64,000 nucleotides of DNA from Methanomassiliicoccus sp. (lineage in GTDB: Archaea; Thermoplasmatota; Thermoplasmata; Methanomassiliicoccales; Methanomassiliicoccaceae): positions 1 through 64,000 of the forward strand of contig JAWQJJ010000003.1 of assembly GCA_033485155.1 (NCBI GenBank), written 5' to 3'. The notes beneath the pieces are model-generated. The model was given only the letters and a program-made list of their open reading frames with translations. It was not told the DNA's origin and ran no database searches. Below are positions 1 to 64,000 of the stretch, in pieces. The translations under genes and the position numbers were made by a program. Each line of letters starts with the position of its first letter. Within the stretch, counting starts at the first letter, position 1.

Positions 1-124
1 CGCCCTTCTGACCGATCTCCTGGTAAAACTCCTTGCCGTGGGTCTCGGATGTCTTCTCGCCGCCCATGCGGCCGGCCTCGGCCGTGGTCATCTCTCCGCT
101 CTTGGTACGCTTCTTCTCAGCCAT
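1..124 (-). CDS. KGG-motif stress-type small protein (3' truncated by window edge)
   Basis: The visible 41 N-terminal residues begin MAEKKRTKSGEMTTAEAG and continue with a GRMGGEKTSETHGKEFYQEIG repeat-like segment. Such lysine/glycine-rich units are seen in the KGG (Con-10/general stress, LEA-5-like) hydrophilic proteins, which are thought to be unstructured and stress-protective. The start is set by a GGAGG ribosome-binding site 7-8 bases before the ATG at 124. An A/T-rich box near 176-188 on the minus strand fits a promoter with a leader of about 30 bases. The C-terminus lies outside the window, so length and repeat number are unknown. Confidence 0.8.
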   Translation of the reverse strand, partial: MAEKKRTKSGEMTTAEAGRMGGEKTSETHGKEFYQEIGQKG

Positions 125-669
125 GTTGTTGCCTCCTTCACCCTTGTATTCGGGCAGACCCAGCCTTCTCTAGCACACGATATTTGACCATTTACCATCA
201 CCATGGCGAGGAAAATTGGAAACGGCGCCGATAGTGCTGCTTTCCATCACATGTCGACCTGCACCAATCGGACCGTGTTCGACGGCGATCTCACATCCCT
301 ACGGTGGTTCAAGGATGCGTGTGGGGGTAAGGAATGCTGCATGGGGCGGAGGAGCTTCTCATGTCGCCCCTTTCTAGGCAAGGCAGGTGTGATATGCGGA
401 GGTGATCTCCGGGGTCGATGGGGTGCAAGGCGGCCCTAGGCAACAACGCCAGTATGCCGATCAAAGCATGGAGAGAGGAGTGGGGTGACGAGTATTGTCA
501 TCAACGATGGGTGCCGCACCATTCCATGGCGAACGGCCATTGTATTGACAAAGGGGCGCTGTTGTTCTAGGGCGCGTCCCCTTTAACAGAAAAAGCTCCG
601 GCCCAGGGCATATCGAGAAAAATGGCGCCCTTACGCCACCTCGACAGAGCGGGATGCACTGACCCTGAA

Positions 670-716
670 CCGGCGTTACTACTAGAGAATGAAGCTATAA
701 ACGACTTTGCCTGACC
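670..716. repeat. CTATAAACG dispersed repeat, copy A
   Basis: CCGGC, 20 bases, then CTATAAACGACTTTGCCTGA followed by CC. Same layout as copies near 40.9 and 41.3 kb. Confidence 0.6.
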
Positions 717-803
717 CTGCAATGGAAAAGCTCAGGGGCAGAATGCGCAGAGTGAATTTGACCACCACGCATATCGGCATAGCAGATACCTCCCGGCCCG
801 AAG

Positions 804-812
804 GTTATATAT
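804..812 (+). promoter_or_regulatory. TATA box of the gene at 834
   Basis: GTTATATAT lies about 26 bases upstream of the ATG at 834, the spacing expected for an archaeal TATA box driving a leaderless transcript. Confidence 0.6.
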
Positions 813-833
813 GGGCTGTTCAAAGGACCATCC

Positions 834-1205
834 ATGGCAGTCGTGGACCTGATCGATCTGGTCGATCAGAGGCTGGCCCAATTCGAAGCGGACGAGGAAG
901 AAATTCGAACCGAGGAGACCTACTTGGCCGGCGAGACGGGCATATGGTGCCTGCTCTCGATATTTGACGATGGAACCGACGAGCTCATCGGCTTTGAGTT
1001 CATCGAGACCGCGGAGAGCTGGAAGCGACCTGATGCCATTCTGGAGTACAATGAGACGGTCACCGAAGGTTTCAACGTCCTGGTGATCGTCCCTGACGAT
1101 TCGTTCGTAGAGATGAACGAGCTACTAGCTAGGGCGGGGGACTCGACCATCATGGTCTCTGACTACAGCGCCATGGAGCTTGTTCCCCGGGTTTTGGCCG
1201 GATAA
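834..1205 (+). CDS. Small acidic protein of unknown function
   Basis: A 123-residue protein rich in Asp and Glu, without Cys clusters, membrane segments or a signal peptide. I do not recognise a family. The N-terminal 30 residues look helical; the middle (residues about 35-60 and 85-95) has alternating hydrophobic residues suggesting a mixed alpha/beta fold. The start is supported by a well-placed TATA box at 804-812 and the absence of a ribosome-binding site, so a leaderless message is likely. It stands alone between a repeat-containing region and a convergent GNAT gene. Confidence 0.65.
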   Translation: MAVVDLIDLVDQRLAQFEADEEEIRTEETYLAGETGIWCLLSIFDDGTDELIGFEFIETAESWKRPDAILEYNETVTEGFNVLVIVPDDSFVEMNELLARAGDSTIMVSDYSAMELVPRVLAG

Positions 1206-1557
1206 TGACATGGCCATTATTCATAACGAACCATTCTTTAAATATATTGAGCGGTCAAACAATATCACCGGCTAAGGGTGCCTGCACCTACATCATTTCC
1301 TCTAGGCTTCTGTTTGCCCGGACGCCGCTGGAATAATAGGCACCCTGGCCGTTCTCACGTCTGTATAGATGCAGATGGCTTGATAAAGAAGAGCAATTAG
1401 CAAAGTGCGCCTCTATCTCTGAATCAACCATCTTCGAGTTGTTGGGCTCGCCTATAAATTCATGCTTGGTTGCGACTTCAATGTAGTTCGATGCGACCTG
1501 ATGATCGTGACTGAGCCACCTGATCGGTCCTAGCTGGAGTCCCGGCAAGATGTGATC
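1206..1557. other. Intergenic region, possible remnant reading frame
   Basis: A TATA-like TTTAAATATAT run lies at about 1236-1246 with no obvious gene behind it. A minus-strand open frame of 86 codons at 1288-1548 has a segment (LH..RREN.GAY) resembling a frame in the repeat copy near 41.2 kb, so it may be a gene remnant, but there is no clear start signal. Confidence 0.35.
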
Positions 1558-2397
1558 CTAGACGCATTCATGACATATCCCGGCCACTGGCATGATGCAT
1601 GATGGGGTCCAGGAAAAAATCCTGAATTCGCATAGCTTCCTGAAGCCCATCCGTTCGTAGATCGGCAGGCCAAGCTCGCTCGCCTCGAGGACGGCGATGT
1701 CCATGCCCGCTTCTCTCGCGAATAGAAGAGATTCACGGGTCATCGCAGTCCCTATTCCCTGTCCCCGGGCACCTCTGATTGTGCCGACCATGTACATGCT
1801 GGCCACATTTTCATGGAGAACTAGAAGGGATGTCGATACGGGCCTTCCGTCGAGAGTACCGAGGAACCAGTGGCGAGAGGGACCGAAACCGTAGTTCATG
1901 ATGATAGTGTCCCAGCCGGCCCTAGCGCGCTCCGGAAGTTCGAACACATCGATGGTCGTGTCGATGAATTCCTTCATGGATCCGGAATCCTCGACACGTC
2001 TGATCTCCAGTCCTCTTGGCAGCGGCTCACGGCCCACGGATCCCAGGTCTGCGGCCATACCCGCCTCAGTAGGTCCTTGAGCCATCCCAAGGCGTAGCAG
2101 GAATTCATCCAGTTCTTGAGGAGTACTCGATGGACCCAGGACCCAGCTCATGGGCATTCGAGCGTTCTGGAAATGAGCCATGGCATCCCTGACCCTTTGT
2201 GCGGCATCTTCGCAGCCGAACCTCGGGTTCAGAACCCCGTTGAAGGGGGCGATAGGTAGGCCAGTCGAGTAGATGATGATGTCGGGATCCCTGCGCAGGA
2301 AGGAGCAATTGGCATCAGCACAAAAAGACACCATATCATCGTAGTAGGTCGTCTCAATGGCCTGTACTAGTTCCCCGTCCGTGTATCTGCCCATCAT
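1558..2397 (-). CDS. GNAT-family N-acetyltransferase
   Basis: A 279-residue protein whose C-terminal part (about residues 135-265) is a GNAT fold. The acetyl-CoA pyrophosphate loop reads RGARGQGIGTAM, matching the R/Q-x-x-G-x-G/A signature. It is followed by an LEASELGLPIYERMGF stretch typical of GNAT beta-6/alpha-4. The N-terminal half is an extra domain also seen in other long archaeal and bacterial GNATs; the acceptor cannot be told from sequence. The start is chosen at the first of two adjacent ATGs because a GAGGTG ribosome-binding site precedes it. The frame stays open upstream, but there is no start signal there. The gene is monocistronic, with a TATA-like element (TTTATACAA) near 2525-2537 implying a long leader. 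Confidence 0.8.
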   Translation of the reverse strand: MMGRYTDGELVQAIETTYYDDMVSFCADANCSFLRRDPDIIIYSTGLPIAPFNGVLNPRFGCEDAAQRVRDAMAHFQNARMPMSWVLGPSSTPQELDEFLLRLGMAQGPTEAGMAADLGSVGREPLPRGLEIRRVEDSGSMKEFIDTTIDVFELPERARAGWDTIIMNYGFGPSRHWFLGTLDGRPVSTSLLVLHENVASMYMVGTIRGARGQGIGTAMTRESLLFAREAGMDIAVLEASELGLPIYERMGFRKLCEFRIFSWTPSCIMPVAGICHECV

Positions 2398-2770
2398 CGC
2401 ACCTCGCCCTGGGTTCGGAAGAGAAAAGGGTCCATCCGTCCCATTTCTCGAACATCCAGATGTTGGTTCGTTCACCCGATCCCATAGCTCGTTGGCATCA
2501 TCGGCCTTATGAATGCTTGCATTGTATTGTATAAATGAAGATAAAATAGAGGAGCGAAGGTGAGCCGGACTCCGATCATCGGATCTTTCCTTACCGATCC
2601 CGAGGTGAAGGGGAGCGGACCGGATCATCTGGTGAAGAAAAACACCCCGCTTTCCGCAATGGACTTTTCCGGTCGGAGGTTTTTCACGTGCAATGGAAGG
2701 GCGATCCTTCAAACACTAGCTAAGCCGGAGTTTGACATTTTCTCAATATCTTTGATACCGTCGGATTTAT

Positions 2771-2787
2771 GTAGGAAATCATCCTAC
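2771..2787. promoter_or_regulatory. Palindrome 1 upstream of marR, candidate operator
   Basis: GTAGGA-AATCA-TCCTAC is a perfect 6-5-6 inverted repeat just downstream of a TTTAT TATA-like box at about 2765-2771. It lies where a bound MarR dimer would block transcription factor B or polymerase. Confidence 0.55.
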
Positions 2788-2792
2788 GCCCG

Positions 2793-2815
2793 GATAGTAC
2801 GGAGATTGTACTATC
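2793..2815. promoter_or_regulatory. Palindrome 2 upstream of marR, candidate operator
   Basis: GATAGTAC, a 7-base spacer, then GTACTATC form a perfect 8-base inverted repeat, with outer CCGG bases extending the symmetry. It ends 30 bases before the marR start codon. Autoregulation by the adjacent MarR protein is the simplest reading. Confidence 0.6.
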
Positions 2816-2844
2816 TCCGGAGATGAACATCCGAGGTAGCTCAG

Positions 2845-3342
2845 ATGGAATATGATGGAAAGAACGATAGTTTGGGGGATCTCGCCGGCGTCATCCTCAG
2901 GACCGTGCCGCTCCTCTTCAGGAGGGTGATCAGGAAGGATGAGCTGCTGGATGGAAGCCCCGCAGCGTACCCGAAGATCGGCGTGCTCGTAGTCCTCAAG
3001 AACGAAGGACCTCTGCCCCTCTCCGTGATCGCCGAGAGACTATCGTGTTCTCGCCAGAACCTCACGACCCTCACGGACCGCCTGGAGGCCGAAGGCCTGG
3101 TGAAGCGCTCACCCGGTATCAAGGACCGGAGGGTCGTGAACCTGGATCTAACCGAGGCCGGAAGACAGTGTATCAAGAACACGGGAGAGCGGATGAGGCA
3201 GAGACTGATCAAGGAGCTTGAGAACATGGAGGACTCGGACATCGAAGACCTGCGAAGCTCCTTCGAGATCATCGAGAGGACCTTCCTTAAGGTCGCCGCC
3301 CACAGCGGACCGGACGACCATTGCTCTCTTGGATCGAGGTGA
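2845..3342 (+). CDS. MarR-family transcriptional regulator
   Basis: A 165-residue winged-helix protein. Residues about 50-105 hold the DNA-binding domain: recognition helix around SRQNLTTLTDRLEAEGL followed by the wing RSPGIKDRRVVNLDLT, in which the D-R-R motif is characteristic of MarR. N- and C-terminal helices would form the dimer interface. The start has an upstream GAGGT ribosome-binding sequence. The gene leads a tight operon with an MFS exporter (4 bases downstream) and a UspA protein. Two palindromes sit in its promoter, the classic layout of a repressor that controls a drug or toxin exporter and itself and is released by a ligand. Confidence 0.9.
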   Translation: MEYDGKNDSLGDLAGVILRTVPLLFRRVIRKDELLDGSPAAYPKIGVLVVLKNEGPLPLSVIAERLSCSRQNLTTLTDRLEAEGLVKRSPGIKDRRVVNLDLTEAGRQCIKNTGERMRQRLIKELENMEDSDIEDLRSSFEIIERTFLKVAAHSGPDDHCSLGSR

Positions 3343-3346
3343 TAAT

Positions 3347-4828
3347 ATGACTGATGATTCGATGAAACCGGGGTACGAGTGGACCGTGCTCTCGGTAACC
3401 ACGATAGGTATCCTTATGTCGGTGATGCAGAGCTCCGCTTTGCTCATCGCCCTGCCCGATATGATGAGCGCGCTGCACATGGGCATGTTCACGGTGATGT
3501 GGGTGCTGCTCGTCTACATGCTGATCACCACCGCCATGGTCCCCTTATTCGGCCGCTTGGCTGATATGTTCGGGAGGAAGAACCTGTACGTATTGGGCTT
3601 CGGGGTGTTCACCCTTGGTTCGTTGCTCTGCGTTTTCGCCAGCCCGGCGAACCAGGGAATGGACCTCATCGTATACCGTATCGTACAGGCGCTGGGTGGG
3701 GCCCTGGTGACGGCGAACGGTACACCGATGGTCGCTGATGCGTTCAAGGCCAACCGCCTCGGCCTGGGCCTGGGGATCAACGGGATCGCGGCTGGCGCGG
3801 GCATGGTGATGGGGCCGGTGGTCGGTGGGATCCTCGCGCCCTATGGCTGGGAGTGGATCTTCCTGTACAACGTCCCCTTCGGGATTCTGGGGACCGTCTG
3901 GGCCTATGTGAGGCTGAAGGAACCGGCCAATGTTCCGAAGACTCCGGGCTTTGACTGGTGGGGCTGTGCGACCTTCATCGTCGGGATGTCCTCCCTTCTC
4001 CTGGCCGTTTCTCTGTACTCGTTCCCCATGGGCCTGAGCATGGACACCATCTACGCTCTGTTCGTCATCGGTGCCGTTGGGATCGCGGCATTCATATGGG
4101 TCGAGCTCAGGGCAAAAACGCCGATGCTGGACCTCCACCTCTTCAAGAACCCTGACTTCGCCATAGGTTGCACTACCAGCATGCTCAATGGACTGACCAG
4201 GGGGGCGATGCTCTTCCTGCTGATCTTCTTCCTGCAAGGCCCCTATGGGCAGGATCCGCTTACCGCGGGGTTGAGCCTCATCCCCATGGGTCTAGCCATG
4301 ATCGTGATCGCTCCTCTCTCCGGCCGCGCGGCAGACCGGCAGGGGACCCGCCCCCTCATCGTCGGCGGGCTCGGTCTGATGGCCGTCAGCATGCTGGGCC
4401 TGGTCTTCATTGACCACAACACACCATTCTGGTGGCTGATGGTCCTCACCTTGGTCTCGGGCATCGCGGGCAGCGTGTTCATGTCCCCGAACAGCAAATC
4501 GGTGATGAACGCTGCTCCTCCCGAGAGGAGAGGCATCGCCTCGGGCACGAGGATGATGCTCATGAACGTGGGGTCCATGGTCAGCATGGCCGTCGCCATT
4601 CCCATGGTCATGACCGGCCTGTCGAACGAGGACATGACCGCCCTGTTCCTGTACGGAGGAGGCATCAGTTCCGAAGCTCTGGTAACGTTCGAGAACGGTC
4701 TGCATCAGGCATTCCTGCTCTTCCTCATCATCTCGCTGATAACCTTCGGCATCTCCCTGCTTAAGTTCAAGCCGGCGAAAGTGGTCGTCGAGGACGGGAA
4801 CGGAAGAGAACGGGCGAGGAGCAATTAG
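3347..4828 (+). CDS. MFS multidrug exporter, DHA2 (EmrB/QacA-like) family
   Basis: A 493-residue membrane protein with about 14 predicted transmembrane segments, the DHA2 drug:proton antiporter topology. Motif A (GRLADMFGRK) is at residues 69-78 after TM2. The antiporter motif C is recognisable in TM5 (GAGMVMGPVVGG). The start at 3347 follows a GAGGTGATA ribosome-binding site that overlaps the marR stop codon; an in-frame extension upstream lies inside marR and is rejected. Operon position behind marR suggests inducible efflux of a hydrophobic toxic compound; the substrate cannot be named. Confidence 0.9.
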   Translation: MTDDSMKPGYEWTVLSVTTIGILMSVMQSSALLIALPDMMSALHMGMFTVMWVLLVYMLITTAMVPLFGRLADMFGRKNLYVLGFGVFTLGSLLCVFASPANQGMDLIVYRIVQALGGALVTANGTPMVADAFKANRLGLGLGINGIAAGAGMVMGPVVGGILAPYGWEWIFLYNVPFGILGTVWAYVRLKEPANVPKTPGFDWWGCATFIVGMSSLLLAVSLYSFPMGLSMDTIYALFVIGAVGIAAFIWVELRAKTPMLDLHLFKNPDFAIGCTTSMLNGLTRGAMLFLLIFFLQGPYGQDPLTAGLSLIPMGLAMIVIAPLSGRAADRQGTRPLIVGGLGLMAVSMLGLVFIDHNTPFWWLMVLTLVSGIAGSVFMSPNSKSVMNAAPPERRGIASGTRMMLMNVGSMVSMAVAIPMVMTGLSNEDMTALFLYGGGISSEALVTFENGLHQAFLLFLIISLITFGISLLKFKPAKVVVEDGNGRERARSN

Positions 4829-4840
4829 GAGGGGTGAAAG

Positions 4841-5716
4841 ATGATTCCATACCATAGGATAATCATAGCCACCGACGGGACCGACAAGACCACGCCAGCG
4901 GTCCAGTACGGCCTGGGCGTGGCCAAGGCCATGGGCGCGGAGGTCACCGCCATGTGCGTGATTGATGAGAGCCCGTACGAGAACGTGGCGAACGTTACCG
5001 TATCAGAGGTCGAATCTATTAGATATCGTAGCAGTGCGGGGGCGGTGGAGGCCGTCATGGCCCAGGGTCGAGCCCATGGCATAAAGATGAGGGCGCTGAT
5101 GACCAGCGGCACTCCGTCAGCCGAGATCGTCCGAGCGTCATCCGACCATGATCTTATCGTCATGGGAACGGAGGGGCGCATGGGCGTATCGCACCTTCTG
5201 CTAGGCAGCGTGGCCGAGAAGGTGGTCCGATACGCCCCGACCCCGATCCTGGTCGTTCACAGCGGAATGCGTATCGGGGGCGACCTGCCCATGGTGCGGA
5301 AGCTACTGATACCGACCGACGGGAGCGAGAACACCAGGCCGGCTATCGCTCAGGGACTGGCATTGGCCAAGCTCCTGGGTGCCGAGGTCACGGCATTGAG
5401 CGTCGCCGATCCCGGAGCGGAGAACCACTCCAGGCTCCAGGAGGGGAGCCAGCGGCTAACGGAGAATGATTGCCATGAGGCGGTAGACTACATCAAGGAC
5501 TTGGGCCGGGACCTAGGCGCAATCATCGTCCATGAGGCGGTCGTCACCGGTATCCCTTCCGAAGAGATAGTGAAAGCATCGTCCGAGCACGATCTCGTCG
5601 TCATGGGTACCGTAGGACGAACGGGGCTCGCACACATCCGCCTGGGGAGCGTGGCCGAGAGGACCGTTCGTCAGGCCAGATGTCCCGTGCTCGTGGTAAG
5701 AGCAATGGCACCCTGA
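4841..5716 (+). CDS. Tandem universal stress protein (two UspA domains)
   Basis: A 291-residue cytoplasmic protein made of two UspA domains (about 1-140 and 150-290). Each domain starts with a beta-strand ending in ATDG or PTDG. Each carries the ATP-binding G-x2-G-x9-G-S signature (GTEGRMG...LGS at about 109-123 and GTVGRTG...LGS near 250-264), so both halves probably bind ATP. A GGAGGGG ribosome-binding site precedes the ATG, 12 bases after the MFS stop, making it the third gene of the marR operon. A role in the same stress response is an inference. Confidence 0.9.
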   Translation: MIPYHRIIIATDGTDKTTPAVQYGLGVAKAMGAEVTAMCVIDESPYENVANVTVSEVESIRYRSSAGAVEAVMAQGRAHGIKMRALMTSGTPSAEIVRASSDHDLIVMGTEGRMGVSHLLLGSVAEKVVRYAPTPILVVHSGMRIGGDLPMVRKLLIPTDGSENTRPAIAQGLALAKLLGAEVTALSVADPGAENHSRLQEGSQRLTENDCHEAVDYIKDLGRDLGAIIVHEAVVTGIPSEEIVKASSEHDLVVMGTVGRTGLAHIRLGSVAERTVRQARCPVLVVRAMAP

Positions 5717-5853
5717 TGGCACTCTGATCGATGCTCCCCTTCCATCTCGTGCCATCGGGAGGGACATTCGCCGTTCCAATATGAACGGCCTCCGATATTC
5801 ATGGACGTCGCACGACACACTGAGGACTTGCGCATCCAAGGGGGGCCATGGGC

Positions 5854-8226
5854 CTATTGCTTGCTGAATAGCATGTGCATGAGGTCCTCGGGCTTGACCA
5901 TGTGGCTGTGGTTGTCGGCACCCGCGGTGATCTCCACCCACTTGATCTCCCCGTTGAACACCGTGCGCTGCAGATCCACACCTAGGACCGAGGTGCCAGT
6001 CTCGCAGCCGATATCCAGGCCTTCGGTGGCTGAGAATATCATCGGCTGAGTGGCCTCGACCCTTCCTCCGCCGGCCTTGTCCCCATCGTAGTAGATAGTG
6101 ACCGTCCCTCCCTTGGCCAATCCCCCGCCGTCGTAAGCGAACTCAGCCCTCACCTGGTGCTCACCGGAAGAGAGCGCCCGGTCAGCTCTCACCGTGAACA
6201 GCTTGACCCCGAACAAGTTGTAGACGAACACCGCGGTGCCGGCCTCCATGAGGAGGGCCCACCCGCCGATCTTGCCACCCTGAGCAATGATCGTGCCCTC
6301 CGCCTGGCCCTCGGGAACGACGATCTGAGATGTGACCTGGAAGGATCGGTTCTTCATCGTAAGGACCGTCGCTTCGGTGATGCGCTTCATTCCTGGGAAG
6401 AACACCTGCCGATCTCCCTTAACGAAAGCCGGCCGACCAGCCATCTCCGGAATGATCCTTTCCACCACACGGTCATCAAGGGGAATGACGTTGTACTTGG
6501 TGGCCTCGATCAGGAACTGACGCTGCAGCTTGTGCAGGATCTCCGGCCTCTCCTTGGACAGATCATGGGCCTGGGTAAAGTCCGTTCGGCCATCGTAAAG
6601 TTCCCACACGTCATCGTTAAAAGGTACCTGCTTCGCACCCGCCTCCAGCTTCCAAGGCGTGCGGTGCTTGGTGCAGGCGCTCCATCCCTTGTAATAAATC
6701 CCACGGTTGCCGAACATCTCGAAGTACTGCACGTCGTGGCGTTCCGGCTCCTCCGGTAAGTTGAACGAGTACATCATGCTCACCCCCTCGTATGGACTCT
6801 GGGTCACTCCGTGGACCATGATCGGCTCCGGTATCCCCGCCGCCTCCAGGATCGTAGGCGCGACATCGATGATGTGGCAGAACTGGGAGCGCAGGCCGCC
6901 CCTCTCCCGAATGTATTCTGGCCAGTGGACGATCGTTCCGTTCCTCGTGCCTCCCCAGTGTGAGGCCACCTGCTTCGTCCACTGGTACGGCGAGTCCATG
7001 GCCCAGGCCCAACCAACAGCGTAGTGGTTGTAAGCCTCGGTTCCGCCCCATTTCTCCAGGTTGGAGATCAGAAACTCCGGGGTCTCGATGATCTCCCCCA
7101 TTCCGTTAAGGGGGATGAACTCGTTGAACGTCCCTCTCAACGTCCCTTCAGCCGACGCGCCGTTGTCACCGATGATGACGAAGATCAGGGTGTCGTCAAG
7201 AATGCCCAGTTGCTCGATCGCATCGATCAATCTGCCGACATGATGGTCGGTATGGGACAGGAAGGCGGCGTAGGTCTCCATCTGTCGCTCCAGCACCGGC
7301 CTCAGCTCGGCCGGCATCTCGTCCCAGGCGGGGATCTCCGGCGGCCTCTTGGTCAGCTCGGCCTCCGGCGGAATGACTCCCAGCCGCTTCTGTTCCTCGA
7401 AAGTCAGTTCGCGCTGCCGGTCCCAGCCGTGAGCGAACTTGCCCTTGTACCGTTCGATCCACTCCTTCGGCACGTGGTGAGGAGCGTGGGTCGCGCCAGG
7501 AGCGAAGTACACGAAGAAGGGCTTTTCCGGAGCGAGGGACTTTTGAGAGCGCATCCAGTTAATGGCATGGTCGGCCAGATCTTCCGTGAGATGGTAACCC
7601 TCTTCGGGAGTCTTGGGCGGCTCGACCGGAGTGGTGCCCTCATAGAGGGATGGGTACCACTGGTTGTCCTCTCCTCCGATGAAGCCGTAATAATATTCGA
7701 ACCCGGAGCCGGTTGGCCACATGTCAAATGGGCCGACCTGGCTGTTTTGGAATACCGGCACCTCATGACACTTGCCGAACTGCGCGGTGTTATAGCCGTT
7801 CAACTTGAGAGTCTCGGGAAGTGTGGCCTTGTTGTTCGGACGAAGAGAGGTCATACCAGGGGCCGAGGTCGCGATCTCGGTGACGCTCCCCATGTTGACC
7901 GAGTGGTGGTTCCTGCCGGTCAACAGGGCTGCCCGGGTGGGGGCGCAGAGGGCAGTAGTGTGGAAACGGTCGTAACGCAGGCCCCCCTGGGCCAACTTCT
8001 CGAAGTTCGGCGTTTCACACGGCCCCCCGAACACGCTGGAAGAGCCGAAGCCGGCATCATCGAGCAGAACGATGAGAATATTGGGCGCGCCCTCGGGCGG
8101 CGTCAACGGCTCGATGGGCGGAAACCGGTTGTCTGGGTCCCTTGCATCGATGGTGGTCAAGTTGAACTTAACCTGATCGGGGATCGGCAGTATCACACGG
8201 GATTGTTGGTTTGGTCCATTGGGCAA
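5854..8226 (-). CDS. Type I (formylglycine) sulfatase, arylsulfatase-like
   Basis: A 790-residue sulfatase of the alkaline-phosphatase superfamily. The catalytic Cys94 sits in the C-x-P-x-R signature (LCAPTRAALLTGR), the residue converted to formylglycine. Asp56-Asp57 in LLDDAGFG are calcium ligands and HAPHHVPK and IGDNGAS are further active-site motifs. There is no signal peptide, so the enzyme should act in the cytoplasm. Length and C-terminal domain resemble the approximately 780-residue AtsD-like arylsulfatases of actinobacteria. The neighbouring upstream gene encodes an anaerobic sulfatase-maturing enzyme, so the pair is functionally self-sufficient. The start has a GAGGGG sequence 16 bases upstream and a TATA-like TTATATT near 8288. 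Likely acquired from bacteria. Confidence 0.92.
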   Translation of the reverse strand: MPNGPNQQSRVILPIPDQVKFNLTTIDARDPDNRFPPIEPLTPPEGAPNILIVLLDDAGFGSSSVFGGPCETPNFEKLAQGGLRYDRFHTTALCAPTRAALLTGRNHHSVNMGSVTEIATSAPGMTSLRPNNKATLPETLKLNGYNTAQFGKCHEVPVFQNSQVGPFDMWPTGSGFEYYYGFIGGEDNQWYPSLYEGTTPVEPPKTPEEGYHLTEDLADHAINWMRSQKSLAPEKPFFVYFAPGATHAPHHVPKEWIERYKGKFAHGWDRQRELTFEEQKRLGVIPPEAELTKRPPEIPAWDEMPAELRPVLERQMETYAAFLSHTDHHVGRLIDAIEQLGILDDTLIFVIIGDNGASAEGTLRGTFNEFIPLNGMGEIIETPEFLISNLEKWGGTEAYNHYAVGWAWAMDSPYQWTKQVASHWGGTRNGTIVHWPEYIRERGGLRSQFCHIIDVAPTILEAAGIPEPIMVHGVTQSPYEGVSMMYSFNLPEEPERHDVQYFEMFGNRGIYYKGWSACTKHRTPWKLEAGAKQVPFNDDVWELYDGRTDFTQAHDLSKERPEILHKLQRQFLIEATKYNVIPLDDRVVERIIPEMAGRPAFVKGDRQVFFPGMKRITEATVLTMKNRSFQVTSQIVVPEGQAEGTIIAQGGKIGGWALLMEAGTAVFVYNLFGVKLFTVRADRALSSGEHQVRAEFAYDGGGLAKGGTVTIYYDGDKAGGGRVEATQPMIFSATEGLDIGCETGTSVLGVDLQRTVFNGEIKWVEITAGADNHSHMVKPEDLMHMLFSKQ

Positions 8227-8373
8227 TTTTCACACCCCTCGCTTGCTTTCTCATTGATTAGAACAAGACGTGTCAGGTCCAGGAATATAAGAATTGCACT
8301 CCACACCGGAGACCATCGGCGTGAGCGGAGGATCCGCTCGCTCAACGAAGACATTAAGTGAGTGGTGGTTCGG

Positions 8374-9663
8374 TCAGGAGCGGCTGGCGGGATGTCCGAA
8401 GGGTCGGGCCCCGCCGCCCTTGCTCGCGAAGGCCATGACCGTGCTCGCGGGCCGACCGGCTGAGACTTCCCGAGCCATGTATCTCATCCCTGGATCGATG
8501 TGTCGGTAGAACTTTAAGAGACCGGAACAGAGGTAGCTCAGGCCTGGTTGCCCGTCCGGGGCAACCAAGAATCGGTTCTTCGGGCAATCCCCATGACAGA
8601 CGAAGAGCGCCTCACATTTCCGACATTGTCCAGTGAGCCGGTCCCATTTGTCCCGACCGAACCTGACCTGACTCTCTTGGTTGGCCAGGTCGGAGAGTTC
8701 AACGTCCTCAATGCTTCCCAGCAGATACTCTGGGTAGACGAAATGATCGCAGGTGTATACCTTGCCGTCGTGCTCCAGGGCCAGGGCCCTGCCGCAGTGT
8801 CTAGCCATCGTACAGAGCGTCGGCGGCAGTCCCATCCATGCTGCCAAAGCCATCTCGAAGGTGAGGATAAAGACTCGGCCGACGTCAGTACTGATCCAGC
8901 GGTCGAAGATGGAACAGAGGAAATCACCGAAATCGTCTGGATCGACGGACCACCCGGTAACGAAGGACGAATGAGCCTTTGGCCGAGCCTCCGGGCTGCC
9001 CAAAACGGGAAGGGGGCCGCTCCAGGCCAGAGGCGGTTCGGTGCGATAGGTCTGGGGCTCAACGCATGGTATGAATTGCATGTTCCTCGATCCTACGATA
9101 TTGCGGAGAAAATTGTAGACCTGCAGCGGGCGCTTCGAGTTAAGATCGTGAACGACGGTCAGGGTGTTGAACTCCACGCCGTGCTTACGCAGGAGCTTGG
9201 AGGCCAAGAGCGTCTGGTCGAAGGTGGATATTCCCTCCCTCCCCAGACGATAGGCGTCGTTCAGTTCTCGTGGCCCGTCTATGCTCAGGCCAACGAGGAA
9301 ATTGTTCCGGCGCAGGAAGGCACACCACCTCTCATCGACCACTGTGCCATTGGTCTGGATACTGTTGGTGACCCGCTTGCCCGGCGGACAGTGCTTCCTC
9401 TGGACCTCCACCACCTTCTCGAAGAAATCGAGGCCCATCAGGGTCGGCTCACCGCCCTGCCAGGAGAACTCGATCACCTCCCCCTCTTGAGATCTCAGGT
9501 ACTGCTCTACGAACCGTTCCAGAGTGTGGTCGGACATCCTCCACTCCACGTCCTGGGCTGACCGGTCCCAGTTGTGCAGGTAATAGCAATAATCGCACCG
9601 CAGGTTGCAGACCGGGCCGATCGGCTTGGCCATCACATGGAACCGGTTCACTGCCCCCAACAT
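8374..9663 (-). CDS. Anaerobic sulfatase-maturating radical SAM enzyme (anSME)
   Basis: A 429-residue radical SAM protein with the cluster motif C-x3-C-x2-C at Cys19, Cys23 and Cys26 (VCNLRCDYCYYLHNW). A C-terminal SPASM domain carries multiple cysteines (CTMARHCG, YTCDHF, CRKCEALFVCHGDCPKN) for two auxiliary clusters. This is the anSME layout: it oxidises the active-site Cys of sulfatases to formylglycine without oxygen. It lies directly upstream of the sulfatase on the same strand, 147 bases away, which supports the substrate assignment. The start codon at 9663 is the natural one for the family; no clear ribosome-binding site is visible. Confidence 0.92.
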   Translation of the reverse strand: MLGAVNRFHVMAKPIGPVCNLRCDYCYYLHNWDRSAQDVEWRMSDHTLERFVEQYLRSQEGEVIEFSWQGGEPTLMGLDFFEKVVEVQRKHCPPGKRVTNSIQTNGTVVDERWCAFLRRNNFLVGLSIDGPRELNDAYRLGREGISTFDQTLLASKLLRKHGVEFNTLTVVHDLNSKRPLQVYNFLRNIVGSRNMQFIPCVEPQTYRTEPPLAWSGPLPVLGSPEARPKAHSSFVTGWSVDPDDFGDFLCSIFDRWISTDVGRVFILTFEMALAAWMGLPPTLCTMARHCGRALALEHDGKVYTCDHFVYPEYLLGSIEDVELSDLANQESQVRFGRDKWDRLTGQCRKCEALFVCHGDCPKNRFLVAPDGQPGLSYLCSGLLKFYRHIDPGMRYMAREVSAGRPASTVMAFASKGGGARPFGHPASRS

Positions 9664-9940
9664 CGGTTCGCCCGGGGTTTACTCGGACCCCTCACTAGAT
9701 AACTCTTGTTAGCCTGTTTCGCCTTCAGCGGGCCGTCCCGAGATATGATGATCGCACGATCGTCCTGACCCATTGTGGCCATCGTATCTCGGCGTTGATC
9801 AAAAAATTGAGCGTGGGAGGGGACAAGCCCGCTCCCAGCCTCCCCACCGCCTGTCTCGGTGCCGGGAAAGGTATCCGGACCGGAACAACAAGGGGTCGAA
9901 ACCCAGGTCCGTCACACCTTCGACACGTGGATGGGACGAC

Positions 9941-10516
9941 TCAGTGTGTCATCGAGTCGATCGCGACTGCCGCGGCCAGTATGATTATGTCATCCTGACC
10001 CGGCTGGACATCTATGGTGTAGGTATCCCTCACCCGCACCCATTTCTTGCTGACCTCGGCGATGACCCGCCCATTCTGTTCGAAGTTATACTCATGGTCC
10101 ACTATGTTACCCTTGATCTCGGCCTCCCCGCTGGGCATGCTGAGGGTGAACCGCTCACGCAGAGGTGTGATCATCGCCTTCTTTATCGTCGCATACGCCT
10201 GCCCGTTCCTCTCGATAGCCATGGTGTCCTTGATCGCCGCCTTGCGCTCCTGGACCGTGGCCAGCTCCCGGCCTTGCATGTCCTCGAACCTCAGGGTTTG
10301 TCGTACCCGCAGCGCCTTGCCATCCACCCGGAAGACTCTCTGCCCCATCCCGTTCTGGATGAAGAAGTCGTCCCCTATCGAGAACATCTGCTCCCGCATC
10401 ATGTAGCGTTGCGGTCCACCCGCGGCCATCGCTCCCGGCATAGGCTGACCCGGCTGCTGAGTGGGGGCCATCTTTTCCTCCCTAGCCTCCTGCCTGATCT
10501 CTCGTCTCCTTAGCAT
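9941..10516 (-). CDS. LURP-one-related (tubby-like) protein
   Basis: A 191-residue protein. After a charged, proline-rich N-terminus of about 35 residues it has the LURP-one/DUF567 beta-barrel. Recognisable elements are the REQMFSIGDDFFIQN opening, the VFRVDGKALRVRQTL strand and a GRELATVQERKAAIKDTM stretch, with a hydrophobic C-terminal strand (IIILAAAVAID) as in the tubby-like fold. The family may bind phospholipids or regulate membranes; no enzyme activity is known. The start at 10516 has a GGAGTGA ribosome-binding site; the frame is open further upstream without start signals. Monocistronic. Confidence 0.82.
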   Translation of the reverse strand: MLRRREIRQEAREEKMAPTQQPGQPMPGAMAAGGPQRYMMREQMFSIGDDFFIQNGMGQRVFRVDGKALRVRQTLRFEDMQGRELATVQERKAAIKDTMAIERNGQAYATIKKAMITPLRERFTLSMPSGEAEIKGNIVDHEYNFEQNGRVIAEVSKKWVRVRDTYTIDVQPGQDDIIILAAAVAIDSMTH

Positions 10517-10710
10517 TTTCTCACTCCTGTGGAATACGTAAAAGATAAGCTCAACCCGTCGATACTTAATGGTTGGCCAACAGGCGACCTCTCTCCCATT
10601 GTCCCTCAAAAAGGAGGATAGTCCACAGGGACGGAATATCGGTGAGGGTGTTCGGGCGATCATTCAATTGTTTAGCGTCCACTTTTTCAACAGCAATCTT
10701 AGGAAATATG

Positions 10711-11319
10711 CTAGCGCCGTGAGGAACGGCGCAGTAGGCAGTATACGATAAGTGGTGTCATCACCAGGGCGAGAACAAGCATGTCGTACCTGTCCACGAC
10801 CTCTATCGTCGATTCCCAAGACGGTCCGGCCATCAGACCCAGGGTCGCTAGGACCAAGCAGAAGGGCAGAGAGCCGAGAAAAGATAGAGCGGCGAACCTC
10901 TCCACGCTCATTTTGATTATGCCTGCGGGAAAGGGGATGAGATCCCTGGCCACCGGCAACAGCTGGCTGATGAATACTGCCCATCCGCCGTACCGGGCGA
11001 ACCATCTGCCGGCAGAGGCCATCTTCGCCTCTCCCAGACCCAGATATCGACCGTAGCGGTCCAGGAAGGGACGCCCGCCCCACCGTCCGAGCGCGTACAT
11101 GAGTAGCGAGCCGCACATGCTGCCCAGAGCACCGACCACGGTCACCAGGGCGATATCGAACCGCCCCTCATAGCTGAGATAACCGGCAAAGCCCAGGACG
11201 ACTGCACTGGGGACCGGCAGGATGGTAGCGTCCAACGCCATCAGCAGAGCCAACCCCGGGTAGCCGATGGAGGCGATGAGGTCCTTGATGAAGTATGCAC
11301 TAGGCTCGACGAAGGTCAT
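10711..11319 (-). CDS. DedA/SNARE-associated family membrane protein
   Basis: A 202-residue polytopic protein with the DedA signatures: the N-terminal re-entrant region with an acidic residue (LDATILPVPSAVVLGFAG), the G-x-x-x-G segment, and the conserved R-x-x-P-F-P motif (ARDLIPFPAGI). DedA proteins are implicated in lipid flipping and in maintaining proton-motive force. The gene starts 21 bases after the sugar-dehydrogenase-like gene on the same strand, so co-transcription is likely. Confidence 0.88.
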   Translation of the reverse strand: MTFVEPSAYFIKDLIASIGYPGLALLMALDATILPVPSAVVLGFAGYLSYEGRFDIALVTVVGALGSMCGSLLMYALGRWGGRPFLDRYGRYLGLGEAKMASAGRWFARYGGWAVFISQLLPVARDLIPFPAGIIKMSVERFAALSFLGSLPFCLVLATLGLMAGPSWESTIEVVDRYDMLVLALVMTPLIVYCLLRRSSRR

Positions 11320-11340
11320 GGAGCCTTGTCCTTCGGCCGC

Positions 11341-12618
11341 CTACCCCTCCGCCCGAACGATCCTGTAGACGCGTCCAGAGCGGCCCTCAGGACCTTCGCT
11401 ATCCGAGCACAGAACATAGATCTCGTGGTCATTGTCCTGTCCAAAGGACAGAAGGTACTCTCCCAGCTTCCCTCCCTTGCGGTCCACCGATAGCTCGTCC
11501 ATCACCCACTTGCCAGCTCCGTCCTCGGAAGGTGAGGCGATGTAGATTCGACCGTCCGGTTTACCGCTCGTGCCGCTGAAGTCGCCAAATACGTACCTGC
11601 CCCTGAGGAACGGTATCTTGTCGCCCCTGTAGACGTATCCGCCGATGACCACCGAACCGATGCCCCCCGTGCGGTTGGCGAGGTTGGGGTAATCGACGAT
11701 GGGGTCGATGAGCCTCACCGGGACCGGCTCGGTGACCACGATGTCAGCCTTGTTATCCTGGGGGTCGAAGTAGTGCCTCCCCTCCTTAATATTCCACCCG
11801 TAGTTGCCGCCCTTCTCAATTATGTCTACCTCTTCCCACCTGACCTGCCCGGCATCACCGGCGAACAGCTGGTGTTCGCCCTCGGCGTCGAAGGCGATGT
11901 GGTAAGGATTCCGCAGACCATAGGCGTAGATCTCCGGCAGGCCTCCGCCGTCGACGAAGGGGTTGTCGCTAGGTATGCCGTACTCCTTCCCCTCGCTTCT
12001 GCCATCAACATCGATGCGCAGGATCTTGCCCAGCATGGTCATGGTATCCTGACCGTTCCCAATCTGAGGGTTGTGCCCCTCCCCTCGATCATTCGCTCCT
12101 CCGCCATCGCCTAACGGCACATACAGGTACCCGTCCGGCCCGAAGGCGATGTGCCCGCCGTTGTGGTTCATCTGCGGTTTGTCGATGGTCAAGAGCGAGC
12201 GCTCGGAACCTGGGTCGACCCCCCTAGGGTTCCCTGGCGAGGCCCTATACTCCACCAGATGATTGGTACAGTTCCAGCCAGGAGGGCCGCCGTCTCTCAG
12301 TGGAGCGCTATAGAATACGAAGAACCGCCCGTTGGTCCTATATTCAGGATGGAACGTTAATCCCAGCAGGCCCCGTTCATCGTAGCCGGGGTCGAGGTCC
12401 ACGATTCGGTCAGATATGTCCAGGAAAGGTTCTGGCATCTCCCCTTCGCCGTAGTCCAGGACAAATATCTTTCCGATCTGATCGACGATGTAAAGCTCGT
12501 TCCGTCCTGGAGCGCACGTCAGGAACACCGGGTTTGCGAAGCCTTCGGCGACAAATTCCAGACCTATCCTTGCCCGGACCATTGCCGGCTTCCAGGCACT
12601 CACCGATTTCCGAATCAT
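11341..12618 (-). CDS. PQQ-type glucose/sorbosone dehydrogenase-like beta-propeller (copy 1)
   Basis: About 425 residues forming a six-bladed propeller of the soluble aldose sugar dehydrogenase (GSDH/HHIP-like) family. Diagnostic stretches are RGLLGLTFHPEY, the active-site strand NHNGGHIAFGPDGYLYVPLGDGG, LRNPYHIAFD and GGNYGWNIKEGRHY. No signal peptide is visible from the chosen start, so export is not supported. The ATG at 12618 is preferred because the TATA-like TTTTTATC at about 12668-12678 and the divergent gene at 12754 leave no room for the longer frame; a GTG about 24 bases upstream is an alternative. Whether the cell has PQQ is unknown, so substrate and cofactor are open. Confidence 0.82.
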   Translation of the reverse strand: MIRKSVSAWKPAMVRARIGLEFVAEGFANPVFLTCAPGRNELYIVDQIGKIFVLDYGEGEMPEPFLDISDRIVDLDPGYDERGLLGLTFHPEYRTNGRFFVFYSAPLRDGGPPGWNCTNHLVEYRASPGNPRGVDPGSERSLLTIDKPQMNHNGGHIAFGPDGYLYVPLGDGGGANDRGEGHNPQIGNGQDTMTMLGKILRIDVDGRSEGKEYGIPSDNPFVDGGGLPEIYAYGLRNPYHIAFDAEGEHQLFAGDAGQVRWEEVDIIEKGGNYGWNIKEGRHYFDPQDNKADIVVTEPVPVRLIDPIVDYPNLANRTGGIGSVVIGGYVYRGDKIPFLRGRYVFGDFSGTSGKPDGRIYIASPSEDGAGKWVMDELSVDRKGGKLGEYLLSFGQDNDHEIYVLCSDSEGPEGRSGRVYRIVRAEG

Positions 12619-12753
12619 TCTCGTCTGCTGACCCAATTCCGTCACCGCTTGCGACGTGGACGGGGGTTGGATAAAAACGTTGCACGCCAAGGGCTCCCTG
12701 GCCGGGGCAAACGTAGATAAATGCTGACCTGGGATGTTCAACCGGGTGCCGAT

Positions 12754-12996
12754 ATGTCCAAGACGGAAGAGTACCGCTCGAGGTGCAATTGCCCTCCCTG
12801 TCCCACCCACGCGCAATGCGCGAAGGAGGCGGGGGAACTGGCGTTCTGTGTCAGCAAGAAGAGTTCATGCATAAAAGAGATGAGAGTGTGCTTCTGCCCC
12901 GATTGTCCGGTACATAAGGAGCTGGGGCTCAAGTTCATGTACTACTGCATACGCGGCAACGAGGAAGATCAGAAGCGCAAGGGCCCCGAGAGATAG
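12754..12996 (+). CDS. DUF2769 cysteine-rich protein (copy 1)
   Basis: An 80-residue protein with paired cysteine motifs: CNCPPCPTHAQC, FCVSKKSSC, CFCPDCPVHKELGL and a final YYC. This pattern matches the DUF2769 family, largely restricted to methanogens and presumed to bind metal. It is leaderless: a GATAAATG TATA-like element at about 12714-12722 lies roughly 32 bases before the ATG at 12754. It runs divergently from propeller copy 1 and is followed after 23 bases by propeller copy 2, so it is the first gene of a three-gene operon that ends with a second DUF2769 gene. Confidence 0.8.
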   Translation: MSKTEEYRSRCNCPPCPTHAQCAKEAGELAFCVSKKSSCIKEMRVCFCPDCPVHKELGLKFMYYCIRGNEEDQKRKGPER

Positions 12997-13019
12997 GGCG
13001 CCCCCTGACATCACGGGTG

Positions 13020-14132
13020 ATGACCATCGACCCTCTCGACAGCTGGTGGGTCTTTCCGGGGTTCAAGCTCGAACTCCTGGCTACCGGCCTGCACAAACCG
13101 ACCAATGTCGCTACGGTCCCGAACCCCGGCCGCAACGACGACGATCCTATCCTGTACGTGAGCATGCTCTATGGCCAGATAAAAGTGATCACTAGAGGCT
13201 GCCACGTCCTTACGTACGCCGACGATCTACTGAACTACCCGCCTGACTTCATCCTCCCCGGTCCGGGGGAGTCTGGGGTCACTGGCATCCAGGTCGAGCC
13301 GGGATCAGGCGATGTGTTCGCCTCCATGCTCTACCAGGATGGTGATGGGTTCAAGGGCAAGGTTATGAGGATGAGGGGGAAGCTACAGGCCGAGCGCATC
13401 GATACGGTGCTCAACGACATACCCTCGATACGAGGCGCTCACCAGATCCAAGCGATCACCTTCGGCTTTGATCACAAGATGTATGTCACCACCGGCGACG
13501 GGCTTACTACCCCGGAGACGGCACAGAGAGATGATGATCTCAGGGGCAAGGTATTGCGCTACGACCTCGATGGCGGCATCCCTTCCGACAATCCACACAA
13601 GGAGAGCCCAGTGTATGCCAAGGGGTTCAGGAATCCCTTCGGAGCGACCTGGCGCAGGAGCGATCACGCGCTGTACATAACCGACAATGGGCATCGCACC
13701 GACGATCGGATCGCCAAGGTGGTGCCCGGTGGGAACTACGGTTGGTCCCCCAACATGCGTAAGAACTCGCTGTTCTGGTGGCACTTTACCCAAGCCCCCA
13801 CCGCTCTCGACTTCATGCAGGACGGTCAGTTCCCGGAAGAGTTCCACGATGAACTCTTCGTGGCTCTCGCCGGACCGGCGCGGTACAGATCGCCATCGCG
13901 GAAAGGCAAGAGCATAGTCAAGATGCGCCTGAACGACGGGGCCACCGGCGTCAGGTCTTACGACGACTTCTTGGTGTACATCGGCCGTGGGTTGGGGATG
14001 CCCGTCGGGCTTTCTTTTGGTCCGGGAGGCCTGTACTTCACAGATCTCCATGGAGAGGGAGACACCTACGGACAGAGGCCTGGAGGCAACGTATTCAGGG
14101 TCGTGCCCATCGATGGCTGGAGGTGGTTCTGA
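13020..14132 (+). CDS. PQQ-type sugar dehydrogenase-like beta-propeller (copy 2)
   Basis: A 370-residue paralogue of the propeller at 11341-12618. Matching elements are ITFGFDHKMYVTTGDG, RGKVLRYDLDGGIPSDNP, YAKGFRNPFGATWR and GGNYGWSPNM. The active-site His-bearing NHNGGH strand of copy 1 is replaced here by SIRGAHQIQAITFG, so only one of the two His positions remains, and catalytic activity is less certain. The ATG at 13020 is used; a GTG one codon earlier is also possible. Its stop codon shares one base with the ATG of the following DUF2769 gene (TGATG), implying translational coupling. Confidence 0.8.
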   Translation: MTIDPLDSWWVFPGFKLELLATGLHKPTNVATVPNPGRNDDDPILYVSMLYGQIKVITRGCHVLTYADDLLNYPPDFILPGPGESGVTGIQVEPGSGDVFASMLYQDGDGFKGKVMRMRGKLQAERIDTVLNDIPSIRGAHQIQAITFGFDHKMYVTTGDGLTTPETAQRDDDLRGKVLRYDLDGGIPSDNPHKESPVYAKGFRNPFGATWRRSDHALYITDNGHRTDDRIAKVVPGGNYGWSPNMRKNSLFWWHFTQAPTALDFMQDGQFPEEFHDELFVALAGPARYRSPSRKGKSIVKMRLNDGATGVRSYDDFLVYIGRGLGMPVGLSFGPGGLYFTDLHGEGDTYGQRPGGNVFRVVPIDGWRWF

Positions 14133-14398
14133 TGGCCGCTGAGAGCAAAGAATGTCCTATGCGCGTCAAGGGAGCCAGACTGCCCGACCTGGAGGGGAAT
14201 GCGAAAAAGTGCGCCTGCCCCAGCTGTCCCACCTTCAACGAGTGCATGATCGGGAACGGGGAAAGGCTCTACTGCGCCAGGGGCTCCACCCACTGTCCCC
14301 TCAACCGCTTGGGCTGTGTGTGCGGGGAGTGTGATGTGGCCATCGAGTATGGGCTTTCGTCCAACTACTACTGCGACGGCGGGCCGGCGAAGTTCTGA
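14132..14398 (+). CDS. DUF2769 cysteine-rich protein (copy 2)
   Basis: An 88-residue protein with CACPSCPTFNEC, LYCARGSTHCP, GCVCGECDVAIEYGL and a terminal YYC, the same spacing as the gene at 12754. A GGAGGTGG ribosome-binding site lies inside the end of the preceding propeller gene, and the start overlaps its stop codon. The pairing of DUF2769 proteins with sugar-dehydrogenase-like propellers suggests they act together, for instance as a metal or electron partner; that is inference. Confidence 0.85.
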   Translation: MAAESKECPMRVKGARLPDLEGNAKKCACPSCPTFNECMIGNGERLYCARGSTHCPLNRLGCVCGECDVAIEYGLSSNYYCDGGPAKF

Positions 14399-14406
14399 TA
14401 CTTCAT

Positions 14407-15606
14407 TCACCTCCTTGCTGGTGCCTTCCCCCTGGTAGCGCGGACGGGGTCCCGAGCCCAGATGAGCAGGAGGCTGGACGCCGATATTAGCCCGCCCGCG
14501 GCTAAGAAAGGGGCCACTCCGATGGTGCTGGAGCCCGGGGCCAGGAGCGCGGTGAGAAGGATGGGGCCGATGATGGAACCAAGATCCCCCATCGTCCGGA
14601 ACAGTCCCATGGACGCCCCTAGGTCTTTCGGGGGCGAGACATCGGTCACCCAAGCGCCTATCGCTCCCGAAAGGCCCAGGGTCACGCCCATGGCGATCAT
14701 GATGGCGGTGAACGCTAGCGTTCCTCCACTGAACGGCAGAGCAACGGCTAGGAGGCCTGATAGGAACAGACTGAAGAACAAAAACGGTCGGCGGCCGTAC
14801 CGATCGCTCAGTGAGCCTGCTGGTAGGAGGGTGACGAAGTTGCCAAGCGAGAACAAGGTCAGGATGCCCCCGAAGGCAGCGGGGTTCAGTCCAAGGTTCC
14901 TCGCCGCGTAGATGGGGAGTATCGTGGCAATGAGCCCGATACGCAGTACGGAAATGGACAGAAGGCCTAGGTTGATGGAGCCGAGCGTATAGCTATGGAG
15001 GGACCGGGTCAGTTGATGCATGTCTAGATGCTCCTCCCGTCGGCGCTCGATGAGCCCCCTGTCGATTAGGCAGTAGATGATTAACATAGAAACCGCCACC
15101 AGCAGAGCATAGGCATAGAAAGGGGTGCCCAGCCCATAGCTCTGCCCGATGAGGCCTCCCAAGATGGGTCCGCTGGTCGACCCCAGGAACTGCAGACTGA
15201 TGAATATGCTTAGATGCTGCCCCCTCTTAGAGGCGGGGCGGAGACGACTCACTCCAATGTACGAGGTAGTAAAGTACATCGCCGTCCCGACCCCCTGCAA
15301 GATAAGGCCGAACAACAGCATCCAGTAGTTCAGGGCGCTTGCCGAAATAATGGCGGAGAGGATGACCAGACCGAGACCGACCAGCATGAGCTGCTTCACG
15401 CCGACGCGGTCGGCAACGACCCCCGCCGGGATGTCGAGGAGAACCTTGGAGGCACCGACGCTGGCCACTAGTGATCCTACCATCGTCAGGGTGATGTTGA
15501 AGGTGAGCGCGTACAATGGGAGGATGGGCGTTATCATGCTGAATCCGAAGTTCACTAAGAAGCCTATTACCGAGAAGGTCAGGGTGGCGCTTAAGGACTG
15601 ATCCAT
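14407..15606 (-). CDS. MFS transporter (12-TM)
   Basis: A 399-residue major facilitator with two six-helix halves. Motif A is present in the N half as GVVADRVGVKQ and in the C half as GSLSDRYGRRP, and a central hydrophilic loop follows LIDRGLIERRREEHLD. The substrate is not predictable. It converges on the DUF2769 gene with only 8 bases between the stops. A short palindrome ATCTG-CAAA-CAGAT (15615-15628) lies immediately before the start codon and could be an operator. Confidence 0.87.
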   Translation of the reverse strand: MDQSLSATLTFSVIGFLVNFGFSMITPILPLYALTFNITLTMVGSLVASVGASKVLLDIPAGVVADRVGVKQLMLVGLGLVILSAIISASALNYWMLLFGLILQGVGTAMYFTTSYIGVSRLRPASKRGQHLSIFISLQFLGSTSGPILGGLIGQSYGLGTPFYAYALLVAVSMLIIYCLIDRGLIERRREEHLDMHQLTRSLHSYTLGSINLGLLSISVLRIGLIATILPIYAARNLGLNPAAFGGILTLFSLGNFVTLLPAGSLSDRYGRRPFLFFSLFLSGLLAVALPFSGGTLAFTAIMIAMGVTLGLSGAIGAWVTDVSPPKDLGASMGLFRTMGDLGSIIGPILLTALLAPGSSTIGVAPFLAAGGLISASSLLLIWARDPVRATRGKAPARR

Positions 15607-15858
15607 CCGCCACTATCTGCAAACAGATGCTATTTGTCACTGATTGAGCCCGAGGCTCGGGCCTAGCGGCCAGAGCATCGTGGCTCTCTCAAAGTTTTAG
15701 TTGGCGATAAATGATGTAGCCATGGTCGGACCTGATCGTCCACCCGTGATAAGGTGGATGCTCCTAGCAGCCATTCCATCTTGGAAATGATGAGGACGGG
15801 AGGTGGCAAACACCCCCTATCTTTGACCAGAAGGGTCATCGCAGGCGGCGTTCGTTAA

Positions 15859-15916
15859 CCGGCCACGGGCGCCGCAGTTGAAACGGCAAGGTGAAGAGAT
15901 ATGCGCCCGTGACCGG
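15859..15916. ncRNA. Strong hairpin, possible structured RNA element
   Basis: CCGGCCACGGGCGC pairs with GCGCCCGTGACCGG with 13 of 14 pairs, separated by 30 bases. The strand is unknown; a minus-strand promoter-like box exists about 110-140 bases away. Confidence 0.35.
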
Positions 15917-16362
15917 CTGATCGGCACGAGGCCTCCTGGCAAACGGTGGGCCGTGGGCTAATGCTCTTATCTCGGATCCGGCAGCCGTCTGGGAACACGA
16001 CCGGAGCCTCGCACCGATTAATTTCACAGTAATAATTGAGTGTTTATACTTTATGAACGATTCTTACATTCTGGCTCCCATTTTTTCCTACTCCCATGCT
16101 CCTTTTCGCCCATCCTCCCCGAACTGTCTGGGACGATAATGTCTGCATTGTCGAGGCCGATAGACGGACACCTTTGTTCCGGCACTCGCCCCATCCGTCC
16201 TGCATCCTCCATTCTCCGCGTTCCCTACCCTCTCACAGCTCTTACCAGACCAGGGAGGAAGCTCGAGACGGGAGATGGCGATTAAAGAATGTAGCCTCTG
16301 TCGGGATCGCTCTGTCGCCATTTTCGGGCATTGGGTCTGTATCACTATGCTGGCCGGCTCAT

Positions 16363-16371
16363 CTATATATT
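16363..16371 (+). promoter_or_regulatory. TATA box upstream of dprA
   Basis: CTATATATT at this position would start transcription near 16390-16395, giving a leader of about 35 bases before the ATG at 16428. Confidence 0.5.
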
Positions 16372-16427
16372 GCAATCGGCATATTATGCCCTCGGAACGA
16401 ATCCGCCGGAAAGACGGAAGTGGGACC

Positions 16428-17336
16428 ATGTTCAGTATCGACGAGCTAGGTCTGATCGCCTATCTGAATGACAACGCCCTGACCGGGACCAACAGGATGA
16501 TGACAGGGCTGCCTTCCGACATGGTCGGCATGGTACTCGATCGCTACCTTTCACGGGACGAGGGAACGGGATCGACCGAGGGGGACCTTCTCCTGGCGAT
16601 ATTGAATGACCGGAAGATCGGACGGGAGGCGCTGGCCCGGACCGCTGGAAGGGTCAAAGAATACCTTGAGAACGGGATCAAGGTCATCACCTACTGGGAT
16701 AGCAGCTATCCGGGCAACCTCCGGCTGTCACCGGATCCTCCCCTGGTGCTCTACGTCACCGGCAACGTGTTCCCCGGCAGCGACCATGTGGCGATCCTCG
16801 GGACGAGTAATCCCTCGAAGGGAGGCCTGGACCTGGCATACGAGTTCGGGGCGAAGCTGGCTAAGAAGGGGCGGACCGTGGTGACCGGACTAAGCAGGGG
16901 CATCGACGCCCAGGCCCTTGAAGGCGCCATAGGCGCTGATGGGACGGCCGTCGCGGTTCTCGGAACGCCTTTGTCTGACATCTATCCAGATGAGATCAGA
17001 CTCCTGGCTGCCGAGGTATCTGGTAAGGGGGCAGTGATCAGCGAGCTGACCGAGGAGGCCGACCTCCATCCCGGACGCTTCCTTCAGAGGAACAGGATGA
17101 TCTGTGGCATGTCCGGGAGCGTAGTGGTCATCGAGTCCAGCGGTGTGGAAGCCATGCAGCGTCTGATCGAGCAAACAATACGCCAGGGCCGGCGGGCGTA
17201 CATCGTCGACCAGGAGGGGTTCGAGGAACCCGAACATGGGTTGGGGCTGGGGAAGCTCTCGCGTTTAGGGGCGACCCCCATCACCAGTCCCAATGAGTTT
17301 CTGTCATCGGAGTCCAGACAGGACCGGCTATTCTGA
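16428..17336 (+). CDS. dprA: DprA/Smf-family DNA-processing protein
   Basis: A 302-residue DprA homologue with the Rossmann-like core that binds single-stranded DNA and, in bacteria, loads RecA during transformation. Visible motifs are the AILGTSNPSKGG strand-loop, the TVVTGLSRGIDAQALEGAI helix, AVLGTPLSDIYPDE, and the strongly conserved FLQRNRMICGMSGSVVVIESS segment. The N-terminal 80 residues correspond to a SAM/HhH-like region, and there is no C-terminal winged helix. The start at 16428 is preferred over longer frames because of the TATA box at 16363-16371 and because the family begins here. Its function in archaea is not established. Confidence 0.85.
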   Translation: MFSIDELGLIAYLNDNALTGTNRMMTGLPSDMVGMVLDRYLSRDEGTGSTEGDLLLAILNDRKIGREALARTAGRVKEYLENGIKVITYWDSSYPGNLRLSPDPPLVLYVTGNVFPGSDHVAILGTSNPSKGGLDLAYEFGAKLAKKGRTVVTGLSRGIDAQALEGAIGADGTAVAVLGTPLSDIYPDEIRLLAAEVSGKGAVISELTEEADLHPGRFLQRNRMICGMSGSVVVIESSGVEAMQRLIEQTIRQGRRAYIVDQEGFEEPEHGLGLGKLSRLGATPITSPNEFLSSESRQDRLF

Positions 17337-17367
17337 CCGCATGTATCCTGTAATGCGCGGTCAGCCC

Positions 17368-18264
17368 TCAAATCGGACGCTCGGCTCCCCTGCCTTTGTC
17401 CTTCTGGCACTGAGTATGGTCCTCCAGGCGGATGTTAGGGACCAGGTGGGGCACGGCAGATCTTAGGTCATTCTCCAGCTGGGTGATCAATTCCTGCCCC
17501 GCGGAGACGGTAGTGTTACCTTCCAGGCAGACATGGACGTCCAGGAAGATGTTGTTCCCCGACCTCCTGGTTTTAAGGTCGTGGTACTCCAGGAAGCCCT
17601 GGTTCCTCTCCAGGACCTCGATTATGGATCTCTCCTCCTCCTCGCACGCCGAGTCCATCAGGTCGTGGCAGGTGCTCCGTAGAACCTCGATCCCCATCTT
17701 CACCAGGAGGGCGGCCACGACGAGAGCTATGAGCGGGTCCAGCACATAGAGGCCAGTCACGCTGGCGATGAACAGCCCTAGGACGACCCCTCCCGAAGAC
17801 ATGACATCGGAGAACAGGTGCTTGGCATCACCCTCCAAGGCCATGGAGCGGCTGGCTCTAGCAACCCGCAGCATCATAAAGGCCAGCAGGCCGTTCAGGG
17901 AGGTCGCCGCCAGGGAGATCAACAGGCCCAGATCGACGTTCTCCAGAGCAACAGGGTCGAACAACCTGCCGATGGTCGCTTCGACGATGAGCACGGCCGC
18001 GATGATGATCAGGACGCCTTCGATGAGCGCCGATATGTTCTCGGCCTTCTGGTGCCCGTACCGGTGGTCAGCGTCCTCTGGTCTGGCAGATATCATGAGG
18101 GCGACGAACATCATGATCGACGCCACGATGTTGATGATCGACTCCATGGCGTCCGATAGCAGGGCAACGGAATCCGAGACCGCATAAGCTAGCAATTTCA
18201 ATAAGAACACGACGATGCCGACCGCGATGGCCAGGACTGCTATCCTGCCCTTGTCCATGAGCAT
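17368..18264 (-). CDS. Cation diffusion facilitator (CDF) metal exporter
   Basis: A 298-residue CDF protein with six transmembrane helices. The metal site residues are in LLSDAMESIIN (TM2) and HLFSDVMSS (TM5), following the H/D-x3-D pattern; DHRYGHQKAENI is the conserved TM2-TM3 loop. A cytoplasmic ferredoxin-like C-terminal domain occupies about residues 205-280 (IFLDVHVCLEGNTTVSAGQ). It exports divalent metals such as Zn, Co, Fe or Mn; specificity is not readable by eye. A TGTATATCC TATA box at about 18277-18285 points to a leaderless transcript. Confidence 0.9.
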   Translation of the reverse strand: MLMDKGRIAVLAIAVGIVVFLLKLLAYAVSDSVALLSDAMESIINIVASIMMFVALMISARPEDADHRYGHQKAENISALIEGVLIIIAAVLIVEATIGRLFDPVALENVDLGLLISLAATSLNGLLAFMMLRVARASRSMALEGDAKHLFSDVMSSGGVVLGLFIASVTGLYVLDPLIALVVAALLVKMGIEVLRSTCHDLMDSACEEEERSIIEVLERNQGFLEYHDLKTRRSGNNIFLDVHVCLEGNTTVSAGQELITQLENDLRSAVPHLVPNIRLEDHTQCQKDKGRGAERPI

Positions 18265-18469
18265 ACAACGAGCCCAAGGATATACATTTTTGCGATTCTC
18301 TATCGGCTTGCTGGGAATACTGAATCAGAAGGTCATGACCGACGGAGTCGGCGCCATCTCCGTATCGCTCATCGACACCAAAGGTACCTGGCTCGCCGAC
18401 ATGAAGGTCCCAGACCCTTTTTCCTTTTCCGTAGCCATTCTTTAATGAGTTGGACCGCGTTCCCCGGTC

Positions 18470-18709
18470 GTGAACGAGCCATACAACTGGTTCAGAAAGT
18501 CGAGCACTCGGACGCCTACCGACCTCGAGGCCTTCAACACTGGGTTCCTGGATAAGGGAAAGGTGACCAATTACACCTGCATCTTGCTGGAAAGTGACTG
18601 CCGGTACGATCCCAAGACCGGGACGGGGGACTGCCGAGTCTGCAACTTCGCCTTCGCCCACATGATGGGCAGGTCCGGTTCCTGGAAAGACCGATCGGAA
18701 ACGAAGTGA
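18470..18709 (+). CDS. Small Cys-containing protein of unknown function
   Basis: A 79-residue protein that I do not recognise. It contains four cysteines in two loose pairs (TCILLESDC and DCRVC), which could bind a metal. The GTG start at 18470 lies 25-30 bases after a TTCTTTAAT TATA-like box at about 18437-18446 and lacks a ribosome-binding site, consistent with a leaderless message. It ends 47 bases before the convergent helicase gene. Confidence 0.55.
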   Translation: MNEPYNWFRKSSTRTPTDLEAFNTGFLDKGKVTNYTCILLESDCRYDPKTGTGDCRVCNFAFAHMMGRSGSWKDRSETK

Positions 18710-18755
18710 GGGACGAGGAGGTCCGGCAGTACCTTACATCATGCCAAGGAAATCA

Positions 18756-20687
18756 TCAGGTGTTGCCGAGGGTTTTTTTATGTCGCATCCGGAGGTCCAC
18801 GGGCAACAGATCGAAGAACGCCCCGAAGCGGTCGTAGGAGGCGAAGTTAGCGATGTCCGTCCCGCTGTCCACCTTAGACACCATCACTCGGTTGCTCAAC
18901 CGTTTCCTGACCAGCCACGCTTGACCGCCTAGTATGAAGATATTATCGATGGGCAGGGCGATGTCACCGATGGGTAGGTCGGTCTCCATCTCCACCACCT
19001 CGATGCTTTCGGAACCAGGGATGTTGGAGTAAATCTTAGCGCCCATCTCCCTGGCCCGCTTGGCAATCGTCCATGTGCCGTTCTCGAGCTGCTCAATCCA
19101 CCCTCCGTCACGGAGGTGGCTCCAGACATCGGCGACGTCCTCGGATGTCATTATGCCTCGGAACAGGCCCTGGACCTCGGCCGCGCTCCTCCCGGGCGGA
19201 CCGGAAAGGGTCGAAAATATCTGTTGGACGACGACCGAGGGATCGAAGGAGTGCTCTTCGCAGGCATATTTGGAGCGGACGATGGCTTCGAAGACTTTGT
19301 CATAGTAGGCGGCCTCCCCGGCCGATCGGGCGACGGCTATGGCGCTGATCCGCTTCTCCCTGCGGTTCGCCCGGCCAATGCGCTGGGCGATGGAGGCGAT
19401 GGAGCGGGGACGGTTGGCTAGGATCACCATATCGATGTCCCCGATATCCACCCCGACCTCCAGGGTAGAGGTGCACACGCACACCGTCCTTTCATCCGAG
19501 CGTAGCGCCCTCTCCGCCTCCACCCGCTTGGGCACCTGCAGCTTGCCGTGATGCACCTTGATCACGTGCGGTGGGAACCACCGGCGCATATCGCCATTGG
19601 CCAGGGTCTCCACCTCCTCTGGAGTGTTGCAGAAGATGAGACACTTCCTCAGGCCCCGCTCCCGGAACACCCGGGCGGCGTGCTCCAGAGAGGGAGCGAT
19701 GCGGTAATCGATGCCCCGTCCGCCCGGCGAGGTGACGATCTTGGGAGAGGGCATGTAGCGGGACGCCAACCCATGAGGGTCACTGACCGTGGCCGATGCA
19801 GCGTAGACGGCGATAGGACTGGGAGCAATGGATGCAAGCCTGCGGAGAAGGATGCGCAGCTGATCGCCCCGGTAGGTCCCATCCACCATATGCAGCTCAT
19901 CGAGCACCACTGCCCGGACGTCCTTCACCATCTCCGGCATGTGCGCGATCAGCGAATCAAGGCTCTCCGGCGTCGTGACCAGGACGTCCTGGGGGTTATT
20001 GCGGTCAAGCTCCTTGATGTCCCCGCTGCGCAGCGCCGCCCGGATGCCGAGCGGGTTCAGCATGCCCTCCATCCTTCCCCGGATGTCCGAGGCCAGGGCC
20101 TTGGTCGGGGAGATGTAGATGATGGAAGTACCGGTCCATCCCTCCTCGACCAGTCGCTCTACCAGGGGGGCGAACACTGCCTCGGTCTTCCCTCCCGCGG
20201 TGGAAGAGATTATTAGGGCATTGTCGCCGCCGAGGATCACCGGGACCGCCCGCCGCTGAATCTCCCTAAGATGGTCAAAGCGGCCGAAGAACGCGTCCCA
20301 TACCAGGGGCAGCATCGCCTTCACTTGGGTATCGCCCTCCGGATCTATAATGTCCTCCTTCCCAGCCTCCACCGATCGCTTGACCTCCCTAACCGGAGCG
20401 CTCGGAGGTCGCTCATCCTCAGGAGGAGGCCTCTTAGTGTCCAGGGGGAGCTTCAGCTTGGAGCGATGGGCCATTTCCTCATGGAAGGCGGCCTTAGTCT
20501 CAACGCCTTTTCGCCTGAAGATGCGGCTGAGCTGAACGTGGGACTCGTAGTGTGCGGGGAATGCCTGCAGGGCGCTCTCATATTTCCGTACCGCCTCGTC
20601 GGTCCTACCGGTGACCTCGGAGTGAAACCCCATGCGGAAAAGGGCATCAGCCTTATTCTTCTGGTATGCATCCCTGTCGTATCCCAT
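18756..20687 (-). CDS. Lhr-like superfamily 2 helicase with N-terminal TPR-like segment
   Basis: A 643-residue SF2 helicase. Residues about 1-70 form two TPR-like helical pairs (DALFRMGFHSEVTGRTDEAV and KYESALQAFPAHYESHVQL), an unusual fusion. Helicase motifs follow: Q-like LREIQRRAVP, motif I SSTAGGKTEAV, Ia PTKALASD, II DELH, III SATVSDP, IV FCNTPEEV, V TSTLEVGVDIGD, VI QRIGRANRR. The DELH box and spacing resemble Lhr/Hel308-type DNA helicases. The start at 20687 is fixed by the TTTAAATATCC TATA box at 20708-20718, 22-30 bases upstream; the longer frame runs through that promoter. Role in repair or RNA metabolism is unproven. Confidence 0.85.
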   Translation of the reverse strand: MGYDRDAYQKNKADALFRMGFHSEVTGRTDEAVRKYESALQAFPAHYESHVQLSRIFRRKGVETKAAFHEEMAHRSKLKLPLDTKRPPPEDERPPSAPVREVKRSVEAGKEDIIDPEGDTQVKAMLPLVWDAFFGRFDHLREIQRRAVPVILGGDNALIISSTAGGKTEAVFAPLVERLVEEGWTGTSIIYISPTKALASDIRGRMEGMLNPLGIRAALRSGDIKELDRNNPQDVLVTTPESLDSLIAHMPEMVKDVRAVVLDELHMVDGTYRGDQLRILLRRLASIAPSPIAVYAASATVSDPHGLASRYMPSPKIVTSPGGRGIDYRIAPSLEHAARVFRERGLRKCLIFCNTPEEVETLANGDMRRWFPPHVIKVHHGKLQVPKRVEAERALRSDERTVCVCTSTLEVGVDIGDIDMVILANRPRSIASIAQRIGRANRREKRISAIAVARSAGEAAYYDKVFEAIVRSKYACEEHSFDPSVVVQQIFSTLSGPPGRSAAEVQGLFRGIMTSEDVADVWSHLRDGGWIEQLENGTWTIAKRAREMGAKIYSNIPGSESIEVVEMETDLPIGDIALPIDNIFILGGQAWLVRKRLSNRVMVSKVDSGTDIANFASYDRFGAFFDLLPVDLRMRHKKTLGNT

Positions 20688-21068
20688 TGACGCCCTCACT
20701 ACCCCCTCTGGATATTTAAAGGAAGGGGCGAGGTGTCCGAATACCTGGAAGTAGGATAATTTTGTATTAGAATCATGACTGGCCAAAGGAAAAGAAGAGG
20801 AGGAGGCGGCAAGCGAGGACTAGAGGAGGAATCTGGCCACATGACCGTCGCTAGACGGGTAAGCAGACATCTCACCTGCCGCTGTCTCATTGTCGGAGGG
20901 ACCGGCCAACCTCTGGCCTTCAGTTGGATGATACCTCCAACTGATAATAGGCAGGACAGTATATAATCATTTCGAAGAATGGGGCGTTGTTGGGCCGAAT
21001 TTTAAAAAACTAAAAGATACAACTCAGCCCAAAATGATTAAGAGCCTCCATGAGGTCGATGGACCGAT
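20688..21068. other. Intergenic region with palindrome and TATA boxes
   Basis: The helicase promoter lies at 20708-20718 (minus). A perfect palindrome at 20921-20943 is followed at 20958-20967 by AGTATATAAT, a plus-strand TATA box, and by a second A/T-rich run near 20999-21008. A start here would give a leader of about 80 bases for the gene at 21069. Confidence 0.5.
20921..20943. promoter_or_regulatory. TTGGATGATAC-type palindrome, copy 1
   Basis: CAGTTGGA-TGATACC-TCCAACTG is a perfect 8-base inverted repeat placed 15 bases upstream of a TATA box. It shares the core TTGGATGATAC(A/C)TCCAA with the element at 23002-23018 before cbiM, so both promoters may answer to one regulator. Confidence 0.6.
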
Positions 21069-21509
21069 ATGGCCGGAACTCGGCAGTGCCCTGAATGCGA
21101 TACCTCGGTCCGGATGAGTAAAAAGTATTGTCCGGAATGCCACACCACCGTCAACCCCAACGCCCCCGAGGACCCCATCGTCAAGGCCAAGGAGGATGCA
21201 TCGTTCAAGTCCATCCTATTGATGGGACTGGCGGGCATGGCCATGTTCTTCAGCTTCGGGTTTTTCCTTCCGGCCGTAATGGCCGAGCCCGGCTTCATCT
21301 GGGTATCGGCGGCGCTCTTTACGGTCGGTGCTATCCTGTTCCTCGGCGCTTGGATCGTTCGAGCCAGGGCAAGGAAACAGATCGCGCTGTTGGAGGAGTC
21401 CCTGCACGTCAAGTGCGAGTATTGCGGAGGCATCAATGACAAGGACGAGCACCGCTGCACTTTCTGCGGGGCTCCCATTATGGAGCTGCCCAAGGTCACT
21501 TCGACATAG
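21069..21509 (+). CDS. Membrane protein with two zinc-ribbon ends
   Basis: A 146-residue protein with an N-terminal zinc ribbon (CPECDTSVRMSKKYCPEC, residues about 7-24) and two transmembrane helices (about 51-71 and 76-96). A C-terminal zinc ribbon follows (CEYCGGINDKDEHRCTFC, about 117-134). Both ribbons should face the cytoplasm. Function unknown; small zinc-ribbon membrane proteins are common in archaea. The start is supported by a GAGGT sequence about 12 bases upstream and by a palindrome-associated promoter further up. Confidence 0.75.
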   Translation: MAGTRQCPECDTSVRMSKKYCPECHTTVNPNAPEDPIVKAKEDASFKSILLMGLAGMAMFFSFGFFLPAVMAEPGFIWVSAALFTVGAILFLGAWIVRARARKQIALLEESLHVKCEYCGGINDKDEHRCTFCGAPIMELPKVTST

Positions 21510-21547
21510 ACTTAACAAATCCATGCCCGCGCGTAGATAGCAATATC

Positions 21548-22423
21548 ATGTCCTATAATGGTCGGGGTGGCATGGGCATCCGGACCAACATCGCCTCGAA
21601 AATAATCAAAGGCATGTTCAAGCACAGGTTCCTGATGGCCCACACGACCCGTGTCCCTGCCTTGGGAAGAGCGGTTGAGTTCGCCTTCTTCGATAAGGAT
21701 GAGATGATCTATCTACCCCGAGACAGCGCGGTCACCGCCGCGCGGACCAGGACGATCGAGCTGGGAACAGAGTTAGGACGCACTGACATGGTGCTGCCCT
21801 CGCAGGTCATCGAGCATTTCTTGCGACGCTCGAAGTACATATTCATCATGAATCGCTGCACATGCCGCGATTCTAACCGATGTGAGCACTATCCCCATGA
21901 ACTGGGCTGCGTATTCCTGGGAGCCGGAGTCACCAAGATCCTGCCTGAGATGGGGCGGATGGTTACCGCTGATGAGGCCATCGAGCACATGAGGATGGCA
22001 AGGGAGAAGGGGTTGGTCCATCTCATAGGGAGGAACAAGATCGATAGCATATGGCTCAACACTGGCCCCAAGGAGGATCTGCTGTCGATATGCAACTGCT
22101 GCGAATGTTGCTGCCTGTGGAAGATGTTGCCCCAGCTCTCGGATTCCATCTCCAACGGCGTCTCCAAGATGCCGGGCGTACGGGTAATGGTCACCGACCG
22201 CTGTTCCGGGTGCGAGCGTTGCATCAGGGAAGAGATCTGTTTCGTCAGGGCGGTCAGCTTAGCTAACGGACGTGCTAGCATCGATCAGACCATGTGCAGA
22301 GGATGCGGGCGGTGCGTAGAGCTGTGCCCTTCCAAAGCTATCGAACTGGAGATTGATATCCCGGACTACGTCGAGCGGTCGGTCCAGGCCATCAATCCGC
22401 TGGTCGATATAGAGAAGGAGTGA
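21548..22423 (+). CDS. 4Fe-4S dicluster protein with extra Cys-rich domain
   Basis: A 291-residue protein. A Cys-rich N-terminal region contains CTCRDSNRC followed by HELGCVFLG (about residues 103-125) and an ICNCCECCCLWK stretch at about 182-193. The C-terminal 80 residues hold a ferredoxin-like domain with CSGCERCIREEIC and CRGCGRCVELCP, binding two clusters. The first cluster motif is atypical, since its last Cys is followed by Phe rather than Pro. Such proteins occur in methanogens and anaerobic bacteria as electron-transfer modules; the partner is unknown. It lies 38 bases after the zinc-ribbon membrane protein, possibly co-transcribed. Confidence 0.8.
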   Translation: MSYNGRGGMGIRTNIASKIIKGMFKHRFLMAHTTRVPALGRAVEFAFFDKDEMIYLPRDSAVTAARTRTIELGTELGRTDMVLPSQVIEHFLRRSKYIFIMNRCTCRDSNRCEHYPHELGCVFLGAGVTKILPEMGRMVTADEAIEHMRMAREKGLVHLIGRNKIDSIWLNTGPKEDLLSICNCCECCCLWKMLPQLSDSISNGVSKMPGVRVMVTDRCSGCERCIREEICFVRAVSLANGRASIDQTMCRGCGRCVELCPSKAIELEIDIPDYVERSVQAINPLVDIEKE

Positions 22424-22513
22424 GGAGGAGCGCTGCCTGAGACATCGCCCCTGATTGCCGATCCGCCAACGCGCGCTCGTTTTACGTTCTATGGGTCGGA
22501 AGAGATGGGGGAA

Positions 22514-22520
22514 GCTATAA
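22514..22520 (+). promoter_or_regulatory. TATA box of the fur-like gene
   Basis: GCTATAA centred near 22518 is 28 bases from the ATG at 22546, indicating a leaderless transcript; the palindrome at 22528-22540 lies between them. Confidence 0.6.
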
Positions 22521-22527
22521 GACTATC

Positions 22528-22540
22528 AGTAATCATTACT
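22528..22540. promoter_or_regulatory. Fur-type operator 1 (autoregulatory)
   Basis: AGTAAT-C-ATTACT is a perfect inverted repeat between the TATA box and the start codon of the Fur-family gene. The same half-site recurs upstream of cbiM at 22976-22994. Confidence 0.65.
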
Positions 22541-22545
22541 AATTG

Positions 22546-22938
22546 ATGGCCTCAAACATCCAAAGATGGACTATTCAGCTCAAGACCATCGTCGATATCG
22601 TATACATGAGCAATGTCCATCTGACCGCCGACGAGATCTATCTTGAAGCGAGAAAGACCATGCCCAACATCAGTCTGGGAACGGTCTACCGTAATCTGAA
22701 CAAGCTGAAGGCTCAGGGCATGATCTCCGAGGTACCCAAAGGCCAACTGAGCACCTTTGCCAAACACCCGGATACCAACGCGCACTTCGAGTGCGTGGTC
22801 TGTCACCGGCTTTATTGCATTCCTTACGACATGAGCTTGTATGATCTGTCCAGGAGATGCGGGTTTCAGGTCCACAAATGTTCTCTATCTATGAGCGGCG
22901 TTTGCAAGGAGTGCGAGGAGCATGGCGCAGAGGCTTGA
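22546..22938 (+). CDS. Fur-family metal- or peroxide-responsive regulator
   Basis: A 130-residue Fur/PerR/Zur-type repressor. The N-terminal winged helix (about 1-80) has the family's LTADEIYLEARKTMPNISLGTVYRNLNKL stretch. The C-terminal dimerisation domain has HFECVVCHRLYC and GVCKEC, giving two CxxC-type pairs for a structural zinc, plus His residues for the regulatory metal. The palindromes at 22528-22540 and 22976-22994 share AGTAAT/ATTACT half-sites. This suggests that it represses itself and the adjacent cobalt/nickel uptake operon. Whether it senses Ni, Co, Fe or peroxide cannot be told. Confidence 0.9.
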   Translation: MASNIQRWTIQLKTIVDIVYMSNVHLTADEIYLEARKTMPNISLGTVYRNLNKLKAQGMISEVPKGQLSTFAKHPDTNAHFECVVCHRLYCIPYDMSLYDLSRRCGFQVHKCSLSMSGVCKECEEHGAEA

Positions 22939-22975
22939 AACCAGCTACATTTTTTTCTCGGAAGAAATCTTTATT

Positions 22976-22994
22976 AGTAATGTGTATCATTACT
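22976..22994. promoter_or_regulatory. Fur-type operator 2, upstream of cbiM
   Basis: AGTAATG-TGTAT-CATTACT is a perfect 7-5-7 inverted repeat that shares its half-site with the operator in front of the fur-like gene. It sits about 120 bases before cbiM. Confidence 0.65.
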
Positions 22995-23001
22995 GCTCGA
23001 G

Positions 23002-23018
23002 TTGGATGATACATCCAA
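23002..23018. promoter_or_regulatory. TTGGATGATAC-type palindrome, copy 2, upstream of cbiM
   Basis: TTGGAT-GATAC-ATCCAA is a perfect 6-5-6 inverted repeat eight bases downstream of the Fur-type operator. Its core is nearly identical to the palindrome at 20921-20943. The combination suggests dual control of cobalt/nickel uptake. Confidence 0.6.
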
Positions 23019-23114
23019 TAACAATAGATGTCGGGACAACGCCTCCCAGTGGATGGGGTGGATGAAGGATGGCGGATGTCCTCGATGTGATATCGAAGGG
23101 TTCGGAGGGATAAA

Positions 23115-23810
23115 ATGCACATAATGGAGGGGTTCTTACCCATAGAGTGGTGCATATTTTGGTATGTACTGTCTGCACCAGTAGTTGTCTGGGGGTTCCT
23201 GCAAATCAGAAAGCTGTTCGCAGAACATCCTGAGCAGAAGATGATCTTGGCCGTTTCCGGCGCGTTCATCTTCGTATTGTCCTCGTTGAAGCTTCCATCT
23301 GTGACAGGATCATCGTCGCATCCGACCGGGACCGGGGCCTCCACCATCCTGTATGGGGTGGCAACGACCTCGGTTCTGTCGGTCATAGTACTCATTTTTC
23401 AAGCATTACTTCTCGCGCATGGCGGGATAACTACCCTTGGTGCCAACACATTCTCCATGGGCATAACTGGACCGTTCATTGCCTGGCTGGCGTACAAGGG
23501 GATGTACCGTGCCAAGCTGGGGCTTGTGCCCACAGTGTTTGTGGTCGCTTTCATTTCAGATATTGCAACTTATATCATGACAGCGTTCCAGCTCGCTCTG
23601 GCCTATCCAACGGCAGGTAGCGTCCTTACCTCGTTCACGACCTTCTTTGGTATCTTCGCGGTGACCCAAATACCTCTGGCCGTAGTCGAGGGAGTGCTGT
23701 TTGTGATGTTCTTCGACTACCTATCGAGGACAAGACCCGACCTGCTCAAAGGCAAGTTGCACTTCAAGACGAAGACCTCCGATGAGGAGGGGACTGCCGT
23801 GGAGGCATGA
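23115..23810 (+). CDS. cbiM: CbiM, S component of cobalt/nickel ECF transporter
   Basis: A 231-residue integral membrane protein, the substrate-binding component of the CbiMNQO transporter. It begins MHIMEGFLP; the free N-terminus and His2 coordinate the metal in this family, which firmly fixes the start. Seven transmembrane segments and conserved loops (FVLSSLKLPSVTGSSSHPTGTG; GANTFSMGITGP) are present. A GGAGGG ribosome-binding site precedes it. First gene of a seven-gene run through cbiP2, with a leader of about 95 bases after two palindromic operators. Confidence 0.95.
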   Translation: MHIMEGFLPIEWCIFWYVLSAPVVVWGFLQIRKLFAEHPEQKMILAVSGAFIFVLSSLKLPSVTGSSSHPTGTGASTILYGVATTSVLSVIVLIFQALLLAHGGITTLGANTFSMGITGPFIAWLAYKGMYRAKLGLVPTVFVVAFISDIATYIMTAFQLALAYPTAGSVLTSFTTFFGIFAVTQIPLAVVEGVLFVMFFDYLSRTRPDLLKGKLHFKTKTSDEEGTAVEA

Positions 23811-24154
23811 AAATGTCACCAAAGAAGTGGTATGTCGTAGGCTTTGCCCTCATAATAGTCATATGCGTCTCTGCGTTTGTGTTCGCTTCGCACGGTGAGT
23901 TCGGAGGTTCGGATGATCAGGGCGAAGACCAAATCCTTAACATCGACCCGACCTACGAACCATGGTTCCACAGTTTTTGGGAACCCCCTGCTGAGACTGA
24001 GAGCATGCTCTTTGCCCTTCAAGCAGCCATCGGGGCCATGATCATAGGTTATTTCATAGGAAACGAGCGTGGAAAGAGAACGGCCAAGCAGAAGATAGCT
24101 GAGGCTAGCAAGGTCCAGGAGCAGGCGATACGGGCCGAGGCCATAAGAAAGTAG
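23807..24154 (+). CDS. cbiN: CbiN, small membrane subunit of cobalt transporter
   Basis: A 115-residue protein with two transmembrane helices flanking an external loop (FGGSDDQGEDQI and YEPWFHSFW) that matches CbiN. The second helix FALQAAIGAMIIGYFIG is characteristic. CbiN promotes metal loading into CbiM. It overlaps the cbiM stop by four bases (ATGA). A C-terminal basic helix (about 20 residues) extends beyond the usual length. Confidence 0.93.
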   Translation: MKMSPKKWYVVGFALIIVICVSAFVFASHGEFGGSDDQGEDQILNIDPTYEPWFHSFWEPPAETESMLFALQAAIGAMIIGYFIGNERGKRTAKQKIAEASKVQEQAIRAEAIRK

Positions 24155-24162
24155 GAGATTAC

Positions 24163-24960
24163 ATGCAATCGATAGACGAGCTTGCCTATTCATCGCCATT
24201 CAAGGACTGGTCACCATTGGGTAAGTTTACTTTGGCTTTGTCCCTGCTGGTGTCATCACTGGTAGCCTCGTCTATCGTAATCCCCCTTGTCGCTTTTTGC
24301 ATAGGCTTCGTTCTATTATTCATCTCTACCAGATTTCGTTTTCCCAAAGTGATCGTTTTCGCTTTGCTTGAAGGAATGATTATTTTTCTGATCGGCTCGG
24401 TGGTCATTGCCCTGGTCACCGAAGGGGACCCTCTGTGGACCTATGACATTGGACCATGGGAGCTTACTTTTTCGAACCAGGGGGTTCATCTGGGAACAAT
24501 GGTCTTCCTCAGAGCGGTGGCGGGAGCGACGGTGATGCTCTTTTTCGCCACCTCCACCCCGGTACCCCAATTCGCCCAGTCCCTGCGCCAAGTGAGGATC
24601 CCCAACGAACTGGTGGAACTGACAGTCCTGATATACCGATATTCGTTCCTGTTGCTCGAACAATTGAATACTATGTACATCGCCGCCGACAGCAGACTGG
24701 GCTTCCGTACGTACAAGCGTAAATATCGGACGACCGCGAAGATCGCCGTAGGTGTTTTCACCCGCTCCATAGACATGGCCGAACGGTCCCAGGTAGCTCT
24801 TGAGGTCAGGAGCTTTAGGGGAGAATTTCGCTCTTATCATCCACCTGTGAAGATCTCGACGAAATGGATCGCTCTTTCCCTTATAGTCTTCCTTTCACTT
24901 TATACATTTAATCTGGCAATCGTCGACCCCGCCCCTTTGATCCAATTGTTGAAGATGTGA
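24163..24960 (+). CDS. cbiQ: CbiQ, ECF transporter transmembrane T component
   Basis: A 265-residue protein with about six transmembrane helices and the two Ala-Arg-Gly-type coupling helices seen in EcfT/CbiQ (AADSRLGFRTYKRKY and SQVALEVRSFRGEFRSY), which contact the CbiO ATPase. Eight bases separate it from cbiN and four from cbiO. The N-terminus IDELAYSSPFKDWSP matches the family. Confidence 0.93.
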   Translation: MQSIDELAYSSPFKDWSPLGKFTLALSLLVSSLVASSIVIPLVAFCIGFVLLFISTRFRFPKVIVFALLEGMIIFLIGSVVIALVTEGDPLWTYDIGPWELTFSNQGVHLGTMVFLRAVAGATVMLFFATSTPVPQFAQSLRQVRIPNELVELTVLIYRYSFLLLEQLNTMYIAADSRLGFRTYKRKYRTTAKIAVGVFTRSIDMAERSQVALEVRSFRGEFRSYHPPVKISTKWIALSLIVFLSLYTFNLAIVDPAPLIQLLKM

Positions 24961-24964
24961 TTTT

Positions 24965-26254
24965 ATGACCGACCCTCCGATACTGAGCACGAAAAAGCTC
25001 AGTTTTGCATATCAGAACGGATCTCTGGCCCTCAAGGAGATATCCCTGGATATCAACCGACAAAGGAAGATCGTCCTCCTGGGTCCCAACGGGGCGGGCA
25101 AGTCTACGCTGTTCCTCCATTTTAACGGCATCCTGCGTCCCAAGAGCGGGGAGGTCCTTTACATGGGGGCCCCTATCAGATACGATGCCAAGTCATTGGC
25201 CACTCTCAGGCAGGACATCGCACTGGTGCTTCAGAACCCAGACGATCAGATCTTCTCCACCACGGTGGAGGAGGACGTGGCCTTCGGCCCTTTGAACCTC
25301 GAACTGGACCGTGATGAGGTGGAAAGACGGGTAGAGGATTCCCTTCACCTCGTGGGAATGGAGGACCTCCGGCGTCGACCGACCCATCAATTATCGTTCG
25401 GGCAGAGAAAACGCGTATCCCTCGCGGGAGCCTTGGCGATGCGACCCAAGGTGCTGATCATGGACGAACCCACCGCGGGGCTAGACTCGGAGATGGTCCA
25501 TGAGCTGATGGAGCTGTCCGATGAGCTGAACCATGCGGGAATGACCTTGATCATGTCCACTCACGATATTGAGACGGCATACGAGTGGGCCGACGAGATG
25601 GTGGTGATGATGAAGGGCGAGGTGCTGTTCACCGGCCTGCCGGAGGAGCTGTTCGCCCAGCACGAGCTCATGGACCGGCTGAGGATCGTCCCGCCGTTCC
25701 CGGTGAGGTTCAATCAGCAGATGCATGTGCGAACTGGCCGTGCCGAAGCTCCGTATCCCCGCAACCTGGTGGAGGTGACGCATAAGTTCTTCCCCCGACC
25801 CCCGGAGAATGGGATGGCAAGTGAGCCATCGATGCTCAGACCAGACCCCTCGGGAGGAACGCTATACATTATGGACGTGGAGGACCCGGGCCTGGCGAGG
25901 CAGGTGCAAGAAATCGGCGGCGACCGGCCTGAAATGCACTACCGATCCGGAGCGTACGGGGCGCGGGCCCGCCGCATGGTAAGGGAGGGCAAGATCGACG
26001 TTCATCACCCCTTCCATGCGCTGGAGAACGCCCTCCTCCAGGTCAGCGTAGGTAACGACTATCTGCTGTACACTGACACCTCCCTCCTCTCCCTGGTCGG
26101 CTCGGAGCTGGCTAAGGTCGAAAGGAGGGTTGGGCTGCGTACAAGGGTGGTCTTCGGCGCCCATGCCGCAGGGGGGCGTGAGCTACCATCATCCACAGGG
26201 CTAATGAACGAGGAACGCCATGAGCATGGGCGGCCGGCCGTGGGCGACAGCTGA
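24965..26254 (+). CDS. cbiO: CbiO, cobalt transporter ATPase with C-terminal extension
   Basis: A 429-residue ABC ATPase. Walker A is GPNGAGKST near residue 39-47; the Q-loop is in LQNPDDQIFSTTVEEDVAFGP; the signature is LSFGQRKRVSLAGALA; Walker B is VLIMDEPTAGLD; the switch His is in MSTHDIE. The ABC domain ends near residue 240. About 190 further residues follow, including GAYGARARRMVREGKIDVHH and an ALENALLQVSVGNDYLLY segment of unknown fold; such extensions occur in methanogen CbiO proteins and may be regulatory. The last 30 residues look disordered. Confidence 0.93.
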   Translation: MTDPPILSTKKLSFAYQNGSLALKEISLDINRQRKIVLLGPNGAGKSTLFLHFNGILRPKSGEVLYMGAPIRYDAKSLATLRQDIALVLQNPDDQIFSTTVEEDVAFGPLNLELDRDEVERRVEDSLHLVGMEDLRRRPTHQLSFGQRKRVSLAGALAMRPKVLIMDEPTAGLDSEMVHELMELSDELNHAGMTLIMSTHDIETAYEWADEMVVMMKGEVLFTGLPEELFAQHELMDRLRIVPPFPVRFNQQMHVRTGRAEAPYPRNLVEVTHKFFPRPPENGMASEPSMLRPDPSGGTLYIMDVEDPGLARQVQEIGGDRPEMHYRSGAYGARARRMVREGKIDVHHPFHALENALLQVSVGNDYLLYTDTSLLSLVGSELAKVERRVGLRTRVVFGAHAAGGRELPSSTGLMNEERHEHGRPAVGDS

Positions 26255-26300
26255 TCAAGGCGAGAGGGCCACGAGGACTTGAGCTGGAAACGGTGAGAGA

Positions 26301-27659
26301 ATGCACATACCAAGGTTCGTCATCGCGGGGGAGCGGAGCGGGGTCGGCAAGTCGACCATTACTGTAGGCATTCTCATGGCGCTGCGGGCCCGGGGCCTGG
26401 AGCCTCAGCCGTTCAAGACCGGGCCGGACTTCCTGGACCCCATGCACCACAGCGCCGTGCTGGGCAAGCCGTCCCATAACCTCGATACCTGGATGTTTCG
26501 GGAGATGGTCGTCCCGACCTTCGTCCGCGGCTCCAAGGGCTCGAACATCGCGGTGATCGAGGGAGTCATGGGCCTCTATGATGGCCTGGACGGCCGTTCG
26601 GAGGAGGGGTCGACGTCTCACCTGGCCAAGGTCCTCAAGGCGCCCGTGGTGCTGGTCATCGACGCCTCCTCCTCATCGCGATCGGCCGGGGCGGTGGCCC
26701 TGGGCTTCAAGGACTACGATCCGGAGGTCAACATCGCCGGGGTGATCTTCAACAATGTCGGCAGCGAGTACCACCTAGAGATGCTCCGCGACTCCCTGCG
26801 GGGGATGGAGTGCCTGGGCGGGGTGCCGTCGGAAGCGGCGGTGGAGCTTAAGTCCCGCCATCTCGGCCTAGTGCCCGCCGGAGAGGACCTGGACGTAGCG
26901 AGGTACGCGCGCATCCAGGCGTTGGTCGAGGAGCACATCGATCTCGACCGGATCGTCGAGCTGGCCAACGCGGCACCGGACATCGGGCCGCAGCGGGAGC
27001 TCAGCGCGGCCCGCAAGAAGCGTCCGCGGACGAGGATCGGCCTGGCATGGGACGAAGCGTTCAACTTCTACTATGAGGGCAACCTTGACATCCTGAGGTC
27101 CCTGGGGGCCGAAGTGGTGCGGTTTTCCCCGATTCGCGACCCCCTGCCAGAGGTCGATGGGTTGTACTTCGGGGGCGGTTATCCCGAGCTATTCGCCCAT
27201 CAGCTGGAATCGAACACCGGACTTCGGGAACAGGTACGAAGAGCGTCCGGAGAGGGGATGCCTATCTATGCCGAGTGCGGCGGGATGATGTATGCCTGCG
27301 ACGCGGTGAGGGACATGAACGGCCGGCGGATGAAGATGACCGGCATCTTCGATGCTGACGTGGAGATGACCGATCGCTTGCAGGCCATCGGCTACATCGA
27401 GATGGAGGCTAAGCGGGATAATATGATGTCTCTCCAGGGCTGGAGCACCAGGGGTCACGAGTTCCACTACTCACGGGTTTGCTGCACCGGCAACGAGGAG
27501 TTTGCCTACGATATGAAACGAGGTAAGGGAATGATGGACGGCATGGACGGTCTGCTCGCCCACAATACTCTGGCTTCATATGCCCACCTCCATTTCGCCT
27601 CCTGCCCGGAATTCGCCCGGCGGTTCGTGGATAGCTGCATCTACTCCCGGAGGCGGTAG
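26301..27659 (+). CDS. cbiA: Cobyrinate (or Ni-sirohydrochlorin) a,c-diamide synthase, CbiA/CfbB family
   Basis: A 452-residue enzyme with an N-terminal dethiobiotin-synthetase-like ATPase domain (P-loop GERSGVGKST, then KTGPDFLDPMHHSAV) and a C-terminal class I glutamine amidotransferase domain (YAECGGMMYACDAV with the nucleophile Cys; SYAHLHFAS with the His). It amidates the a and c acetate side chains. CbiA (corrin) and CfbB (coenzyme F430) are homologous and cannot be separated by eye; the cobalt-uptake and CbiP neighbours favour corrin. A GGTGAGAGA ribosome-binding site precedes the ATG. Confidence 0.9.
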   Translation: MHIPRFVIAGERSGVGKSTITVGILMALRARGLEPQPFKTGPDFLDPMHHSAVLGKPSHNLDTWMFREMVVPTFVRGSKGSNIAVIEGVMGLYDGLDGRSEEGSTSHLAKVLKAPVVLVIDASSSSRSAGAVALGFKDYDPEVNIAGVIFNNVGSEYHLEMLRDSLRGMECLGGVPSEAAVELKSRHLGLVPAGEDLDVARYARIQALVEEHIDLDRIVELANAAPDIGPQRELSAARKKRPRTRIGLAWDEAFNFYYEGNLDILRSLGAEVVRFSPIRDPLPEVDGLYFGGGYPELFAHQLESNTGLREQVRRASGEGMPIYAECGGMMYACDAVRDMNGRRMKMTGIFDADVEMTDRLQAIGYIEMEAKRDNMMSLQGWSTRGHEFHYSRVCCTGNEEFAYDMKRGKGMMDGMDGLLAHNTLASYAHLHFASCPEFARRFVDSCIYSRRR

Positions 27660-27660
27660 C

Positions 27661-29460
27661 ACGGACGAGTACTGGTCGAAGGTGGAGGCCGAGCTCAGAG
27701 ATCTTCGGGCGGGGCCCAACCTGGAGTGTCCGTATTACCATTGTCACTATGAAGGTCAGGACTGCTCCCTGTGCTTCTGCCCCCTGTATCCCTGCCTTGA
27801 TCCCAGGCTCGGAAATATGGTGCCGGCCAGGAAAGGGGGAGAGGTATGGAGCTGCGAGAATTGCTATTGGACGCACCGCTCCGACGTGGCTTCGATGATC
27901 GCGGCGCGAATCCCGCCCTCGCCAATCCCACCCCCTCGCGAGTTCCTCGACGGAATTAAGGCCGAAGTGGAGGCCGTGCACCCGGTCTCCGCCATGCCCC
28001 TCATGGTGCTGGGCGCCACCTCGGGCGCGGGTAAATCGCTGATCACTGCAGCGCTGTGCCGCCTGTTCTCGGACATGGGCTATAACGTATCGCCCTTCAA
28101 GTCCCAAAACATGTCGCTGAATTCCATGGTCACCCCCTCGGGGGGCGAGATCTCCAGGGCGCAAGCCCTGCAGGCCGTGGCTGCGCGCACCGAACCGGAC
28201 AGCCGCATGAACCCCATTCTCCTGAAGCCGAAGCAGGATGATGTCTCGCAAGTCATCATCGACGGCCGGCCGTACCGCGACATGGACGTCCCGACCTACT
28301 ATGATGAGTTCACCATGGGCGAGGGCATGGCCGTCGTCAAGCGGGCCTGGGAGTTCCTCCGCCGCACCCGCGATGTCGTGGTGATCGAGGGTGCCGGCTC
28401 CCCGGCTGAGATCAACATCGCCGCCCGGGAGATCGCCAATATGCGGACCGCGGAGATCGCCGGTGCGCCTTGCGTCCTAGTCGTCAACATGGAGTGGGGT
28501 GGCGCCTTCGCCTACGCCTATGGCACCATTATGCTCCTGCCCCCTGAACAACGGAGCATGTTCAAGGGAATCATCCTCAACAACATGCACGGCGATCCGA
28601 CCTGCCTGAAGGAAGGGATCGAGGAGCTGGAGGCCCGTCTCGGCATCCCGGTGCTGGGAGTGGTCCCGCATGTCGATCACCTGCTTCCGGACGAGGACTC
28701 CCAGGACCTGGCCAAGGAGAAGGGGGCAGGTGATCTGAAGGTCGGGGTGATCATGCTTCCCCGCATATCCAACTTCACCGACCTCGACGCCCTCGCTCTC
28801 GAAGGAGTCAAGGTCGTCTACGTGAAAGACCCCCGCTCTCTCGAGGGAGTGAGCGCGGTCATCATCCCGGGGACCAAGAACACCGTTGCCGATCTGAAAT
28901 GGCTCAGGGAGCGCGGGTTGTTCGATGCCATAAGGATGATGCGCGGCAAGGTGCCTATCCTGGGCATCTGCGGCGGCTATCAGATGTTGGGTCGGGAGGT
29001 CATCGACCTAAATGGAGTGGAAGGCGATGTCGGCGCCATCTGGGAAGGCCTCGGCCTCCTGGACATCTCGACGCGGTTCGAAGCCTACGAGAAGCGCACC
29101 ATCCAGGTCAGCGGCAGGCTGGTATCTGGAGAGGGTGATGTCAGGGGGTATGAGATCCACATGGGCATGTCCGAGAGCCGGGAGGAGCCCCTGTTCATCC
29201 TGGACGAGGATGGCCGCAAAAAGGACGAGGGCTCGGTGTCCAAGGACGGCATGGTCATGGGCTCGTATGTGCACGGGCTGTTCGATCTCCCGGCCTTCCG
29301 GCAGTTCTTCCTCTCCAAGGTGCCATTGTCGAGGCCAAGGACGGCAACGCAGGACTACGACCGCTCAGTGAACGAGGGCCTGGACGCGGTGGCCGCGGTG
29401 GTCGGTTCTCATCTTGACATGGGCCGCCTGGTCGAGATTTTAAAGGAGGGGCTGAATTGA
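27661..29460 (+). CDS. cbiP: Cobyric acid synthase CbiP with N-terminal Cys-rich zinc domain
   Basis: About 599 residues. Residues 10-65 form a COG2158-type cysteine-rich small domain (ECPYYHCHYEGQDC, CFCPLYPC, WSCENCYWTH). CbiP follows: P-loop GATSGAGKS near 117-125, FKSQNMSLNS, MNPILLKPK, amidotransferase nucleophile Cys437 in GICGGYQ and His538 in VHGLFD. It amidates side chains b, d, e and g. The start is ambiguous. A GGAGG sequence sits seven bases before an in-frame ACG at 27661, and family-like residues begin there (DEYWSKVE). GTG at 27682 is the first conventional start that does not overlap cbiA. An ATG at 27580 would encode a shadow of cbiA. Confidence 0.88.
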   Translation, partial: TDEYWSKVEAELRDLRAGPNLECPYYHCHYEGQDCSLCFCPLYPCLDPRLGNMVPARKGGEVWSCENCYWTHRSDVASMIAARIPPSPIPPPREFLDGIKAEVEAVHPVSAMPLMVLGATSGAGKSLITAALCRLFSDMGYNVSPFKSQNMSLNSMVTPSGGEISRAQALQAVAARTEPDSRMNPILLKPKQDDVSQVIIDGRPYRDMDVPTYYDEFTMGEGMAVVKRAWEFLRRTRDVVVIEGAGSPAEINIAAREIANMRTAEIAGAPCVLVVNMEWGGAFAYAYGTIMLLPPEQRSMFKGIILNNMHGDPTCLKEGIEELEARLGIPVLGVVPHVDHLLPDEDSQDLAKEKGAGDLKVGVIMLPRISNFTDLDALALEGVKVVYVKDPRSLEGVSAVIIPGTKNTVADLKWLRERGLFDAIRMMRGKVPILGICGGYQMLGREVIDLNGVEGDVGAIWEGLGLLDISTRFEAYEKRTIQVSGRLVSGEGDVRGYEIHMGMSESREEPLFILDEDGRKKDEGSVSKDGMVMGSYVHGLFDLPAFRQFFLSKVPLSRPRTATQDYDRSVNEGLDAVAAVVGSHLDMGRLVEILKEGLN

Positions 29461-30302
29461 GCAGCATCATGGTACAGGGAACCTCGTCGGGGGCTGGGAA
29501 AACGACGGTAGCCGCCCTGCTGTGCCGCCACTTCGCCGGACGGGGGTTCAAGGTTGCCCCGTTCAAGGCCAGCAATCTTTCGCTCAACTCCTTCGTCACC
29601 GCTCAGGGGGAGGAGATCGGGGTTTCTCAGGCCTACCAGGCCTGGGCCTGCGGCCGGGAGCCGGAAGGATGCATGAACCCGGTGCTGCTGAAGCCGAAGG
29701 GCAACGGCAGCTGCCAGCTCATCCTCTCCGGCCGGCCGTATGCCGACCTGGCAAGAGGGGGGCGGGAGATGGATCGCGCGGTCCTCAGGAGCGCGGTGAA
29801 GGAGTCGTTCCAACGGTTGGCGGAGGCGAACGACGTGGTGGTGATCGAAGGCTCGGGCTCCCCGGCGGAGATAAACCTCCGGCGCGATGATATCGCCAAC
29901 ATGGCCACCGCCGAGATGGCCGGTTCCCCGGTCGTGCTGGTCGGGGACATCGAGCGAGGCGGTGTGTTCGCCGGTCTGTACGGCACCTATGCGCTCCTGG
30001 AGGAAAGGCATCGCCGGCTGGTGAAGGCGTTTCTCATCAACCGCTTCCGGGGGGATGAGAGCATCCTCCAGAGCGGCATAGACCGAATGGAGGAATTACT
30101 AGGCGTGCCATCGATTGGGGTTCTCCCCTTCGCCGACCTCAAGTTCCCCGCCGAGGACAGCCTTGACATGAACCGGGAACAGGGCACCGGAGTAAGGGGA
30201 CGCGATATGAGAAAGGGGTGGTTGGACAATCTGGACGAGCTGTACGCCATGTCCGTCAAGCACCTGGATTACGCGACGATGGAGAAAATCGCTTTTTCAT
30301 GA
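29457..30302 (+). CDS. CbiP-like ATPase domain protein lacking the amidotransferase half
   Basis: A 281-residue paralogue of the N-terminal half of CbiP: P-loop GTSSGAGKT, FKASNLSLNS, MNPVLLKPKGNG, EGSGSPAEINL, GDIERGGVFA and NRFRGDESIL are all conserved. It stops after the FPAEDSLDM region, about where the glutamine amidotransferase domain would begin. No frameshift is visible, and its last 30 residues look like a normal C-terminus. A TTG start at 29457 overlaps the cbiP stop and has GGAGG seven bases upstream. It may borrow ammonia from another subunit or amidate a different corrinoid; both are inference. Confidence 0.85.
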   Translation: MSSIMVQGTSSGAGKTTVAALLCRHFAGRGFKVAPFKASNLSLNSFVTAQGEEIGVSQAYQAWACGREPEGCMNPVLLKPKGNGSCQLILSGRPYADLARGGREMDRAVLRSAVKESFQRLAEANDVVVIEGSGSPAEINLRRDDIANMATAEMAGSPVVLVGDIERGGVFAGLYGTYALLEERHRRLVKAFLINRFRGDESILQSGIDRMEELLGVPSIGVLPFADLKFPAEDSLDMNREQGTGVRGRDMRKGWLDNLDELYAMSVKHLDYATMEKIAFS

Positions 30303-30437
30303 CTGATTCTTAAATATAAGTATCTTTCAGAAAATGTTATGAACCCATCTACGATGTAAAGATTGCCGACGGAATGGCAGGATAGGGTGACCTTTCTACC
30401 TCCGGCCGGCGGGACAAGATAACCGCAGGTGCTTTGT

Positions 30438-31694
30438 ATGGGATGGGACAAGGCCAGAGCGTTTGTACTAAACGTTAACACACCTAACGGTCTGGGGGTC
30501 ATAAGAAGCCTCGGCCGGGAGGGCATACCGATAGTGGCGGTCGATAAAAACCGTAACGCCCCTGGATTACACTCCAGATACGCGCGACCGCTGGTGCTTC
30601 CAGATCCGGCGACGGAGCCTGAGAAATGTCTCGAGGGGCTTATGAAAGAGGGAAGCAAGGGCCGGGTCAAAGGGGTCCTCTTCCCTTGCTCGGACGCCTT
30701 CGTCCTTTTCGTCTCCCGCTACCGTAGGGAGCTGGAAGAGCACTTCGAGTTCTGTATCCCTTCTGAGAAGGTCCTTGAAGGGATGGTGAACAAGAGAGGG
30801 CAGTATGACGAAGCTATCCGCATCGGAACGCCCATCGCCAAGACCTTTTACCCCCGGGACATGAAGGAGGTGAGGGAGATCAGGGACAAGTTGGACTATC
30901 CAGCGTTCATAAAGCCCTACTACTCGCACCTCTGGTACCCGGTTTTCGGTAACAAAGGGTTCAAAGTGGAGAGCCCCCGGGAGCTGGAAGAGCGCTATTC
31001 CCAGATCTTCCCCACCGGCCTGGAGGCACTGGTGCAATCTATCATCCAGGGGCCCAACACCAACCACATTAAGGTGTGTGCGTACTACAATCACAATGGG
31101 GAGCGTAAGGCGCTGTTCCTAACTCGTAAGATCAGGCAGAACCCCACCGAGTTTGGGGTGGGGACGATCATGGAGAGCTTCCATGACGATATGCTGGCCA
31201 AGACCGGGTTGGGATTCTTTGAGGGTATCGGCTATAAAGGCATCGGCTCCATCGAGCTAAAGCTGGACGACCGTGACGGAAAGTACAAGATGATCGAGTT
31301 GAACCCCCGACTGTGGGCCCAGAACTCCCAGCCCACCTACGCAGGAATCAACTTCCCCCTGATCATGTACCAAGACCTGATCGGCCAAGACGTTCCCACG
31401 AAGGATTACCGGGACGGGGTCCGATGGATCGATTCCCTGGAGGATGCACGGGCATTCTGGTGGTACCGCCAGCGGGGTAGGACGACCTTCGGGGAGCTGG
31501 CCCGCTCCTGGCTGGCCTCCGACTGCCATGCCCACTTCGCCTGGGACGACCTGATGCCCGCGTTCGTCCACTGTCGGGGAGGAGTCGAGCCCCTGTTCGT
31601 GATGGCCGACCTGCTAAAGAGCGACCGGATGCTCACCGCGGCGAGCAGGAAGGAAGCTCCCGCCGCATCTCCAATGTGGGCACGGCAGGGGTAG
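30438..31694 (+). CDS. ATP-grasp family ligase of unknown substrate
   Basis: A 418-residue protein with a preATP-grasp Rossmann region (about 1-110, LGREGIPIVAVDKN) and an ATP-grasp core (about 110-300). The core has DYPAFIKPYYSH as the ATP-binding strand, YKGIGSIELKLDDRDGKYKMIELNPRLWAQ with the metal-binding Glu and Asn, and a C-terminal region of about 110 residues ending near AGINFPLIMYQDL. It resembles the carbamoyl-phosphate-synthase-like ATP-grasp proteins that ligate a carboxylate to an amine. TATA box CTTAAATATAAG at 30309-30320 implies a leader of about 95 bases. A GTG three codons upstream is an alternative start. Confidence 0.82.
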   Translation: MGWDKARAFVLNVNTPNGLGVIRSLGREGIPIVAVDKNRNAPGLHSRYARPLVLPDPATEPEKCLEGLMKEGSKGRVKGVLFPCSDAFVLFVSRYRRELEEHFEFCIPSEKVLEGMVNKRGQYDEAIRIGTPIAKTFYPRDMKEVREIRDKLDYPAFIKPYYSHLWYPVFGNKGFKVESPRELEERYSQIFPTGLEALVQSIIQGPNTNHIKVCAYYNHNGERKALFLTRKIRQNPTEFGVGTIMESFHDDMLAKTGLGFFEGIGYKGIGSIELKLDDRDGKYKMIELNPRLWAQNSQPTYAGINFPLIMYQDLIGQDVPTKDYRDGVRWIDSLEDARAFWWYRQRGRTTFGELARSWLASDCHAHFAWDDLMPAFVHCRGGVEPLFVMADLLKSDRMLTAASRKEAPAASPMWARQG

Positions 31695-31698
31695 AGGC

Positions 31699-32349
31699 TC
31701 AGAGGTACCTCACCGAGTGGAGCACGCCTTCCGTGCGCCTCGCCTTCCGTCCCAGCTGAAGCCACAGCCCCAGCGCACGCCCCAAATCGTGGATGTACTC
31801 CGAAGCGGCCAGGGTATTGCGTTCGATGATCTCGGCATAGCGGTCCATCTGCTCCCCGTCGGGGACGAACGAGAGGTCCCTTTTCTTACTGTCAGCATCT
31901 AGGTACAGCAGGCGGTCCCGCAACGAGCAGAAATCCTCCTTGACGAACGCCGGCTCTTCGGAAACCCTGACATCCTTGCGGCCCAGAGTCAGCGAGGCAA
32001 GCTCTACCGTCCGAAGCTCCTCCAGGATCTGGGCTACCGCCTTTCGGCCGTTGAGACAGTGGTCATGGAAGTCCTCTATGCGCACGTTGACGTAATCGGC
32101 CTTGGCCGCCTTCTCGCACTCGCGGACCAGGGCCATAAGCTTCCCCACCTCCTCGAACATAGTGACGAGGATGAGGAATCTCGCGCGGTCCCGGCCGGGG
32201 AAGGCGTCCTCGCCGGACAACGCATGGTAGGCGTTAGAGTGGTCTAGTATGTGAGCCGCCAGGTCTTCGGCCAGCTGAAAGGCCTCGTCCCGCAGGGGAT
32301 GGATCACGTCGGGTTCGCCGCTCATGAAGTCCAGATGGAAGGAACGCAT
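31699..32349 (-). CDS. AbiV-like HEPN protein
   Basis: A 216-residue all-helical protein. The central motif FLILVTMFEEVGKLMALV, preceded by AYHALSG and followed by DFHDHCLNGRKA, matches the AbiV family (HEPN superfamily), known from lactococcal phage abortive infection. The first catalytic-type residues of HEPN RNases (R-x4-6-H) are not evident, so toxicity is not certain. A leaderless start at 32349 is supported by the AGTTTAACC TATA-like element at about 32372-32381, which is shared with the divergent gene at 32407. It is immediately downstream of, and convergent with, the ATP-grasp gene. Confidence 0.65.
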   Translation of the reverse strand: MRSFHLDFMSGEPDVIHPLRDEAFQLAEDLAAHILDHSNAYHALSGEDAFPGRDRARFLILVTMFEEVGKLMALVRECEKAAKADYVNVRIEDFHDHCLNGRKAVAQILEELRTVELASLTLGRKDVRVSEEPAFVKEDFCSLRDRLLYLDADSKKRDLSFVPDGEQMDRYAEIIERNTLAASEYIHDLGRALGLWLQLGRKARRTEGVLHSVRYL

Positions 32350-32371
32350 ATGAATTCATTGCCGAAGGCGC

Positions 32372-32381
32372 AAGGTTAAAC
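32372..32381. promoter_or_regulatory. Shared divergent promoter element
   Basis: GGTTAAACTA reads as a weak TATA box in both directions, about 27 bases from the AbiV-like start at 32349 and about 30 from the 2TM gene start at 32407. Confidence 0.4.
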
Positions 32382-32406
32382 TACCGCGTATCCACACTTT
32401 TTCATC

Positions 32407-32676
32407 ATGGACGACGAGCAGATGCTGAGGTCAAGGGCCCGTAAGATCGCGGAGGACAAGATAGGGTTCTACATGCACTTGACCGCGTATGTGCTGGTCA
32501 ACGCCCTATTGATCGCGATCTGGTGGTGGAGCGGAGGAGGATTTCCCTGGTTCCTCTTCGTGACGGTGTTCTGGGGCATCGGCCTGGTGTCGCACGGTAT
32601 CGGGGCATTCATGGGGCACGGGTACACCGAGAGGATGGCCGAGAGGGAGTATCAAAAGCTCAAGGGCCAGAAATAG
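32407..32676 (+). CDS. 2TM domain-containing small membrane protein
   Basis: An 89-residue protein with two transmembrane helices (about 20-42 and 48-68). It has the typical 2TM-domain opening: A-x-K-I-x(4)-GFYMHLTAYVLVNALLIAIWWW. The hairpin GGGFPWFLFVTVFWGIGLVSHG and a basic C-terminal tail follow. Function unknown; the domain is often attached to histidine kinases or LytTR regulators but also occurs alone. Its 3' end overlaps the convergent gene by 17 bases. Confidence 0.8.
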   Translation: MDDEQMLRSRARKIAEDKIGFYMHLTAYVLVNALLIAIWWWSGGGFPWFLFVTVFWGIGLVSHGIGAFMGHGYTERMAEREYQKLKGQK

Positions 32677-32971
32677 GCCTTGATTCGATATCCTCCATGA
32701 AGCACCTCGCCAGCATCCTCCTCTCCTCCGGGGTGGCGTGGTCCCAGAGGGATGCTACCCGAGCCTCCTCGGGCGAACCGGAGTGCACCCTGTTGGTCAG
32801 AAAGTCGATCATGTCCTCGACCACCGCGATGACGTGCGGTTCGGAAGGATCCACCTCCCTGGCCGCGCTGATGGTCTCCTTCAGCGATTCTCGCCAGTCC
32901 TCCCAATCACGAACCAGGAAGAACATATCCCGGCACGACGCCGAGGTCTCCGCCAGAGCGATTTGACTCAT
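32660..32971 (-). CDS. Small helical protein of unknown function
   Basis: A 103-residue acidic, predicted all-helical protein; I do not recognise a family. A segment LRSLWD-like (VASLWDHATPEERRMLARCFMEDI) suggests a conserved helix-turn-helix of the last 30 residues. Start choice is uncertain: ATG at 32971 gives a compact protein, while ATG at 32998 adds nine basic residues. It overlaps the convergent 2TM gene by 17 bases. Confidence 0.5.
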   Translation of the reverse strand: MSQIALAETSASCRDMFFLVRDWEDWRESLKETISAAREVDPSEPHVIAVVEDMIDFLTNRVHSGSPEEARVASLWDHATPEERRMLARCFMEDIESRPISGP

Positions 32972-33136
32972 GCTACGACGTTGGAGCCTCTCCCTCATAA
33001 TAGCAAGGTCCCGACGTCTCGGCCAGCCTGATGTGTCGGTCGAAGTCGGACATGGTCGATGGCAGAGGCTTGAGGTCTGCCGCCGCCCGCGGCGTGGAAA
33101 ACGGCAGATCGGGTTTACCACGCGAGCGGGGCGCCC

Positions 33137-33352
33137 TCACTTCTTCTCGGTCGTCTCCTGCGTCTGCGCGGTGGCGGGGGTGGCCGTTCCCGTACCCTTC
33201 CTTTCTCCGAACGCTTCCATCAGCAGGTATATCCCCAGCAGTATGAAGAATATGCCCACGATAATAGCCAGGAGCTGAGGGAATACGATGATCAGTATCC
33301 CGAAGATTATGCTTATCACCGCAAGTACCAGGTTCGTGTTCATGCTGGCCAT
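33137..33352 (-). CDS. Small membrane protein, DUF3096/DUF308-like
   Basis: A 71-residue protein with two closely spaced transmembrane helices (LVLAVISIIFGILIIVFP and LLAIIVGIFFILLGIYLLM). A Thr/Ala/Gln-rich tail ending in KK follows. The helix pair resembles DUF3096/DUF308 hairpins. A weak TATA-like sequence near 33375-33383 lies about 27 bases upstream of the ATG at 33352, which is followed in frame by another ATG at 33343. Function unknown. Confidence 0.65.
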   Translation of the reverse strand: MASMNTNLVLAVISIIFGILIIVFPQLLAIIVGIFFILLGIYLLMEAFGERKGTGTATPATAQTQETTEKK

Positions 33353-33623
33353 GGTTTGGTCTCGGAACGGTGAGTATTTCAAGATATCCCGCCGCAAAAA
33401 TGGCTTCACCTGCTCATAGTGGCTGAGGTCATGACCGTTCCCGCGTCGCCTCCGAATTAGGCGTGGACCGGCATCCTAGCATCTCGCCGCGCCTCCGCCT
33501 AGGACATTAATATCTTCCTGCGACTATGGGGGCCAGGATGACATTGGGATGGGATGTCAACATTCTCTCGGGGGAACAACATTTAAGTAATGGTCTTCGT
33601 GTTTTCCTTTTGGAGTTATAATA

Positions 33624-33944
33624 TTGCCCAGTAGACCACCAATGAGACCGGGCGCACGAAGGGATGACCGAAAGAAGGTCCGTCCTCAGACGCCCCGCAC
33701 CGCCATGTTGAACCTCCATCGCTTGGGATCTTTCAAGTATGATCTGCGGGAGATACTCAACGCCGCCCCCATGGATAAGACCGTTATTCCCACCATCGTC
33801 GCCAACATCATCGCCAAAGCCTCCCGAGTGTCGGTCAAGGAGACCAAGGAGTACGTGCGGGAGATCGAAACCCTGGGCACCATCGACAAGATCGCCGCTG
33901 ACGACGTCTGCACTCTTCTGGACCGCTACTCCAAGTGGCGCTGA
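33624..33944 (+). CDS. Conserved-looking basic protein of unknown function
   Basis: A 106-residue protein: a basic, proline-rich N-terminal 30 residues, then a helical domain (VIPTIVANIIAKASRVSVKETKEYVREIETLG; AADDVCTLLDRYSKWR) that could be a winged-helix or DNA/RNA-binding module. The TTG at 33624 has a GGAG eight bases upstream and a TTTAAGTA TATA box at about 33582-33590; ATG at 33642 is an alternative. It converges on the DEAD-box helicase with 9 bases between. Confidence 0.65.
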   Translation: MPSRPPMRPGARRDDRKKVRPQTPRTAMLNLHRLGSFKYDLREILNAAPMDKTVIPTIVANIIAKASRVSVKETKEYVREIETLGTIDKIAADDVCTLLDRYSKWR

Positions 33945-33953
33945 TATTATCGC

Positions 33954-35363
33954 TCAGCGCTTACGGGGTTTCGGGACCACCGTCAAGCGCTTGCCCTTGA
34001 AGGATGACTGGCGCAGCGCCCTCAGGACCTTCAGACCCACATCCTTGTGTATCTCGATGACCGTGGTCGAGGGATGGATGTCGATCTGACCGATGACGAT
34101 CTCATTGACCCTGGCGGTGCGCGCCACGAAATCGGCCATCTCTACTTTGTTGACCCCATCGGCGGACCCGACGCTCAGCTCGAACCTGACCATCCCGAAT
34201 ATGTCGGAGAGCTCATCGAAGTCGAGGACTTCGCGGACCGTCTCCTGTCCCTTTACGAGGGGAACCTCAACCTGCTTGAGCTTGACCTCAGTGAAGTTCT
34301 GGATGGCTTCGAGCAGGTGCATCTCGTCGCTGGACACGAAAGTTATGGCTTTTCCCTCCTTGCCTGCCCGGCCGGTCCTTCCGATGCGGTGCACATAGGT
34401 GTCGGGGGATTCGGGGATATCGTAGTTGATGACGTAGTTGACGCCCTCGATGTCCAACCCTCGAGCGGCGACGTCGGTGGCGATGAGGACCTTGATCTTA
34501 CCGTTACGGAAGTCGCTGAGGACCTTCTCCCTGCGGGCCTGTGTCAGATCACCATGGATGGCCGCGGCCGGATAGCCATAGGAGGTCAGCCGCTTCTCGA
34601 TAATGTCGACCATGTGCTTGGTCTGGGCAAACACTATGGCCTTGGGCTTTTCCTTGTCCAGTACCCGGCACAACGCCCAGATCTTGTTCTTCCTGCCCAC
34701 CGCGAAGTACATCTGCTTGGTGTTGGGAAGGACGAGCTCGTCCTCGGAGACAGAGACCACCTGGGGGGATTTCATTTGCTCTTCGGCCAGCTTCCTGATC
34801 TCACCGGGAATGGTGGCGGAGAAGAGCATGGTCTGCCTCTCCTTCGGCACCCTTGAGATGATGTAGGTGATGTCCTCGATGAAACCCATGTCCAGCATGC
34901 GGTCCGCCTCGTCCAAAACCAGGAATTCGATCTCCTTGAGCACCAGGGTGCCCCGCTGGATATGGTCAATGATCCTTCCTGGCGTCCCCACGACGATGTC
35001 CACACCCTTGTTCAACGCCTCCAACTGGGGCTCCATGCCCGCCCCGCCGTAGATGGCCAGGACGTTCAGGTCAAGGTTGGCGCTGAGCCGTTTGATCTCC
35101 TCTGACACCTGCACCGCCAGCTCCCTGGTCGGGCACAGAATGAGGGCGGCAGGGTAGCGACCCGGTTCGATGCTCTGGATGATCGGAATGCCGAAAGCGG
35201 CGGTCTTACCGGTGCCTGTCTGAGCCTGGGCAATAACGTCGTTACCGTCCAGCAATAGGGGGATCGTTCCCTCCTGTACCGGGGTCGGCTCGGCCCAACC
35301 CATCTTGCGGATCGCTTTGAGAACAGGCTCGGTAACTTGGAGATCTTCAAAATTGGAGGTCAT
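33954..35363 (-). CDS. DEAD-box RNA helicase with DbpA-like RNA-binding domain
   Basis: A 469-residue helicase with all DEAD-box motifs: Q motif (F-x-LQVTEPVLKAIRKMGWAEPTPVQ), AQTGTGKT, PTREL, GG, TPGR, DEAD, SAT, IVFAQT, ATDVAARGLDIEG and HRIGRTGR. A C-terminal domain of about 75 residues (RFELSVGSADGVNKVEMADFV...GQIDIHPSTTVIEI) is the DbpA RNA-binding domain. It probably remodels rRNA or mRNA. It has its own promoter region at about 35364-35420. Confidence 0.93.
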   Translation of the reverse strand: MTSNFEDLQVTEPVLKAIRKMGWAEPTPVQEGTIPLLLDGNDVIAQAQTGTGKTAAFGIPIIQSIEPGRYPAALILCPTRELAVQVSEEIKRLSANLDLNVLAIYGGAGMEPQLEALNKGVDIVVGTPGRIIDHIQRGTLVLKEIEFLVLDEADRMLDMGFIEDITYIISRVPKERQTMLFSATIPGEIRKLAEEQMKSPQVVSVSEDELVLPNTKQMYFAVGRKNKIWALCRVLDKEKPKAIVFAQTKHMVDIIEKRLTSYGYPAAAIHGDLTQARREKVLSDFRNGKIKVLIATDVAARGLDIEGVNYVINYDIPESPDTYVHRIGRTGRAGKEGKAITFVSSDEMHLLEAIQNFTEVKLKQVEVPLVKGQETVREVLDFDELSDIFGMVRFELSVGSADGVNKVEMADFVARTARVNEIVIGQIDIHPSTTVIEIHKDVGLKVLRALRQSSFKGKRLTVVPKPRKR

Positions 35364-35493
35364 ATCACTTCACGTTCACAGTGTTCTATTGGCATGTCTC
35401 TCTGTTTTCGCTTCCCCCATAATCCCTTTCGCACTTAATCATTTGCGGTGAACCAGCCCCCCCTAGGCTCTAGCCTGGAGGGGGGCGTGGAAG

Positions 35494-36123
35494 TCAGCCG
35501 GTCCTGGCCGCGGCAGCCTTGGCCTTGGTCTTCCGGAGCCCTTCAGCCAGACGCTCCAGGTTGCCCTCTCGGGAGTGGTGCGGCACCTTGATCTGTGCGG
35601 CGAAATCACGAGAGCGGGCCTCTAAGCCCTCCCTGTCCCCCACCCCGGTGTCGATATACAGGCATCGGCGGTAGGAATCGAAGATCATGTCCACGAAGTA
35701 CATGGGGTCGTAGCCCTGGTCCACCATACTGTCGAGATGCAGTTCCTTAATCACTGCGGCCATTCCCTGTTCGGCCCATCCAGGGGAGGAGAACCAAGTT
35801 CCCGCGCAGATCTCCTTCTCCCGGGCGTACTCCACCGGGCCGATGAGTACCGAGATGCAGTCGTCACCCTCCAGCATCTCCGCCGGTAGGTCGACGTCCT
35901 TAGGTAGCCCACCAAGCTTCTGGCAGGTCGCGTAGCCGATGAACACCGCATCGACCTTTCCGGCCAGAGCGTTCACCTTGTCCATGACGGCCTGCCTCAT
36001 CTCCTCTGCGTTGACGTGGAGGGCGAACTCAAGGTATTCCTTATGGACGATTTCCTCGTCACCCTCGGTCAGGACCTCGATCTCCTGCTTGAAGATCTCG
36101 CAAGCCACCACGCCGATCCTCAT
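35494..36123 (-). CDS. DUF1638 protein
   Basis: A 209-residue protein of the DUF1638 family, often found beside corrinoid methyltransferase and methylamine genes in methylotrophic methanogens. Family hallmarks are the opening MRIGVVACEIFKQEI, the cysteine in IGYATCQKLGGLP, DDCISVLIGPVEYA, and TWFSSPGW followed by MYFVDMIFDSYRRCLYIDTGV. Function unknown. The ATG at 36123 follows a GGAG ribosome-binding site six bases away. The adjacent ferritin gene is 99 bases upstream on the same strand, so the two may be co-transcribed. Confidence 0.85.
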   Translation of the reverse strand: MRIGVVACEIFKQEIEVLTEGDEEIVHKEYLEFALHVNAEEMRQAVMDKVNALAGKVDAVFIGYATCQKLGGLPKDVDLPAEMLEGDDCISVLIGPVEYAREKEICAGTWFSSPGWAEQGMAAVIKELHLDSMVDQGYDPMYFVDMIFDSYRRCLYIDTGVGDREGLEARSRDFAAQIKVPHHSREGNLERLAEGLRKTKAKAAAARTG

Positions 36124-36222
36124 CTTGCGCTCCACGAGGGCTACAGCGCGGTCGGTGCTAATATCACCTCGCCTTCCTCCCATGGCAGGCCGGGGATCGA
36201 TGATGGCCAGACTGGTGCTCCC

Positions 36223-36651
36223 TCACTGCTTCTCTTTGTCCTCGGCGACAGAGATGAAGAAATCGTGGTGCTCTTCTTCCTCTTCCAGAATCCCCTCGAA
36301 GATGAACTTGGTGGTCACATCGCCTTCCTCTGCAGCCTGCCGTATTATGTCCTTGTACAGCCTTATCGCTGACAGCTCAGCCTGCGTGTCCAGATCGACC
36401 ATCTGCCAGAGGTCTTCCCCCACGGTTATCGGCGAGGGCTTGGTAGTGGGCTTCACCCCGAAGTACCATAGACGCTCGGCGATCTTCTCTGCATGCTTCA
36501 TCTCCTGGATGGCGATGTCTTCCAGCTGATCGGAGACGGCAAAGTGCTTGACCCCTCCCCACTGGACGTGCTGCCACATATACTGGATGGACGCCTGGAG
36601 CTCCATCGATACTGCCTCGTTCAACATTCCCAATAATTTTTCTGATAGCAT
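36223..36651 (-). CDS. Ferritin-like/bacterioferritin protein
   Basis: A 142-residue four-helix bundle with the di-iron carboxylate ligands: Glu18 (LNEAVSMELQASIQY), Glu51 and His54 (IQEMKHAEK), Glu near 92 (AELSAIRLYKDII) and the E-x2-H pair in EEEEHHDFF. The short length and sequence fit the bacterioferritin branch, storing or detoxifying iron. A GGAG ribosome-binding site is five bases before the ATG and an AATTAAAAATCC TATA box lies at about 36686-36697. Confidence 0.9.
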   Translation of the reverse strand: MLSEKLLGMLNEAVSMELQASIQYMWQHVQWGGVKHFAVSDQLEDIAIQEMKHAEKIAERLWYFGVKPTTKPSPITVGEDLWQMVDLDTQAELSAIRLYKDIIRQAAEEGDVTTKFIFEGILEEEEEHHDFFISVAEDKEKQ

Positions 36652-36747
36652 GATATCTCTCCAGATTCCTGTTCCGTAGAACGGATTTTTAATTGGAAAC
36701 TGGAGAGCTATTATACTTTGTTACCCGGCCGAAGCCAACGACCGATG

Positions 36748-37911
36748 TCAGAAGCCGCGCTTCTGCCGGGGCTTGGAGGCCATGGGAGGAACATATTCGT
36801 CCGCCTTGGTGGGCAGGTAGATCTTGTGCTTGGTCCACCACCAGGCGAGGACAGTAGAGCCCAGCGTGGAGAGGACGATCAGGCCTAGGAACCAATTGAG
36901 GAGCGTCTCATCCATGGGGACCATCCCACCGATGGTGGCGAGGGTGTTCGGGACCAGCACGGCAGTGCCCAGGATGGTCAACCAGGTCATGGCCAAAGCC
37001 ATCCGGTTATTGATCGCCTGAAGCTGGTTGTTGTATATGGATTGCAGTACCTCCAGGCCGGAAGCCAGCACCTCAGACATGTGCTCGGCCAGCGATATCT
37101 GCTGGGTGACGTCCACCACCAGTAGGTTCACCTTGGCCAACACCTTTGGACTGTCGGTTATGACGTCGGCGTCCCCGTATCTCAGATTGTTGAGGACGTC
37201 GAGGGTGCGCCACAAGCTGTTGAGATACATAATGAGGGCGTGCTTCATCTCATAGATGCTCTTGCCCAGTAGCACTCTCTCCGCCTTTGGATCGACGAGG
37301 TTCTCCGACAACCTGTCGGCGACATCTTCGATTTCCCTCAGCTGTTCGAAATTGCGATTATTGTTCTCGTCGATGATGCGGCAGAGCAGGAGGGTAACCT
37401 TGTCCTCCGGCAGCATAGTCTCTGGAAGCTTGCGCACGTAGGTCTCGGCATACCGAGAGAAATTGACCAGACGAGTGACGTCCTCGGGGTGGATGGTGAG
37501 GATCAGGTTCTTCTTGACCAGCACGAGGAGGGGGAACCAAGCGAATTCCACCTTCCTCACGCGGATCGCCGGCAACAGGATCCCGAGCTCGACGTCCCGG
37601 TCCTCAAAATTGGCGAAGTAGCCCCTCAGCAGGGCGGGCACCAGAGACTCGGAGAATCCGAAGGTCGTGGCGATGGCTGTTCCCTCCTTTTCCACATCCT
37701 TGACCGTGAAATTAAGCCAGGTCAGGGTGGACGATTGAGCGTAACCGAGGAAATCCTGAGGAACATCACCCTGGAGCTTGGTGGGCCGGGAACCGGGAGG
37801 CATGGTCACCCCGACGACCTTTTTCCTGAGATCACAATTGCCATCGATCGGCCTTATGTCTGGCATGGGGACCCTGGTCCCGTTGCTCCCCCCGTTGATC
37901 GCCTGGTCCAC
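36748..37911 (-). CDS. CorA-like divalent cation transporter with variant GMN motif
   Basis: About 387 residues: a large cytoplasmic alpha/beta domain (about 1-310) with long helices, then two C-terminal transmembrane segments (about 322-342 and 351-371). The first ends in ATIGGMVPMDE where canonical CorA has Y-G-M-N; the Asn of the selectivity signature is replaced by Val. A basic tail (KPRQKRGF) follows. The GTG at 37911 has GAGGG eight bases upstream and is preferred; ATG at 37866 is an alternative, and the frame stays open to 38163 without a start signal. It may move a divalent metal, but ion specificity is uncertain. Confidence 0.75.
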   Translation of the reverse strand: MDQAINGGSNGTRVPMPDIRPIDGNCDLRKKVVGVTMPPGSRPTKLQGDVPQDFLGYAQSSTLTWLNFTVKDVEKEGTAIATTFGFSESLVPALLRGYFANFEDRDVELGILLPAIRVRKVEFAWFPLLVLVKKNLILTIHPEDVTRLVNFSRYAETYVRKLPETMLPEDKVTLLLCRIIDENNNRNFEQLREIEDVADRLSENLVDPKAERVLLGKSIYEMKHALIMYLNSLWRTLDVLNNLRYGDADVITDSPKVLAKVNLLVVDVTQQISLAEHMSEVLASGLEVLQSIYNNQLQAINNRMALAMTWLTILGTAVLVPNTLATIGGMVPMDETLLNWFLGLIVLSTLGSTVLAWWWTKHKIYLPTKADEYVPPMASKPRQKRGF

Positions 37912-38279
37912 TTGTAAAACCCTCTTAAGCCCTAGGGGGGTAACCTGTAACCCGGATGTAAAGCTGACTGTCTGGTTCCTTGGAACTGGAACAAGCGCGA
38001 GGGACGAGAATTTAGCAACTATTTCAGTCCGATAAACGACCGCTCTCGATGATCTCACGGCCCGAGCCGAACGGTCGCTACATGAGACAAAACTCGAGGC
38101 CTTTCTAATGAAAACAAGGGGAAGCTGCTGATCATGCTCCCGGTTCCATTCCACTCGCTTCACCGCGGAGAAGACTCTCCGCTTCCCTCATCACGGTCCA
38201 TGCCGTAGGCAAGGATGCCTTCCCCGGGGCGGAGCTCGAGCTCGGCCGGGGCGACCGAACAGACCGGGACGGAAGAGGA
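37912..38279. other. Intergenic region upstream of corA-like gene and decayed cassette
   Basis: I see the corA-like promoter (TTTACAT near 37957-37965, minus) and no clear gene. The reading frame of the downstream plus-strand remnant stays open back to about 38200 (AVGKDAFPGAELELG) but without start signals. Confidence 0.4.
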
Positions 38280-38912
38280 ATGAGGACCGTTTGCGTCGCC
38301 CTGCCGATCGGGAGGCCGGTCATACGCAAGGTGGACGCCGCACCTCTACCGCCATGAGAAGACCGCCAAGGCGCTGCAGTCCTCGCCGACGACAAGCTGC
38401 CGTCCTTCGTCAAGGTTACTCGGTCTGCAGGCAAAGAGCTCGTCCTCGGGAAATGCGGCGAGCTGTGGGCCGGCGGCACCTGGTCGGCCGAGCTGCAGGC
38501 CGTGTTCGATCAATATCCGGACCTCACCGCGTGCTGGATGATCAGGTCCTGGGACCCAAAGGTTTACGTCGTGCCCAGCATTCCCGCTCGTTCCAGCTCC
38601 ACTTCTGTGAGCTCGGACATTCCAAGTCCTGCGCCGGAAACCTCTCCCGAGGCTGAGCCTAGCGCGAACGATACCTCCTCAACCCCGGCGCAGGGCACAA
38701 CCGACGAGCCGCCGGCATCGAACGGGGCGACACAGGGACAACCTAACCGAAATGAGAGCACCGCCGCCCCGTCGACGGATACGAGCTCGCCGGACCCGGC
38801 CGAAGCCTCGGAGAGCGAGACGGCACCGACAACCGAGACGCCGCCCGCTCCGGAGGGGACGGCGAGCTCGGGATCGAGCTCAGCTGCAGAGAAGAAGGAT
38901 CTCCTGCGGTAG
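38280..38912 (+). pseudogene. Interrupted gene with Ser/Thr/Pro/Glu-rich tail
   Basis: An ATG with a GGAAGAGGA ribosome-binding sequence starts MRTVCVALPIGRPVIRKVDA, but the frame hits TGA at 38355-38357. In another frame the stretch TPHLYRHEKTAKALQ (about 38334-38378) reads as normal protein. The original frame then resumes with VLADDKLPSFVKVTRSAGKE to 38912, so two compensating frameshifts would restore a protein of about 210 residues. The last 105 residues are low-complexity Ser/Thr/Pro/Glu/Ala, like a mucin-type linker. A third overlapping frame (38897-38971, ending ALLRIFKRK) also looks coding. I cannot tell real decay from sequencing errors. Confidence 0.5.
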
Positions 38913-38982
38913 ATCATCACGCCATCGTCCAGATCATCGGGGCGTTGCTGAGGATTTTCAAGAGGAAATGAGGTGAGAGTAC

Positions 38983-39300
38983 ATAACAGACATAGCAACA
39001 ATCAGCCTCCTGGGGGTCTTCGCAGCCATCGTTGCCGCGCCGATCATCACCTGGGGCTTGGGCAAGATACCGAGGACGAGGGCATGGGTGCGAGTGAACA
39101 GCGTCAAGGCCTATGGGTACCTCAAGACGAACGAAGGGAACGTGCCCAAGGAGGGGCTACCCATGTTCAACGCTGCAGCGAACGAAGTCGAATCGGTGAT
39201 GAGGGCCTTCGCCGATGACGAGATCACTTCGGCTGAGCTTGTGGACATGGGAGCGCATATGCTGATCGCCGTCAACGAGGCACGGAAGTTCGTCATCTGA
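38983..39300 (+). CDS. Small membrane-anchored protein, possibly viral; start codon unclear
   Basis: The frame encodes an N-terminal transmembrane helix (SLLGVFAAIVAAPIITWGLG) and a soluble 80-residue part (NSVKAYGYLKTNEGN; FNAAANEVESVMRAFADDEI; MLIAVNEARKFVI). The first conventional start, TTG at 39058, would cut through the membrane helix. A GAGGTGA ribosome-binding site at 38970-38976 is six bases before an ATA codon at 38983, suggesting either an ATA start, a mutated ATG or a sequencing error. It lies in a row of small genes resembling a phage tail-end/lysis cassette. Confidence 0.5.
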   Translation: MTDIATISLLGVFAAIVAAPIITWGLGKIPRTRAWVRVNSVKAYGYLKTNEGNVPKEGLPMFNAAANEVESVMRAFADDEITSAELVDMGAHMLIAVNEARKFVI

Positions 39301-39309
39301 GGTGACGCG

Positions 39310-39483
39310 GTGGGGGGTGACGACGACAAGGACAGCAGAGAGATAACGAACCGCGACCTGTACCTGAGCATCGAGACCATGCGCCTTGAGTTCGGCAACA
39401 AGCTCGAGAGGGTCTCCGACAAATGGGATATCAGTGCGGCACTCAGCGCAAGGACCGCGAGACAAGATGGCTGCTCACGATGA
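39310..39483 (+). CDS. Small coiled-coil protein, N-terminal part of a possible split holin-associated gene
   Basis: A 57-residue frame starting at GTG with GAGGTGA upstream. Its helix LYLSIETMRLEFGNKLERVSD looks like the start of an XhlA-like phage protein, whose membrane-anchored half is encoded in the overlapping frame at 39467-39616. The last 18 residues look out of frame. Probably one gene split by an insertion or frameshift around 39420-39465. Confidence 0.4.
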   Translation: MGGDDDKDSREITNRDLYLSIETMRLEFGNKLERVSDKWDISAALSARTARQDGCSR

Positions 39484-39616
39484 GCAGCTGGTCGATCATC
39501 GCAAGCGCATCGAGCGCATAGAGCTCATCGTTTGGGGCGTGGTCGCCGTCACCCTCATCGGCATGTCATTATGGTTCGCCCACCTGGCCGGTGTCGTTCC
39601 TGGGGTCTCCCCCTAA
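39467..39616 (+). CDS. Small coiled-coil/membrane protein, possible C-terminal part of split gene
   Basis: A 49-residue frame: charged helix HDEQLVDHRKRIERIE followed by a transmembrane segment IVWGVVAVTLIGMSLWFA and a short tail. This is the architecture of small phage holin-associated (XhlA-like) proteins. It overlaps the preceding frame by 17 bases. Confidence 0.4.
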   Translation: MAAHDEQLVDHRKRIERIELIVWGVVAVTLIGMSLWFAHLAGVVPGVSP

Positions 39617-40044
39617 ACAATTTCAAGTGATCATCTCGAGGTGTCACTTCGATCTCCTTTTTCTTAGAATATTGTGGCCCCGCCGGCCGGCCTGGAGTTG
39701 ATGCACCTCGGCCTCTAAGAAGGATGGTCGTCCGGTCGGGAGCCATACTATGTTGCGATTGTGAAGTGGATAAACATTTTCATGGCCCCCGTCGCCGGCG
39801 CATGGATGAGCACTTGGATCCAGGAGTTCAGTGGACCAAGTGCTGCCGACGACGGAGACGATAAGCATTTCCAGCTCATCGGCAATAAATGCTTGGTGCC
39901 ACCCCATAGAACCTCGCCCGGGAATCATTCCCTATGAACCTTCCCCACGACGTTCGGAACGGTATTCCCGGGGTGAGGCACGTGGCGACGTTCCGTCAGA
40001 GTATATTATGATTCCTGGAAGCTCGTTTAGCGATATGTCGACAT
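39617..40044. other. Intergenic region with terminator-like hairpin and repeat copy
   Basis: AAGTGA (about 39625-39630) pairs with TCACTT (39644-39649) before a T-rich run, a plausible terminator for the small gene cassette. Bases 39636-39690 are one of two copies of a 55-base repeat. No gene is supported in the rest; a TATA-like AGTATATTATG is at about 39999-40010. Confidence 0.45.
39636..39690. repeat. 55-base dispersed repeat, copy 1
   Basis: Begins TCGAGGTGTCACT and ends AGAATATTGTGGCCCCGCCG plus GCCGG; the copy at 41064-41118 shares both ends and a T-rich middle. Confidence 0.55.
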
Positions 40045-40254
40045 TCATGGTGCTGCCCCTCCCGCATATTTTACAGTGAATCGATTCGATTCTTCTCCGG
40101 CTGCCTCGCCGACGATATCGCCCGCCTCGTCAAGAACGCAATCAGACGCTCTGACATAATACCGTCCGCAGCTTGGGCATCGAGCTATACGCCCATACTC
40201 TCGGCCTTGGAGCCATGAAATGATCTCCTGGCAGCGGCGGCATTCGAACGCCAT
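40045..40254 (-). CDS. Short zinc-ribbon protein, half-length member of a local family
   Basis: A 69-residue protein. Its N-terminal 40 residues (ECRRCQEIISWLQGREYGR-ARCPSCGRYYV) align with the intact 106-residue protein at 54084-54404 (ECYRCQEILAWLEKRERGR). It lacks the second CPSC...CPSC ribbon; the last 20 residues are unrelated. One zinc site (CxxC-CxxC) should remain. Function unknown. Confidence 0.6.
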   Translation of the reverse strand: MAFECRRCQEIISWLQGREYGRIARCPSCGRYYVRASDCVLDEAGDIVGEAAGEESNRFTVKYAGGAAP

Positions 40255-40314
40255 ATGCGATGCTCAAGAACGGGAGAGCATAAAGACGTGCTGATGCCCG
40301 GCTGTCACTGAGAA

Positions 40315-40731
40315 TCAACGTAGAGTCGATTGAATGATGCCGAGCGCGAAGCGATCGATCTGCGATACGATCGAGGCGAGGCACTCCAGGGTGATCGGCT
40401 TGGAGATGAATGCATCGGCCTTCGGGGCCATGCTCTTGACGGTAGAGAGATCAGTGGAACCGGAGACCATGACTACCTGGATGTCATCGAGAGACACGTC
40501 GTTCTTGATCTCTTCGAGAACTTCGAAGCCGTCCTTTCCCGGAAGCAAAGTATCCAGTAGGACGAGCTTTGGATGCTGAGCGCGGATCAGTCGCATGGCA
40601 TCATCGCCGTCCTTGGCCCAAATGATCTCGTTGAACAAGCGGTACTCGGAGAACATGGCTTCGAATATCTGTTTGTCAACGAGATTGTCCTCGACGATCA
40701 GTATCGTGATCGCCGATGACGGCTTGTTCAT
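40315..40731 (-). CDS. Stand-alone response regulator receiver (REC) protein
   Basis: A 138-residue CheY-like receiver domain without an output domain. Phospho-acceptor Asp60 is in VLLDTLLPGKDG; Asp15 belongs to the acidic pocket (VEDN); Ser90 and Lys111 (ISKP) complete the active site. It may relay phosphate from histidine kinases such as that at 43078-44322. A TATA box AGTATATTATC at about 40755-40765 places a leaderless start at 40731. Confidence 0.92.
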   Translation of the reverse strand: MNKPSSAITILIVEDNLVDKQIFEAMFSEYRLFNEIIWAKDGDDAMRLIRAQHPKLVLLDTLLPGKDGFEVLEEIKNDVSLDDIQVVMVSGSTDLSTVKSMAPKADAFISKPITLECLASIVSQIDRFALGIIQSTLR

Positions 40732-40843
40732 AAGTTAATGTTGCTAGCAGCGAGATAATATACTGTCGCTCGACCGCTGACCGGCCCGGAGATAATGCAC
40801 TTGGTGAACGATCGTCGTCAAGGAGACGTGATCCTGCCCCAGA

Positions 40844-40891
40844 CCGGCAACTGATGTTGAATGGAATTTCTATAAACGAATTTGCCTGACC
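40844..40891. repeat. CTATAAACG dispersed repeat, copy B
   Basis: CCGGC, 21 bases, then CTATAAACGAATTTGCCTGA followed by CC; matches copies at 670-716 and 41266-41313. Confidence 0.6.
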
Positions 40892-41010
40892 AAGAGAAGA
40901 GCGATGCGGGAATACGGGTTTCGGATTATCGTAGGTAACTATTACTGCTAACCTGCAACACCCGTGCGAAGGTTATATACACATGAGTGAAGAATTGATA
41001 GCATCGCATC

Positions 41011-41066
41011 CGAAAGCCCCGCGTCCCCGCTGGGGGGCTGCCTGAACGGCCAGCGAGCGGCTTTCG
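41011..41066 (+). ncRNA. Candidate small structured RNA with upstream TATA box
   Basis: Outer stem CGAAAGCC (41011-41018) with GGCTTTCG (41059-41066), inner stem CGCTGG (41028-41033) with CCAGCG (41050-41055). A plus-strand TATA box at about 40974-40982 is at the right distance to start transcription near 41005. No reading frame is evident. Confidence 0.4.
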
Positions 41067-41118
41067 AGGTGTCACTCTGTTATTTTTCGATGAGAATACT
41101 GTGACCACGTCGGCCGGT
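41064..41118. repeat. 55-base dispersed repeat, copy 2
   Basis: Shares TCGAGGTGTCACT at one end and AGAATAcTGTGaCCaCGtCG plus GCCGG at the other with the copy at 39636-39690. It begins inside the 3' stem of the structured-RNA candidate. Confidence 0.55.
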
Positions 41119-41265
41119 CGAAATAGGCGGGAATGGTCAGCCATTGAGTTGTCCAACATATCTCATACTATCGTTGATCGGGGGGAGAAAAAGTCCGGTC
41201 ATGGATACGAGAGCACAATAGGCACCATCATTCTCTCGTTGAGGATGCAGTATGACAGCCCCAGA

Positions 41266-41313
41266 CCGGCATTCTATACACTCGACTAGCGCTATAAACG
41301 GATTTGCCTGGCC
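41266..41313. repeat. CTATAAACG dispersed repeat, copy C
   Basis: CCGGC, 21 bases, then CTATAAACGGATTTGCCTGG followed by CC. On the minus strand copies A, B and C all read GQA(N/K)(P/S)FI, so a shared coding remnant is possible. Confidence 0.6.
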
Positions 41314-41437
41314 AAGGGAGAACATCTCGGGATACTGATCGGCCGGCTTGGGTTGCAATGGTGGTGAAGCAGGCACCTCTGGACGGTCCAACGACACGCC
41401 ATGAGATGCCCTTCTAAATAGGAATCTAGATAAGCGC

Positions 41438-41644
41438 ATGGGTCGAGAATATAACACCATTATGGCAATGGTTGAAGTGGTCAGATTCATGTGCCCCTGT
41501 GGTTGGACCATTCTCACGCCCTTCGGTGAGGAGGACGCCCTGAAGCATGCCGTGATGCATGTAAAAGAGTGCCATCCAGACATCGTTCTTAATCAGTTTC
41601 AACTCAAGGATAGTCTTAAAAAGACACAGCTGCAAGTGCTGTGA
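41438..41644 (+). CDS. Small DUF1059-like metal-binding protein
   Basis: A 68-residue protein with CPCGW and a C-terminal H-x3-H-x-K-x-CH pattern (HAVMHVKECHPDI). This is the C-x-C...H...H arrangement of DUF1059-like small proteins, which probably bind one zinc. The ATG at 41438 is 22-25 bases after a TCTAAATAGG TATA-like box at about 41412-41421. ATGs at codons 9 and 11 are alternatives. Confidence 0.65.
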   Translation: MGREYNTIMAMVEVVRFMCPCGWTILTPFGEEDALKHAVMHVKECHPDIVLNQFQLKDSLKKTQLQVL

Positions 41645-41751
41645 ACATTCATTGATCGAGAAATAATCATCCACATCGAGACCTAAACTTCGTCCTTGGA
41701 GCGGAAAAAGAATATCAACCCTCGATTCCAGGACATCACTGAGGCGTGCAG

Positions 41752-41937
41752 ATGTTTAAGATGATCAAGATGCTCGTCATGATGTTATGGGTCGTCTGGG
41801 TGGCAGCGATCGTCTCCACCATGGTCTCCAGGAGCATGATGATGGGGAAGAAGATGGGCATGCACAAAATGAAGGGGATGTGGATGGAGAAGAAGCACGG
41901 GATGCATGAGAAGTGTTGTGAGGAAGGAGAAGCATAA
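41752..41937 (+). CDS. Met/His-rich single-span membrane microprotein
   Basis: A 61-residue protein: transmembrane helix MIKMLVMMLWVVWVAAIV, then a tail with many Met, His and Lys residues and two adjacent Cys (MHKMKGMW, KKHGMHEKCCEEGEA). The tail could bind copper or another soft metal. A GAGG seven bases before the ATG at 41752 favours this start over the GTG at 41746. Its neighbour is a hemerythrin-domain gene. I do not recognise a family. Confidence 0.6.
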   Translation: MFKMIKMLVMMLWVVWVAAIVSTMVSRSMMMGKKMGMHKMKGMWMEKKHGMHEKCCEEGEA

Positions 41938-42054
41938 AAGATGCCATATTAATTGATGCGAGCTAATAAAACCCCTTCCTTGTTTTACTGATGCTTCACT
42001 CGGGCAACTTTCTTATACCCTGCTCTCGGACCACAGAGAATCAAGTGAGCCAAT

Positions 42055-42522
42055 ATGGATGTCTTTGATGAGATACGGGATGAGCACAAAATAATCCTAA
42101 TCACAATGGAGGACCTCATCGGCCGAGACCCTGAGACTAGGAGGAGAATGATGAACACCCTCTCCTTCCAGATCATTGCTCATTTGGATGCCGAGGAGCG
42201 ATCGGTGTACAAGGCGTTCGAGAATGTTGATGGCGTTCTCCGACCGATGTCTCTGCGGCATGCTGAGGAGCACCGGGTAGCTCGATTCTTGTTGTCCGGG
42301 CTCCGGGATGAGGGCCTTAGCGACGAACACTGGGCTGCCCGATTGCATGTGCTAAGATTGGGTCTCGAGCAACACTTCCGAAGCGAGGAAAAAGAGTTGT
42401 TCGATGCCGCTCTAGACTACTTCGATCAGAACGAGATCGATGCGATGACTCATAAGTTCGATCAGGTGAAGGCGGAGATGCTGGAGAGCACCAAGGCGAT
42501 TCCCAGTGGTAGGTCTAATTGA
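42055..42522 (+). CDS. Hemerythrin (HHE) domain protein
   Basis: A 155-residue four-helix protein with di-iron ligands His11 (DEHKII), His43 and Glu47 (IIAHLDAEE), His69 and His73 (LRHAEEHR), and His/Glu of EQHFRSEEKELF. Such single-domain proteins bind oxygen, iron or nitric oxide and are common in anaerobes as oxygen sensors or scavengers. It converges on a Rieske-like gene 15 bases downstream, suggesting a redox-defence group. Confidence 0.85.
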   Translation: MDVFDEIRDEHKIILITMEDLIGRDPETRRRMMNTLSFQIIAHLDAEERSVYKAFENVDGVLRPMSLRHAEEHRVARFLLSGLRDEGLSDEHWAARLHVLRLGLEQHFRSEEKELFDAALDYFDQNEIDAMTHKFDQVKAEMLESTKAIPSGRSN

Positions 42523-42537
42523 TCGCCCGTAAAAATG

Positions 42538-42858
42538 TTAGATGTCTACCATGATGCAGTCGCCATCCTGCGAGATGGGGTAGGTGCGAAGATCGTCCGA
42601 CCTTTTTCCATCGTCCCATGATTGCTCGACAACATTTCCGGACCGCAGGTCGAACTCCGAGCCGTGGATCGGGCACCTCACCGTGTAGCCGTTGAGAGCG
42701 CCCTCCGCCAGATTGCCTCCGTCGCTCGAACACAGGCCATCCATGGCGAACAACTGGCCCTCGACGTTGGCCAGGAGAACGATCCGGCCGAGCAGAGTTA
42801 TGTTACTCATCTTTCCAGGCGGTAGTTCTGATGCCAAGCAGGCTTTGATCTTCACCAT
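42538..42858 (-). CDS. Rieske-type ferredoxin with a missing His ligand
   Basis: A 106-residue Rieske fold protein. The second cluster motif is intact (CPIHG, Cys62 and His65) and the usual GNLAEGALNGYTV linker is present. The first motif reads C43-S-S45-D where the family has C-x-H, so one of two His ligands is Ser. It may bind the cluster differently or have lost it. A GAGGG lies seven bases before the ATG, and the leader contains the nested hairpin at 42942-43015. Confidence 0.8.
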   Translation of the reverse strand: MVKIKACLASELPPGKMSNITLLGRIVLLANVEGQLFAMDGLCSSDGGNLAEGALNGYTVRCPIHGSEFDLRSGNVVEQSWDDGKRSDDLRTYPISQDGDCIMVDI

Positions 42859-42941
42859 GGTCGATCCCTCGGTTGTCGAATCTCATTCCGTGGACTCATG
42901 TAATGACTAGGGGAGGGGTTGCTTTTTCAAGGTATGGATGA

Positions 42942-43015
42942 GGCGGCCCAGGGAACCGAGATACAATCGCTCAGAATGGCTATGAATAGGGGTGAGCGAT
43001 CGTCACTGGGCCGCC
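42942..43015 (-). ncRNA. Nested-hairpin RNA candidate (small RNA or structured leader of the Rieske gene)
   Basis: Outer stem GGCGGCCCAG (42942-42951) with CTGGGCCGCC (43006-43015), ten perfect pairs. Inner stem ATCGCTCA (42966-42973) with TGAGCGAT (42993-43000), eight perfect pairs. On the minus strand a TATA box ATATTAATAAG at about 43038-43048 is about 26 bases before the outer stem, so a transcript would begin right at it. It then either ends as a 75-90 base RNA or continues into the Rieske gene. Confidence 0.5.
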
Positions 43016-43077
43016 CTTCGGTGTTTGATTCTTCTCTTATTAATATGCTGGGTTGAGGGGGTTAAAACCGTCGAATC

Positions 43078-44322
43078 TCATGTCGGGATAGTGAAAAAGA
43101 ACGTCGTCCCCTTGCCTGGTTCGCTCTCGAACCATATTCTGCCGCCGTGACGCTCGACGATCTTCTTAGTGATCGCTAAACCGATTCCGGTGCCAGGGTA
43201 CTCGTCCCTAGTGTGCAGTCGGGAGAACATCTTGAACAGTTTGTCCGCGTACTGGGCATCGATGCCGATGCCGTTGTCCTTCACAGAAAAGATGAACTCA
43301 TTGCCGGCGGCCACAGCGGAGACGATGATCCTAGGAACAGCATCATGCCGCCTGAACTTGATGGCGTTCGATATCAGGTTCGTAAGCAGCTGACCCATCT
43401 GCTTCTCGTCCCCCAGCACTGTGGGGAGCGACTCAGATGATATCACAGTCTTGGTCTCGTCGATGTAGATGTGCAAGGCATTGAGAACGGCAATCATAAC
43501 TCGATCCATGTCTACTCGGGCGAACTCATTTCCCTGTGTATCTACCCGCGAGTACTCCAGAATGTCTTGCACGAGCTCGCGCATGCGGACAGCCCCAGAG
43601 TTGATGAAGGACATGTACTCCTTGGCCATAGGATCAAGTCCATCCCCGAACTTCCTGTTAAGCAGGCCAAGATAGCTAGTGATCATGCGCAGCGGCTCCT
43701 GAAGATCGTGGGAGGCAATGTAAGCGAACTGTTGAAGTTCGGTGTTACTACGCTCCAGTTTCTTTGAATACTCTTCCACCTGTTGCTGCACCCGGTTGAC
43801 TTCCGTGACATCGGTCACAATAGACCGAAATCCTCTATCGATTCGTCCATTTACGATATTACTCTCGATCCGTACTTGGATCTTCTCCCCGTCGTTCCGT
43901 ACAATAGGTAACGTGTCCACTTGCTTCCCCTGCTCCAGCCGTCGGTAATGGAGGTAAAACGATTCCTGAGATCGAGGCGAGACGAAGCGGGAGAGGGGCT
44001 TGTTGATAAGCTGTTTCCTCTCCATTCCCAATAAGAAAGAGGCCGCGAGGTTGGCCTCCTTGATGATCAGGTTGGGAGTGAGGGTGATGTATCCGACCGG
44101 AGCGAGGTCATATAGTTCGAAATATTTGGCCTTGGTCTCTTCCAGCTCAAGCTGGATCCTCTTCAGCTCCTCGTTCTGTATGTTAAGCTCCTCTTGATGG
44201 AGGCTGAGCTCCTCAACTAATTTTACATTGTCCTCTGCTGATCTCTCTTGGACTGGCTGTCTCTCCTCCAGTCTCCTTTTAGCTTTCTCCCTTAGCTCCC
44301 TATTGCAGAAATCACCCACCAT
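43078..44322 (-). CDS. PAS-domain sensor histidine kinase
   Basis: A 414-residue cytoplasmic kinase. A coiled coil occupies about residues 15-65 and a PAS domain follows (about 66-175, FELYDLAPVGYITLTPNLIIKEAN). A dimerisation/phospho-acceptor domain has His205 (IASHDLQEPLRMI). The ATPase domain has the N box (NLISNAIKFRRHD), G1 (DNGIGID), the F box and G2 (GTGIGLAITKK). No membrane segment, so it senses an intracellular signal. Divergent from the CheB-CheR-PAS gene and near a stand-alone receiver. The TATA box AGTATATATTC is at about 44352-44362. Confidence 0.93.
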   Translation of the reverse strand: MVGDFCNRELREKAKRRLEERQPVQERSAEDNVKLVEELSLHQEELNIQNEELKRIQLELEETKAKYFELYDLAPVGYITLTPNLIIKEANLAASFLLGMERKQLINKPLSRFVSPRSQESFYLHYRRLEQGKQVDTLPIVRNDGEKIQVRIESNIVNGRIDRGFRSIVTDVTEVNRVQQQVEEYSKKLERSNTELQQFAYIASHDLQEPLRMITSYLGLLNRKFGDGLDPMAKEYMSFINSGAVRMRELVQDILEYSRVDTQGNEFARVDMDRVMIAVLNALHIYIDETKTVISSESLPTVLGDEKQMGQLLTNLISNAIKFRRHDAVPRIIVSAVAAGNEFIFSVKDNGIGIDAQYADKLFKMFSRLHTRDEYPGTGIGLAITKKIVERHGGRIWFESEPGKGTTFFFTIPT

Positions 44323-44450
44323 TGTAGAACATTATGAGTTCGCTTTCCATGAATATATACTATTGTGACATTCGTTCCTCGAGGGCGATAAACATTATGA
44401 ATGCGTAATTGGGGAGCCTACTTTTCTACCGGAGAGTCATTGAAGTGAAT

Positions 44451-44464
44451 ATCCATCGATGGAT
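44451..44464. promoter_or_regulatory. 14-base perfect palindrome between divergent signalling genes
   Basis: ATCCATCGATGGAT lies between the kinase and the CheB-CheR gene, about 60 bases upstream of the TTTTAATT TATA-like box of the latter. Candidate operator. Confidence 0.35.
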
Positions 44465-44563
44465 GTTCGACTGGACTTTGTTCGTGAATCAAAGTTTGTA
44501 AGTAGTCTTGGAGGAATATCGTGATTGTTTTAATTCTGCAGGGATGTAAATGGGGGTAAACGA

Positions 44564-47134
44564 TTGGTAAACGGTGAAAGGACGAAGAATGTGGATAATG
44601 TCCTACCGAACCTGAGCATGGAGGAGACCTTTCCTATCGTCGCTCTGGGTTCATCGGCCGGCGGTCTGGAAGCCCAGGAGGCCTTTTTTAAAAATTCGCC
44701 TTCTGATCCGGAAGTGGCCTACGTCGTCATCACACATCTGGAACCGCATCATCCCAGCCTCATGGCTGAGATCATCTCCAAGTCCACCAGTATGGAAGCA
44801 TTCCAGGCTGAGGATGGCATGACCATCCAGAAGAACAAGATCTATGTAATTCCCCCTGCTAAATATATGATAGTCACCGACGGAACGCTCCGCCTCCTTG
44901 ATCGCGACGGCGACGCCGAGCCGTTCCTGCCTATCGATTACTTCTTTCGCTCCCTGGCCGAAGACCGAAAAGAGAACGCGATCGCGATCGTGCTCTCTGG
45001 CAATGGTTCGGACGGATCGGTCGGGATAAGAGCGATCCATGCCAACCTTGGCATGGTCATGGTCCAGAGCCCGGAAACGGCAAAATATGATAGCATGCCC
45101 CGGAGTGCCATCGAGACGGGACTGGTGGACTTCGTTCTTCCCCCTAACGAGATGTCCGCGATGATGCTAAAGTATGTTCACACACTGGAAACCAGGATAC
45201 AACTGCCCAAGGCTGAACAAGTCGGTGGAACCGATTTCGAGCACAAGATCTTATCCATCGTCAAGAACGAAACCGGTCATGATTTCTTCCTCTACAAGAA
45301 AAGCACGATCAATAGGAGGATCGAGCGCCGTATAGCCGTCCACCAATTCGAAACCAAGGAGCAATACATCAAGTATCTGTTGGCCAACCCAGAGGAGACC
45401 CATTTGCTCTTTAGCGAGCTGATCATAGAGGTCACAAGCTTCTTCAGGAATCCTGAAGCCTTCGCATCCCTGAAGGATAGCCTCAGAAAAATCGTCCTCT
45501 CCCATTCGGGGGATGTTCTTAGGGCATGGGTAACGGCATGCTCCACTGGTGAGGAGGCCTATTCGATCGGCATCATCATGAGAGAGTTGATGGAAGAAAC
45601 TGGCAAGAATCTGAGGGTCCAGATATTCGGTTCTGATATCAATGAGAGAGCGATCAATACGGCTCGGACCGGTGATTATCCTCCAGCTATTGCCGATGAT
45701 ATCGATGCGACGCGCCTAGAAAAGTATTTCATCAAACACGAGAACGGATATAGGGTTCGGAAGGAGGTCAGGGATATGGTGGTTTTCGCGCCTCATGACA
45801 TCAATCGTGATCCTCCGTTCCTCCACCTTGACCTATTGACCTGCCGGAACCTTCTGATCTATTTCCAGCCAGCTCTCCAGAGAAGAGCATTGGAGACATT
45901 CAGTCATGCCCTGAACTCCAGCGGCATCCTGTTCCTAGGAGAGTCGGAAACAATCAACGGCTATGATGATCGATTCGTGGCCATTGATCCGAAGTGGAAG
46001 GTTTACCAGAGGAAGTCACACACGCAAACTCCCCCCATCTGGCAAAGCGGCGTACAACCCCGACAGAAGAGAGGGGACCTTCTGACGAAGACCAAGCCAA
46101 CCGGAGAAATGAGCTTGAACGAAAAGGCGGAAAAGATACTCCTCTCCGAACACACACCGCCGAGCCTCATCATCAATGATAAGAATGAGATAGTCTATTT
46201 TCACGGTCAGATAAAAAAATACCTCGAGCCACGTTCAGGCAGGGCCAGCTTCAATGTGCAGGATATGCTCCGTGAGGATATCAGATATGCGGTTATGTCT
46301 GCTACCGACGAGTCTCGAGCTACTGGGAGATCTGTGCTAAAAGAGGGGGTCCAGGTTCATTCGGACCATGATACGTCATTCCTAAATCTTATTGTCAGAC
46401 CCCTGGATGTCCCAGCATCGATTACAAACATCCTGGTCATCTTCGACGAGAGGTCCGTCCCTCATAACATTCTACAGATGAAGAAGGATATGATCATCAC
46501 ACCAGATGTGGAAACAAGAATACATGAGCTGGAGAAAGAACTAGGGTATACTAGGGCAACTCTGAGCAACACCATAGAGCAGCTAGAGACATCCAACGAA
46601 GAACTGACCTCCACCAACGAAGAGCTTCAGTCGAATAATGAGGAGCTGCAAAGCGTGGCCGAGGAATCGGAGACTGGAAAGGAAGAGCTTAGCTCGTTGA
46701 ACGAGGAACTGATGACGGTCAACGCAGAGCTGGAGAAGAAGAACCAGGAGCTCATAATGACCAGCAGCGATATGAGGAATATCCTCAACAGCATTGACGA
46801 AGCCATCATCTTTCTAGACATGGGATTGAGGATTAGAAGATTCACGAACTTGATGCAAACGATTATGAACCTGCTTCCTGGAGATGTGGGCCGCCCGATC
46901 CAGGATATCACCACGAACCTGAAGGATGAGAGCCTGGTCGTGGATGTTAAAAAGGTGCTCGATTCCCTGAACACCCAGGAGAAAGAGGTTCAGACCAAGG
47001 ATGGTCACTGGTACAAGATCAAGATCCTCCCCTATCGGACCATCGAGAATGTTATCGATGGAGTGGTGGTCACCTTTAGCGACATCAACGCCCAAAAGAT
47101 GGTCCAGGAAAACTTGAAGGAAGAAAAATCATAG
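44564..47134 (+). CDS. CheB-CheR fusion protein with coiled coil and PAS domain
   Basis: An 856-residue fusion. CheB methylesterase, about 22-215: catalytic Ser in ALGSSAGG, THLEPHH, GNGSDGSVGI. CheR methyltransferase, about 225-490: ETSFFRNP-like VTSFFRNPEAF, SAM motif ACSTGEEAYS, CRNLLIYFQPALQ. Then a linker, a long coiled coil (about 640-745; repeated SNEELxSTNEELQS heptads) and a PAS domain (about 745-850). Unlike many bacterial relatives, no kinase domain follows. The TTG start has GGGGG seven bases upstream; ATG at 44618 is the alternative. No chemotaxis receptors are in the window; it may modify or scaffold the adjacent kinase. Confidence 0.9.
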   Translation: MVNGERTKNVDNVLPNLSMEETFPIVALGSSAGGLEAQEAFFKNSPSDPEVAYVVITHLEPHHPSLMAEIISKSTSMEAFQAEDGMTIQKNKIYVIPPAKYMIVTDGTLRLLDRDGDAEPFLPIDYFFRSLAEDRKENAIAIVLSGNGSDGSVGIRAIHANLGMVMVQSPETAKYDSMPRSAIETGLVDFVLPPNEMSAMMLKYVHTLETRIQLPKAEQVGGTDFEHKILSIVKNETGHDFFLYKKSTINRRIERRIAVHQFETKEQYIKYLLANPEETHLLFSELIIEVTSFFRNPEAFASLKDSLRKIVLSHSGDVLRAWVTACSTGEEAYSIGIIMRELMEETGKNLRVQIFGSDINERAINTARTGDYPPAIADDIDATRLEKYFIKHENGYRVRKEVRDMVVFAPHDINRDPPFLHLDLLTCRNLLIYFQPALQRRALETFSHALNSSGILFLGESETINGYDDRFVAIDPKWKVYQRKSHTQTPPIWQSGVQPRQKRGDLLTKTKPTGEMSLNEKAEKILLSEHTPPSLIINDKNEIVYFHGQIKKYLEPRSGRASFNVQDMLREDIRYAVMSATDESRATGRSVLKEGVQVHSDHDTSFLNLIVRPLDVPASITNILVIFDERSVPHNILQMKKDMIITPDVETRIHELEKELGYTRATLSNTIEQLETSNEELTSTNEELQSNNEELQSVAEESETGKEELSSLNEELMTVNAELEKKNQELIMTSSDMRNILNSIDEAIIFLDMGLRIRRFTNLMQTIMNLLPGDVGRPIQDITTNLKDESLVVDVKKVLDSLNTQEKEVQTKDGHWYKIKILPYRTIENVIDGVVVTFSDINAQKMVQENLKEEKS

Positions 47135-47809
47135 AGATCTGTCCATTATCATCACACGATTCTTCACTCCTCGCCCTTCCTGACCACGAATCGGAAACGG
47201 AAGGTGCCTTCCCCGATCGTTGATATTATGAATTTCCCAAGGCTTGCGGAGATCTACGCCGAATATCGATCGAGGAAGGCGTCGATTTACTTTCATCTCA
47301 TGAGCAATAAAACTTCACTTACGCTCTCCAACGCAACGTGACCTCCGTCGCCGGCATGAACCTGACCATAGTCTGAGAAGATCTCGACAACGAGCCGGCC
47401 ACGGAGGCACTTACTCATTTACAATCCCAGGGTAATATAGCTTCATGTATTGATCCGCAGAGATGCCCCGTGCCCATGTGCCTAGTTCGCTTAGGGTGTC
47501 TAGTTCGTTGGGTCTATGTGCCTGCGACACGGGGGCACCGTCTCACCATGGGGATCAGGACTAAAATCGTTTACGACGTGAGTTTTCGATCGCTTCCCAC
47601 CAACCGGATGGCCACCTCGCCGGCATGTGGATGACTCATCGAATTGGTATGCCCTTGCGGACTACGCCTGCCGGCGAGATGGGAACAAATCATCATTGCC
47701 CGGAGGCAATAAAGGTTTACTTTCGGCCCCGCTAAAGACGTGGGCGATAATCACTTTCGACGTCCCCTTCCCGCAACTACCGTCAAGAGGAGAGTTCGTC
47801 CGGATCATC
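47135..47809. other. 675-base region without a supported gene
   Basis: Bases 47167-47185 match exactly, over 19 bases, the 3' end of the zinc-ribbon gene at 52456. A minus-strand fragment above it (GKFIIS...GTFRFRF) resembles a DUF1508 strand but has no start. TGACCTCCGTCGCCGGC-like motifs recur at about 47340 and 47610. No gene is convincing. Confidence 0.4.
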
Positions 47810-48034
47810 ATGATGAACGATTACGTCAACATCACCAAAGCGAAGATCTGCCCAGCCTGCGGGGCCACGAACCGCATTAGGTACGATTGGAGGACGATGA
47901 TGGTAGAAGCCCCGTGCTCGAGCTGCGGTGCTCTGGTCAAATGGAAGCGGAAGATGCTCGGCGCCGGCGGTTCCATCAAGACGGCATTCGAGGACGACAC
48001 GCCCGAGCTCGTGGATAACGTTAAGCCGACATAA
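47810..48034 (+). CDS. Small zinc-ribbon protein
   Basis: A 74-residue protein with one zinc ribbon, CPACGATNRIRYDW...CSSCGALVKWKRK, and a short acidic tail. Two adjacent ATGs (47810 and 47813) are the only plausible starts in the conserved part; a GAGGAG lies too far upstream (about 18 bases), and the frame is open to 47627. It overlaps the 3' end of the convergent gene by 14 bases. Function unknown. Confidence 0.5.
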   Translation: MMNDYVNITKAKICPACGATNRIRYDWRTMMVEAPCSSCGALVKWKRKMLGAGGSIKTAFEDDTPELVDNVKPT

Positions 48035-49043
48035 CTTCTCTGATGCAGATTATGCAACGATCCTCGGTGAACACTTCATACTGGTGATCACCGGTTGTCG
48101 ATGGAGTAATATTAATGGAGGCCATCATACCAGTGAAATTGATACTTTGTTCCCCTTCGATAATGTAATCAAATGTCTGCATACCCAGCTCCTGGAACGT
48201 GATGTTCTTACCAAGAGCATCTAAGGTTAAAGAGGGAACAAAATTCGATATGAATGAGTAAGAAGCATTCTTCGTTGCCAGCGTTATATTTGCTTGCTCA
48301 CCATAAGCGAGATTGTAAGTTGTATAGTTCCATGATGAAGCATTCAAATCAGGACTGCTCATATTCAACTGGACTCCGTAAGCGGGGCCCAGTGCCTCGC
48401 AACCAAACCCAATGATCGTTTTGTTCCCCATCCAATATGATCCGATTATGCTGACTTTCATAAACAGCATTGTTAGACCACTTTCGACCGACGTGTTGCA
48501 TATGAGATTGCCTGCGGAGAGAGACATGCTTATTGTTCTATCTGAGTCGATTTGCTTGAGAAGGTAGCAGCTGTTGGTCAAGTTCAAACTCCATGTATAA
48601 TTAGATATGTTATCGGAGGAATCAACGAATGTCGCTATACCCAATGGAATGCTAACGACTGGACAGTGCCACAGGGTGAAGTTGGCGACAATATCGGTCT
48701 TCTCATCGCTAGGATAGATTGTGGTGAATTCAGCCCAGTGACCTGTTGCCATTGCAGATAAATTGAGCTCCAATAGGGCATTGAATGTCAAGGAATATAA
48801 GCCGCTGGCGTCCGTTGTCGTGGTAATGACGCCTGGACCTAATGCAGAGACAGAAGCGTTCTCCAACGGCGTTCCATCCTCATCGGTGACCAAGCCATGA
48901 ATGTTTAACACGATAGGATTGTTGGTATCATGAGTCACGCCGCACTTCCCATAGGGATAGTATATCAGAGCTGCTACCATTATGGCGAATGCGATGATAA
49001 GGATCGAAACGATCTTGATTTTGCGCTTGATACCGTCCAACAT
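48021..49043 (-). CDS. Membrane-anchored extracellular protein with carboxypeptidase-regulatory-like domain
   Basis: A 340-residue protein: N-terminal transmembrane anchor (IVSILIIAFAIMVAALIYY), then an extracellular part. Residues about 45-115 form a carboxypeptidase-regulatory-like beta-sandwich (IHGLVTDEDGTPLENASVSALG...TTTDASGLYSLTF). The remaining 220 residues are rich in Asn, Ser and Thr with many N-x-S/T sequons, typical of archaeal surface glycoproteins. Base composition is more A/T-rich than the core genes. A TATA-like ATAAATAAAACC at about 49074-49086 lies upstream. Confidence 0.7.
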   Translation of the reverse strand: MLDGIKRKIKIVSILIIAFAIMVAALIYYPYGKCGVTHDTNNPIVLNIHGLVTDEDGTPLENASVSALGPGVITTTTDASGLYSLTFNALLELNLSAMATGHWAEFTTIYPSDEKTDIVANFTLWHCPVVSIPLGIATFVDSSDNISNYTWSLNLTNSCYLLKQIDSDRTISMSLSAGNLICNTSVESGLTMLFMKVSIIGSYWMGNKTIIGFGCEALGPAYGVQLNMSSPDLNASSWNYTTYNLAYGEQANITLATKNASYSFISNFVPSLTLDALGKNITFQELGMQTFDYIIEGEQSINFTGMMASINITPSTTGDHQYEVFTEDRCIICIREVMSA

Positions 49044-49306
49044 CTCCCACCAGTCGAATAATAATCGAAATGGTTTTATTTATTATGGTTCCAATAGTTT
49101 ATGTGATAATATCAAAGAATAGATGTCCCAGTGATTAAGTTTCATTTTTCAATGCTGGAATAATTCGAAAGGGTTTTTGTTTAATGAATATTATATTCTG
49201 ATGGGTTGGAGAAGGTCTTGGAGCATCGCTACTGGCCGTAGTGAGTTTTGAGATCATCGTCATAGCGTAAGCTATGGTTTTTCCAACAAAGTGAGAAGGG
49301 AAAAAT

Positions 49307-49996
49307 ATGAAGAAATTTGGGGAAGCAAGAAAAACAATGGCGATCGGGACAATAGTGGTTATGATCGCATTTGTCCTAGTCGCCATGACTCCAGTTGTAT
49401 CTGCGAATAGTGGTACTTTTACCGCACCTTATACTAGCTGTAACGCTTGGACGAATTACGGTGTTACCACTCAGTATGGCTCGGTAATCGCGACACCGAC
49501 TGCCCCGAGCATGAGTGCATCAAACGGCTACGGCACAATGGGAGCCCACATCGAGACTGGAATAAACTCTTATGCAACAATTGTGGAAAAGATTGGCCTT
49601 AGTGGCTGTGAGTTTATAGCTGGCTCAACTTCACAATATGTCAAGAGTACTTGGTACACTACGGCAAGTGGCCAGTACCATACAGACACTTCCGGTGGGA
49701 CTGTACAGGTCTACATAATCATCTTCATGAGTTTGTTTGATGTAGACTCATCCACTTCGAGGACGGAAGTGGGAACATACGTTTTGCAAATGTCATATTC
49801 TGATGTAACGATTAAACACACCTTTGGCGGACCTTGGACCGTAGCCACCGGCTATACATGGACCGGTTTAACACAGAACCACCATTATATCGTCCAGGAT
49901 ACGCTTGAGCTGTATGCATATTGTAGCTCAGTGGGCGGAAATGGGTACTTAACTGTCAATGTTGGAGGAACATGCCAATCCATAGTGCTTCAATGA
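49307..49996 (+). CDS. Secreted protein of unknown function (A)
   Basis: A 229-residue protein with a signal peptide (MAIGTIVVMIAFVLVAMTPV then VSA/NS cleavage). The mature part is Ser, Thr, Gly and Tyr-rich with four Cys, mostly beta by appearance. It shares layout with the gene at 51625: VSAN cleavage, a GYTW or TYTW strand, an H-x-Y-x-I segment and a late YC. I do not recognise a family. The message ends at a clear hairpin (50011-50037). Confidence 0.65.
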   Translation: MKKFGEARKTMAIGTIVVMIAFVLVAMTPVVSANSGTFTAPYTSCNAWTNYGVTTQYGSVIATPTAPSMSASNGYGTMGAHIETGINSYATIVEKIGLSGCEFIAGSTSQYVKSTWYTTASGQYHTDTSGGTVQVYIIIFMSLFDVDSSTSRTEVGTYVLQMSYSDVTIKHTFGGPWTVATGYTWTGLTQNHHYIVQDTLELYAYCSSVGGNGYLTVNVGGTCQSIVLQ

Positions 49997-50010
49997 AATA
50001 GTTGAAAAAC

Positions 50011-50037
50011 GACGATTCCTGGTTGAACGGAATCGTC
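50011..50037 (+). terminator. Terminator hairpin after secreted protein A
   Basis: GACGATTCC, a 9-base loop, GGAATCGTC, followed by ATTATCTTTCTCT; 15 bases after the stop codon. Confidence 0.6.
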
Positions 50038-50109
50038 ATTATCTTTCTCTCAATTAAAGAGTTTGTATAATTGTATTTTGACGTTCTGACTTTTTTAATA
50101 AGGGGTTTT

Positions 50110-50215
50110 CCTCCTCGCCCTTGCGGTTCGCGACAACGGCACCACAAGCAGGGCACCTAAATAGGAAGCAATTGCCTCAAGGGATGCGGCATCCTTCATG
50201 GTGCCACGGATCCGC
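50110..50215 (-). pseudogene. Remnant of a zinc-ribbon gene (C-terminal ribbon)
   Basis: Reads NCFLFRCPACGAVVANRKGEE on the minus strand, matching the end of the copies at 52456 and 54084, but a TGA and a frameshift lie just upstream and no N-terminal half follows. Confidence 0.6.
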
Positions 50216-50280
50216 AGCCGCTACGATGGCATGTCCCGAGGAGATTTTCTCATCATAAAAATAGAAAAGGGGTTTCAGGC

Positions 50281-51189
50281 CTAGGCCATCATCTTAACGG
50301 TGATGGTCCAGTCCCCGCTCGAATCAACGTTGATCCAGTGAATGCCCGGTGATGCATTTAGCAACCCGCCGTTCACGGTCACGCTCTTCTGGCCGGTGTA
50401 GCTACCGATCTCATTGGCGAGGTATTCAACATAATCGCCATTGTCGGCCGTCAGGGTCACGATGAAGTTGCTCGTTCCCGTGTACGTCATGTCGAAGACC
50501 GCCACACCGCTGTTAAGCTGGATGGGGATGGTGACGTTCGGGCCGGTCCCGGTTAGAGTCTTCGGGAGAGCAGCAGCCGAGGATACGCGAGGCTGTTCGA
50601 CGACGATCGACCAGGCGGCGTTCGATGTCACCTGCATGTAGTATTGTCCAGGAGTCACTCCGATGATGTTGCCGTCCTTGACCCCTACGAGCTGCGCGCC
50701 ATTGTACGCTCCGATCTCGTTGGCCAGCAGCTCCTTCTGCACTCCAGTATCGTTGTACAGCCAAACGATGAAGTTGCTGGTGGCGGAACTTTTCATATGA
50801 AAGATCGTAACGCCGGCCTGCAGCGAAAACTTCTGTGTTACCGTGTCGGTGACGCCGCTGTAGGTCTTATTGGCGATCTGGTCCCTGGTCTGAGTGTTCG
50901 TGTTATTATTGTTGGAATTGTCGTTCGATCCATTGTTGCTGCCGTTGTTATCGGTCGCCTTGGTGTTTCCACCCATGGACATGGCTGCGGCGGCGATGAT
51001 CAGGACGGCGACGATCACGACGACGCCGATGATCACGAGCTTCTTGTTGCTCTTCTTGACCGTTGGTTTATACGGCACCGAGGCCGGCCGCTGCATCGGC
51101 GGCTGAGACGGAGCGCTCAAGCTCGCTCCGCAGCTCGGACAGAATCCTGCGCCAGGCTTAGTGGGCGCACCACATTTAGGGCATGTCAA
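50281..51189 (-). CDS. Zinc-ribbon, transmembrane, tandem beta-repeat protein
   Basis: About 302 residues: N-terminal zinc ribbon (CPKCGAPTKPGAGFCPSCG, 3-21), proline-rich linker, transmembrane helix (LVIIGVVVIVAVLIIAAAA), Asn/Ser-rich spacer, then two homologous domains of about 90 residues. Both repeats share FxMxxxxTSNFIVxL, the LLANEIG or YLANEIG element and a final W(S/T)I(V/T)V strand. The ribbon faces the cytoplasm, the repeats the outside. The TTG at 51189 is preferred: G-rich ribosome-binding site, and the paralogue at 53652 starts MTCPRCG. ATGs up to 51237 are alternatives. Confidence 0.7.
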   Translation of the reverse strand: MTCPKCGAPTKPGAGFCPSCGASLSAPSQPPMQRPASVPYKPTVKKSNKKLVIIGVVVIVAVLIIAAAAMSMGGNTKATDNNGSNNGSNDNSNNNNTNTQTRDQIANKTYSGVTDTVTQKFSLQAGVTIFHMKSSATSNFIVWLYNDTGVQKELLANEIGAYNGAQLVGVKDGNIIGVTPGQYYMQVTSNAAWSIVVEQPRVSSAAALPKTLTGTGPNVTIPIQLNSGVAVFDMTYTGTSNFIVTLTADNGDYVEYLANEIGSYTGQKSVTVNGGLLNASPGIHWINVDSSGDWTITVKMMA

Positions 51190-51624
51190 ATCTTGTTCCC
51201 CCCATAATTTAGTTCCAGAGATTATTGTCATTATCAAAAATAAAGCTATGGAAATAACGGGGCTCGATATACGGCGCCCTACGCACGCCGAGTTGCCATT
51301 GTTCCTTGATAATGTGTAGCTAACGGTTATGAATCGGCGGGGAAATCCTCTGCTTATAGGAGCCCTTGTACGGTAAACAATACCATGAGGGTCACACCAC
51401 CTCCATGGGGGCTACCTATCGCTTTTTACGCTTCGCCCTTTCGGTTCGCGACAATTACTGGTAAAAAGATTTTAATGCACCAAATATGATACACAGCTGG
51501 GGAAGGTCCTATTGAGTGGAATCTCTCGGGGAAGGGAGATTTCTCTTGCATGATGGACAGCTTAGATCGAACTAGCGAAAGCTAGACGTCTTGCCTCATT
51601 TGACCGCCCATAGGAGGTTAGCAA
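51190..51624. other. Intergenic region with a short zinc-ribbon gene remnant
   Basis: Bases 51430-51454 (minus) match the last codons of the zinc-ribbon family (IVANRKGEA). Otherwise I see promoter-like A/T runs for the two flanking genes and nothing else. Confidence 0.4.
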
Positions 51625-52347
51625 ATGCTAAGAAAAGAAATGGAAGAAGGAGCGAAAGCTAGGACTACTAAAGTCCTCCTCGGCACTGTGAGCGCGCTGG
51701 TTGTAACGATGTTCGTGTTGAACTTCGTAATCACCCCTGTCTCTGCGAATGTAGACTATGCTTGGAACCCGGATGACTCGAGATATGATTTCTCGTCCTT
51801 CTCAAACTGGGATGTTCAAAGCGGCCAATATCGATACACCATAACTCCAACGCCGGATGCAAGTACTGGTGTCGTTCATATGAATCATGAGGCAAATGCA
51901 AAATTGGGTGCCAGTGGAGCAATCTGCGGGACTGCTGGTTTCGTTACTCCATCGAACGAACATTACTTCGCATCGAGCACGGGCACGATGACATTAAAGG
52001 CCGTCTGGCGCATTTACGACAATGAACACTTTAACGGTGTTGCCACCTACAAGCACATATCTCAGAAGATATTTTGCAACATACACGACATAACTGCCGG
52101 CACTTGGTATTATTCGTCAAACCCTACAGCATACACCGTGTCTGAACACACAAGCGGCAGTAACTGGTTGGTCGATGGCACCTACACTTGGCAGAACCCT
52201 GTGCCCATTACAGCCAACCATGAATACGAGATCAAATCCTGGATTAGTGTGTACTGCGAGGGAACAAGTGCCGTAAATGTGATTGCTGAAATTGAGATGA
52301 GCGGCTCCTACTATGCAGATCTGAACTATGTTGGCCTGTATAACTAA
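51625..52347 (+). CDS. Secreted protein of unknown function (B)
   Basis: A 240-residue protein with a signal peptide: basic n-region (MEEGAKARTTK), hydrophobic core (LLGTVSALVVTMFVLNFVI) and cleavage near PVSAN. The mature part is rich in aromatic residues and Ser/Thr and looks all-beta, with a TYTWQNPVPITANHEYEI element similar to secreted protein A. A GGAGG ribosome-binding site is eight bases before the ATG. Strong terminator downstream. Family unknown; probably cell-surface or released. Confidence 0.7.
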   Translation: MLRKEMEEGAKARTTKVLLGTVSALVVTMFVLNFVITPVSANVDYAWNPDDSRYDFSSFSNWDVQSGQYRYTITPTPDASTGVVHMNHEANAKLGASGAICGTAGFVTPSNEHYFASSTGTMTLKAVWRIYDNEHFNGVATYKHISQKIFCNIHDITAGTWYYSSNPTAYTVSEHTSGSNWLVDGTYTWQNPVPITANHEYEIKSWISVYCEGTSAVNVIAEIEMSGSYYADLNYVGLYN

Positions 52348-52357
52348 ACACCACATG

Positions 52358-52383
52358 GGTTGACATTTGGTCAACCTTTTTTT
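52358..52383 (+). terminator. Intrinsic-type terminator after secreted protein B
   Basis: GGTTGAC-ATTTG-GTCAACC followed directly by a run of seven T, 11 bases after the stop codon. Confidence 0.75.
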
Positions 52384-52455
52384 ATTTATTATCGCTCATT
52401 ATAAAATATACTGTGTAGGTAAATGCTGTGCATATCGGGAGCCAAATTACTACCG

Positions 52456-52767
52456 TCACTCCTCGCCCTTCCTGTTCGCGACAGCAGCACCACACTTCGG
52501 GCACCGGTGGGGGAAGCAATCATCCGTCCGGTTCACGGTCGATCTCATGGGGCCGGCCCAATTGCACTGTGTGCAATAAGCCGGCCGGGCGCTCTCCTGC
52601 CATCGCTCGTTGACCGGGAAGCCAACCCAATGCCTTCCTCGAACATAGTGACGGCCGCAGAAGGGGCACCTTGCCTACTGACCTCGGTCCTCGAGCTGCA
52701 GCTGCGCGATGATCGTTTGGCACTGATGGCAGGAAGAAGTAATGGGGGCGGCATCCATTTCTGACAT
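52456..52767 (-). CDS. Zinc-ribbon protein with in-frame UAG (pyrrolysine or nonsense)
   Basis: The frame from ATG 52767 to TGA at 52456 is 104 codons, interrupted only by TAG at codon 31 (52675-52677). It aligns along its length with the intact paralogue at 54084: C-x2-C-Q...II-A in the first helix, then RCPFCGRHYVRGRHWV (paralogue RCPICGLSYVKGRHWV), CTQCNWAGPM, NRTDDCFPHRCPKCG and a final ANRKGEE. UAG falls where the paralogue has His just before the first CPxC. All eight Cys of the ribbons are kept and there is no frameshift. Pyrrolysine insertion is possible in Methanomassiliicoccales; TAG also serves as an ordinary stop here, so simple loss is equally possible. Confidence 0.55.
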
Positions 52768-52853
52768 ATCTAGCCTTCAATAATTCAAGACTTGAAGAGA
52801 TATCAAATGACACCAGTCGCCTCTCGCCCCCCTGCCCCCATGGGGATTGATGT

Positions 52854-53351
52854 TTAAAGGCTCTTATCGTCCCGCAAGCCATGCTGCCTTTTCAATCCAG
52901 TTTCAAATATTATTGTAACCATCCTCAAGTTACCGATAATGCGTTGGATAAACAGATACCAGTGATTTTTTACGCTCCTTGGGTCGCGAAAATAATAAAA
53001 TGGATTCGTTCCAGGCGGATCTATATTTCCATATTGGTCTTTCAAACCATTAAGATCTATCGCAAGGAATCCATTTCCTTTCTGAATGCTCCGCTCGATT
53101 TCATACCTGACCCAGTCCCGAGAATATGTTTCCTTACCGAATAACACAACGGTGACGGATGTACCATCAAGCTGATTATTAATCCAACGTCTAATTGCAT
53201 CGTCACCTGATTTTTTCACCGCCTCCCAAGATGCTGCATCCATATATCCGGCTTCATCAATCGTCGGTTTGGTGACCCATGAATTTCGAATTTGACATAC
53301 TCTCCATATGTCGCGCTCAAAATGGAAGCTAAAGAATGCTTTCCTTGCCAT
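52854..53351 (-). CDS. ThsB-like TIR (DUF1863/MTH538) protein
   Basis: A 165-residue TIR-like protein. It begins MARKAFFSFHFERDIWRVCQIRNSW, the conserved strand A/helix A of the MTH538-type TIR domain found in ThsB of the Thoeris anti-phage system. Other conserved parts are DAASWEAVKKSGDDAIRRWI, LDGTSVTVVLFGKETYSRDWVRYEIERSI and GFLAIDLNGLKD. In Thoeris, ThsB senses infection and makes a cyclic ADP-ribose signal for ThsA. No ThsA gene is nearby. The ATG at 53351 follows GGTGGG; a TATA-like TTTTTATC is at about 53384-53391. A/T-rich relative to core genes, suggesting transfer. Confidence 0.8.
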   Translation of the reverse strand: MARKAFFSFHFERDIWRVCQIRNSWVTKPTIDEAGYMDAASWEAVKKSGDDAIRRWINNQLDGTSVTVVLFGKETYSRDWVRYEIERSIQKGNGFLAIDLNGLKDQYGNIDPPGTNPFYYFRDPRSVKNHWYLFIQRIIGNLRMVTIIFETGLKRQHGLRDDKSL

Positions 53352-53651
53352 ACTACCCACCTATTAAACGTGAGTTATTCCAACGATAAAAATGACTGTT
53401 CTGGTTCTCTACGCCAGTAACAGGGCCGTAAGGATGAATGCCGTTCGTCCGGTCGCGACGGTCAGGAGACACGATAAGTCCCTCGGGTAACCTGTCAGGG
53501 AGCCCTTAGGTCCTGATGACGACCTTGAGGGCATGATGGTCGGTGCAGGCCATGGCCATGATATTCGTCCGGATGTCGACCGCCATAGTCATTCCAGAGG
53601 ACGCATCGCCACCGTTCTCTCGTTGCCTGGACCAGCCTTGCGCCCATCCTC
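53352..53651. other. Intergenic region, nothing supported
   Basis: About 300 bases between the TIR gene and a small zinc-ribbon gene. I see the TIR promoter and no convincing frame or structure. Confidence 0.4.
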
Positions 53652-53879
53652 TCAGACCATGGCAAGGGAAGCGATGATCAGGACGACCGCCACGGCCATG
53701 GCGGCAAAGGTCACCATTATCCTGAGCCTCTTCCTATATGCTGGCTCCTCCTCGGATGGCATGATCGGCACCGGCCGCGACGGCAACAACGGCCGGACCG
53801 GAGCATCGAGGTCCAGTCCACAGAACGAGCAAAACTTCAGTTCCGGTCTTTTATTTGCTCCGCACCTAGGGCAGGTCAT
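53652..53879 (-). CDS. Small zinc-ribbon membrane protein
   Basis: A 75-residue protein: zinc ribbon MTCPRCGANKRPELKFCSFCG (first 20 residues), proline-rich linker, C-terminal transmembrane helix (IMVTFAAMAVAVVLIIASLAMV). It matches the first third of the protein at 50281-51189 but has no extracellular repeats. A GGGAG and A/T-rich promoter elements (ATATAT near 53903-53933) precede three nearby ATGs; 53879 is chosen from the match to the paralogue. Confidence 0.6.
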   Translation of the reverse strand: MTCPRCGANKRPELKFCSFCGLDLDAPVRPLLPSRPVPIMPSEEEPAYRKRLRIMVTFAAMAVAVVLIIASLAMV

Positions 53880-54083
53880 TCCCATCATCTCCCATCGGTG
53901 ATATATCTTCAACCGAACGGGCATATATTTTGCCCAACGCCTTGTGGTGAAGGTGGAGGCTTGTGCTTGTCCCCCGTAGCGGCAGTCCTTAACCATTATA
54001 TTTTTTCACCACGGCGCGAGGGCCTGCAGACCATTCATGAGCGGAACCGATGACCCGGACCTCGCTTCCGCGCCCTTGACATC

Positions 54084-54404
54084 TTACAACGATTGGAGGG
54101 ATAATTGCTCCTCAGCCTTCCGGTGGGCGACGATGCTACCGCAGGAAGGGCAGCGGAAGGGGAAGCAGTTGCCCTCCACGAATATCGCCTGCTTCATCAT
54201 GCCCTCCCAACCGCACGACGGGCAGTGAGCCACCTGGTCGCTCATCTGCCAGTCCTCGTTCATGAGGTTGCCCTCCTCATCCAGGACCCAGTGCCGTCCC
54301 TTGACATAGGACAGGCCGCAGATGGGGCACCTGATGTGCCGGCCTCGCTCTCGCTTCTCCAGCCATGCGAGAATCTCTTGGCACCTATAGCATTCCGCTG
54401 CCAT
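54084..54404 (-). CDS. Zinc-ribbon protein, intact member of the local family
   Basis: A 106-residue protein with four CxxC pairs: CYRCQEI, RCPICGLSYV, HCPSCGWEGM and RCPSCGSIVAHRK, forming two zinc ribbons. A middle segment (HWVLDEEGNLMNEDWQ) links them. Half-length, decayed or UAG-containing relatives lie at 40045, 50110, 51430 and 52456. Function unknown; zinc ribbons of this kind usually bind nucleic acid or proteins. No ribosome-binding site is evident. Confidence 0.75.
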   Translation of the reverse strand: MAAECYRCQEILAWLEKRERGRHIRCPICGLSYVKGRHWVLDEEGNLMNEDWQMSDQVAHCPSCGWEGMMKQAIFVEGNCFPFRCPSCGSIVAHRKAEEQLSLQSL

Positions 54405-54477
54405 AAGATAAAAAAGATATATTGTAGAAAATAAAAATATCTACCGCCGGACGATTATTGAGAATCATAACCGAGAT

Positions 54478-54582
54478 ATGCCGCTTCACTCTGAGTTCAT
54501 CGATGAGGACGGAACCATCGGCGTTTCGGAAGATATGGTAATAAAGTACAATAATCGCGTGGTACCGGTAGCTGCCCTGTGA
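54478..54582 (+). CDS. Possible 34-residue microprotein coupled to the DUF998 gene
   Basis: ATG at 54478 opens MPLHSEFIDEDGTIGVSEDM and ends at a TGA that overlaps the GTG start of the next gene (GTGA). An A/T-rich GATTATTGAG element is about 23 bases upstream. Composition is that of a normal soluble peptide, and the overlap suggests coupling, but there is no homology evidence. Confidence 0.35.
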   Translation: MPLHSEFIDEDGTIGVSEDMVIKYNNRVVPVAAL

Positions 54583-55163
54583 ACACCAGGTTCCTCTCCC
54601 CCCGGGTCGGTGCCATAAGCGGGATCATCGGATCGGTGGCCTTTGCCGCCCTGTGGATGGCGGCTGCATACCAGGACGGCGATTGGGTTTTGGGAGGGAT
54701 GACGCTAAGTGAGCTGGGGGACCGTTCCCGCTCCGGGGCCATGTTGTTCAACGGCGGAGTAATCATCGCCGGAGTCATGTCCCTGCTCTTCGCCGTAGGG
54801 CTGTACCGTTTGTTATCGACGAGCAAGCTGGGAAAGCTGGGGGCGGGGACGCTGGGGCTGGCTTCGGTCTTCCTTATCGGCATCGGCCTCTTCCCCATCG
54901 ATACCGGGAGTCCTCATACCACGGCCAGCCTGGGGTTCTTCGTCCTGGGCGGAGCGGCCATGGCCCTGCTCATAGTCCCGGTGTGGAGAAGCCACGTGCT
55001 CAATCGCGGCGGGGGAGCGCTGACTGCCATCGTGTTGCTGACAGCGATCGCCGGAGTGATGACCCTGCCCCTGCCGGCCGCGGAGGCCCTGGCGGTCGGG
55101 TGCGTTCTGCTATGGACGGTGCTTATCAGCATCAGGATGCTGTGGCATCACCGAGCGCCATGA
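54579..55163 (+). CDS. DUF998 family membrane protein
   Basis: A 194-residue protein with six transmembrane segments and the DUF998 features: GAISGIIGSVAFAALWMAAA start, the MTLSELGDRSRSGAMLFNGG loop, IGLFPIDTGSPHTTASLGFF and LPAAEALAV. Function unknown. The GTG start overlaps the preceding small frame. It converges with hypD: the two stop codons abut (TGATCA). Confidence 0.8.
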   Translation: MNTRFLSPRVGAISGIIGSVAFAALWMAAAYQDGDWVLGGMTLSELGDRSRSGAMLFNGGVIIAGVMSLLFAVGLYRLLSTSKLGKLGAGTLGLASVFLIGIGLFPIDTGSPHTTASLGFFVLGGAAMALLIVPVWRSHVLNRGGGALTAIVLLTAIAGVMTLPLPAAEALAVGCVLLWTVLISIRMLWHHRAP

Positions 55164-56237
55164 TCACATCTTGCCGCGGTACCGGAAGGCGATGTTGCAT
55201 CCCCCTTCCCGGGACACCATGCACGGACCCATGGGATACTTGGGAGTGCAGGCCTTGCCGAAGGCAGGACATTCGTATGACTCGATCAACCCTCTCAGCA
55301 TCTCCCCGCAACGACAGCCCTTGTTCTCCTCCCTCACCGGGGGACGGGCTTCGAGGACGTCCTCATGCACCTTGCGCGCGTTGTGGGCGTCATACTCTTC
55401 TCTCAGGTCGAAGGCGCTCAGAGGAATCGAGGGAAAACCTCTCCAAGCCCGGTCGACCGGTTTAAACACCTGCTCCAGCAGCTTAATGGCCCGGGGGTTG
55501 CCCTCTTTCTTTACCAGCCGCCCGTACTCGTTCTCTACATCCGCCCGGCCCTCCTTGATCTGCTTGACCAGCATGTGCACCGACATCAGTAAATCCAGGG
55601 GCTCGAACCCGGCCACGACCTGGGGCACCTTATATTTGGTGGAGAACACTCGGTACGGCTCGACCCCGATGATCGCGCTCACGTGCCCCGGCTCGATGAG
55701 GCCATCGATCTTGAACTCCCCCATGTTGATGATGGCATGCAGCGCCGGGGGGAGCAAACGATGGCACGAGTATACTGAGAAGTTCTCCGGGAGCTTCTCC
55801 ACCATGACCGCAGCGGTGGTGGGACTGGTGGTCTCGAATCCGATGCCCATGAACACCATGTCTTTGACCTCGGGGGCCATGCGCACGGCGTCCTCCACCG
55901 AGTACACCACCCGTACGTCCCGCCCTCGGGCCTTGGCATCACCGAGGGAACCGATGGGCGTGGGCACCTTTAGCATGTCCCCGAACACCGCGATGGTGCA
56001 TCCAGCGTCGGCCAGGGCGATGGCATCGGCAACCTCCGCGGTGGTGGTGACGCATACCGGGCAACCCGGTCCCTGACGGATCTCTACCCCCACCTCCCTG
56101 AGCATCGGGTCCAAACCGAACCTGACCAGGGTATCCTGGTGGGTGCCACAGACGTGCATGAACCGTAGGTTCACGTCCTCCCTGCGAATTGCGTCCAGGA
56201 TTCTATGCGCCGCTCCCTCGTCCCTAAGCCGGAACAT
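55164..56237 (-). CDS. hypD: HypD, hydrogenase maturation scaffold
   Basis: A 357-residue HypD. Conserved motifs include MHVCGTHQ, GPGCPVCVT, GIGFETTSPTTAA, GFEPLDLL and the C-terminal [4Fe-4S] cysteines in CRCGEMLRG, ECPAFGKACTP and PMGPCMVS-x-EGGC. With HypC it assembles the Fe(CN)2CO unit of NiFe hydrogenases. It overlaps hypA upstream by 14 bases, so both are translated from one message. Confidence 0.96.
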   Translation of the reverse strand: MFRLRDEGAAHRILDAIRREDVNLRFMHVCGTHQDTLVRFGLDPMLREVGVEIRQGPGCPVCVTTTAEVADAIALADAGCTIAVFGDMLKVPTPIGSLGDAKARGRDVRVVYSVEDAVRMAPEVKDMVFMGIGFETTSPTTAAVMVEKLPENFSVYSCHRLLPPALHAIINMGEFKIDGLIEPGHVSAIIGVEPYRVFSTKYKVPQVVAGFEPLDLLMSVHMLVKQIKEGRADVENEYGRLVKKEGNPRAIKLLEQVFKPVDRAWRGFPSIPLSAFDLREEYDAHNARKVHEDVLEARPPVREENKGCRCGEMLRGLIESYECPAFGKACTPKYPMGPCMVSREGGCNIAFRYRGKM

Positions 56238-56610
56238 CTTCTTCCACCACCTTGATAGACCGGACCATGCAGCTCTTGCCCTTGATGACCTCGACCCGGG
56301 AACCGCATGTCGGGCAGTTCAGGGTCGGCACGTTGGAGCTGTACATATCGTCCTGGTAATACTCCGCCTCACCCCGGTAGCCGCACGAGGGGCAGTGTAC
56401 CTCCACTTTCTCGTGCTCGACCACCAGCTTGGCGCCCTCTAGGATGGTGCCTCGGGTCAGGATCTCGAAGGCGAAGCTGAGTTGGTCTTCACCCAGATAG
56501 GTGAGGTCCCCGATCGTCAGCAGGACCTCCTCCACCTTCTCGATGTTGTGACCCTTGAGCTCATCCAGGATGGCCTCCAGGATGCTGGTCATGACCCCGA
56601 CCTCGTGCAT
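56224..56610 (-). CDS. hypA: HypA, nickel chaperone for hydrogenase maturation
   Basis: A 128-residue protein starting MHEVGVMTSI; His2 is the nickel ligand in HypA, fixing the start. The zinc domain has CPSCGYRGEAEYY...CPTCGSRVEVIKGKSC. It works with HypB to insert nickel in NiFe hydrogenase. A TTTATC TATA-like box at about 56634-56643 gives a leaderless start. First gene of hypA-hypD. Confidence 0.94.
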   Translation of the reverse strand: MHEVGVMTSILEAILDELKGHNIEKVEEVLLTIGDLTYLGEDQLSFAFEILTRGTILEGAKLVVEHEKVEVHCPSCGYRGEAEYYQDDMYSSNVPTLNCPTCGSRVEVIKGKSCMVRSIKVVEEDVPA

Positions 56611-56725
56611 CGTTTTGCCCAACGGAGGCCAACTAGATAAAGTGTACGCCAGATGCGTCCGGGCTCCCGGAGCGGGGGGTCGCGGAGGCTTGATATAACT
56701 CTCTGCGGATACGAAGCCGTTCCCT

Positions 56726-57013
56726 ATGGCCAACGAGGAGCGGTCCCGCAAAGAGCTGACCCTGGAGTCGATCGTGGAGGGCAAGAAGATGGAGGCCTAC
56801 GTGGAGCATCGCACCCGAGACATGCACTTCTGCACCATCTGCGGCGGGATCGGGTACAAGAAGCGGCCGATGAAATGCGTGGGGAACCGGTGGTTCTGCA
56901 TGGATTGCATCCGGCAGCTCAGGGACCTCATGGACAATCTCGACAAGTGGGATGCCGAGGTCAAGCTGGAGAACGAACTGTCCAAAAAGATCGATGAGGG
57001 CCTGGGCCTTTAG
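56726..57013 (+). CDS. Small zinc-binding protein of unknown function
   Basis: A 95-residue acidic protein with CTICGGIGYKKRPMKC and WFCMDCIRQL, a four-Cys zinc finger in the centre, and a charged coiled-coil-like C-terminus. The TTGATATAACT TATA box at about 56690-56700 places a leaderless start at 56726. Divergent from hypA, and overlapping the convergent nth gene by four bases. Family not recognised. Confidence 0.7.
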   Translation: MANEERSRKELTLESIVEGKKMEAYVEHRTRDMHFCTICGGIGYKKRPMKCVGNRWFCMDCIRQLRDLMDNLDKWDAEVKLENELSKKIDEGLGL

Positions 57014-57672
57014 TCCGCGGCATTCTGGAGATAGTGATCACATAACTCTCGGATGGGGCACAGCGCATGCCTCGGATGAAGGGGGGTGCAGACCTCCTGT
57101 CCGAATCGTACCATGAGCTCGTTGACCGTCCTCCACCGTTCCTGGGGCACAATGAGCTTGAGTTGCTCCTCGGTCCCCTCGGGGGTCGAGCTCTTCACCA
57201 GGCCGATGCGGTTTGATATGCGGTGGACGTGGATGTCCACGCAGATGGCGTCCTTGTAAAAAGCGTAGGCGAGAACGCAATTAGCCGTCTTTCTGCCCAC
57301 CATGGGAAGGGCCATCAGACCGTCGATGTCGTCGGGCACCCGGTCCCCATGGTCCACATGGATGATACGGGAGATCTCCCGTATGGCCTTGGCCTTGCCT
57401 CGATGGAAATTGACCGTTCGGATGAGGCCGTCTACCTCATCCTCGCTCGCGGCCATTAGCTTTGCCGGCGTGTCATGGTGGGAGAACAACTTCTCCGATG
57501 CCAGGTAGGTACACTCGTCGCGGTTACGCTGGGACAGCACCGTGGCGATGAGCACGGTGAAGGGGGTCCGTTGCCACGACGGCTCCCGACCCAGGGCGGA
57601 GCCGGGCGAGGCCCGGTCCCGGGAGCGGCGTTCCAAGCGATCCAAGATCTCATTGATCGGTTTGCCTGCCAT
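57010..57672 (-). CDS. nth: Endonuclease III with Cys-to-His change in cluster loop
   Basis: A 220-residue bifunctional DNA glycosylase/AP lyase for oxidised pyrimidines. The helix-hairpin-helix LPMVGRKTANCVLAYAF contains catalytic Lys128, and Asp146 is in VDIHVHRISNR. The C-terminal cluster loop is C195-x6-H202-x2-C205-x5-C211; in canonical Nth all four are Cys, so His202 replaces the second ligand. Spacing is otherwise exact. It overlaps folC by 23 bases, an operon with folC upstream. Confidence 0.93.
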   Translation of the reverse strand: MAGKPINEILDRLERRSRDRASPGSALGREPSWQRTPFTVLIATVLSQRNRDECTYLASEKLFSHHDTPAKLMAASEDEVDGLIRTVNFHRGKAKAIREISRIIHVDHGDRVPDDIDGLMALPMVGRKTANCVLAYAFYKDAICVDIHVHRISNRIGLVKSSTPEGTEEQLKLIVPQERWRTVNELMVRFGQEVCTPLHPRHALCPIRELCDHYLQNAAD

Positions 57673-58939
57673 TCAGCCACCCATACGCTTCTCCGATAGT
57701 ATATAACGAACCGGTGACCAGGACGGTCTCCCCTGGGGCTGCCAGCGCCACGGCCCGGTCCAGGGCTGCGGGGACGGCGGTGACCTCCTCCACCGACGGA
57801 CAGTAACGGCGTAGGGCCCCAGCTACCGCGGCCGATGGGAGGGCTCGAGGAGTGTCCGGAGATGTGGCCACCGCGACCCTGGCCAGCGGGCCGAAGTTTG
57901 CTGCGATGCCTTGAAGATCCTTGTCGTCCAGGACGCCCATCACTAGCACGATGCCTTCCCCTACCAAACGCCGGACTTCGGAGGCCACCTCCCGGGCGCC
58001 GTCTGGAGTGTGGGTCACATCGAACATCATCGGCGGGGAGGCGGAGACCATCTCCATGCGCCCCGGCCATTTGACCTTGGCCAGACCATTGACGAAAGCC
58101 TCATCGGGAACGTATACTCCGCGCTTCATGAGCTCCGTCACCACGCCACAGGCCACCGCACAGTTACCTGCCTGGTACCTGCCGATGAGGGGCACTCTAA
58201 CCGCCGCATCTATCTCCTCGACCCACACCTCGGTGCCTTCCAGGGTCGAGGACAGGGTCTCGAAGCCTACGTCCCGGCCGATGACCTTGAGAGATGATTT
58301 TCTTTCAACGGCTGTCCGGCGGAAGACATCCAGCACTCCCTCCTCCTGGTCGATGGTCACCACCGGAACCCCGGGTTTTATGATGCCCGCCTTTTCCCCG
58401 GCGATCGCCTCCACCGTCGTCCCCAGATACTTTGTATGCTCCAGGCCGATGCGGGTTATGGCACAGCAATCGGGGACGATGACGTTGGTGGCATCGAGGC
58501 GCCCGCCCATGCCCACCTCCACCACCGCCTCCTCCACCCCGAGGTCGGCGAAGTAAGCGAAGGCTATGCCGGTGGCGAGCTCGAAGAAGGTCAACCGCTG
58601 CTCCGGGGAGGAAGTACTCTCGGCGATGCCCCTGACCTCCTCGATGAGGCGGAGGAGCTGGGCCTCGGGGATGCATCTTCCATCCACGCTCATGCGCTCG
58701 CGGAAATCGACCAGATGGGGAGAGGTGTATAGCCCGGTGATATAGCCGGACTCTTGTAGGACAGCTGCGGTCATAGCGCTCACCGAACCTTTGCCGTTGC
58801 TCCCGGCGACATGCACCGAACGGAATCGGTGATGAGGGTCGCCCAGCTTGCTGAGCAGCCTGGAGATATTGTCCAGACCGAACTTGATGCCCATGGTCTC
58901 CCGGCCGTAGAGCCAGGAGAGCGCTTCTCCATAGTCCAC
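57650..58939 (-). CDS. folC: Folylpolyglutamate/dihydrofolate synthase (FolC family)
   Basis: A 429-residue Mur-ligase-type enzyme. ATP-binding motif VAGSNGKGSVSAM, the FolC-specific TSPHLVDFRERMSVDG, the metal/carbamate region VEVGMGGRLDATN, ITRIGLEHTKYLG, and the C-terminal MGVLDDKDLQG. It adds glutamate to folates. Methanomassiliicoccales are thought to rely on tetrahydrofolate rather than a full methanopterin pathway, which would fit (knowledge plus inference). The GTG at 58939 is 25-32 bases after the CTAATTAAG TATA box (about 58964-58972), so a leaderless start; a longer frame to 58993 overlaps the next gene. Confidence 0.88.
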   Translation of the reverse strand: MDYGEALSWLYGRETMGIKFGLDNISRLLSKLGDPHHRFRSVHVAGSNGKGSVSAMTAAVLQESGYITGLYTSPHLVDFRERMSVDGRCIPEAQLLRLIEEVRGIAESTSSPEQRLTFFELATGIAFAYFADLGVEEAVVEVGMGGRLDATNVIVPDCCAITRIGLEHTKYLGTTVEAIAGEKAGIIKPGVPVVTIDQEEGVLDVFRRTAVERKSSLKVIGRDVGFETLSSTLEGTEVWVEEIDAAVRVPLIGRYQAGNCAVACGVVTELMKRGVYVPDEAFVNGLAKVKWPGRMEMVSASPPMMFDVTHTPDGAREVASEVRRLVGEGIVLVMGVLDDKDLQGIAANFGPLARVAVATSPDTPRALPSAAVAGALRRYCPSVEEVTAVPAALDRAVALAAPGETVLVTGSLYTIGEAYGWLNGRQTDQ

Positions 58940-58961
58940 GGCCGCCCATGGTCTATGCGGC

Positions 58962-59738
58962 TTAATTAGGTTGCCCCGGGGCGAGGGTGGCAAGGTACTC
59001 CTCCACTGTCAGCCTCTCTTTCCTGGCCTGGGCTTTAAGCACCTTCATGAAACCGGAGCCGTACTGGGCCGCTTTCTTCTCCCTCGAAGCGATCAGTTCC
59101 GCGTCGATCGAGCGGGCAGCCCGCCTCAAGGGCGCCTTCCTCTCACCGCCTGCGAACTTTTCCTCCACCGACATAGAGGCGGCGATCTTCCTCACAGCGG
59201 GGTCGAGGAACGGCCGCTCCACCTTTTTACCGTACCGCCGGGCGAGCGATTCCTCCAGCGGGATGACATCGGAGAGCATCTTGGTCAGGTCGTCGGCCAT
59301 GGTCCGATGGGCCGCTTCCATGCTCATTTCCTGGTAGCGGGAGTACCCGCCGAACAGTTCATCCGCCCCCTGGCCGCTGATGAGGATTTCTTCCTCCGCC
59401 CGGGAAGCGATCATCTGCAAAGGAAGTTCGAAGGAGAGGGTGATGGGGTTCTTCACCCCGGTCGTGATCAGCAGTTCGCGGCACGCGGCAATGACTTCCT
59501 CCGTCGTCGTGACGAACGGCGTCCACAACAGATCAAGGTATCTCGCAGACTCCTCGCTCATAACCATATCATGGGAGCCTTTCATTCCTACGGTGTACAG
59601 ATGGGGAGTTCCATGCCTCTTCGCCAGCGCGGCGAGGAAGCCGCTGTCCAGGCCCCCCGAGAACATGATGGCCACCGGCCCTTTAGTCATAATGCCTTCC
59701 ACTGCCCCGTCCAGAGCCATTGCGAGCTCGTCCGACAT
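58962..59738 (-). CDS. Asparagine-synthase-type PP-loop protein without amidotransferase domain
   Basis: A 258-residue protein matching the C-terminal (synthetase) half of asparagine synthase B. The PP-loop ATP-pyrophosphatase motif is FSGGLDSG, followed by GQGADELFGGYSRY and the VERPFLDP segment. The N-terminal glutaminase half is absent, so it would use ammonia or activate another acid. Start uncertain: ATG at 59738 is used, while GTGs at 59747 and 59762 are possible. Its promoter overlaps that of the divergent nikR gene. Confidence 0.82.
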   Translation of the reverse strand: MSDELAMALDGAVEGIMTKGPVAIMFSGGLDSGFLAALAKRHGTPHLYTVGMKGSHDMVMSEESARYLDLLWTPFVTTTEEVIAACRELLITTGVKNPITLSFELPLQMIASRAEEEILISGQGADELFGGYSRYQEMSMEAAHRTMADDLTKMLSDVIPLEESLARRYGKKVERPFLDPAVRKIAASMSVEEKFAGGERKAPLRRAARSIDAELIASREKKAAQYGSGFMKVLKAQARKERLTVEEYLATLAPGQPN

Positions 59739-59790
59739 GCTGAACACCGCTCCCCCTAACACGAAGGGAGATATGGAATCATCTCCAAGG

Positions 59791-59801
59791 GATTTATTAA
59801 C
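59791..59801. promoter_or_regulatory. Bidirectional TATA element between nikR and the PP-loop gene
   Basis: GATTTATTAAC reads as a TATA box on both strands, about 30 bases from the nikR ATG and 30-50 from the PP-loop gene start candidates. A NikR dimer bound nearby could affect both genes. Confidence 0.5.
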
Positions 59802-59825
59802 GGCCTAGACCATCGCCTGGAGACT

Positions 59826-60275
59826 ATGGACAAGGTGACCCGCATCGGGATATCTCTCGAACCGGAGCTGCTCAAGGAATTCGATGACCTGGTAACAGGG
59901 AAGGGGTACACCAACCGTTCGGAGGCGATCAGGGACATCATCCGTTTCGCCCTCACCGACGAGCGGTGGAAGGATAGCGAGGCCGACGTCGTGGGGACCA
60001 TTACCATCGTCTACGATCATGGCAAGGGTACGGTCCAGGACCGCCTCATGGAGATCCAGCACGGCCACCATGCCAACATCGCCAGCACCATCCACATCCA
60101 TCTGAGCACCGAGCAATGCCTGGAGGTGCTCATTGTGTGGGGAAAGGTCAAGGAGGTGCAGCACCTCGCGGACGAGGTGATCGCGGTCAAGGGGGTCAAC
60201 TTCGGCAAGCTGACCATGACCTCAGGGTCCATCGACCGTGAGCACCATGAGGTCTGCCATCCTCACCACCACTAG
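59826..60275 (+). CDS. nikR: NikR, nickel-responsive regulator
   Basis: A 149-residue ribbon-helix-helix regulator. The N-terminal DNA-binding part is RIGISLEPELLKEFDDLV...NRSEAIRDIIR; the ACT-type nickel domain has ligands His79, His90, His92 and Cys98 in the exact spacing of E. coli NikR (76, 87, 89, 95). A tail ending HEVCHPHHH adds further metal-binding residues. It probably represses nickel uptake when nickel is plentiful. Leaderless, using the TATA element at 59791-59801. Confidence 0.94.
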   Translation: MDKVTRIGISLEPELLKEFDDLVTGKGYTNRSEAIRDIIRFALTDERWKDSEADVVGTITIVYDHGKGTVQDRLMEIQHGHHANIASTIHIHLSTEQCLEVLIVWGKVKEVQHLADEVIAVKGVNFGKLTMTSGSIDREHHEVCHPHHH

Positions 60276-60346
60276 GCCAGCGTAGCCGACCATTTTGCCC
60301 CCGGTAGCCAATGGGCATATTTTTTATACTCTGTGCCCTTTGGTCG

Positions 60347-62746
60347 ATGGCCATGAGCAGGCTCATCATTTCCGAGAAGAGCGATGCCGCGGCGAGGATC
60401 GCGACGATCCTGTCCAGGGGCGGCTCGAAGAGGACCAGCGTGAACAAGGTGCCGGTCTTCCAGTTCGAAGATGAGAGCGGGCCTGTTCACGTCATAGGGC
60501 TGCGGGGGCACATCATCGAGCTCGACTATCCCGCAGCATTGAACGACTGGCGAGGGGTGGCTCTCGGCGAGCTTATCAAGGCCGAACCGGAGAAGCGCAT
60601 CACCGCCCACAACATCGTGTCCACACTCCGCGACATCTCCAAGGACGTCAACGAGGTCGTCATCGCCACCGACTTTGACCGCGAAGGGGAGCTCATCGGT
60701 CTGGAAACGGCCAGATTGTTGGACCTCGACGGCAAGAAGGTCGGAAGGGCGCGGTTCAGCGCTTTCACCCGGCAGGAGATCGACACCGCCTTCGGTTCGC
60801 TGACCCTACCGGACGAGCAGCTCGCCGACTCCGCTGAATGCCGGCAGAAGATCGACCTGGCATGGGGCGCGGTTCTCACCCGGTTCATCTCCCTGGCCTC
60901 CAGCCAGGGAGGCAGCAACTTCCTTTCCGTCGGCCGGGTGCAAAGCCCGACCCTCGCCCTTGTGGTCGCCCGACACAAGGCCATCGAAGAGTTCGTGCCC
61001 AAGCCCTATTGGAACGTCAGCGCCCGGTTCGAGAAGGGGGCCGAGTTCAACGGCCATCATGTGAACAACCCCTTCCACGATGAGGCCAAGGCCTTGGAGG
61101 CGCTCACCGCCTGCAAGGGGCAGGAGAAGGGCAAGGTCACAAAGTATGAGCGGAACGAGAAGGACGAGTACCCGCTGCCGCCGTTCAACACCACCATGCT
61201 TCTGATGGAGGCGAACAAGCTGGGCTTCACCGCTGCCCGGGCTATGAAGATCGCCGAGGACCTCTACACCGCCGGCTACATCTCCTATCCCAGGACGGAC
61301 AACACCGTCTATCCGACCTCGTTAGGGCTCAGGCGCATCCTGGAAAAGCTGAAGGAGTCGGAGGACCTGAAGAAGGACGCCGAGGAGCTCCTGCAGCAGG
61401 AGCACATTCGGCCATCTAGGGGCAAGGTACAGACCACCGACCACCCTCCGATATATCCCACCGAGGCCGCCACCAGCAAGCAGCTCAAGGGAGAGAAGTG
61501 GGCCATCTATGAGCTGGTCGCCCGGAGGTTCATGGCCACCGTGGCCCCTCCGGCCAAGGCCCAGTTATCGAACGCCTCGTTGGACGTGAACGGGGAGGTC
61601 TTCGACTCTAAGGGCTACAAGCTCCTCTTCCCCGGGTGGAAGAAGTACTACCCATACTTCAAGGTCAACGAGATCGATCTCCCTGAGCTGGTCGTCGGCG
61701 AGGAGATCCTGCTCAAGGATGTGTCCTCGGACAAGAAGATGACCCAGCCTCCCGCTCGCTACTCCCAAGGCTCTCTGATCCAAGAGATGGAAAGGCTCGC
61801 GCTGGGCACCAAGTCGACGAGACACGACATTATCCAGAAGCTTTACGACCGGAAGTACGTGGAGGGCAACGATCTCATTCCGACCGCCAGCGGCGTGGCA
61901 GTGGCCGAGGCCCTCATCAAGCACGCCCAGATCGTCACCGATCCCAAGATGACCGCCCATCTGGAGCAGGACATGGACGACATCGCCAACGGCAAGACTA
62001 CTTTGGATGAGGTGGTCGAGGAATCGCAGGACATGCTGTCGGATATCCTGGAGACAATGGAGAATCACCGCCAGCAGATCGGCGAGGAGATTCGCAAGGC
62101 GATCGAGGAACAACACTACATGGGCAAGTGCCCGGACTGTGGTGCCGACCTCAAGGTCATCAGGGCCAAGTTCGGCAAGCCCTTTGTCGGCTGCTCCAAC
62201 TATCCCGAGTGCAAGCGCATCTATCAGTATCCGCCGTCCGCATTGGTGCAGCCGACCGGTGAAGTGTGCACGGTGTGCCGCTCCCCGATGGTCCGAGTGG
62301 TTCGCCGCGGGCAGCCGCCCCAGGTCCACTGCCTCGACCCGGCCTGCGAGAGCAACCGCGAGCGGACTACCGCAGGCTCCTGCCCCAAGTGCGGTAAGGA
62401 CCTCCGCGTCCTCTACTCGAGGGCCGGCAAGCGGTTCCTAGGATGCTCTGGCTATCCCGAGTGCAAGCAGACCTATCCCCTGCCCCAGTTCGGCAAGTTC
62501 TCCGCCACCGGCGAGAAGTGCGAGCAGTGCGGGGCGCCCATCCTCCAGATCTGGATGAGGGGACAGTCATGGAAGTCCTGCGCGGACATGGAGTGCCCCT
62601 CCAAGGGCAAGGACAAGAAGGAGAGCGCGAAAACAAAAGCCGCCCCCAAGAAGAAGGCGACGGCCAAGAAGACCACCGCCAAAAAGCCAGCGACCAAGAA
62701 AACGTCGAAGAAGGCTAGTGAAACTACCTCGCCATCGACCGAATAG
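60347..62746 (+). CDS. topA: DNA topoisomerase I (type IA) with zinc fingers and Lys-rich tail
   Basis: A 799-residue topoisomerase. TOPRIM domain: SRLIISEKSDAA and TDFDREGE (metal-binding acidic residues); catalytic Tyr in GYISYPRTDN; GRVQSPTL. C-terminal zinc fingers: CPDCGADL...CSNYPEC; CTVC..C; CPKCGKDL...CSGYPEC; CEQCGAP...C. A tail of about 45 residues is rich in Lys, Ala and Thr, like histone H1, and should bind DNA nonspecifically. ATGs at 60347 and 60353 both fit the TTTTTTATACT TATA box at about 60319-60330; leaderless. It ends at a T-run terminator. Confidence 0.95.
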   Translation: MAMSRLIISEKSDAAARIATILSRGGSKRTSVNKVPVFQFEDESGPVHVIGLRGHIIELDYPAALNDWRGVALGELIKAEPEKRITAHNIVSTLRDISKDVNEVVIATDFDREGELIGLETARLLDLDGKKVGRARFSAFTRQEIDTAFGSLTLPDEQLADSAECRQKIDLAWGAVLTRFISLASSQGGSNFLSVGRVQSPTLALVVARHKAIEEFVPKPYWNVSARFEKGAEFNGHHVNNPFHDEAKALEALTACKGQEKGKVTKYERNEKDEYPLPPFNTTMLLMEANKLGFTAARAMKIAEDLYTAGYISYPRTDNTVYPTSLGLRRILEKLKESEDLKKDAEELLQQEHIRPSRGKVQTTDHPPIYPTEAATSKQLKGEKWAIYELVARRFMATVAPPAKAQLSNASLDVNGEVFDSKGYKLLFPGWKKYYPYFKVNEIDLPELVVGEEILLKDVSSDKKMTQPPARYSQGSLIQEMERLALGTKSTRHDIIQKLYDRKYVEGNDLIPTASGVAVAEALIKHAQIVTDPKMTAHLEQDMDDIANGKTTLDEVVEESQDMLSDILETMENHRQQIGEEIRKAIEEQHYMGKCPDCGADLKVIRAKFGKPFVGCSNYPECKRIYQYPPSALVQPTGEVCTVCRSPMVRVVRRGQPPQVHCLDPACESNRERTTAGSCPKCGKDLRVLYSRAGKRFLGCSGYPECKQTYPLPQFGKFSATGEKCEQCGAPILQIWMRGQSWKSCADMECPSKGKDKKESAKTKAAPKKKATAKKTTAKKPATKKTSKKASETTSPSTE

Positions 62747-62754
62747 GCTCATCC

Positions 62755-62762
62755 TTTTTTTT
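62755..62762 (+). terminator. Poly-T terminator after topA
   Basis: A run of eight T nine bases after the topA stop, without a strong hairpin, as usual in archaea. Confidence 0.6.
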
Positions 62763-62779
62763 AAACAGGGCAAGGGGCG

Positions 62780-63286
62780 CTACAGAGATCTTGCCAGATG
62801 GCCTAGCGCGTCCCCGTCCACCCGGTACACGGTCCAATCGTCCATCGGCCGGGCGCCCAGACGCTTATAGAACCTGATCGAGGGTTCGTTCCGATCGAGG
62901 CACCACCAGTCGAGTCGACCGCAGCCCCGCTCTAGGGCGATCCTCGCCAAGCATGCCAGCATCGCCCTTCCCAGACCCCTGCCGCGGTACCGCTCATCAA
63001 CGAACAGGTCCTCGAGATACAGGTTGGCCTTTCCCAGGAAGGTCGAGAAGTTATGGAAGAACAGGGCGAAGGCCACTGGCATTCCCTCAAATTCGCCGAT
63101 GATGACGTCTGCCTGATGCTTAGCGAAAAGGGAGTCGAGGAGAGTCCCTTCATCGGCGATGACCTCGCTCGAAAGGCCTTCGTACTCGGCCAATCGCCTG
63201 ATGAATGTTAGGATCAGGGCGGTATCGCTCTCTCCTGCTTCACGGATCACGAATTCAGGGATGCTGGTCGGGTACACCTTCGTCAT
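62780..63286 (-). CDS. GNAT acetyltransferase, spermidine/diamine acetyltransferase-like
   Basis: A 168-residue GNAT enzyme resembling the SSAT branch. FFHNFSTFLGKANLYLEDLFV is near-diagnostic of diamine/thialysine acetyltransferases, followed by the acetyl-CoA loop RYRGRGLGRAML, ERGCGRLDWWCLDRNEPSIRFY and LGARPMDDW. The substrate may be a polyamine or amino acid. It is the last gene of a likely operon with hypB and the His-rich gene, 51 bases after the latter. Confidence 0.88.
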   Translation of the reverse strand: MTKVYPTSIPEFVIREAGESDTALILTFIRRLAEYEGLSSEVIADEGTLLDSLFAKHQADVIIGEFEGMPVAFALFFHNFSTFLGKANLYLEDLFVDERYRGRGLGRAMLACLARIALERGCGRLDWWCLDRNEPSIRFYKRLGARPMDDWTVYRVDGDALGHLARSL

Positions 63287-63337
63287 TGCTCCACCGACCC
63301 ATCGGGCGAGGGAACGGAGTATGGCATGGGGTAAGGG

Positions 63338-63814
63338 TCAGTTGTGTTCGTGGCCATGGTCGTGGCTATGCTCATGGTGGTGCTCATGGTGATGATGATC
63401 GTCCCCATGGGAGTGATCATGTTCCTTCCCCAGGTCCTCCAATGTCAGATGGCCACCAGGCAGGGACAGCTCCTGCCTCACCAGGGGGTCGACGATCTCC
63501 TGTATCCTGCTCCTCTTCAGCCCGTACAGCAGGACGTTGATGATGATCTCAAGCTCTTCGACGCCCTCGTCCAGATGGCCCCGGGCCTGAGGCTTGCTGG
63601 AGGCATCGACGACACTCACCGCCAGGAACCCCTTGCCCTCGGTCTCCACGATGCACTTGATGTGGCCGATGAGGTCCGCCCCTGAACGCATGCATTCCGA
63701 CGCGATCTTAGCCAGGAGGCCCTCGATCCGGCGGGTCAGTTCGACGGAGGACACTCCATCGTGAAGATGAAGGTCGGCGCCCACGGCGTAGGCCGAGAAA
63801 TCAGGAGTGATCAT
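63338..63814 (-). CDS. Unknown protein with His-rich metal-binding tail, next to hypB
   Basis: A 158-residue protein. Residues 1-125 form a mixed alpha/beta domain (VGADLHLHDGVSSVELTRRI; GKGFLAVSVVDASSKPQ; ELEIIINVLLYGL); I do not recognise the family. The last 30 residues contain 15 His plus Asp/Glu (DDHHHHEHHHEHSHDHGH), as in nickel- or zinc-storing tails. The start overlaps the hypB stop (ATGA), so it is translationally coupled to hypB. It may store or deliver nickel for HypB; that is inference. Confidence 0.75.
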   Translation of the reverse strand: MITPDFSAYAVGADLHLHDGVSSVELTRRIEGLLAKIASECMRSGADLIGHIKCIVETEGKGFLAVSVVDASSKPQARGHLDEGVEELEIIINVLLYGLKRSRIQEIVDPLVRQELSLPGGHLTLEDLGKEHDHSHGDDHHHHEHHHEHSHDHGHEHN

Positions 63815-64000
63815 GCCATCACCATCGCATCTATGACCTTGTCCACGTTGGTCCCCTCGGTCGCGGAGATGGGGATGATCGGCTTCATGTTGTTTATTTC
63901 TCTCAGCTGGGCGATCATCCGCTCGATCTCCGGAGCATTGACGGCATCCATCTTGTTAATGAGTATCAGGTCGGCGGCCTTCACCTGATTGGTGAGCGGT
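63811..64000 (-). CDS. hypB: HypB-type G3E GTPase (5' end beyond the window)
   Basis: The C-terminal 62 residues: AADLILINKMDAVN contains the NKxD guanine-specificity motif, and IIPISATEGTNVDKVIDAM is the typical GTPase end (SAT as the G5 motif). The fit is to the CobW/HypB/UreG family. Its position near hypA/hypD, a His-rich partner and NikR makes HypB the most likely member; UreG and CobW are less likely. The stop overlaps the next start by four bases. Confidence 0.75.
   Translation of the reverse strand, partial: PLTNQVKAADLILINKMDAVNAPEIERMIAQLREINNMKPIIPISATEGTNVDKVIDAMVMA

Follow-up and report, generated by a model that had tools for sequence, protein, structure and literature searches.

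By analogy only, the closest described counterparts of the hairpin studied here are sRNA154 and sRNA162 of Methanosarcina mazei, which it resembles in being intergenic, in its predicted stem-loop and in having a loop potentially able to cover ribosome binding sites. The loop of sRNA154 masks a ribosome binding site, and this RNA is expressed, occurs in conserved form throughout its genus and has mapped targets (PMC5867862). Unlike sRNA154, our element was found in one genome only. Another point of comparison is the archaeal H/ACA guide RNA, which is likewise a hairpin with an internal loop; the hairpin presented here differs from it by a strongly asymmetric internal loop and by the lack of a nearby 3' ACA box. 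The sequence-only reading had suggested an H/ACA-like guide as a possibility. This was not borne out: no ACA box lies within the 40 nt located 3' of the outer stem, the first ACA in the window (the whole 64-kb stretch of DNA that was analysed) being found 40 nt past that stem, and no Rfam family matched the window at gathering scores, with chance-level matches only in a local search. Neither copy of the element carries an RTGATGA motif when the boxes of C/D box RNAs were sought (C box RUGAUGA, D box CUGA). To our knowledge, little is known about small RNAs in this methanogen lineage; what a brief literature search yielded either dealt with other groups or mentioned the subject in passing.

The hairpin sits between two minus-strand genes, encoding a PAS histidine kinase and a small Rieske protein, and a convergent hemerythrin gene comes after the latter. 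The convergent hemerythrin-Rieske pair (42055-42858) recurs, without the hairpin, in another member of the genus (G005, locus L108). The features of the locus, all on the minus strand, are listed below in the direction of reading.

43078..44322, minus strand: PAS histidine kinase gene, upstream of the element (Pfam HisKA, HATPase_c and PAS; paralogue on contig C2)
43037..43046, minus strand: TATA-like stretch ATATTAATAA, putative promoter (sequence and scan)
42963..43029, minus strand: 67-nt conserved non-coding element, the proposed RNA segment, repeated at G000:C2:476214-476279
43006..43015, minus strand: outer stem, 5' arm on the RNA (GGCGGCCCAG; sequence, fold and alignment), nearly conserved in the copy as GGACGGCCCAG
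42993..43002, minus strand: inner stem, 5' arm (CGATCGCTCA; fold)
42974..42992, minus strand: loop, with conserved CCCC and ATTCATAGCC (two-copy alignment)
42964..42973, minus strand: inner stem, 3' arm (TGAGCGATTG; fold), the copy retaining 8/10 pairs
42942..42951, minus strand: outer stem, 3' arm on the RNA (CTGGGCCGCC; sequence, fold and alignment), not conserved in the copy
42538..42858, minus strand: Rieske [2Fe-2S] protein gene, downstream of the element (Pfam PF00355, E 3e-15)

Both perfect stems described from the sequence were confirmed. In the outer one, 42942-42951 (GGCGGCCCAG) forms 10/10 Watson-Crick pairs with 43006-43015 (CTGGGCCGCC), and in the inner one, 42966-42973 (ATCGCTCA) forms 8/8 with 42993-43000 (TGAGCGAT), which on the minus-strand RNA grows to 10 pairs, one G-U included. 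Folding of the minus strand from 42942 to 43015 gave a minimum free energy (MFE) of -34.7 kcal/mol, whereas its shuffles averaged -20.1 (sd 2.9), for a z of -5.06. This stability was equalled by 0/200 shuffles, and the plus-strand fold gave a z of -3.8. When nested perfect stems of 10 and 8 pairs and of similar span were counted, two were present in the 64-kb window versus 0.05 per dinucleotide-shuffled window. The hairpin is thus above chance, but it was chosen out of a 64-kb sequence, and among 6393 minus-strand 74-mers sampled from the window its raw MFE places it only 40th. The second nested perfect stem of the window (5182-5237) lies within a 291-aa plus-strand ORF that resembles a tandem universal-stress-type protein, the family being judged by eye.

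The genome encodes archaeal TBP genes as well as methyl-coenzyme M reductase alpha, and the host, an MCR-bearing archaeon, is presumably methanogenic. It was therefore reasonable to look for an archaeal TATA box. The one proposed from the sequence is suitably placed: the stretch at 43037-43046 precedes the outer stem by 22-31 nt, which suits a start near 43015-43019. Such stretches are common, with 61 matches to YTTAWAWA at no more than one mismatch on the minus strand of the window, and the stretch itself has one or two mismatches, so that alone it is weak evidence for a promoter. A scan of the corresponding stretch in the second copy of the element found no consensus TATA match.

This second copy was found by BLAST of the own genome, on the plus strand of contig C2 (476214-476279), and the 67-nt element corresponds to this match trimmed to its well-conserved part. 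Window and C2 copies are identical at 57/66 aligned positions (86%), with a one-base indel between them. Both are located about 50 nt past the stop codons of paralogous PAS histidine kinases, on the kinase strand, and the two kinases are 67% identical in protein over their C-terminal part. As the kinase 3' end, the spacer and the element form one continuous alignment of 461 columns with 76% identity, both loci most simply derive from a duplicated kinase gene with its flank. A coding peptide was considered and rejected: the ORF that is open across the C2 copy is interrupted by a TGA in the window.

The structure was unevenly preserved between the two copies. In the C2 copy, the outer stem has its 5' arm almost intact, and much of the loop (CCCCnATTCATAGCC) survives along with 8/10 inner pairs; one of the inner pairs has turned G-U and two are broken. 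The alignment showed no counterpart of the outer 3' arm in this copy, and comparison of the two inner stems revealed no double-sided compensatory change with pairing kept. Taken as a whole, the C2 copy had no fold stability beyond that of its shuffles (z -0.2 to -1.2). Its conserved 5' arm was predicted to pair with unrelated downstream sequence at -24.7 kcal/mol, a value matched by 7/1000 shuffles and by 4% of GC-matched genomic segments; beside the latter, this would-be replacement of the outer stem is unconvincing. The stand-alone structured RNA proposed from the sequence gains support in part, since 5' half, loop and inner stem all recur in the C2 copy; the TATA match and the outer 3' arm, which the sequence-only reading stressed, are not conserved.

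We compared the element with its surroundings in the same alignment. Identity amounted to 86% in the element, 65% in the spacer and 42% at fourfold-degenerate kinase sites overall, the latter reaching 62% near the kinase 3' end (13/21 in the last 60 codons). Beyond the element, the next 100 nt aligned no better than shuffled sequence. Against the spacer pooled with the 3'-end fourfold sites (44/69), the excess in the element (57/66) gave a Fisher p of 0.003, and with the fourfold sites of the entire kinase as reference (32/77) p was 2e-8. This excess identity points to constraint on the element, as judged from the two sequences; it may also stem from conversion, local or recent, or from slow change in this region generally.

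The C-terminal half of the window kinase had 19 matches in the genome, and the element was found behind only two of these genes; one match (L074) stops at a contig edge, its 3' flank falling outside the contig. Kinases of this kind are numerous in this genome, with 18 further matches to the C-terminal half in G000 versus two each in G002 and G003 of the same genus. No third copy of the element was present in the own genome, none was found in other members of the genus, and the family search revealed no other locus with it. Across the 146 other genomes of the order, no convincing homologue was detected, and a covariance model built from the two copies (R1) gave weak matches only over the 147 genomes. 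The two R1 matches whose context was examined, in G084 and G012, were rejected as they lie inside coding ORFs, and a pattern match in G008 was rejected as lying inside an ORF resembling FtsY. Among GTDB representatives and viral contigs, no match to the exact pattern was found, in a scan that diverged copies would escape, and BLAST against plasmids and phages gave no match to the element.

The reading that we tentatively prefer, with a probability of roughly 0.4, is that of a lineage-specific non-coding element linked to the 3' ends of two paralogous histidine-kinase genes, a putative small RNA with a C-rich loop. Its transcription, RNA function and target pairing are what we infer. The element would most likely be transcribed on the kinase strand, starting at a weak promoter of its own or forming the 3' end of the kinase mRNA, and the RNA would fold into a stem (CGATCGCT/AGCGATTG) that exposes the C-rich loop. 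By analogy with sRNA154, this loop could pair with purine-rich sites of mRNAs, for example ribosome binding sites. The paired location behind paralogous kinases, the excess identity, the non-coding character, the retained inner pairs and loop and the stable fold of the window copy speak for this reading. Against it count the missing consensus TATA match and the unremarkable overall fold of the C2 copy, the lack of compensatory change in the inner stem, and the absence of the element from the rest of the genus and from the other 17 kinase matches of the genome. A neutral history, in which the kinase and its 3' flank were duplicated, the element is the least diverged part of this flank and the perfect outer stem arose by chance or was gained later, is a less likely alternative. 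The continuous alignment of kinase 3' end, spacer and element is what such a duplication would leave, and the presence of the outer 3' arm in one copy only and the lack of relatives retaining the element agree with it; that the element is better conserved than the spacer next to it and the synonymous sites of the kinase argues against it. A bolder version of the small RNA reading, namely a new trans-acting family located behind sensor-kinase genes, in which each RNA would be the output arm of its kinase and the diverging 3' half would re-create pairing with the 5' arm, appears highly improbable.

Conservation of the primary sequence and not of the full fold would also be expected of a site acting as DNA, where the inverted repeat (CGATCGCT ... 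AGCGATTG) would be bound by a kinase-responsive transcription factor controlling the downstream unit. We consider this unlikely, as the conserved 67 nt exceed the length of a usual operator, the gene next to the C2 copy is convergent, leaving nothing obvious to control, and the genome holds no further copies. The remaining explanation, already raised in the sequence-only reading, is that of a structured 5' leader of about 160 nt controlling expression of the Rieske gene. This gene starts 84 nt past the hairpin on the same strand, and the TATA-like stretch lies upstream, which speaks for a leader. However, the C2 copy is followed by a convergent gene and not by a Rieske gene, and the full leader fold barely beats shuffles (z -1.6). 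Rieske homologues were found in 39/147 genomes of the order, and in the 11 closest Rieske loci outside the own genome, among them G005 with its syntenic Rieske-hemerythrin pair, no related element was present upstream or elsewhere in the locus; a search of GTDB representatives returned distant bacterial proteins only. A Rieske leader is therefore disfavoured and seems quite unlikely. If the element is transcribed, as the small RNA reading would have it, it would add a candidate small RNA to this methanogen lineage and hint at a link between sensor kinases and regulation at the RNA level; if it is not, it is an ordinary conserved flank.

The intergenic region also carries a 12-bp perfect direct repeat (GTCGAATCTCAT), at 42875-42886 and 43070-43081, 195 bp apart and with the hairpin in between. 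The copy at 43070-43081 overlaps the stop codon of the kinase gene, and that at 42875-42886 lies 17 bp ahead of the Rieske start codon. Four such 12-bp repeats within 250 bp were counted in the window versus one or two in shuffled windows.

Follow-up and report, generated by a model that had tools for sequence, protein, structure and literature searches.

The window, a stretch of 64,000 nucleotides on contig C3 of a Methanomassiliicoccus sp. genome, carries on its minus strand a small double zinc-ribbon gene of 103 codons (52456–52767) interrupted by an amber codon. The reading frame extends from an ATG at 52767 to a TGA at 52456–52458, and its sole break is TAG codon 31 (52675–52677, minus strand), so the presence of this codon in an otherwise open frame, as noticed in the initial annotation, is real. 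Translated through the TAG, the gene encodes 103 residues, the 31st being O. A homologous frame is present on both sides of the TAG. The identity to an intact, divergent paralogue of 106 aa (54084–54404, minus strand) reaches 46% over 99 aa (pair E=4e-34), hence the frame of the interrupted gene is not due to chance. The two proteins do not align residue by residue, as had been supposed, since four codons following codon 48 are missing from the interrupted gene. All eight paired zinc-ligand cysteines are indeed kept (C13, C16, C34, C37, C65, C68, C89 and C92), and C84 is a ninth one. The TAG, described earlier as lying just before the first zinc knuckle, is located between the first CxxC motif (C13/C16) and the second (C34/C37); termination at this codon therefore gives a 30-aa peptide with one knuckle.

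Search of Pfam and NCBIfam zinc-ribbon families gave no match over the curated cut-offs, generic zinc-ribbon matches being sub-threshold only. Only generic zinc-finger matches were obtained among solved structures, and no credible Rfam match was found near the gene. The region just upstream (52854–53360, minus strand) encodes a Thoeris ThsB-type TIR-like protein (PF08937, E=6.6e-24).

Two additional changes distinguish the interrupted gene from other copies of the family. According to the sequence comparison, ATT (52741–52743, minus strand) occupies the position of the ATG start of the other copies; in-frame ATGs are available 8 and 5 codons upstream of it, in sequence unshared with those copies. 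The four lost codons, which encode LDEA in the closest copies and are kept in the other copies, correspond to a 12-nt in-frame deletion with its junction at 52623/52624. Either change could be tolerated, yet both are more readily regarded as further damage than as harmless variation.

In this genome the family amounts to about a dozen dispersed copies and fragments, the interrupted gene being one of them. A family profile built from two rows, the interrupted gene and the paralogue at 54084–54404, finds 16 matches here, several of which are pieces of one copy. The same profile applied to 120 related genomes finds two copies in a congener (G003), one N-terminal fusion in genome G012 and otherwise weak matches only. 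Orthologues of the interrupted gene were not found in scans of public genome contigs and viral contigs. The fusion protein of G012 (L006:421–1803, minus strand; 460 aa) combines an N-terminal relative of the zinc-ribbon family with a C-terminal GmrSD_C domain (PF07510, E=1.6e-14), which may be taken as a hint, and only a hint, of a nucleic-acid role.

Three copies in the genome are intact and divergent (C3:54084, C2:78177 and C13:10235), and all four copies closest to the interrupted gene are damaged. Three of the latter are frameshifted: C10:82056 by a 1-nt deletion, C6:172155 by a 1-nt insertion accompanied by the loss of one Cys, and C3:75150, which has also acquired a TGA and lost five Cys, by several frameshifts. 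The fourth, C3:115945, retains an open frame with one Cys lost and a Trp-to-Gly change. Further copies are fragments. In the window these include the N-terminal half of a copy whose homology stops mid-gene (40093–40272, minus strand) and a C-terminal remnant (50105–50179, minus strand) whose homology to the C3:75151 copy spans ~135 bp. The nonsense codons of the damaged copies are not all of one kind, C6:168795 having TAG and C3:75150 the TGA already mentioned.

These paralogues make it possible to determine the codon that preceded the TAG. GAG (Glu) stands at the codon-31 position in all four nearest copies, and the reconstructed parent also has GAG, with a posterior of 0.98 at the changed base. 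The change from GAG to TAG falls on the terminal branch of the interrupted copy, so that the parental sequence did not have this disabling lesion. The remaining members of the family show N, H, S or T at this residue, and none of the other copies compared has TAG there. The GAG of the sisters together with this variation indicates that one G>T step produced the TAG and that the position is unconstrained; the codon is neither kept in relatives nor placed at a conserved functional residue. A change of one base from an open codon, seen in a single assembly, could also be produced by a sequencing or assembly error. Such an error is quite improbable, given that the interrupted copy has other private changes (the ATT at the start position and the 12-nt deletion) and that no specific sign of an error is present.

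The pattern of substitutions bears on the age of the lesion. The terminal branch of the interrupted copy has accumulated 10 silent changes against 5 replacements (25% silent expected under neutrality, P=7e-4), and after the TAG the same branch carries 7 silent changes and 1 replacement (P=4e-4) with no cysteine lost. The numbers on these branches are low, and they derive from a single, simple one-rate reconstruction on a tree with weak within-clade support (18–28%). The same measure is neutral-looking in three sisters (P of 0.37 for C3:115945, 0.11 for C6:172155 and 0.94 for C3:75150) and intermediate in C10:82056 (P of 0.026). A dN/dS near 1 after the UAG, proposed in the initial annotation as the mark of a pseudogene, is thus not what was found. 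The ratio of 7:1 suggests that the interrupted copy was under selection until recently; it excludes an old pseudogene and not a young one, since the silent changes could predate the mutation. Consequently, the lesion must be either young or leaky.

The replacement changes of this copy do not extend beyond codon 28 of the aligned region, and the part past the 12-nt deletion is free of them. This distribution would suit a gene that works as two separate pieces, a leader of 30 aa and a C-terminal ribbon made by re-initiation. However, the first in-frame ATG or GTG on the 3' side of the TAG is codon 74, within the last ribbon, so that re-initiation would not restore the ribbon pair, and such a layout is seen in no member of the family. 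The proposal is hardly credible.

Decoding of UAG as pyrrolysine is possible in this organism on machinery grounds. The initial annotation had named pylTSBCD as the genes to look for, and contig C8 carries contiguous tRNA-Pyl(CUA), pylS, pylB, pylC and pylD, all four proteins scoring above the NCBIfam cut-offs. The same contig contains a full-length gene of monomethylamine methyltransferase, mtmB (C8:104011–105360), with a single in-frame TAG. Together, the cluster and mtmB imply that reading of UAG as pyrrolysine is possible in principle.

TAG is at the same time an ordinary terminator, as had been stated. It ends 57 of 260 ORFs sampled from the 64-kb window and fifteen 20-kb stretches (300 kb) of the genome, that is 22%, an approximate value because the genes were called simply by codon usage; among high-scoring ORFs of the sample the count is 33 of 144 (23%). 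The genome therefore does not show the low share of TAG stops by which tolerance of TAG as a sense codon would be accompanied. Stretches of 30 or more open codons beyond the stop are found after 26 of 57 TAG, 72 of 169 TGA and 13 of 34 TAA codons, without any excess for TAG, and the high-scoring stretches beyond TAG mostly overlap other genes. One TAG-joined frame (L055:12421–13317) was considered as a case of read-through and rejected, for it looks like two adjacent genes, the ATG start of the second following directly on the TAG.

In the window, the domains of HypA, NikR and TopA are complete ahead of their TAG. Of the three genes previously listed as ending in TAG, this holds for topA (60311–62746) and nikR (59826–60275), while cbiA has to be removed from the list: the two CbiA-domain genes end in TGA. 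The latter are adjacent CobQ/CobB-like genes (27580–29460 and 29457–30302, plus strand), and the second matches in its nucleotide-binding part only, without a glutamine amidotransferase domain. TAG also naturally terminates two members of the zinc-ribbon family, C6:172155 in this genome and G003:C4:151755 in the sister genome.

Published values provide a scale for the use of TAG. It accounts for 11.3% of stops in M. luminyensis, where no Pyl proteins beyond methylamine methyltransferases are predicted, for 1.6% in Ca. Methanomethylophilus alvus, where 16 TAG-containing CDS are predicted, and for 4–5% in Methanosarcina (PMC4153887). The share of ~22% found here is twice that published for M. 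luminyensis, despite the complete Pyl system.

Neutral or tolerated read-through has to be weighed against this background. In this case tRNA-Pyl would decode UAG31 often enough to supply a working full-length zinc-ribbon protein, as for Thg1 (tRNA-His guanylyltransferase) of M. acetivorans, whose in-frame amber codon is presented as a neutral appearance of Pyl in the work of Heinemann et al. 2009 as cited in PMC4153887 and PMC2933860. Besides the complete pyl cluster and the full-length mtmB, such decoding is favoured by the tolerance of the Glu31 position to substitution, by the 7:1 ratio after the TAG, and by reporter experiments in M. acetivorans in which amber codons were read through at 20–30% without special context (PMC2933860). 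On the other hand, TAG is a frequent stop here, in contrast to 1.6% in the Pyl-tolerant Ca. M. alvus (PMC4153887); no other copy has TAG at codon 31; the start position is altered as well; and the RNA fold downstream of the TAG is unexceptional (z=-1.2), though such a fold is not required. Functional read-through of this gene is accordingly considered unlikely.

The resemblance to Thg1 consists in a lone in-frame TAG in the copy of one species, at a non-essential position, with relatives lacking it, in a Pyl-decoding archaeon. The two cases differ in that read-through of Thg1 was reported from experiment and the zinc-ribbon case is known from sequence alone; moreover, the zinc-ribbon gene has many paralogues, most of them broken, and TAG makes up 22% of stops versus 4–5% in Methanosarcina (PMC4153887). 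The 16 CDS of Ca. M. alvus are similar in being broken only by TAG and belong to the same methanogen order, as far as pyl and taxonomic evidence suggests. However, Ca. M. alvus has nearly abandoned TAG (1.6%), whereas the present genome, using it as an ordinary stop, is closer to M. luminyensis (11.3%).

In-frame TAG is shared with mtmB of the same genome. In the MtmB family this codon is family-defining, conserved and located in the active site, and none of these traits applies to the zinc-ribbon gene. A selected Pyl residue, or an amber switch making the protein dependent on the supply of pyrrolysine (methylamine growth), would be suggested only by the co-occurrence of pyl genes with an in-frame TAG. 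No relative has TAG at codon 31, the residue there is neither conserved nor a zinc ligand, and the interrupted gene on C3 is not close to the pyl cluster and mtmB on C8. Selected use of the codon is thus highly improbable.

The initial annotation had left three readings side by side: a Pyl-containing protein, a suppressible switch and a fresh nonsense mutation. The third is the best supported, and nothing indicates a switch or selection for the UAG and pyrrolysine incorporation. The interrupted gene is probably a young pseudogene, produced by a recent GAG-to-TAG nonsense mutation in a family of small double zinc-ribbon genes that is lineage-specific, dispersed and in decay. The mutation is favoured because the UAG is unconserved, TAG is a normal stop, the sisters are decaying and the start is changed too. 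After GAG was converted to TAG in one family member, translation would mostly stop at 30 residues, leaving half of one zinc ribbon; the pyrrolysine suppressor tRNA of the cell may let some full-length protein leak through, with pyrrolysine replacing glutamate. The gene resembles recent amber pseudogenes of decaying multicopy families: the nonsense change took one step, the frame is intact, other lesions are few, and the sisters have decayed further. Unlike ordinary amber pseudogenes, it resides in a host that naturally possesses an amber suppressor, which could allow some product to leak. Certain observations count against the nonsense mutation: the silent bias, which is unlike that of the decayed sisters, requires the mutation to be young, the deletion is in frame, and the upstream in-frame ATGs could supply a new start. 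A young mutation and continued function by read-through would both explain the silent bias, and these cannot be separated by sequence alone.

The 3' end of the gene shows a feature of its own. The final ~27 bp of the zinc-ribbon genes, (G)TCGCGAACCGNAAGGGCGAGGAGTAA (VANRKGEE-stop), recur alone. The gene-end copy of the interrupted gene (52456–52482, minus strand) is a direct repeat of an isolated copy (VANRKGEA-stop) at 51426–51452 (minus strand), on the left of which no gene sequence is present. When up to 3 mismatches are allowed, a 24-base pattern occurs at 17 places, compared with 0.35 expected by composition and 0 for the reversed control, although chance probably accounts for a few of the places with 3 mismatches. 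Seven of the 17 places are not at the end of a full or nearly full copy, and each of these lies downstream of a same-strand copy, at a distance of 0.4–2.6 kb. For five of them, no gene homology could be detected within the 24 bp on the left (C3:51429, C3:114449, C10:84953, C6:171238 and C7:14225); the other two, C3:50111 and C6:170159, are longer remnants rather than bare 27-bp repeats.

The sharp-edged direct repeats thus bound inserts of 0.4–2.6 kb, which hold orphan genes. The insert next to the interrupted gene contains an ORF of 240 aa (51625–52347, plus strand) with a hydrophobic N-terminal stretch and no relative in 60 related genomes. The C3:115945 gene abuts the flank that follows the displaced 27-bp copy in three other clusters, which looks as if DNA was inserted exactly at this point in those clusters. 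None of the 12 tyrosine-recombinase matches of the genome lies inside or beside the inserts, those nearest to any core copy being located at ~8.5 kb (C10:93498) and 11 kb (C6:69228). It is possible, though doubtful, that the gene-end ~27 bp serves as a recombination site taking precise one- or two-gene inserts, with cassette-like arrays formed behind the copies and the interrupted gene heading one of them. Site-specific insertion is treated as a lead only, because the repeat pattern and flanks were picked after the data had been seen.

A repeated, strongly folding intergenic element, which is part of the flank shared by these clusters, adjoins the isolated 27-bp repeat in the window (51327–51425, minus strand). 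Other copies are found at C6:170058–170160, C10:84980–85077, C3:115877–115945 and C7:165310–165397 (plus strand), the last without the 27-bp repeat. The element is ~75–100 nt long with a predicted three-way junction, and it adjoins the repeat at four places. Two-sided covariation was absent from the five copies, and no Rfam match was found for the copy in the window.

Where a Pyl-decoding archaeon still uses TAG for about one stop in five, finding the frame intact around such a codon does not count as evidence of a Pyl protein; the codon that an in-frame TAG has replaced can be learned from paralogues. The inserts bounded by repeats at the gene ends may be more interesting than the UAG. The interrupted gene itself is a natural amber reporter: its product, if found, would show the leakiness of UAG in this lineage.
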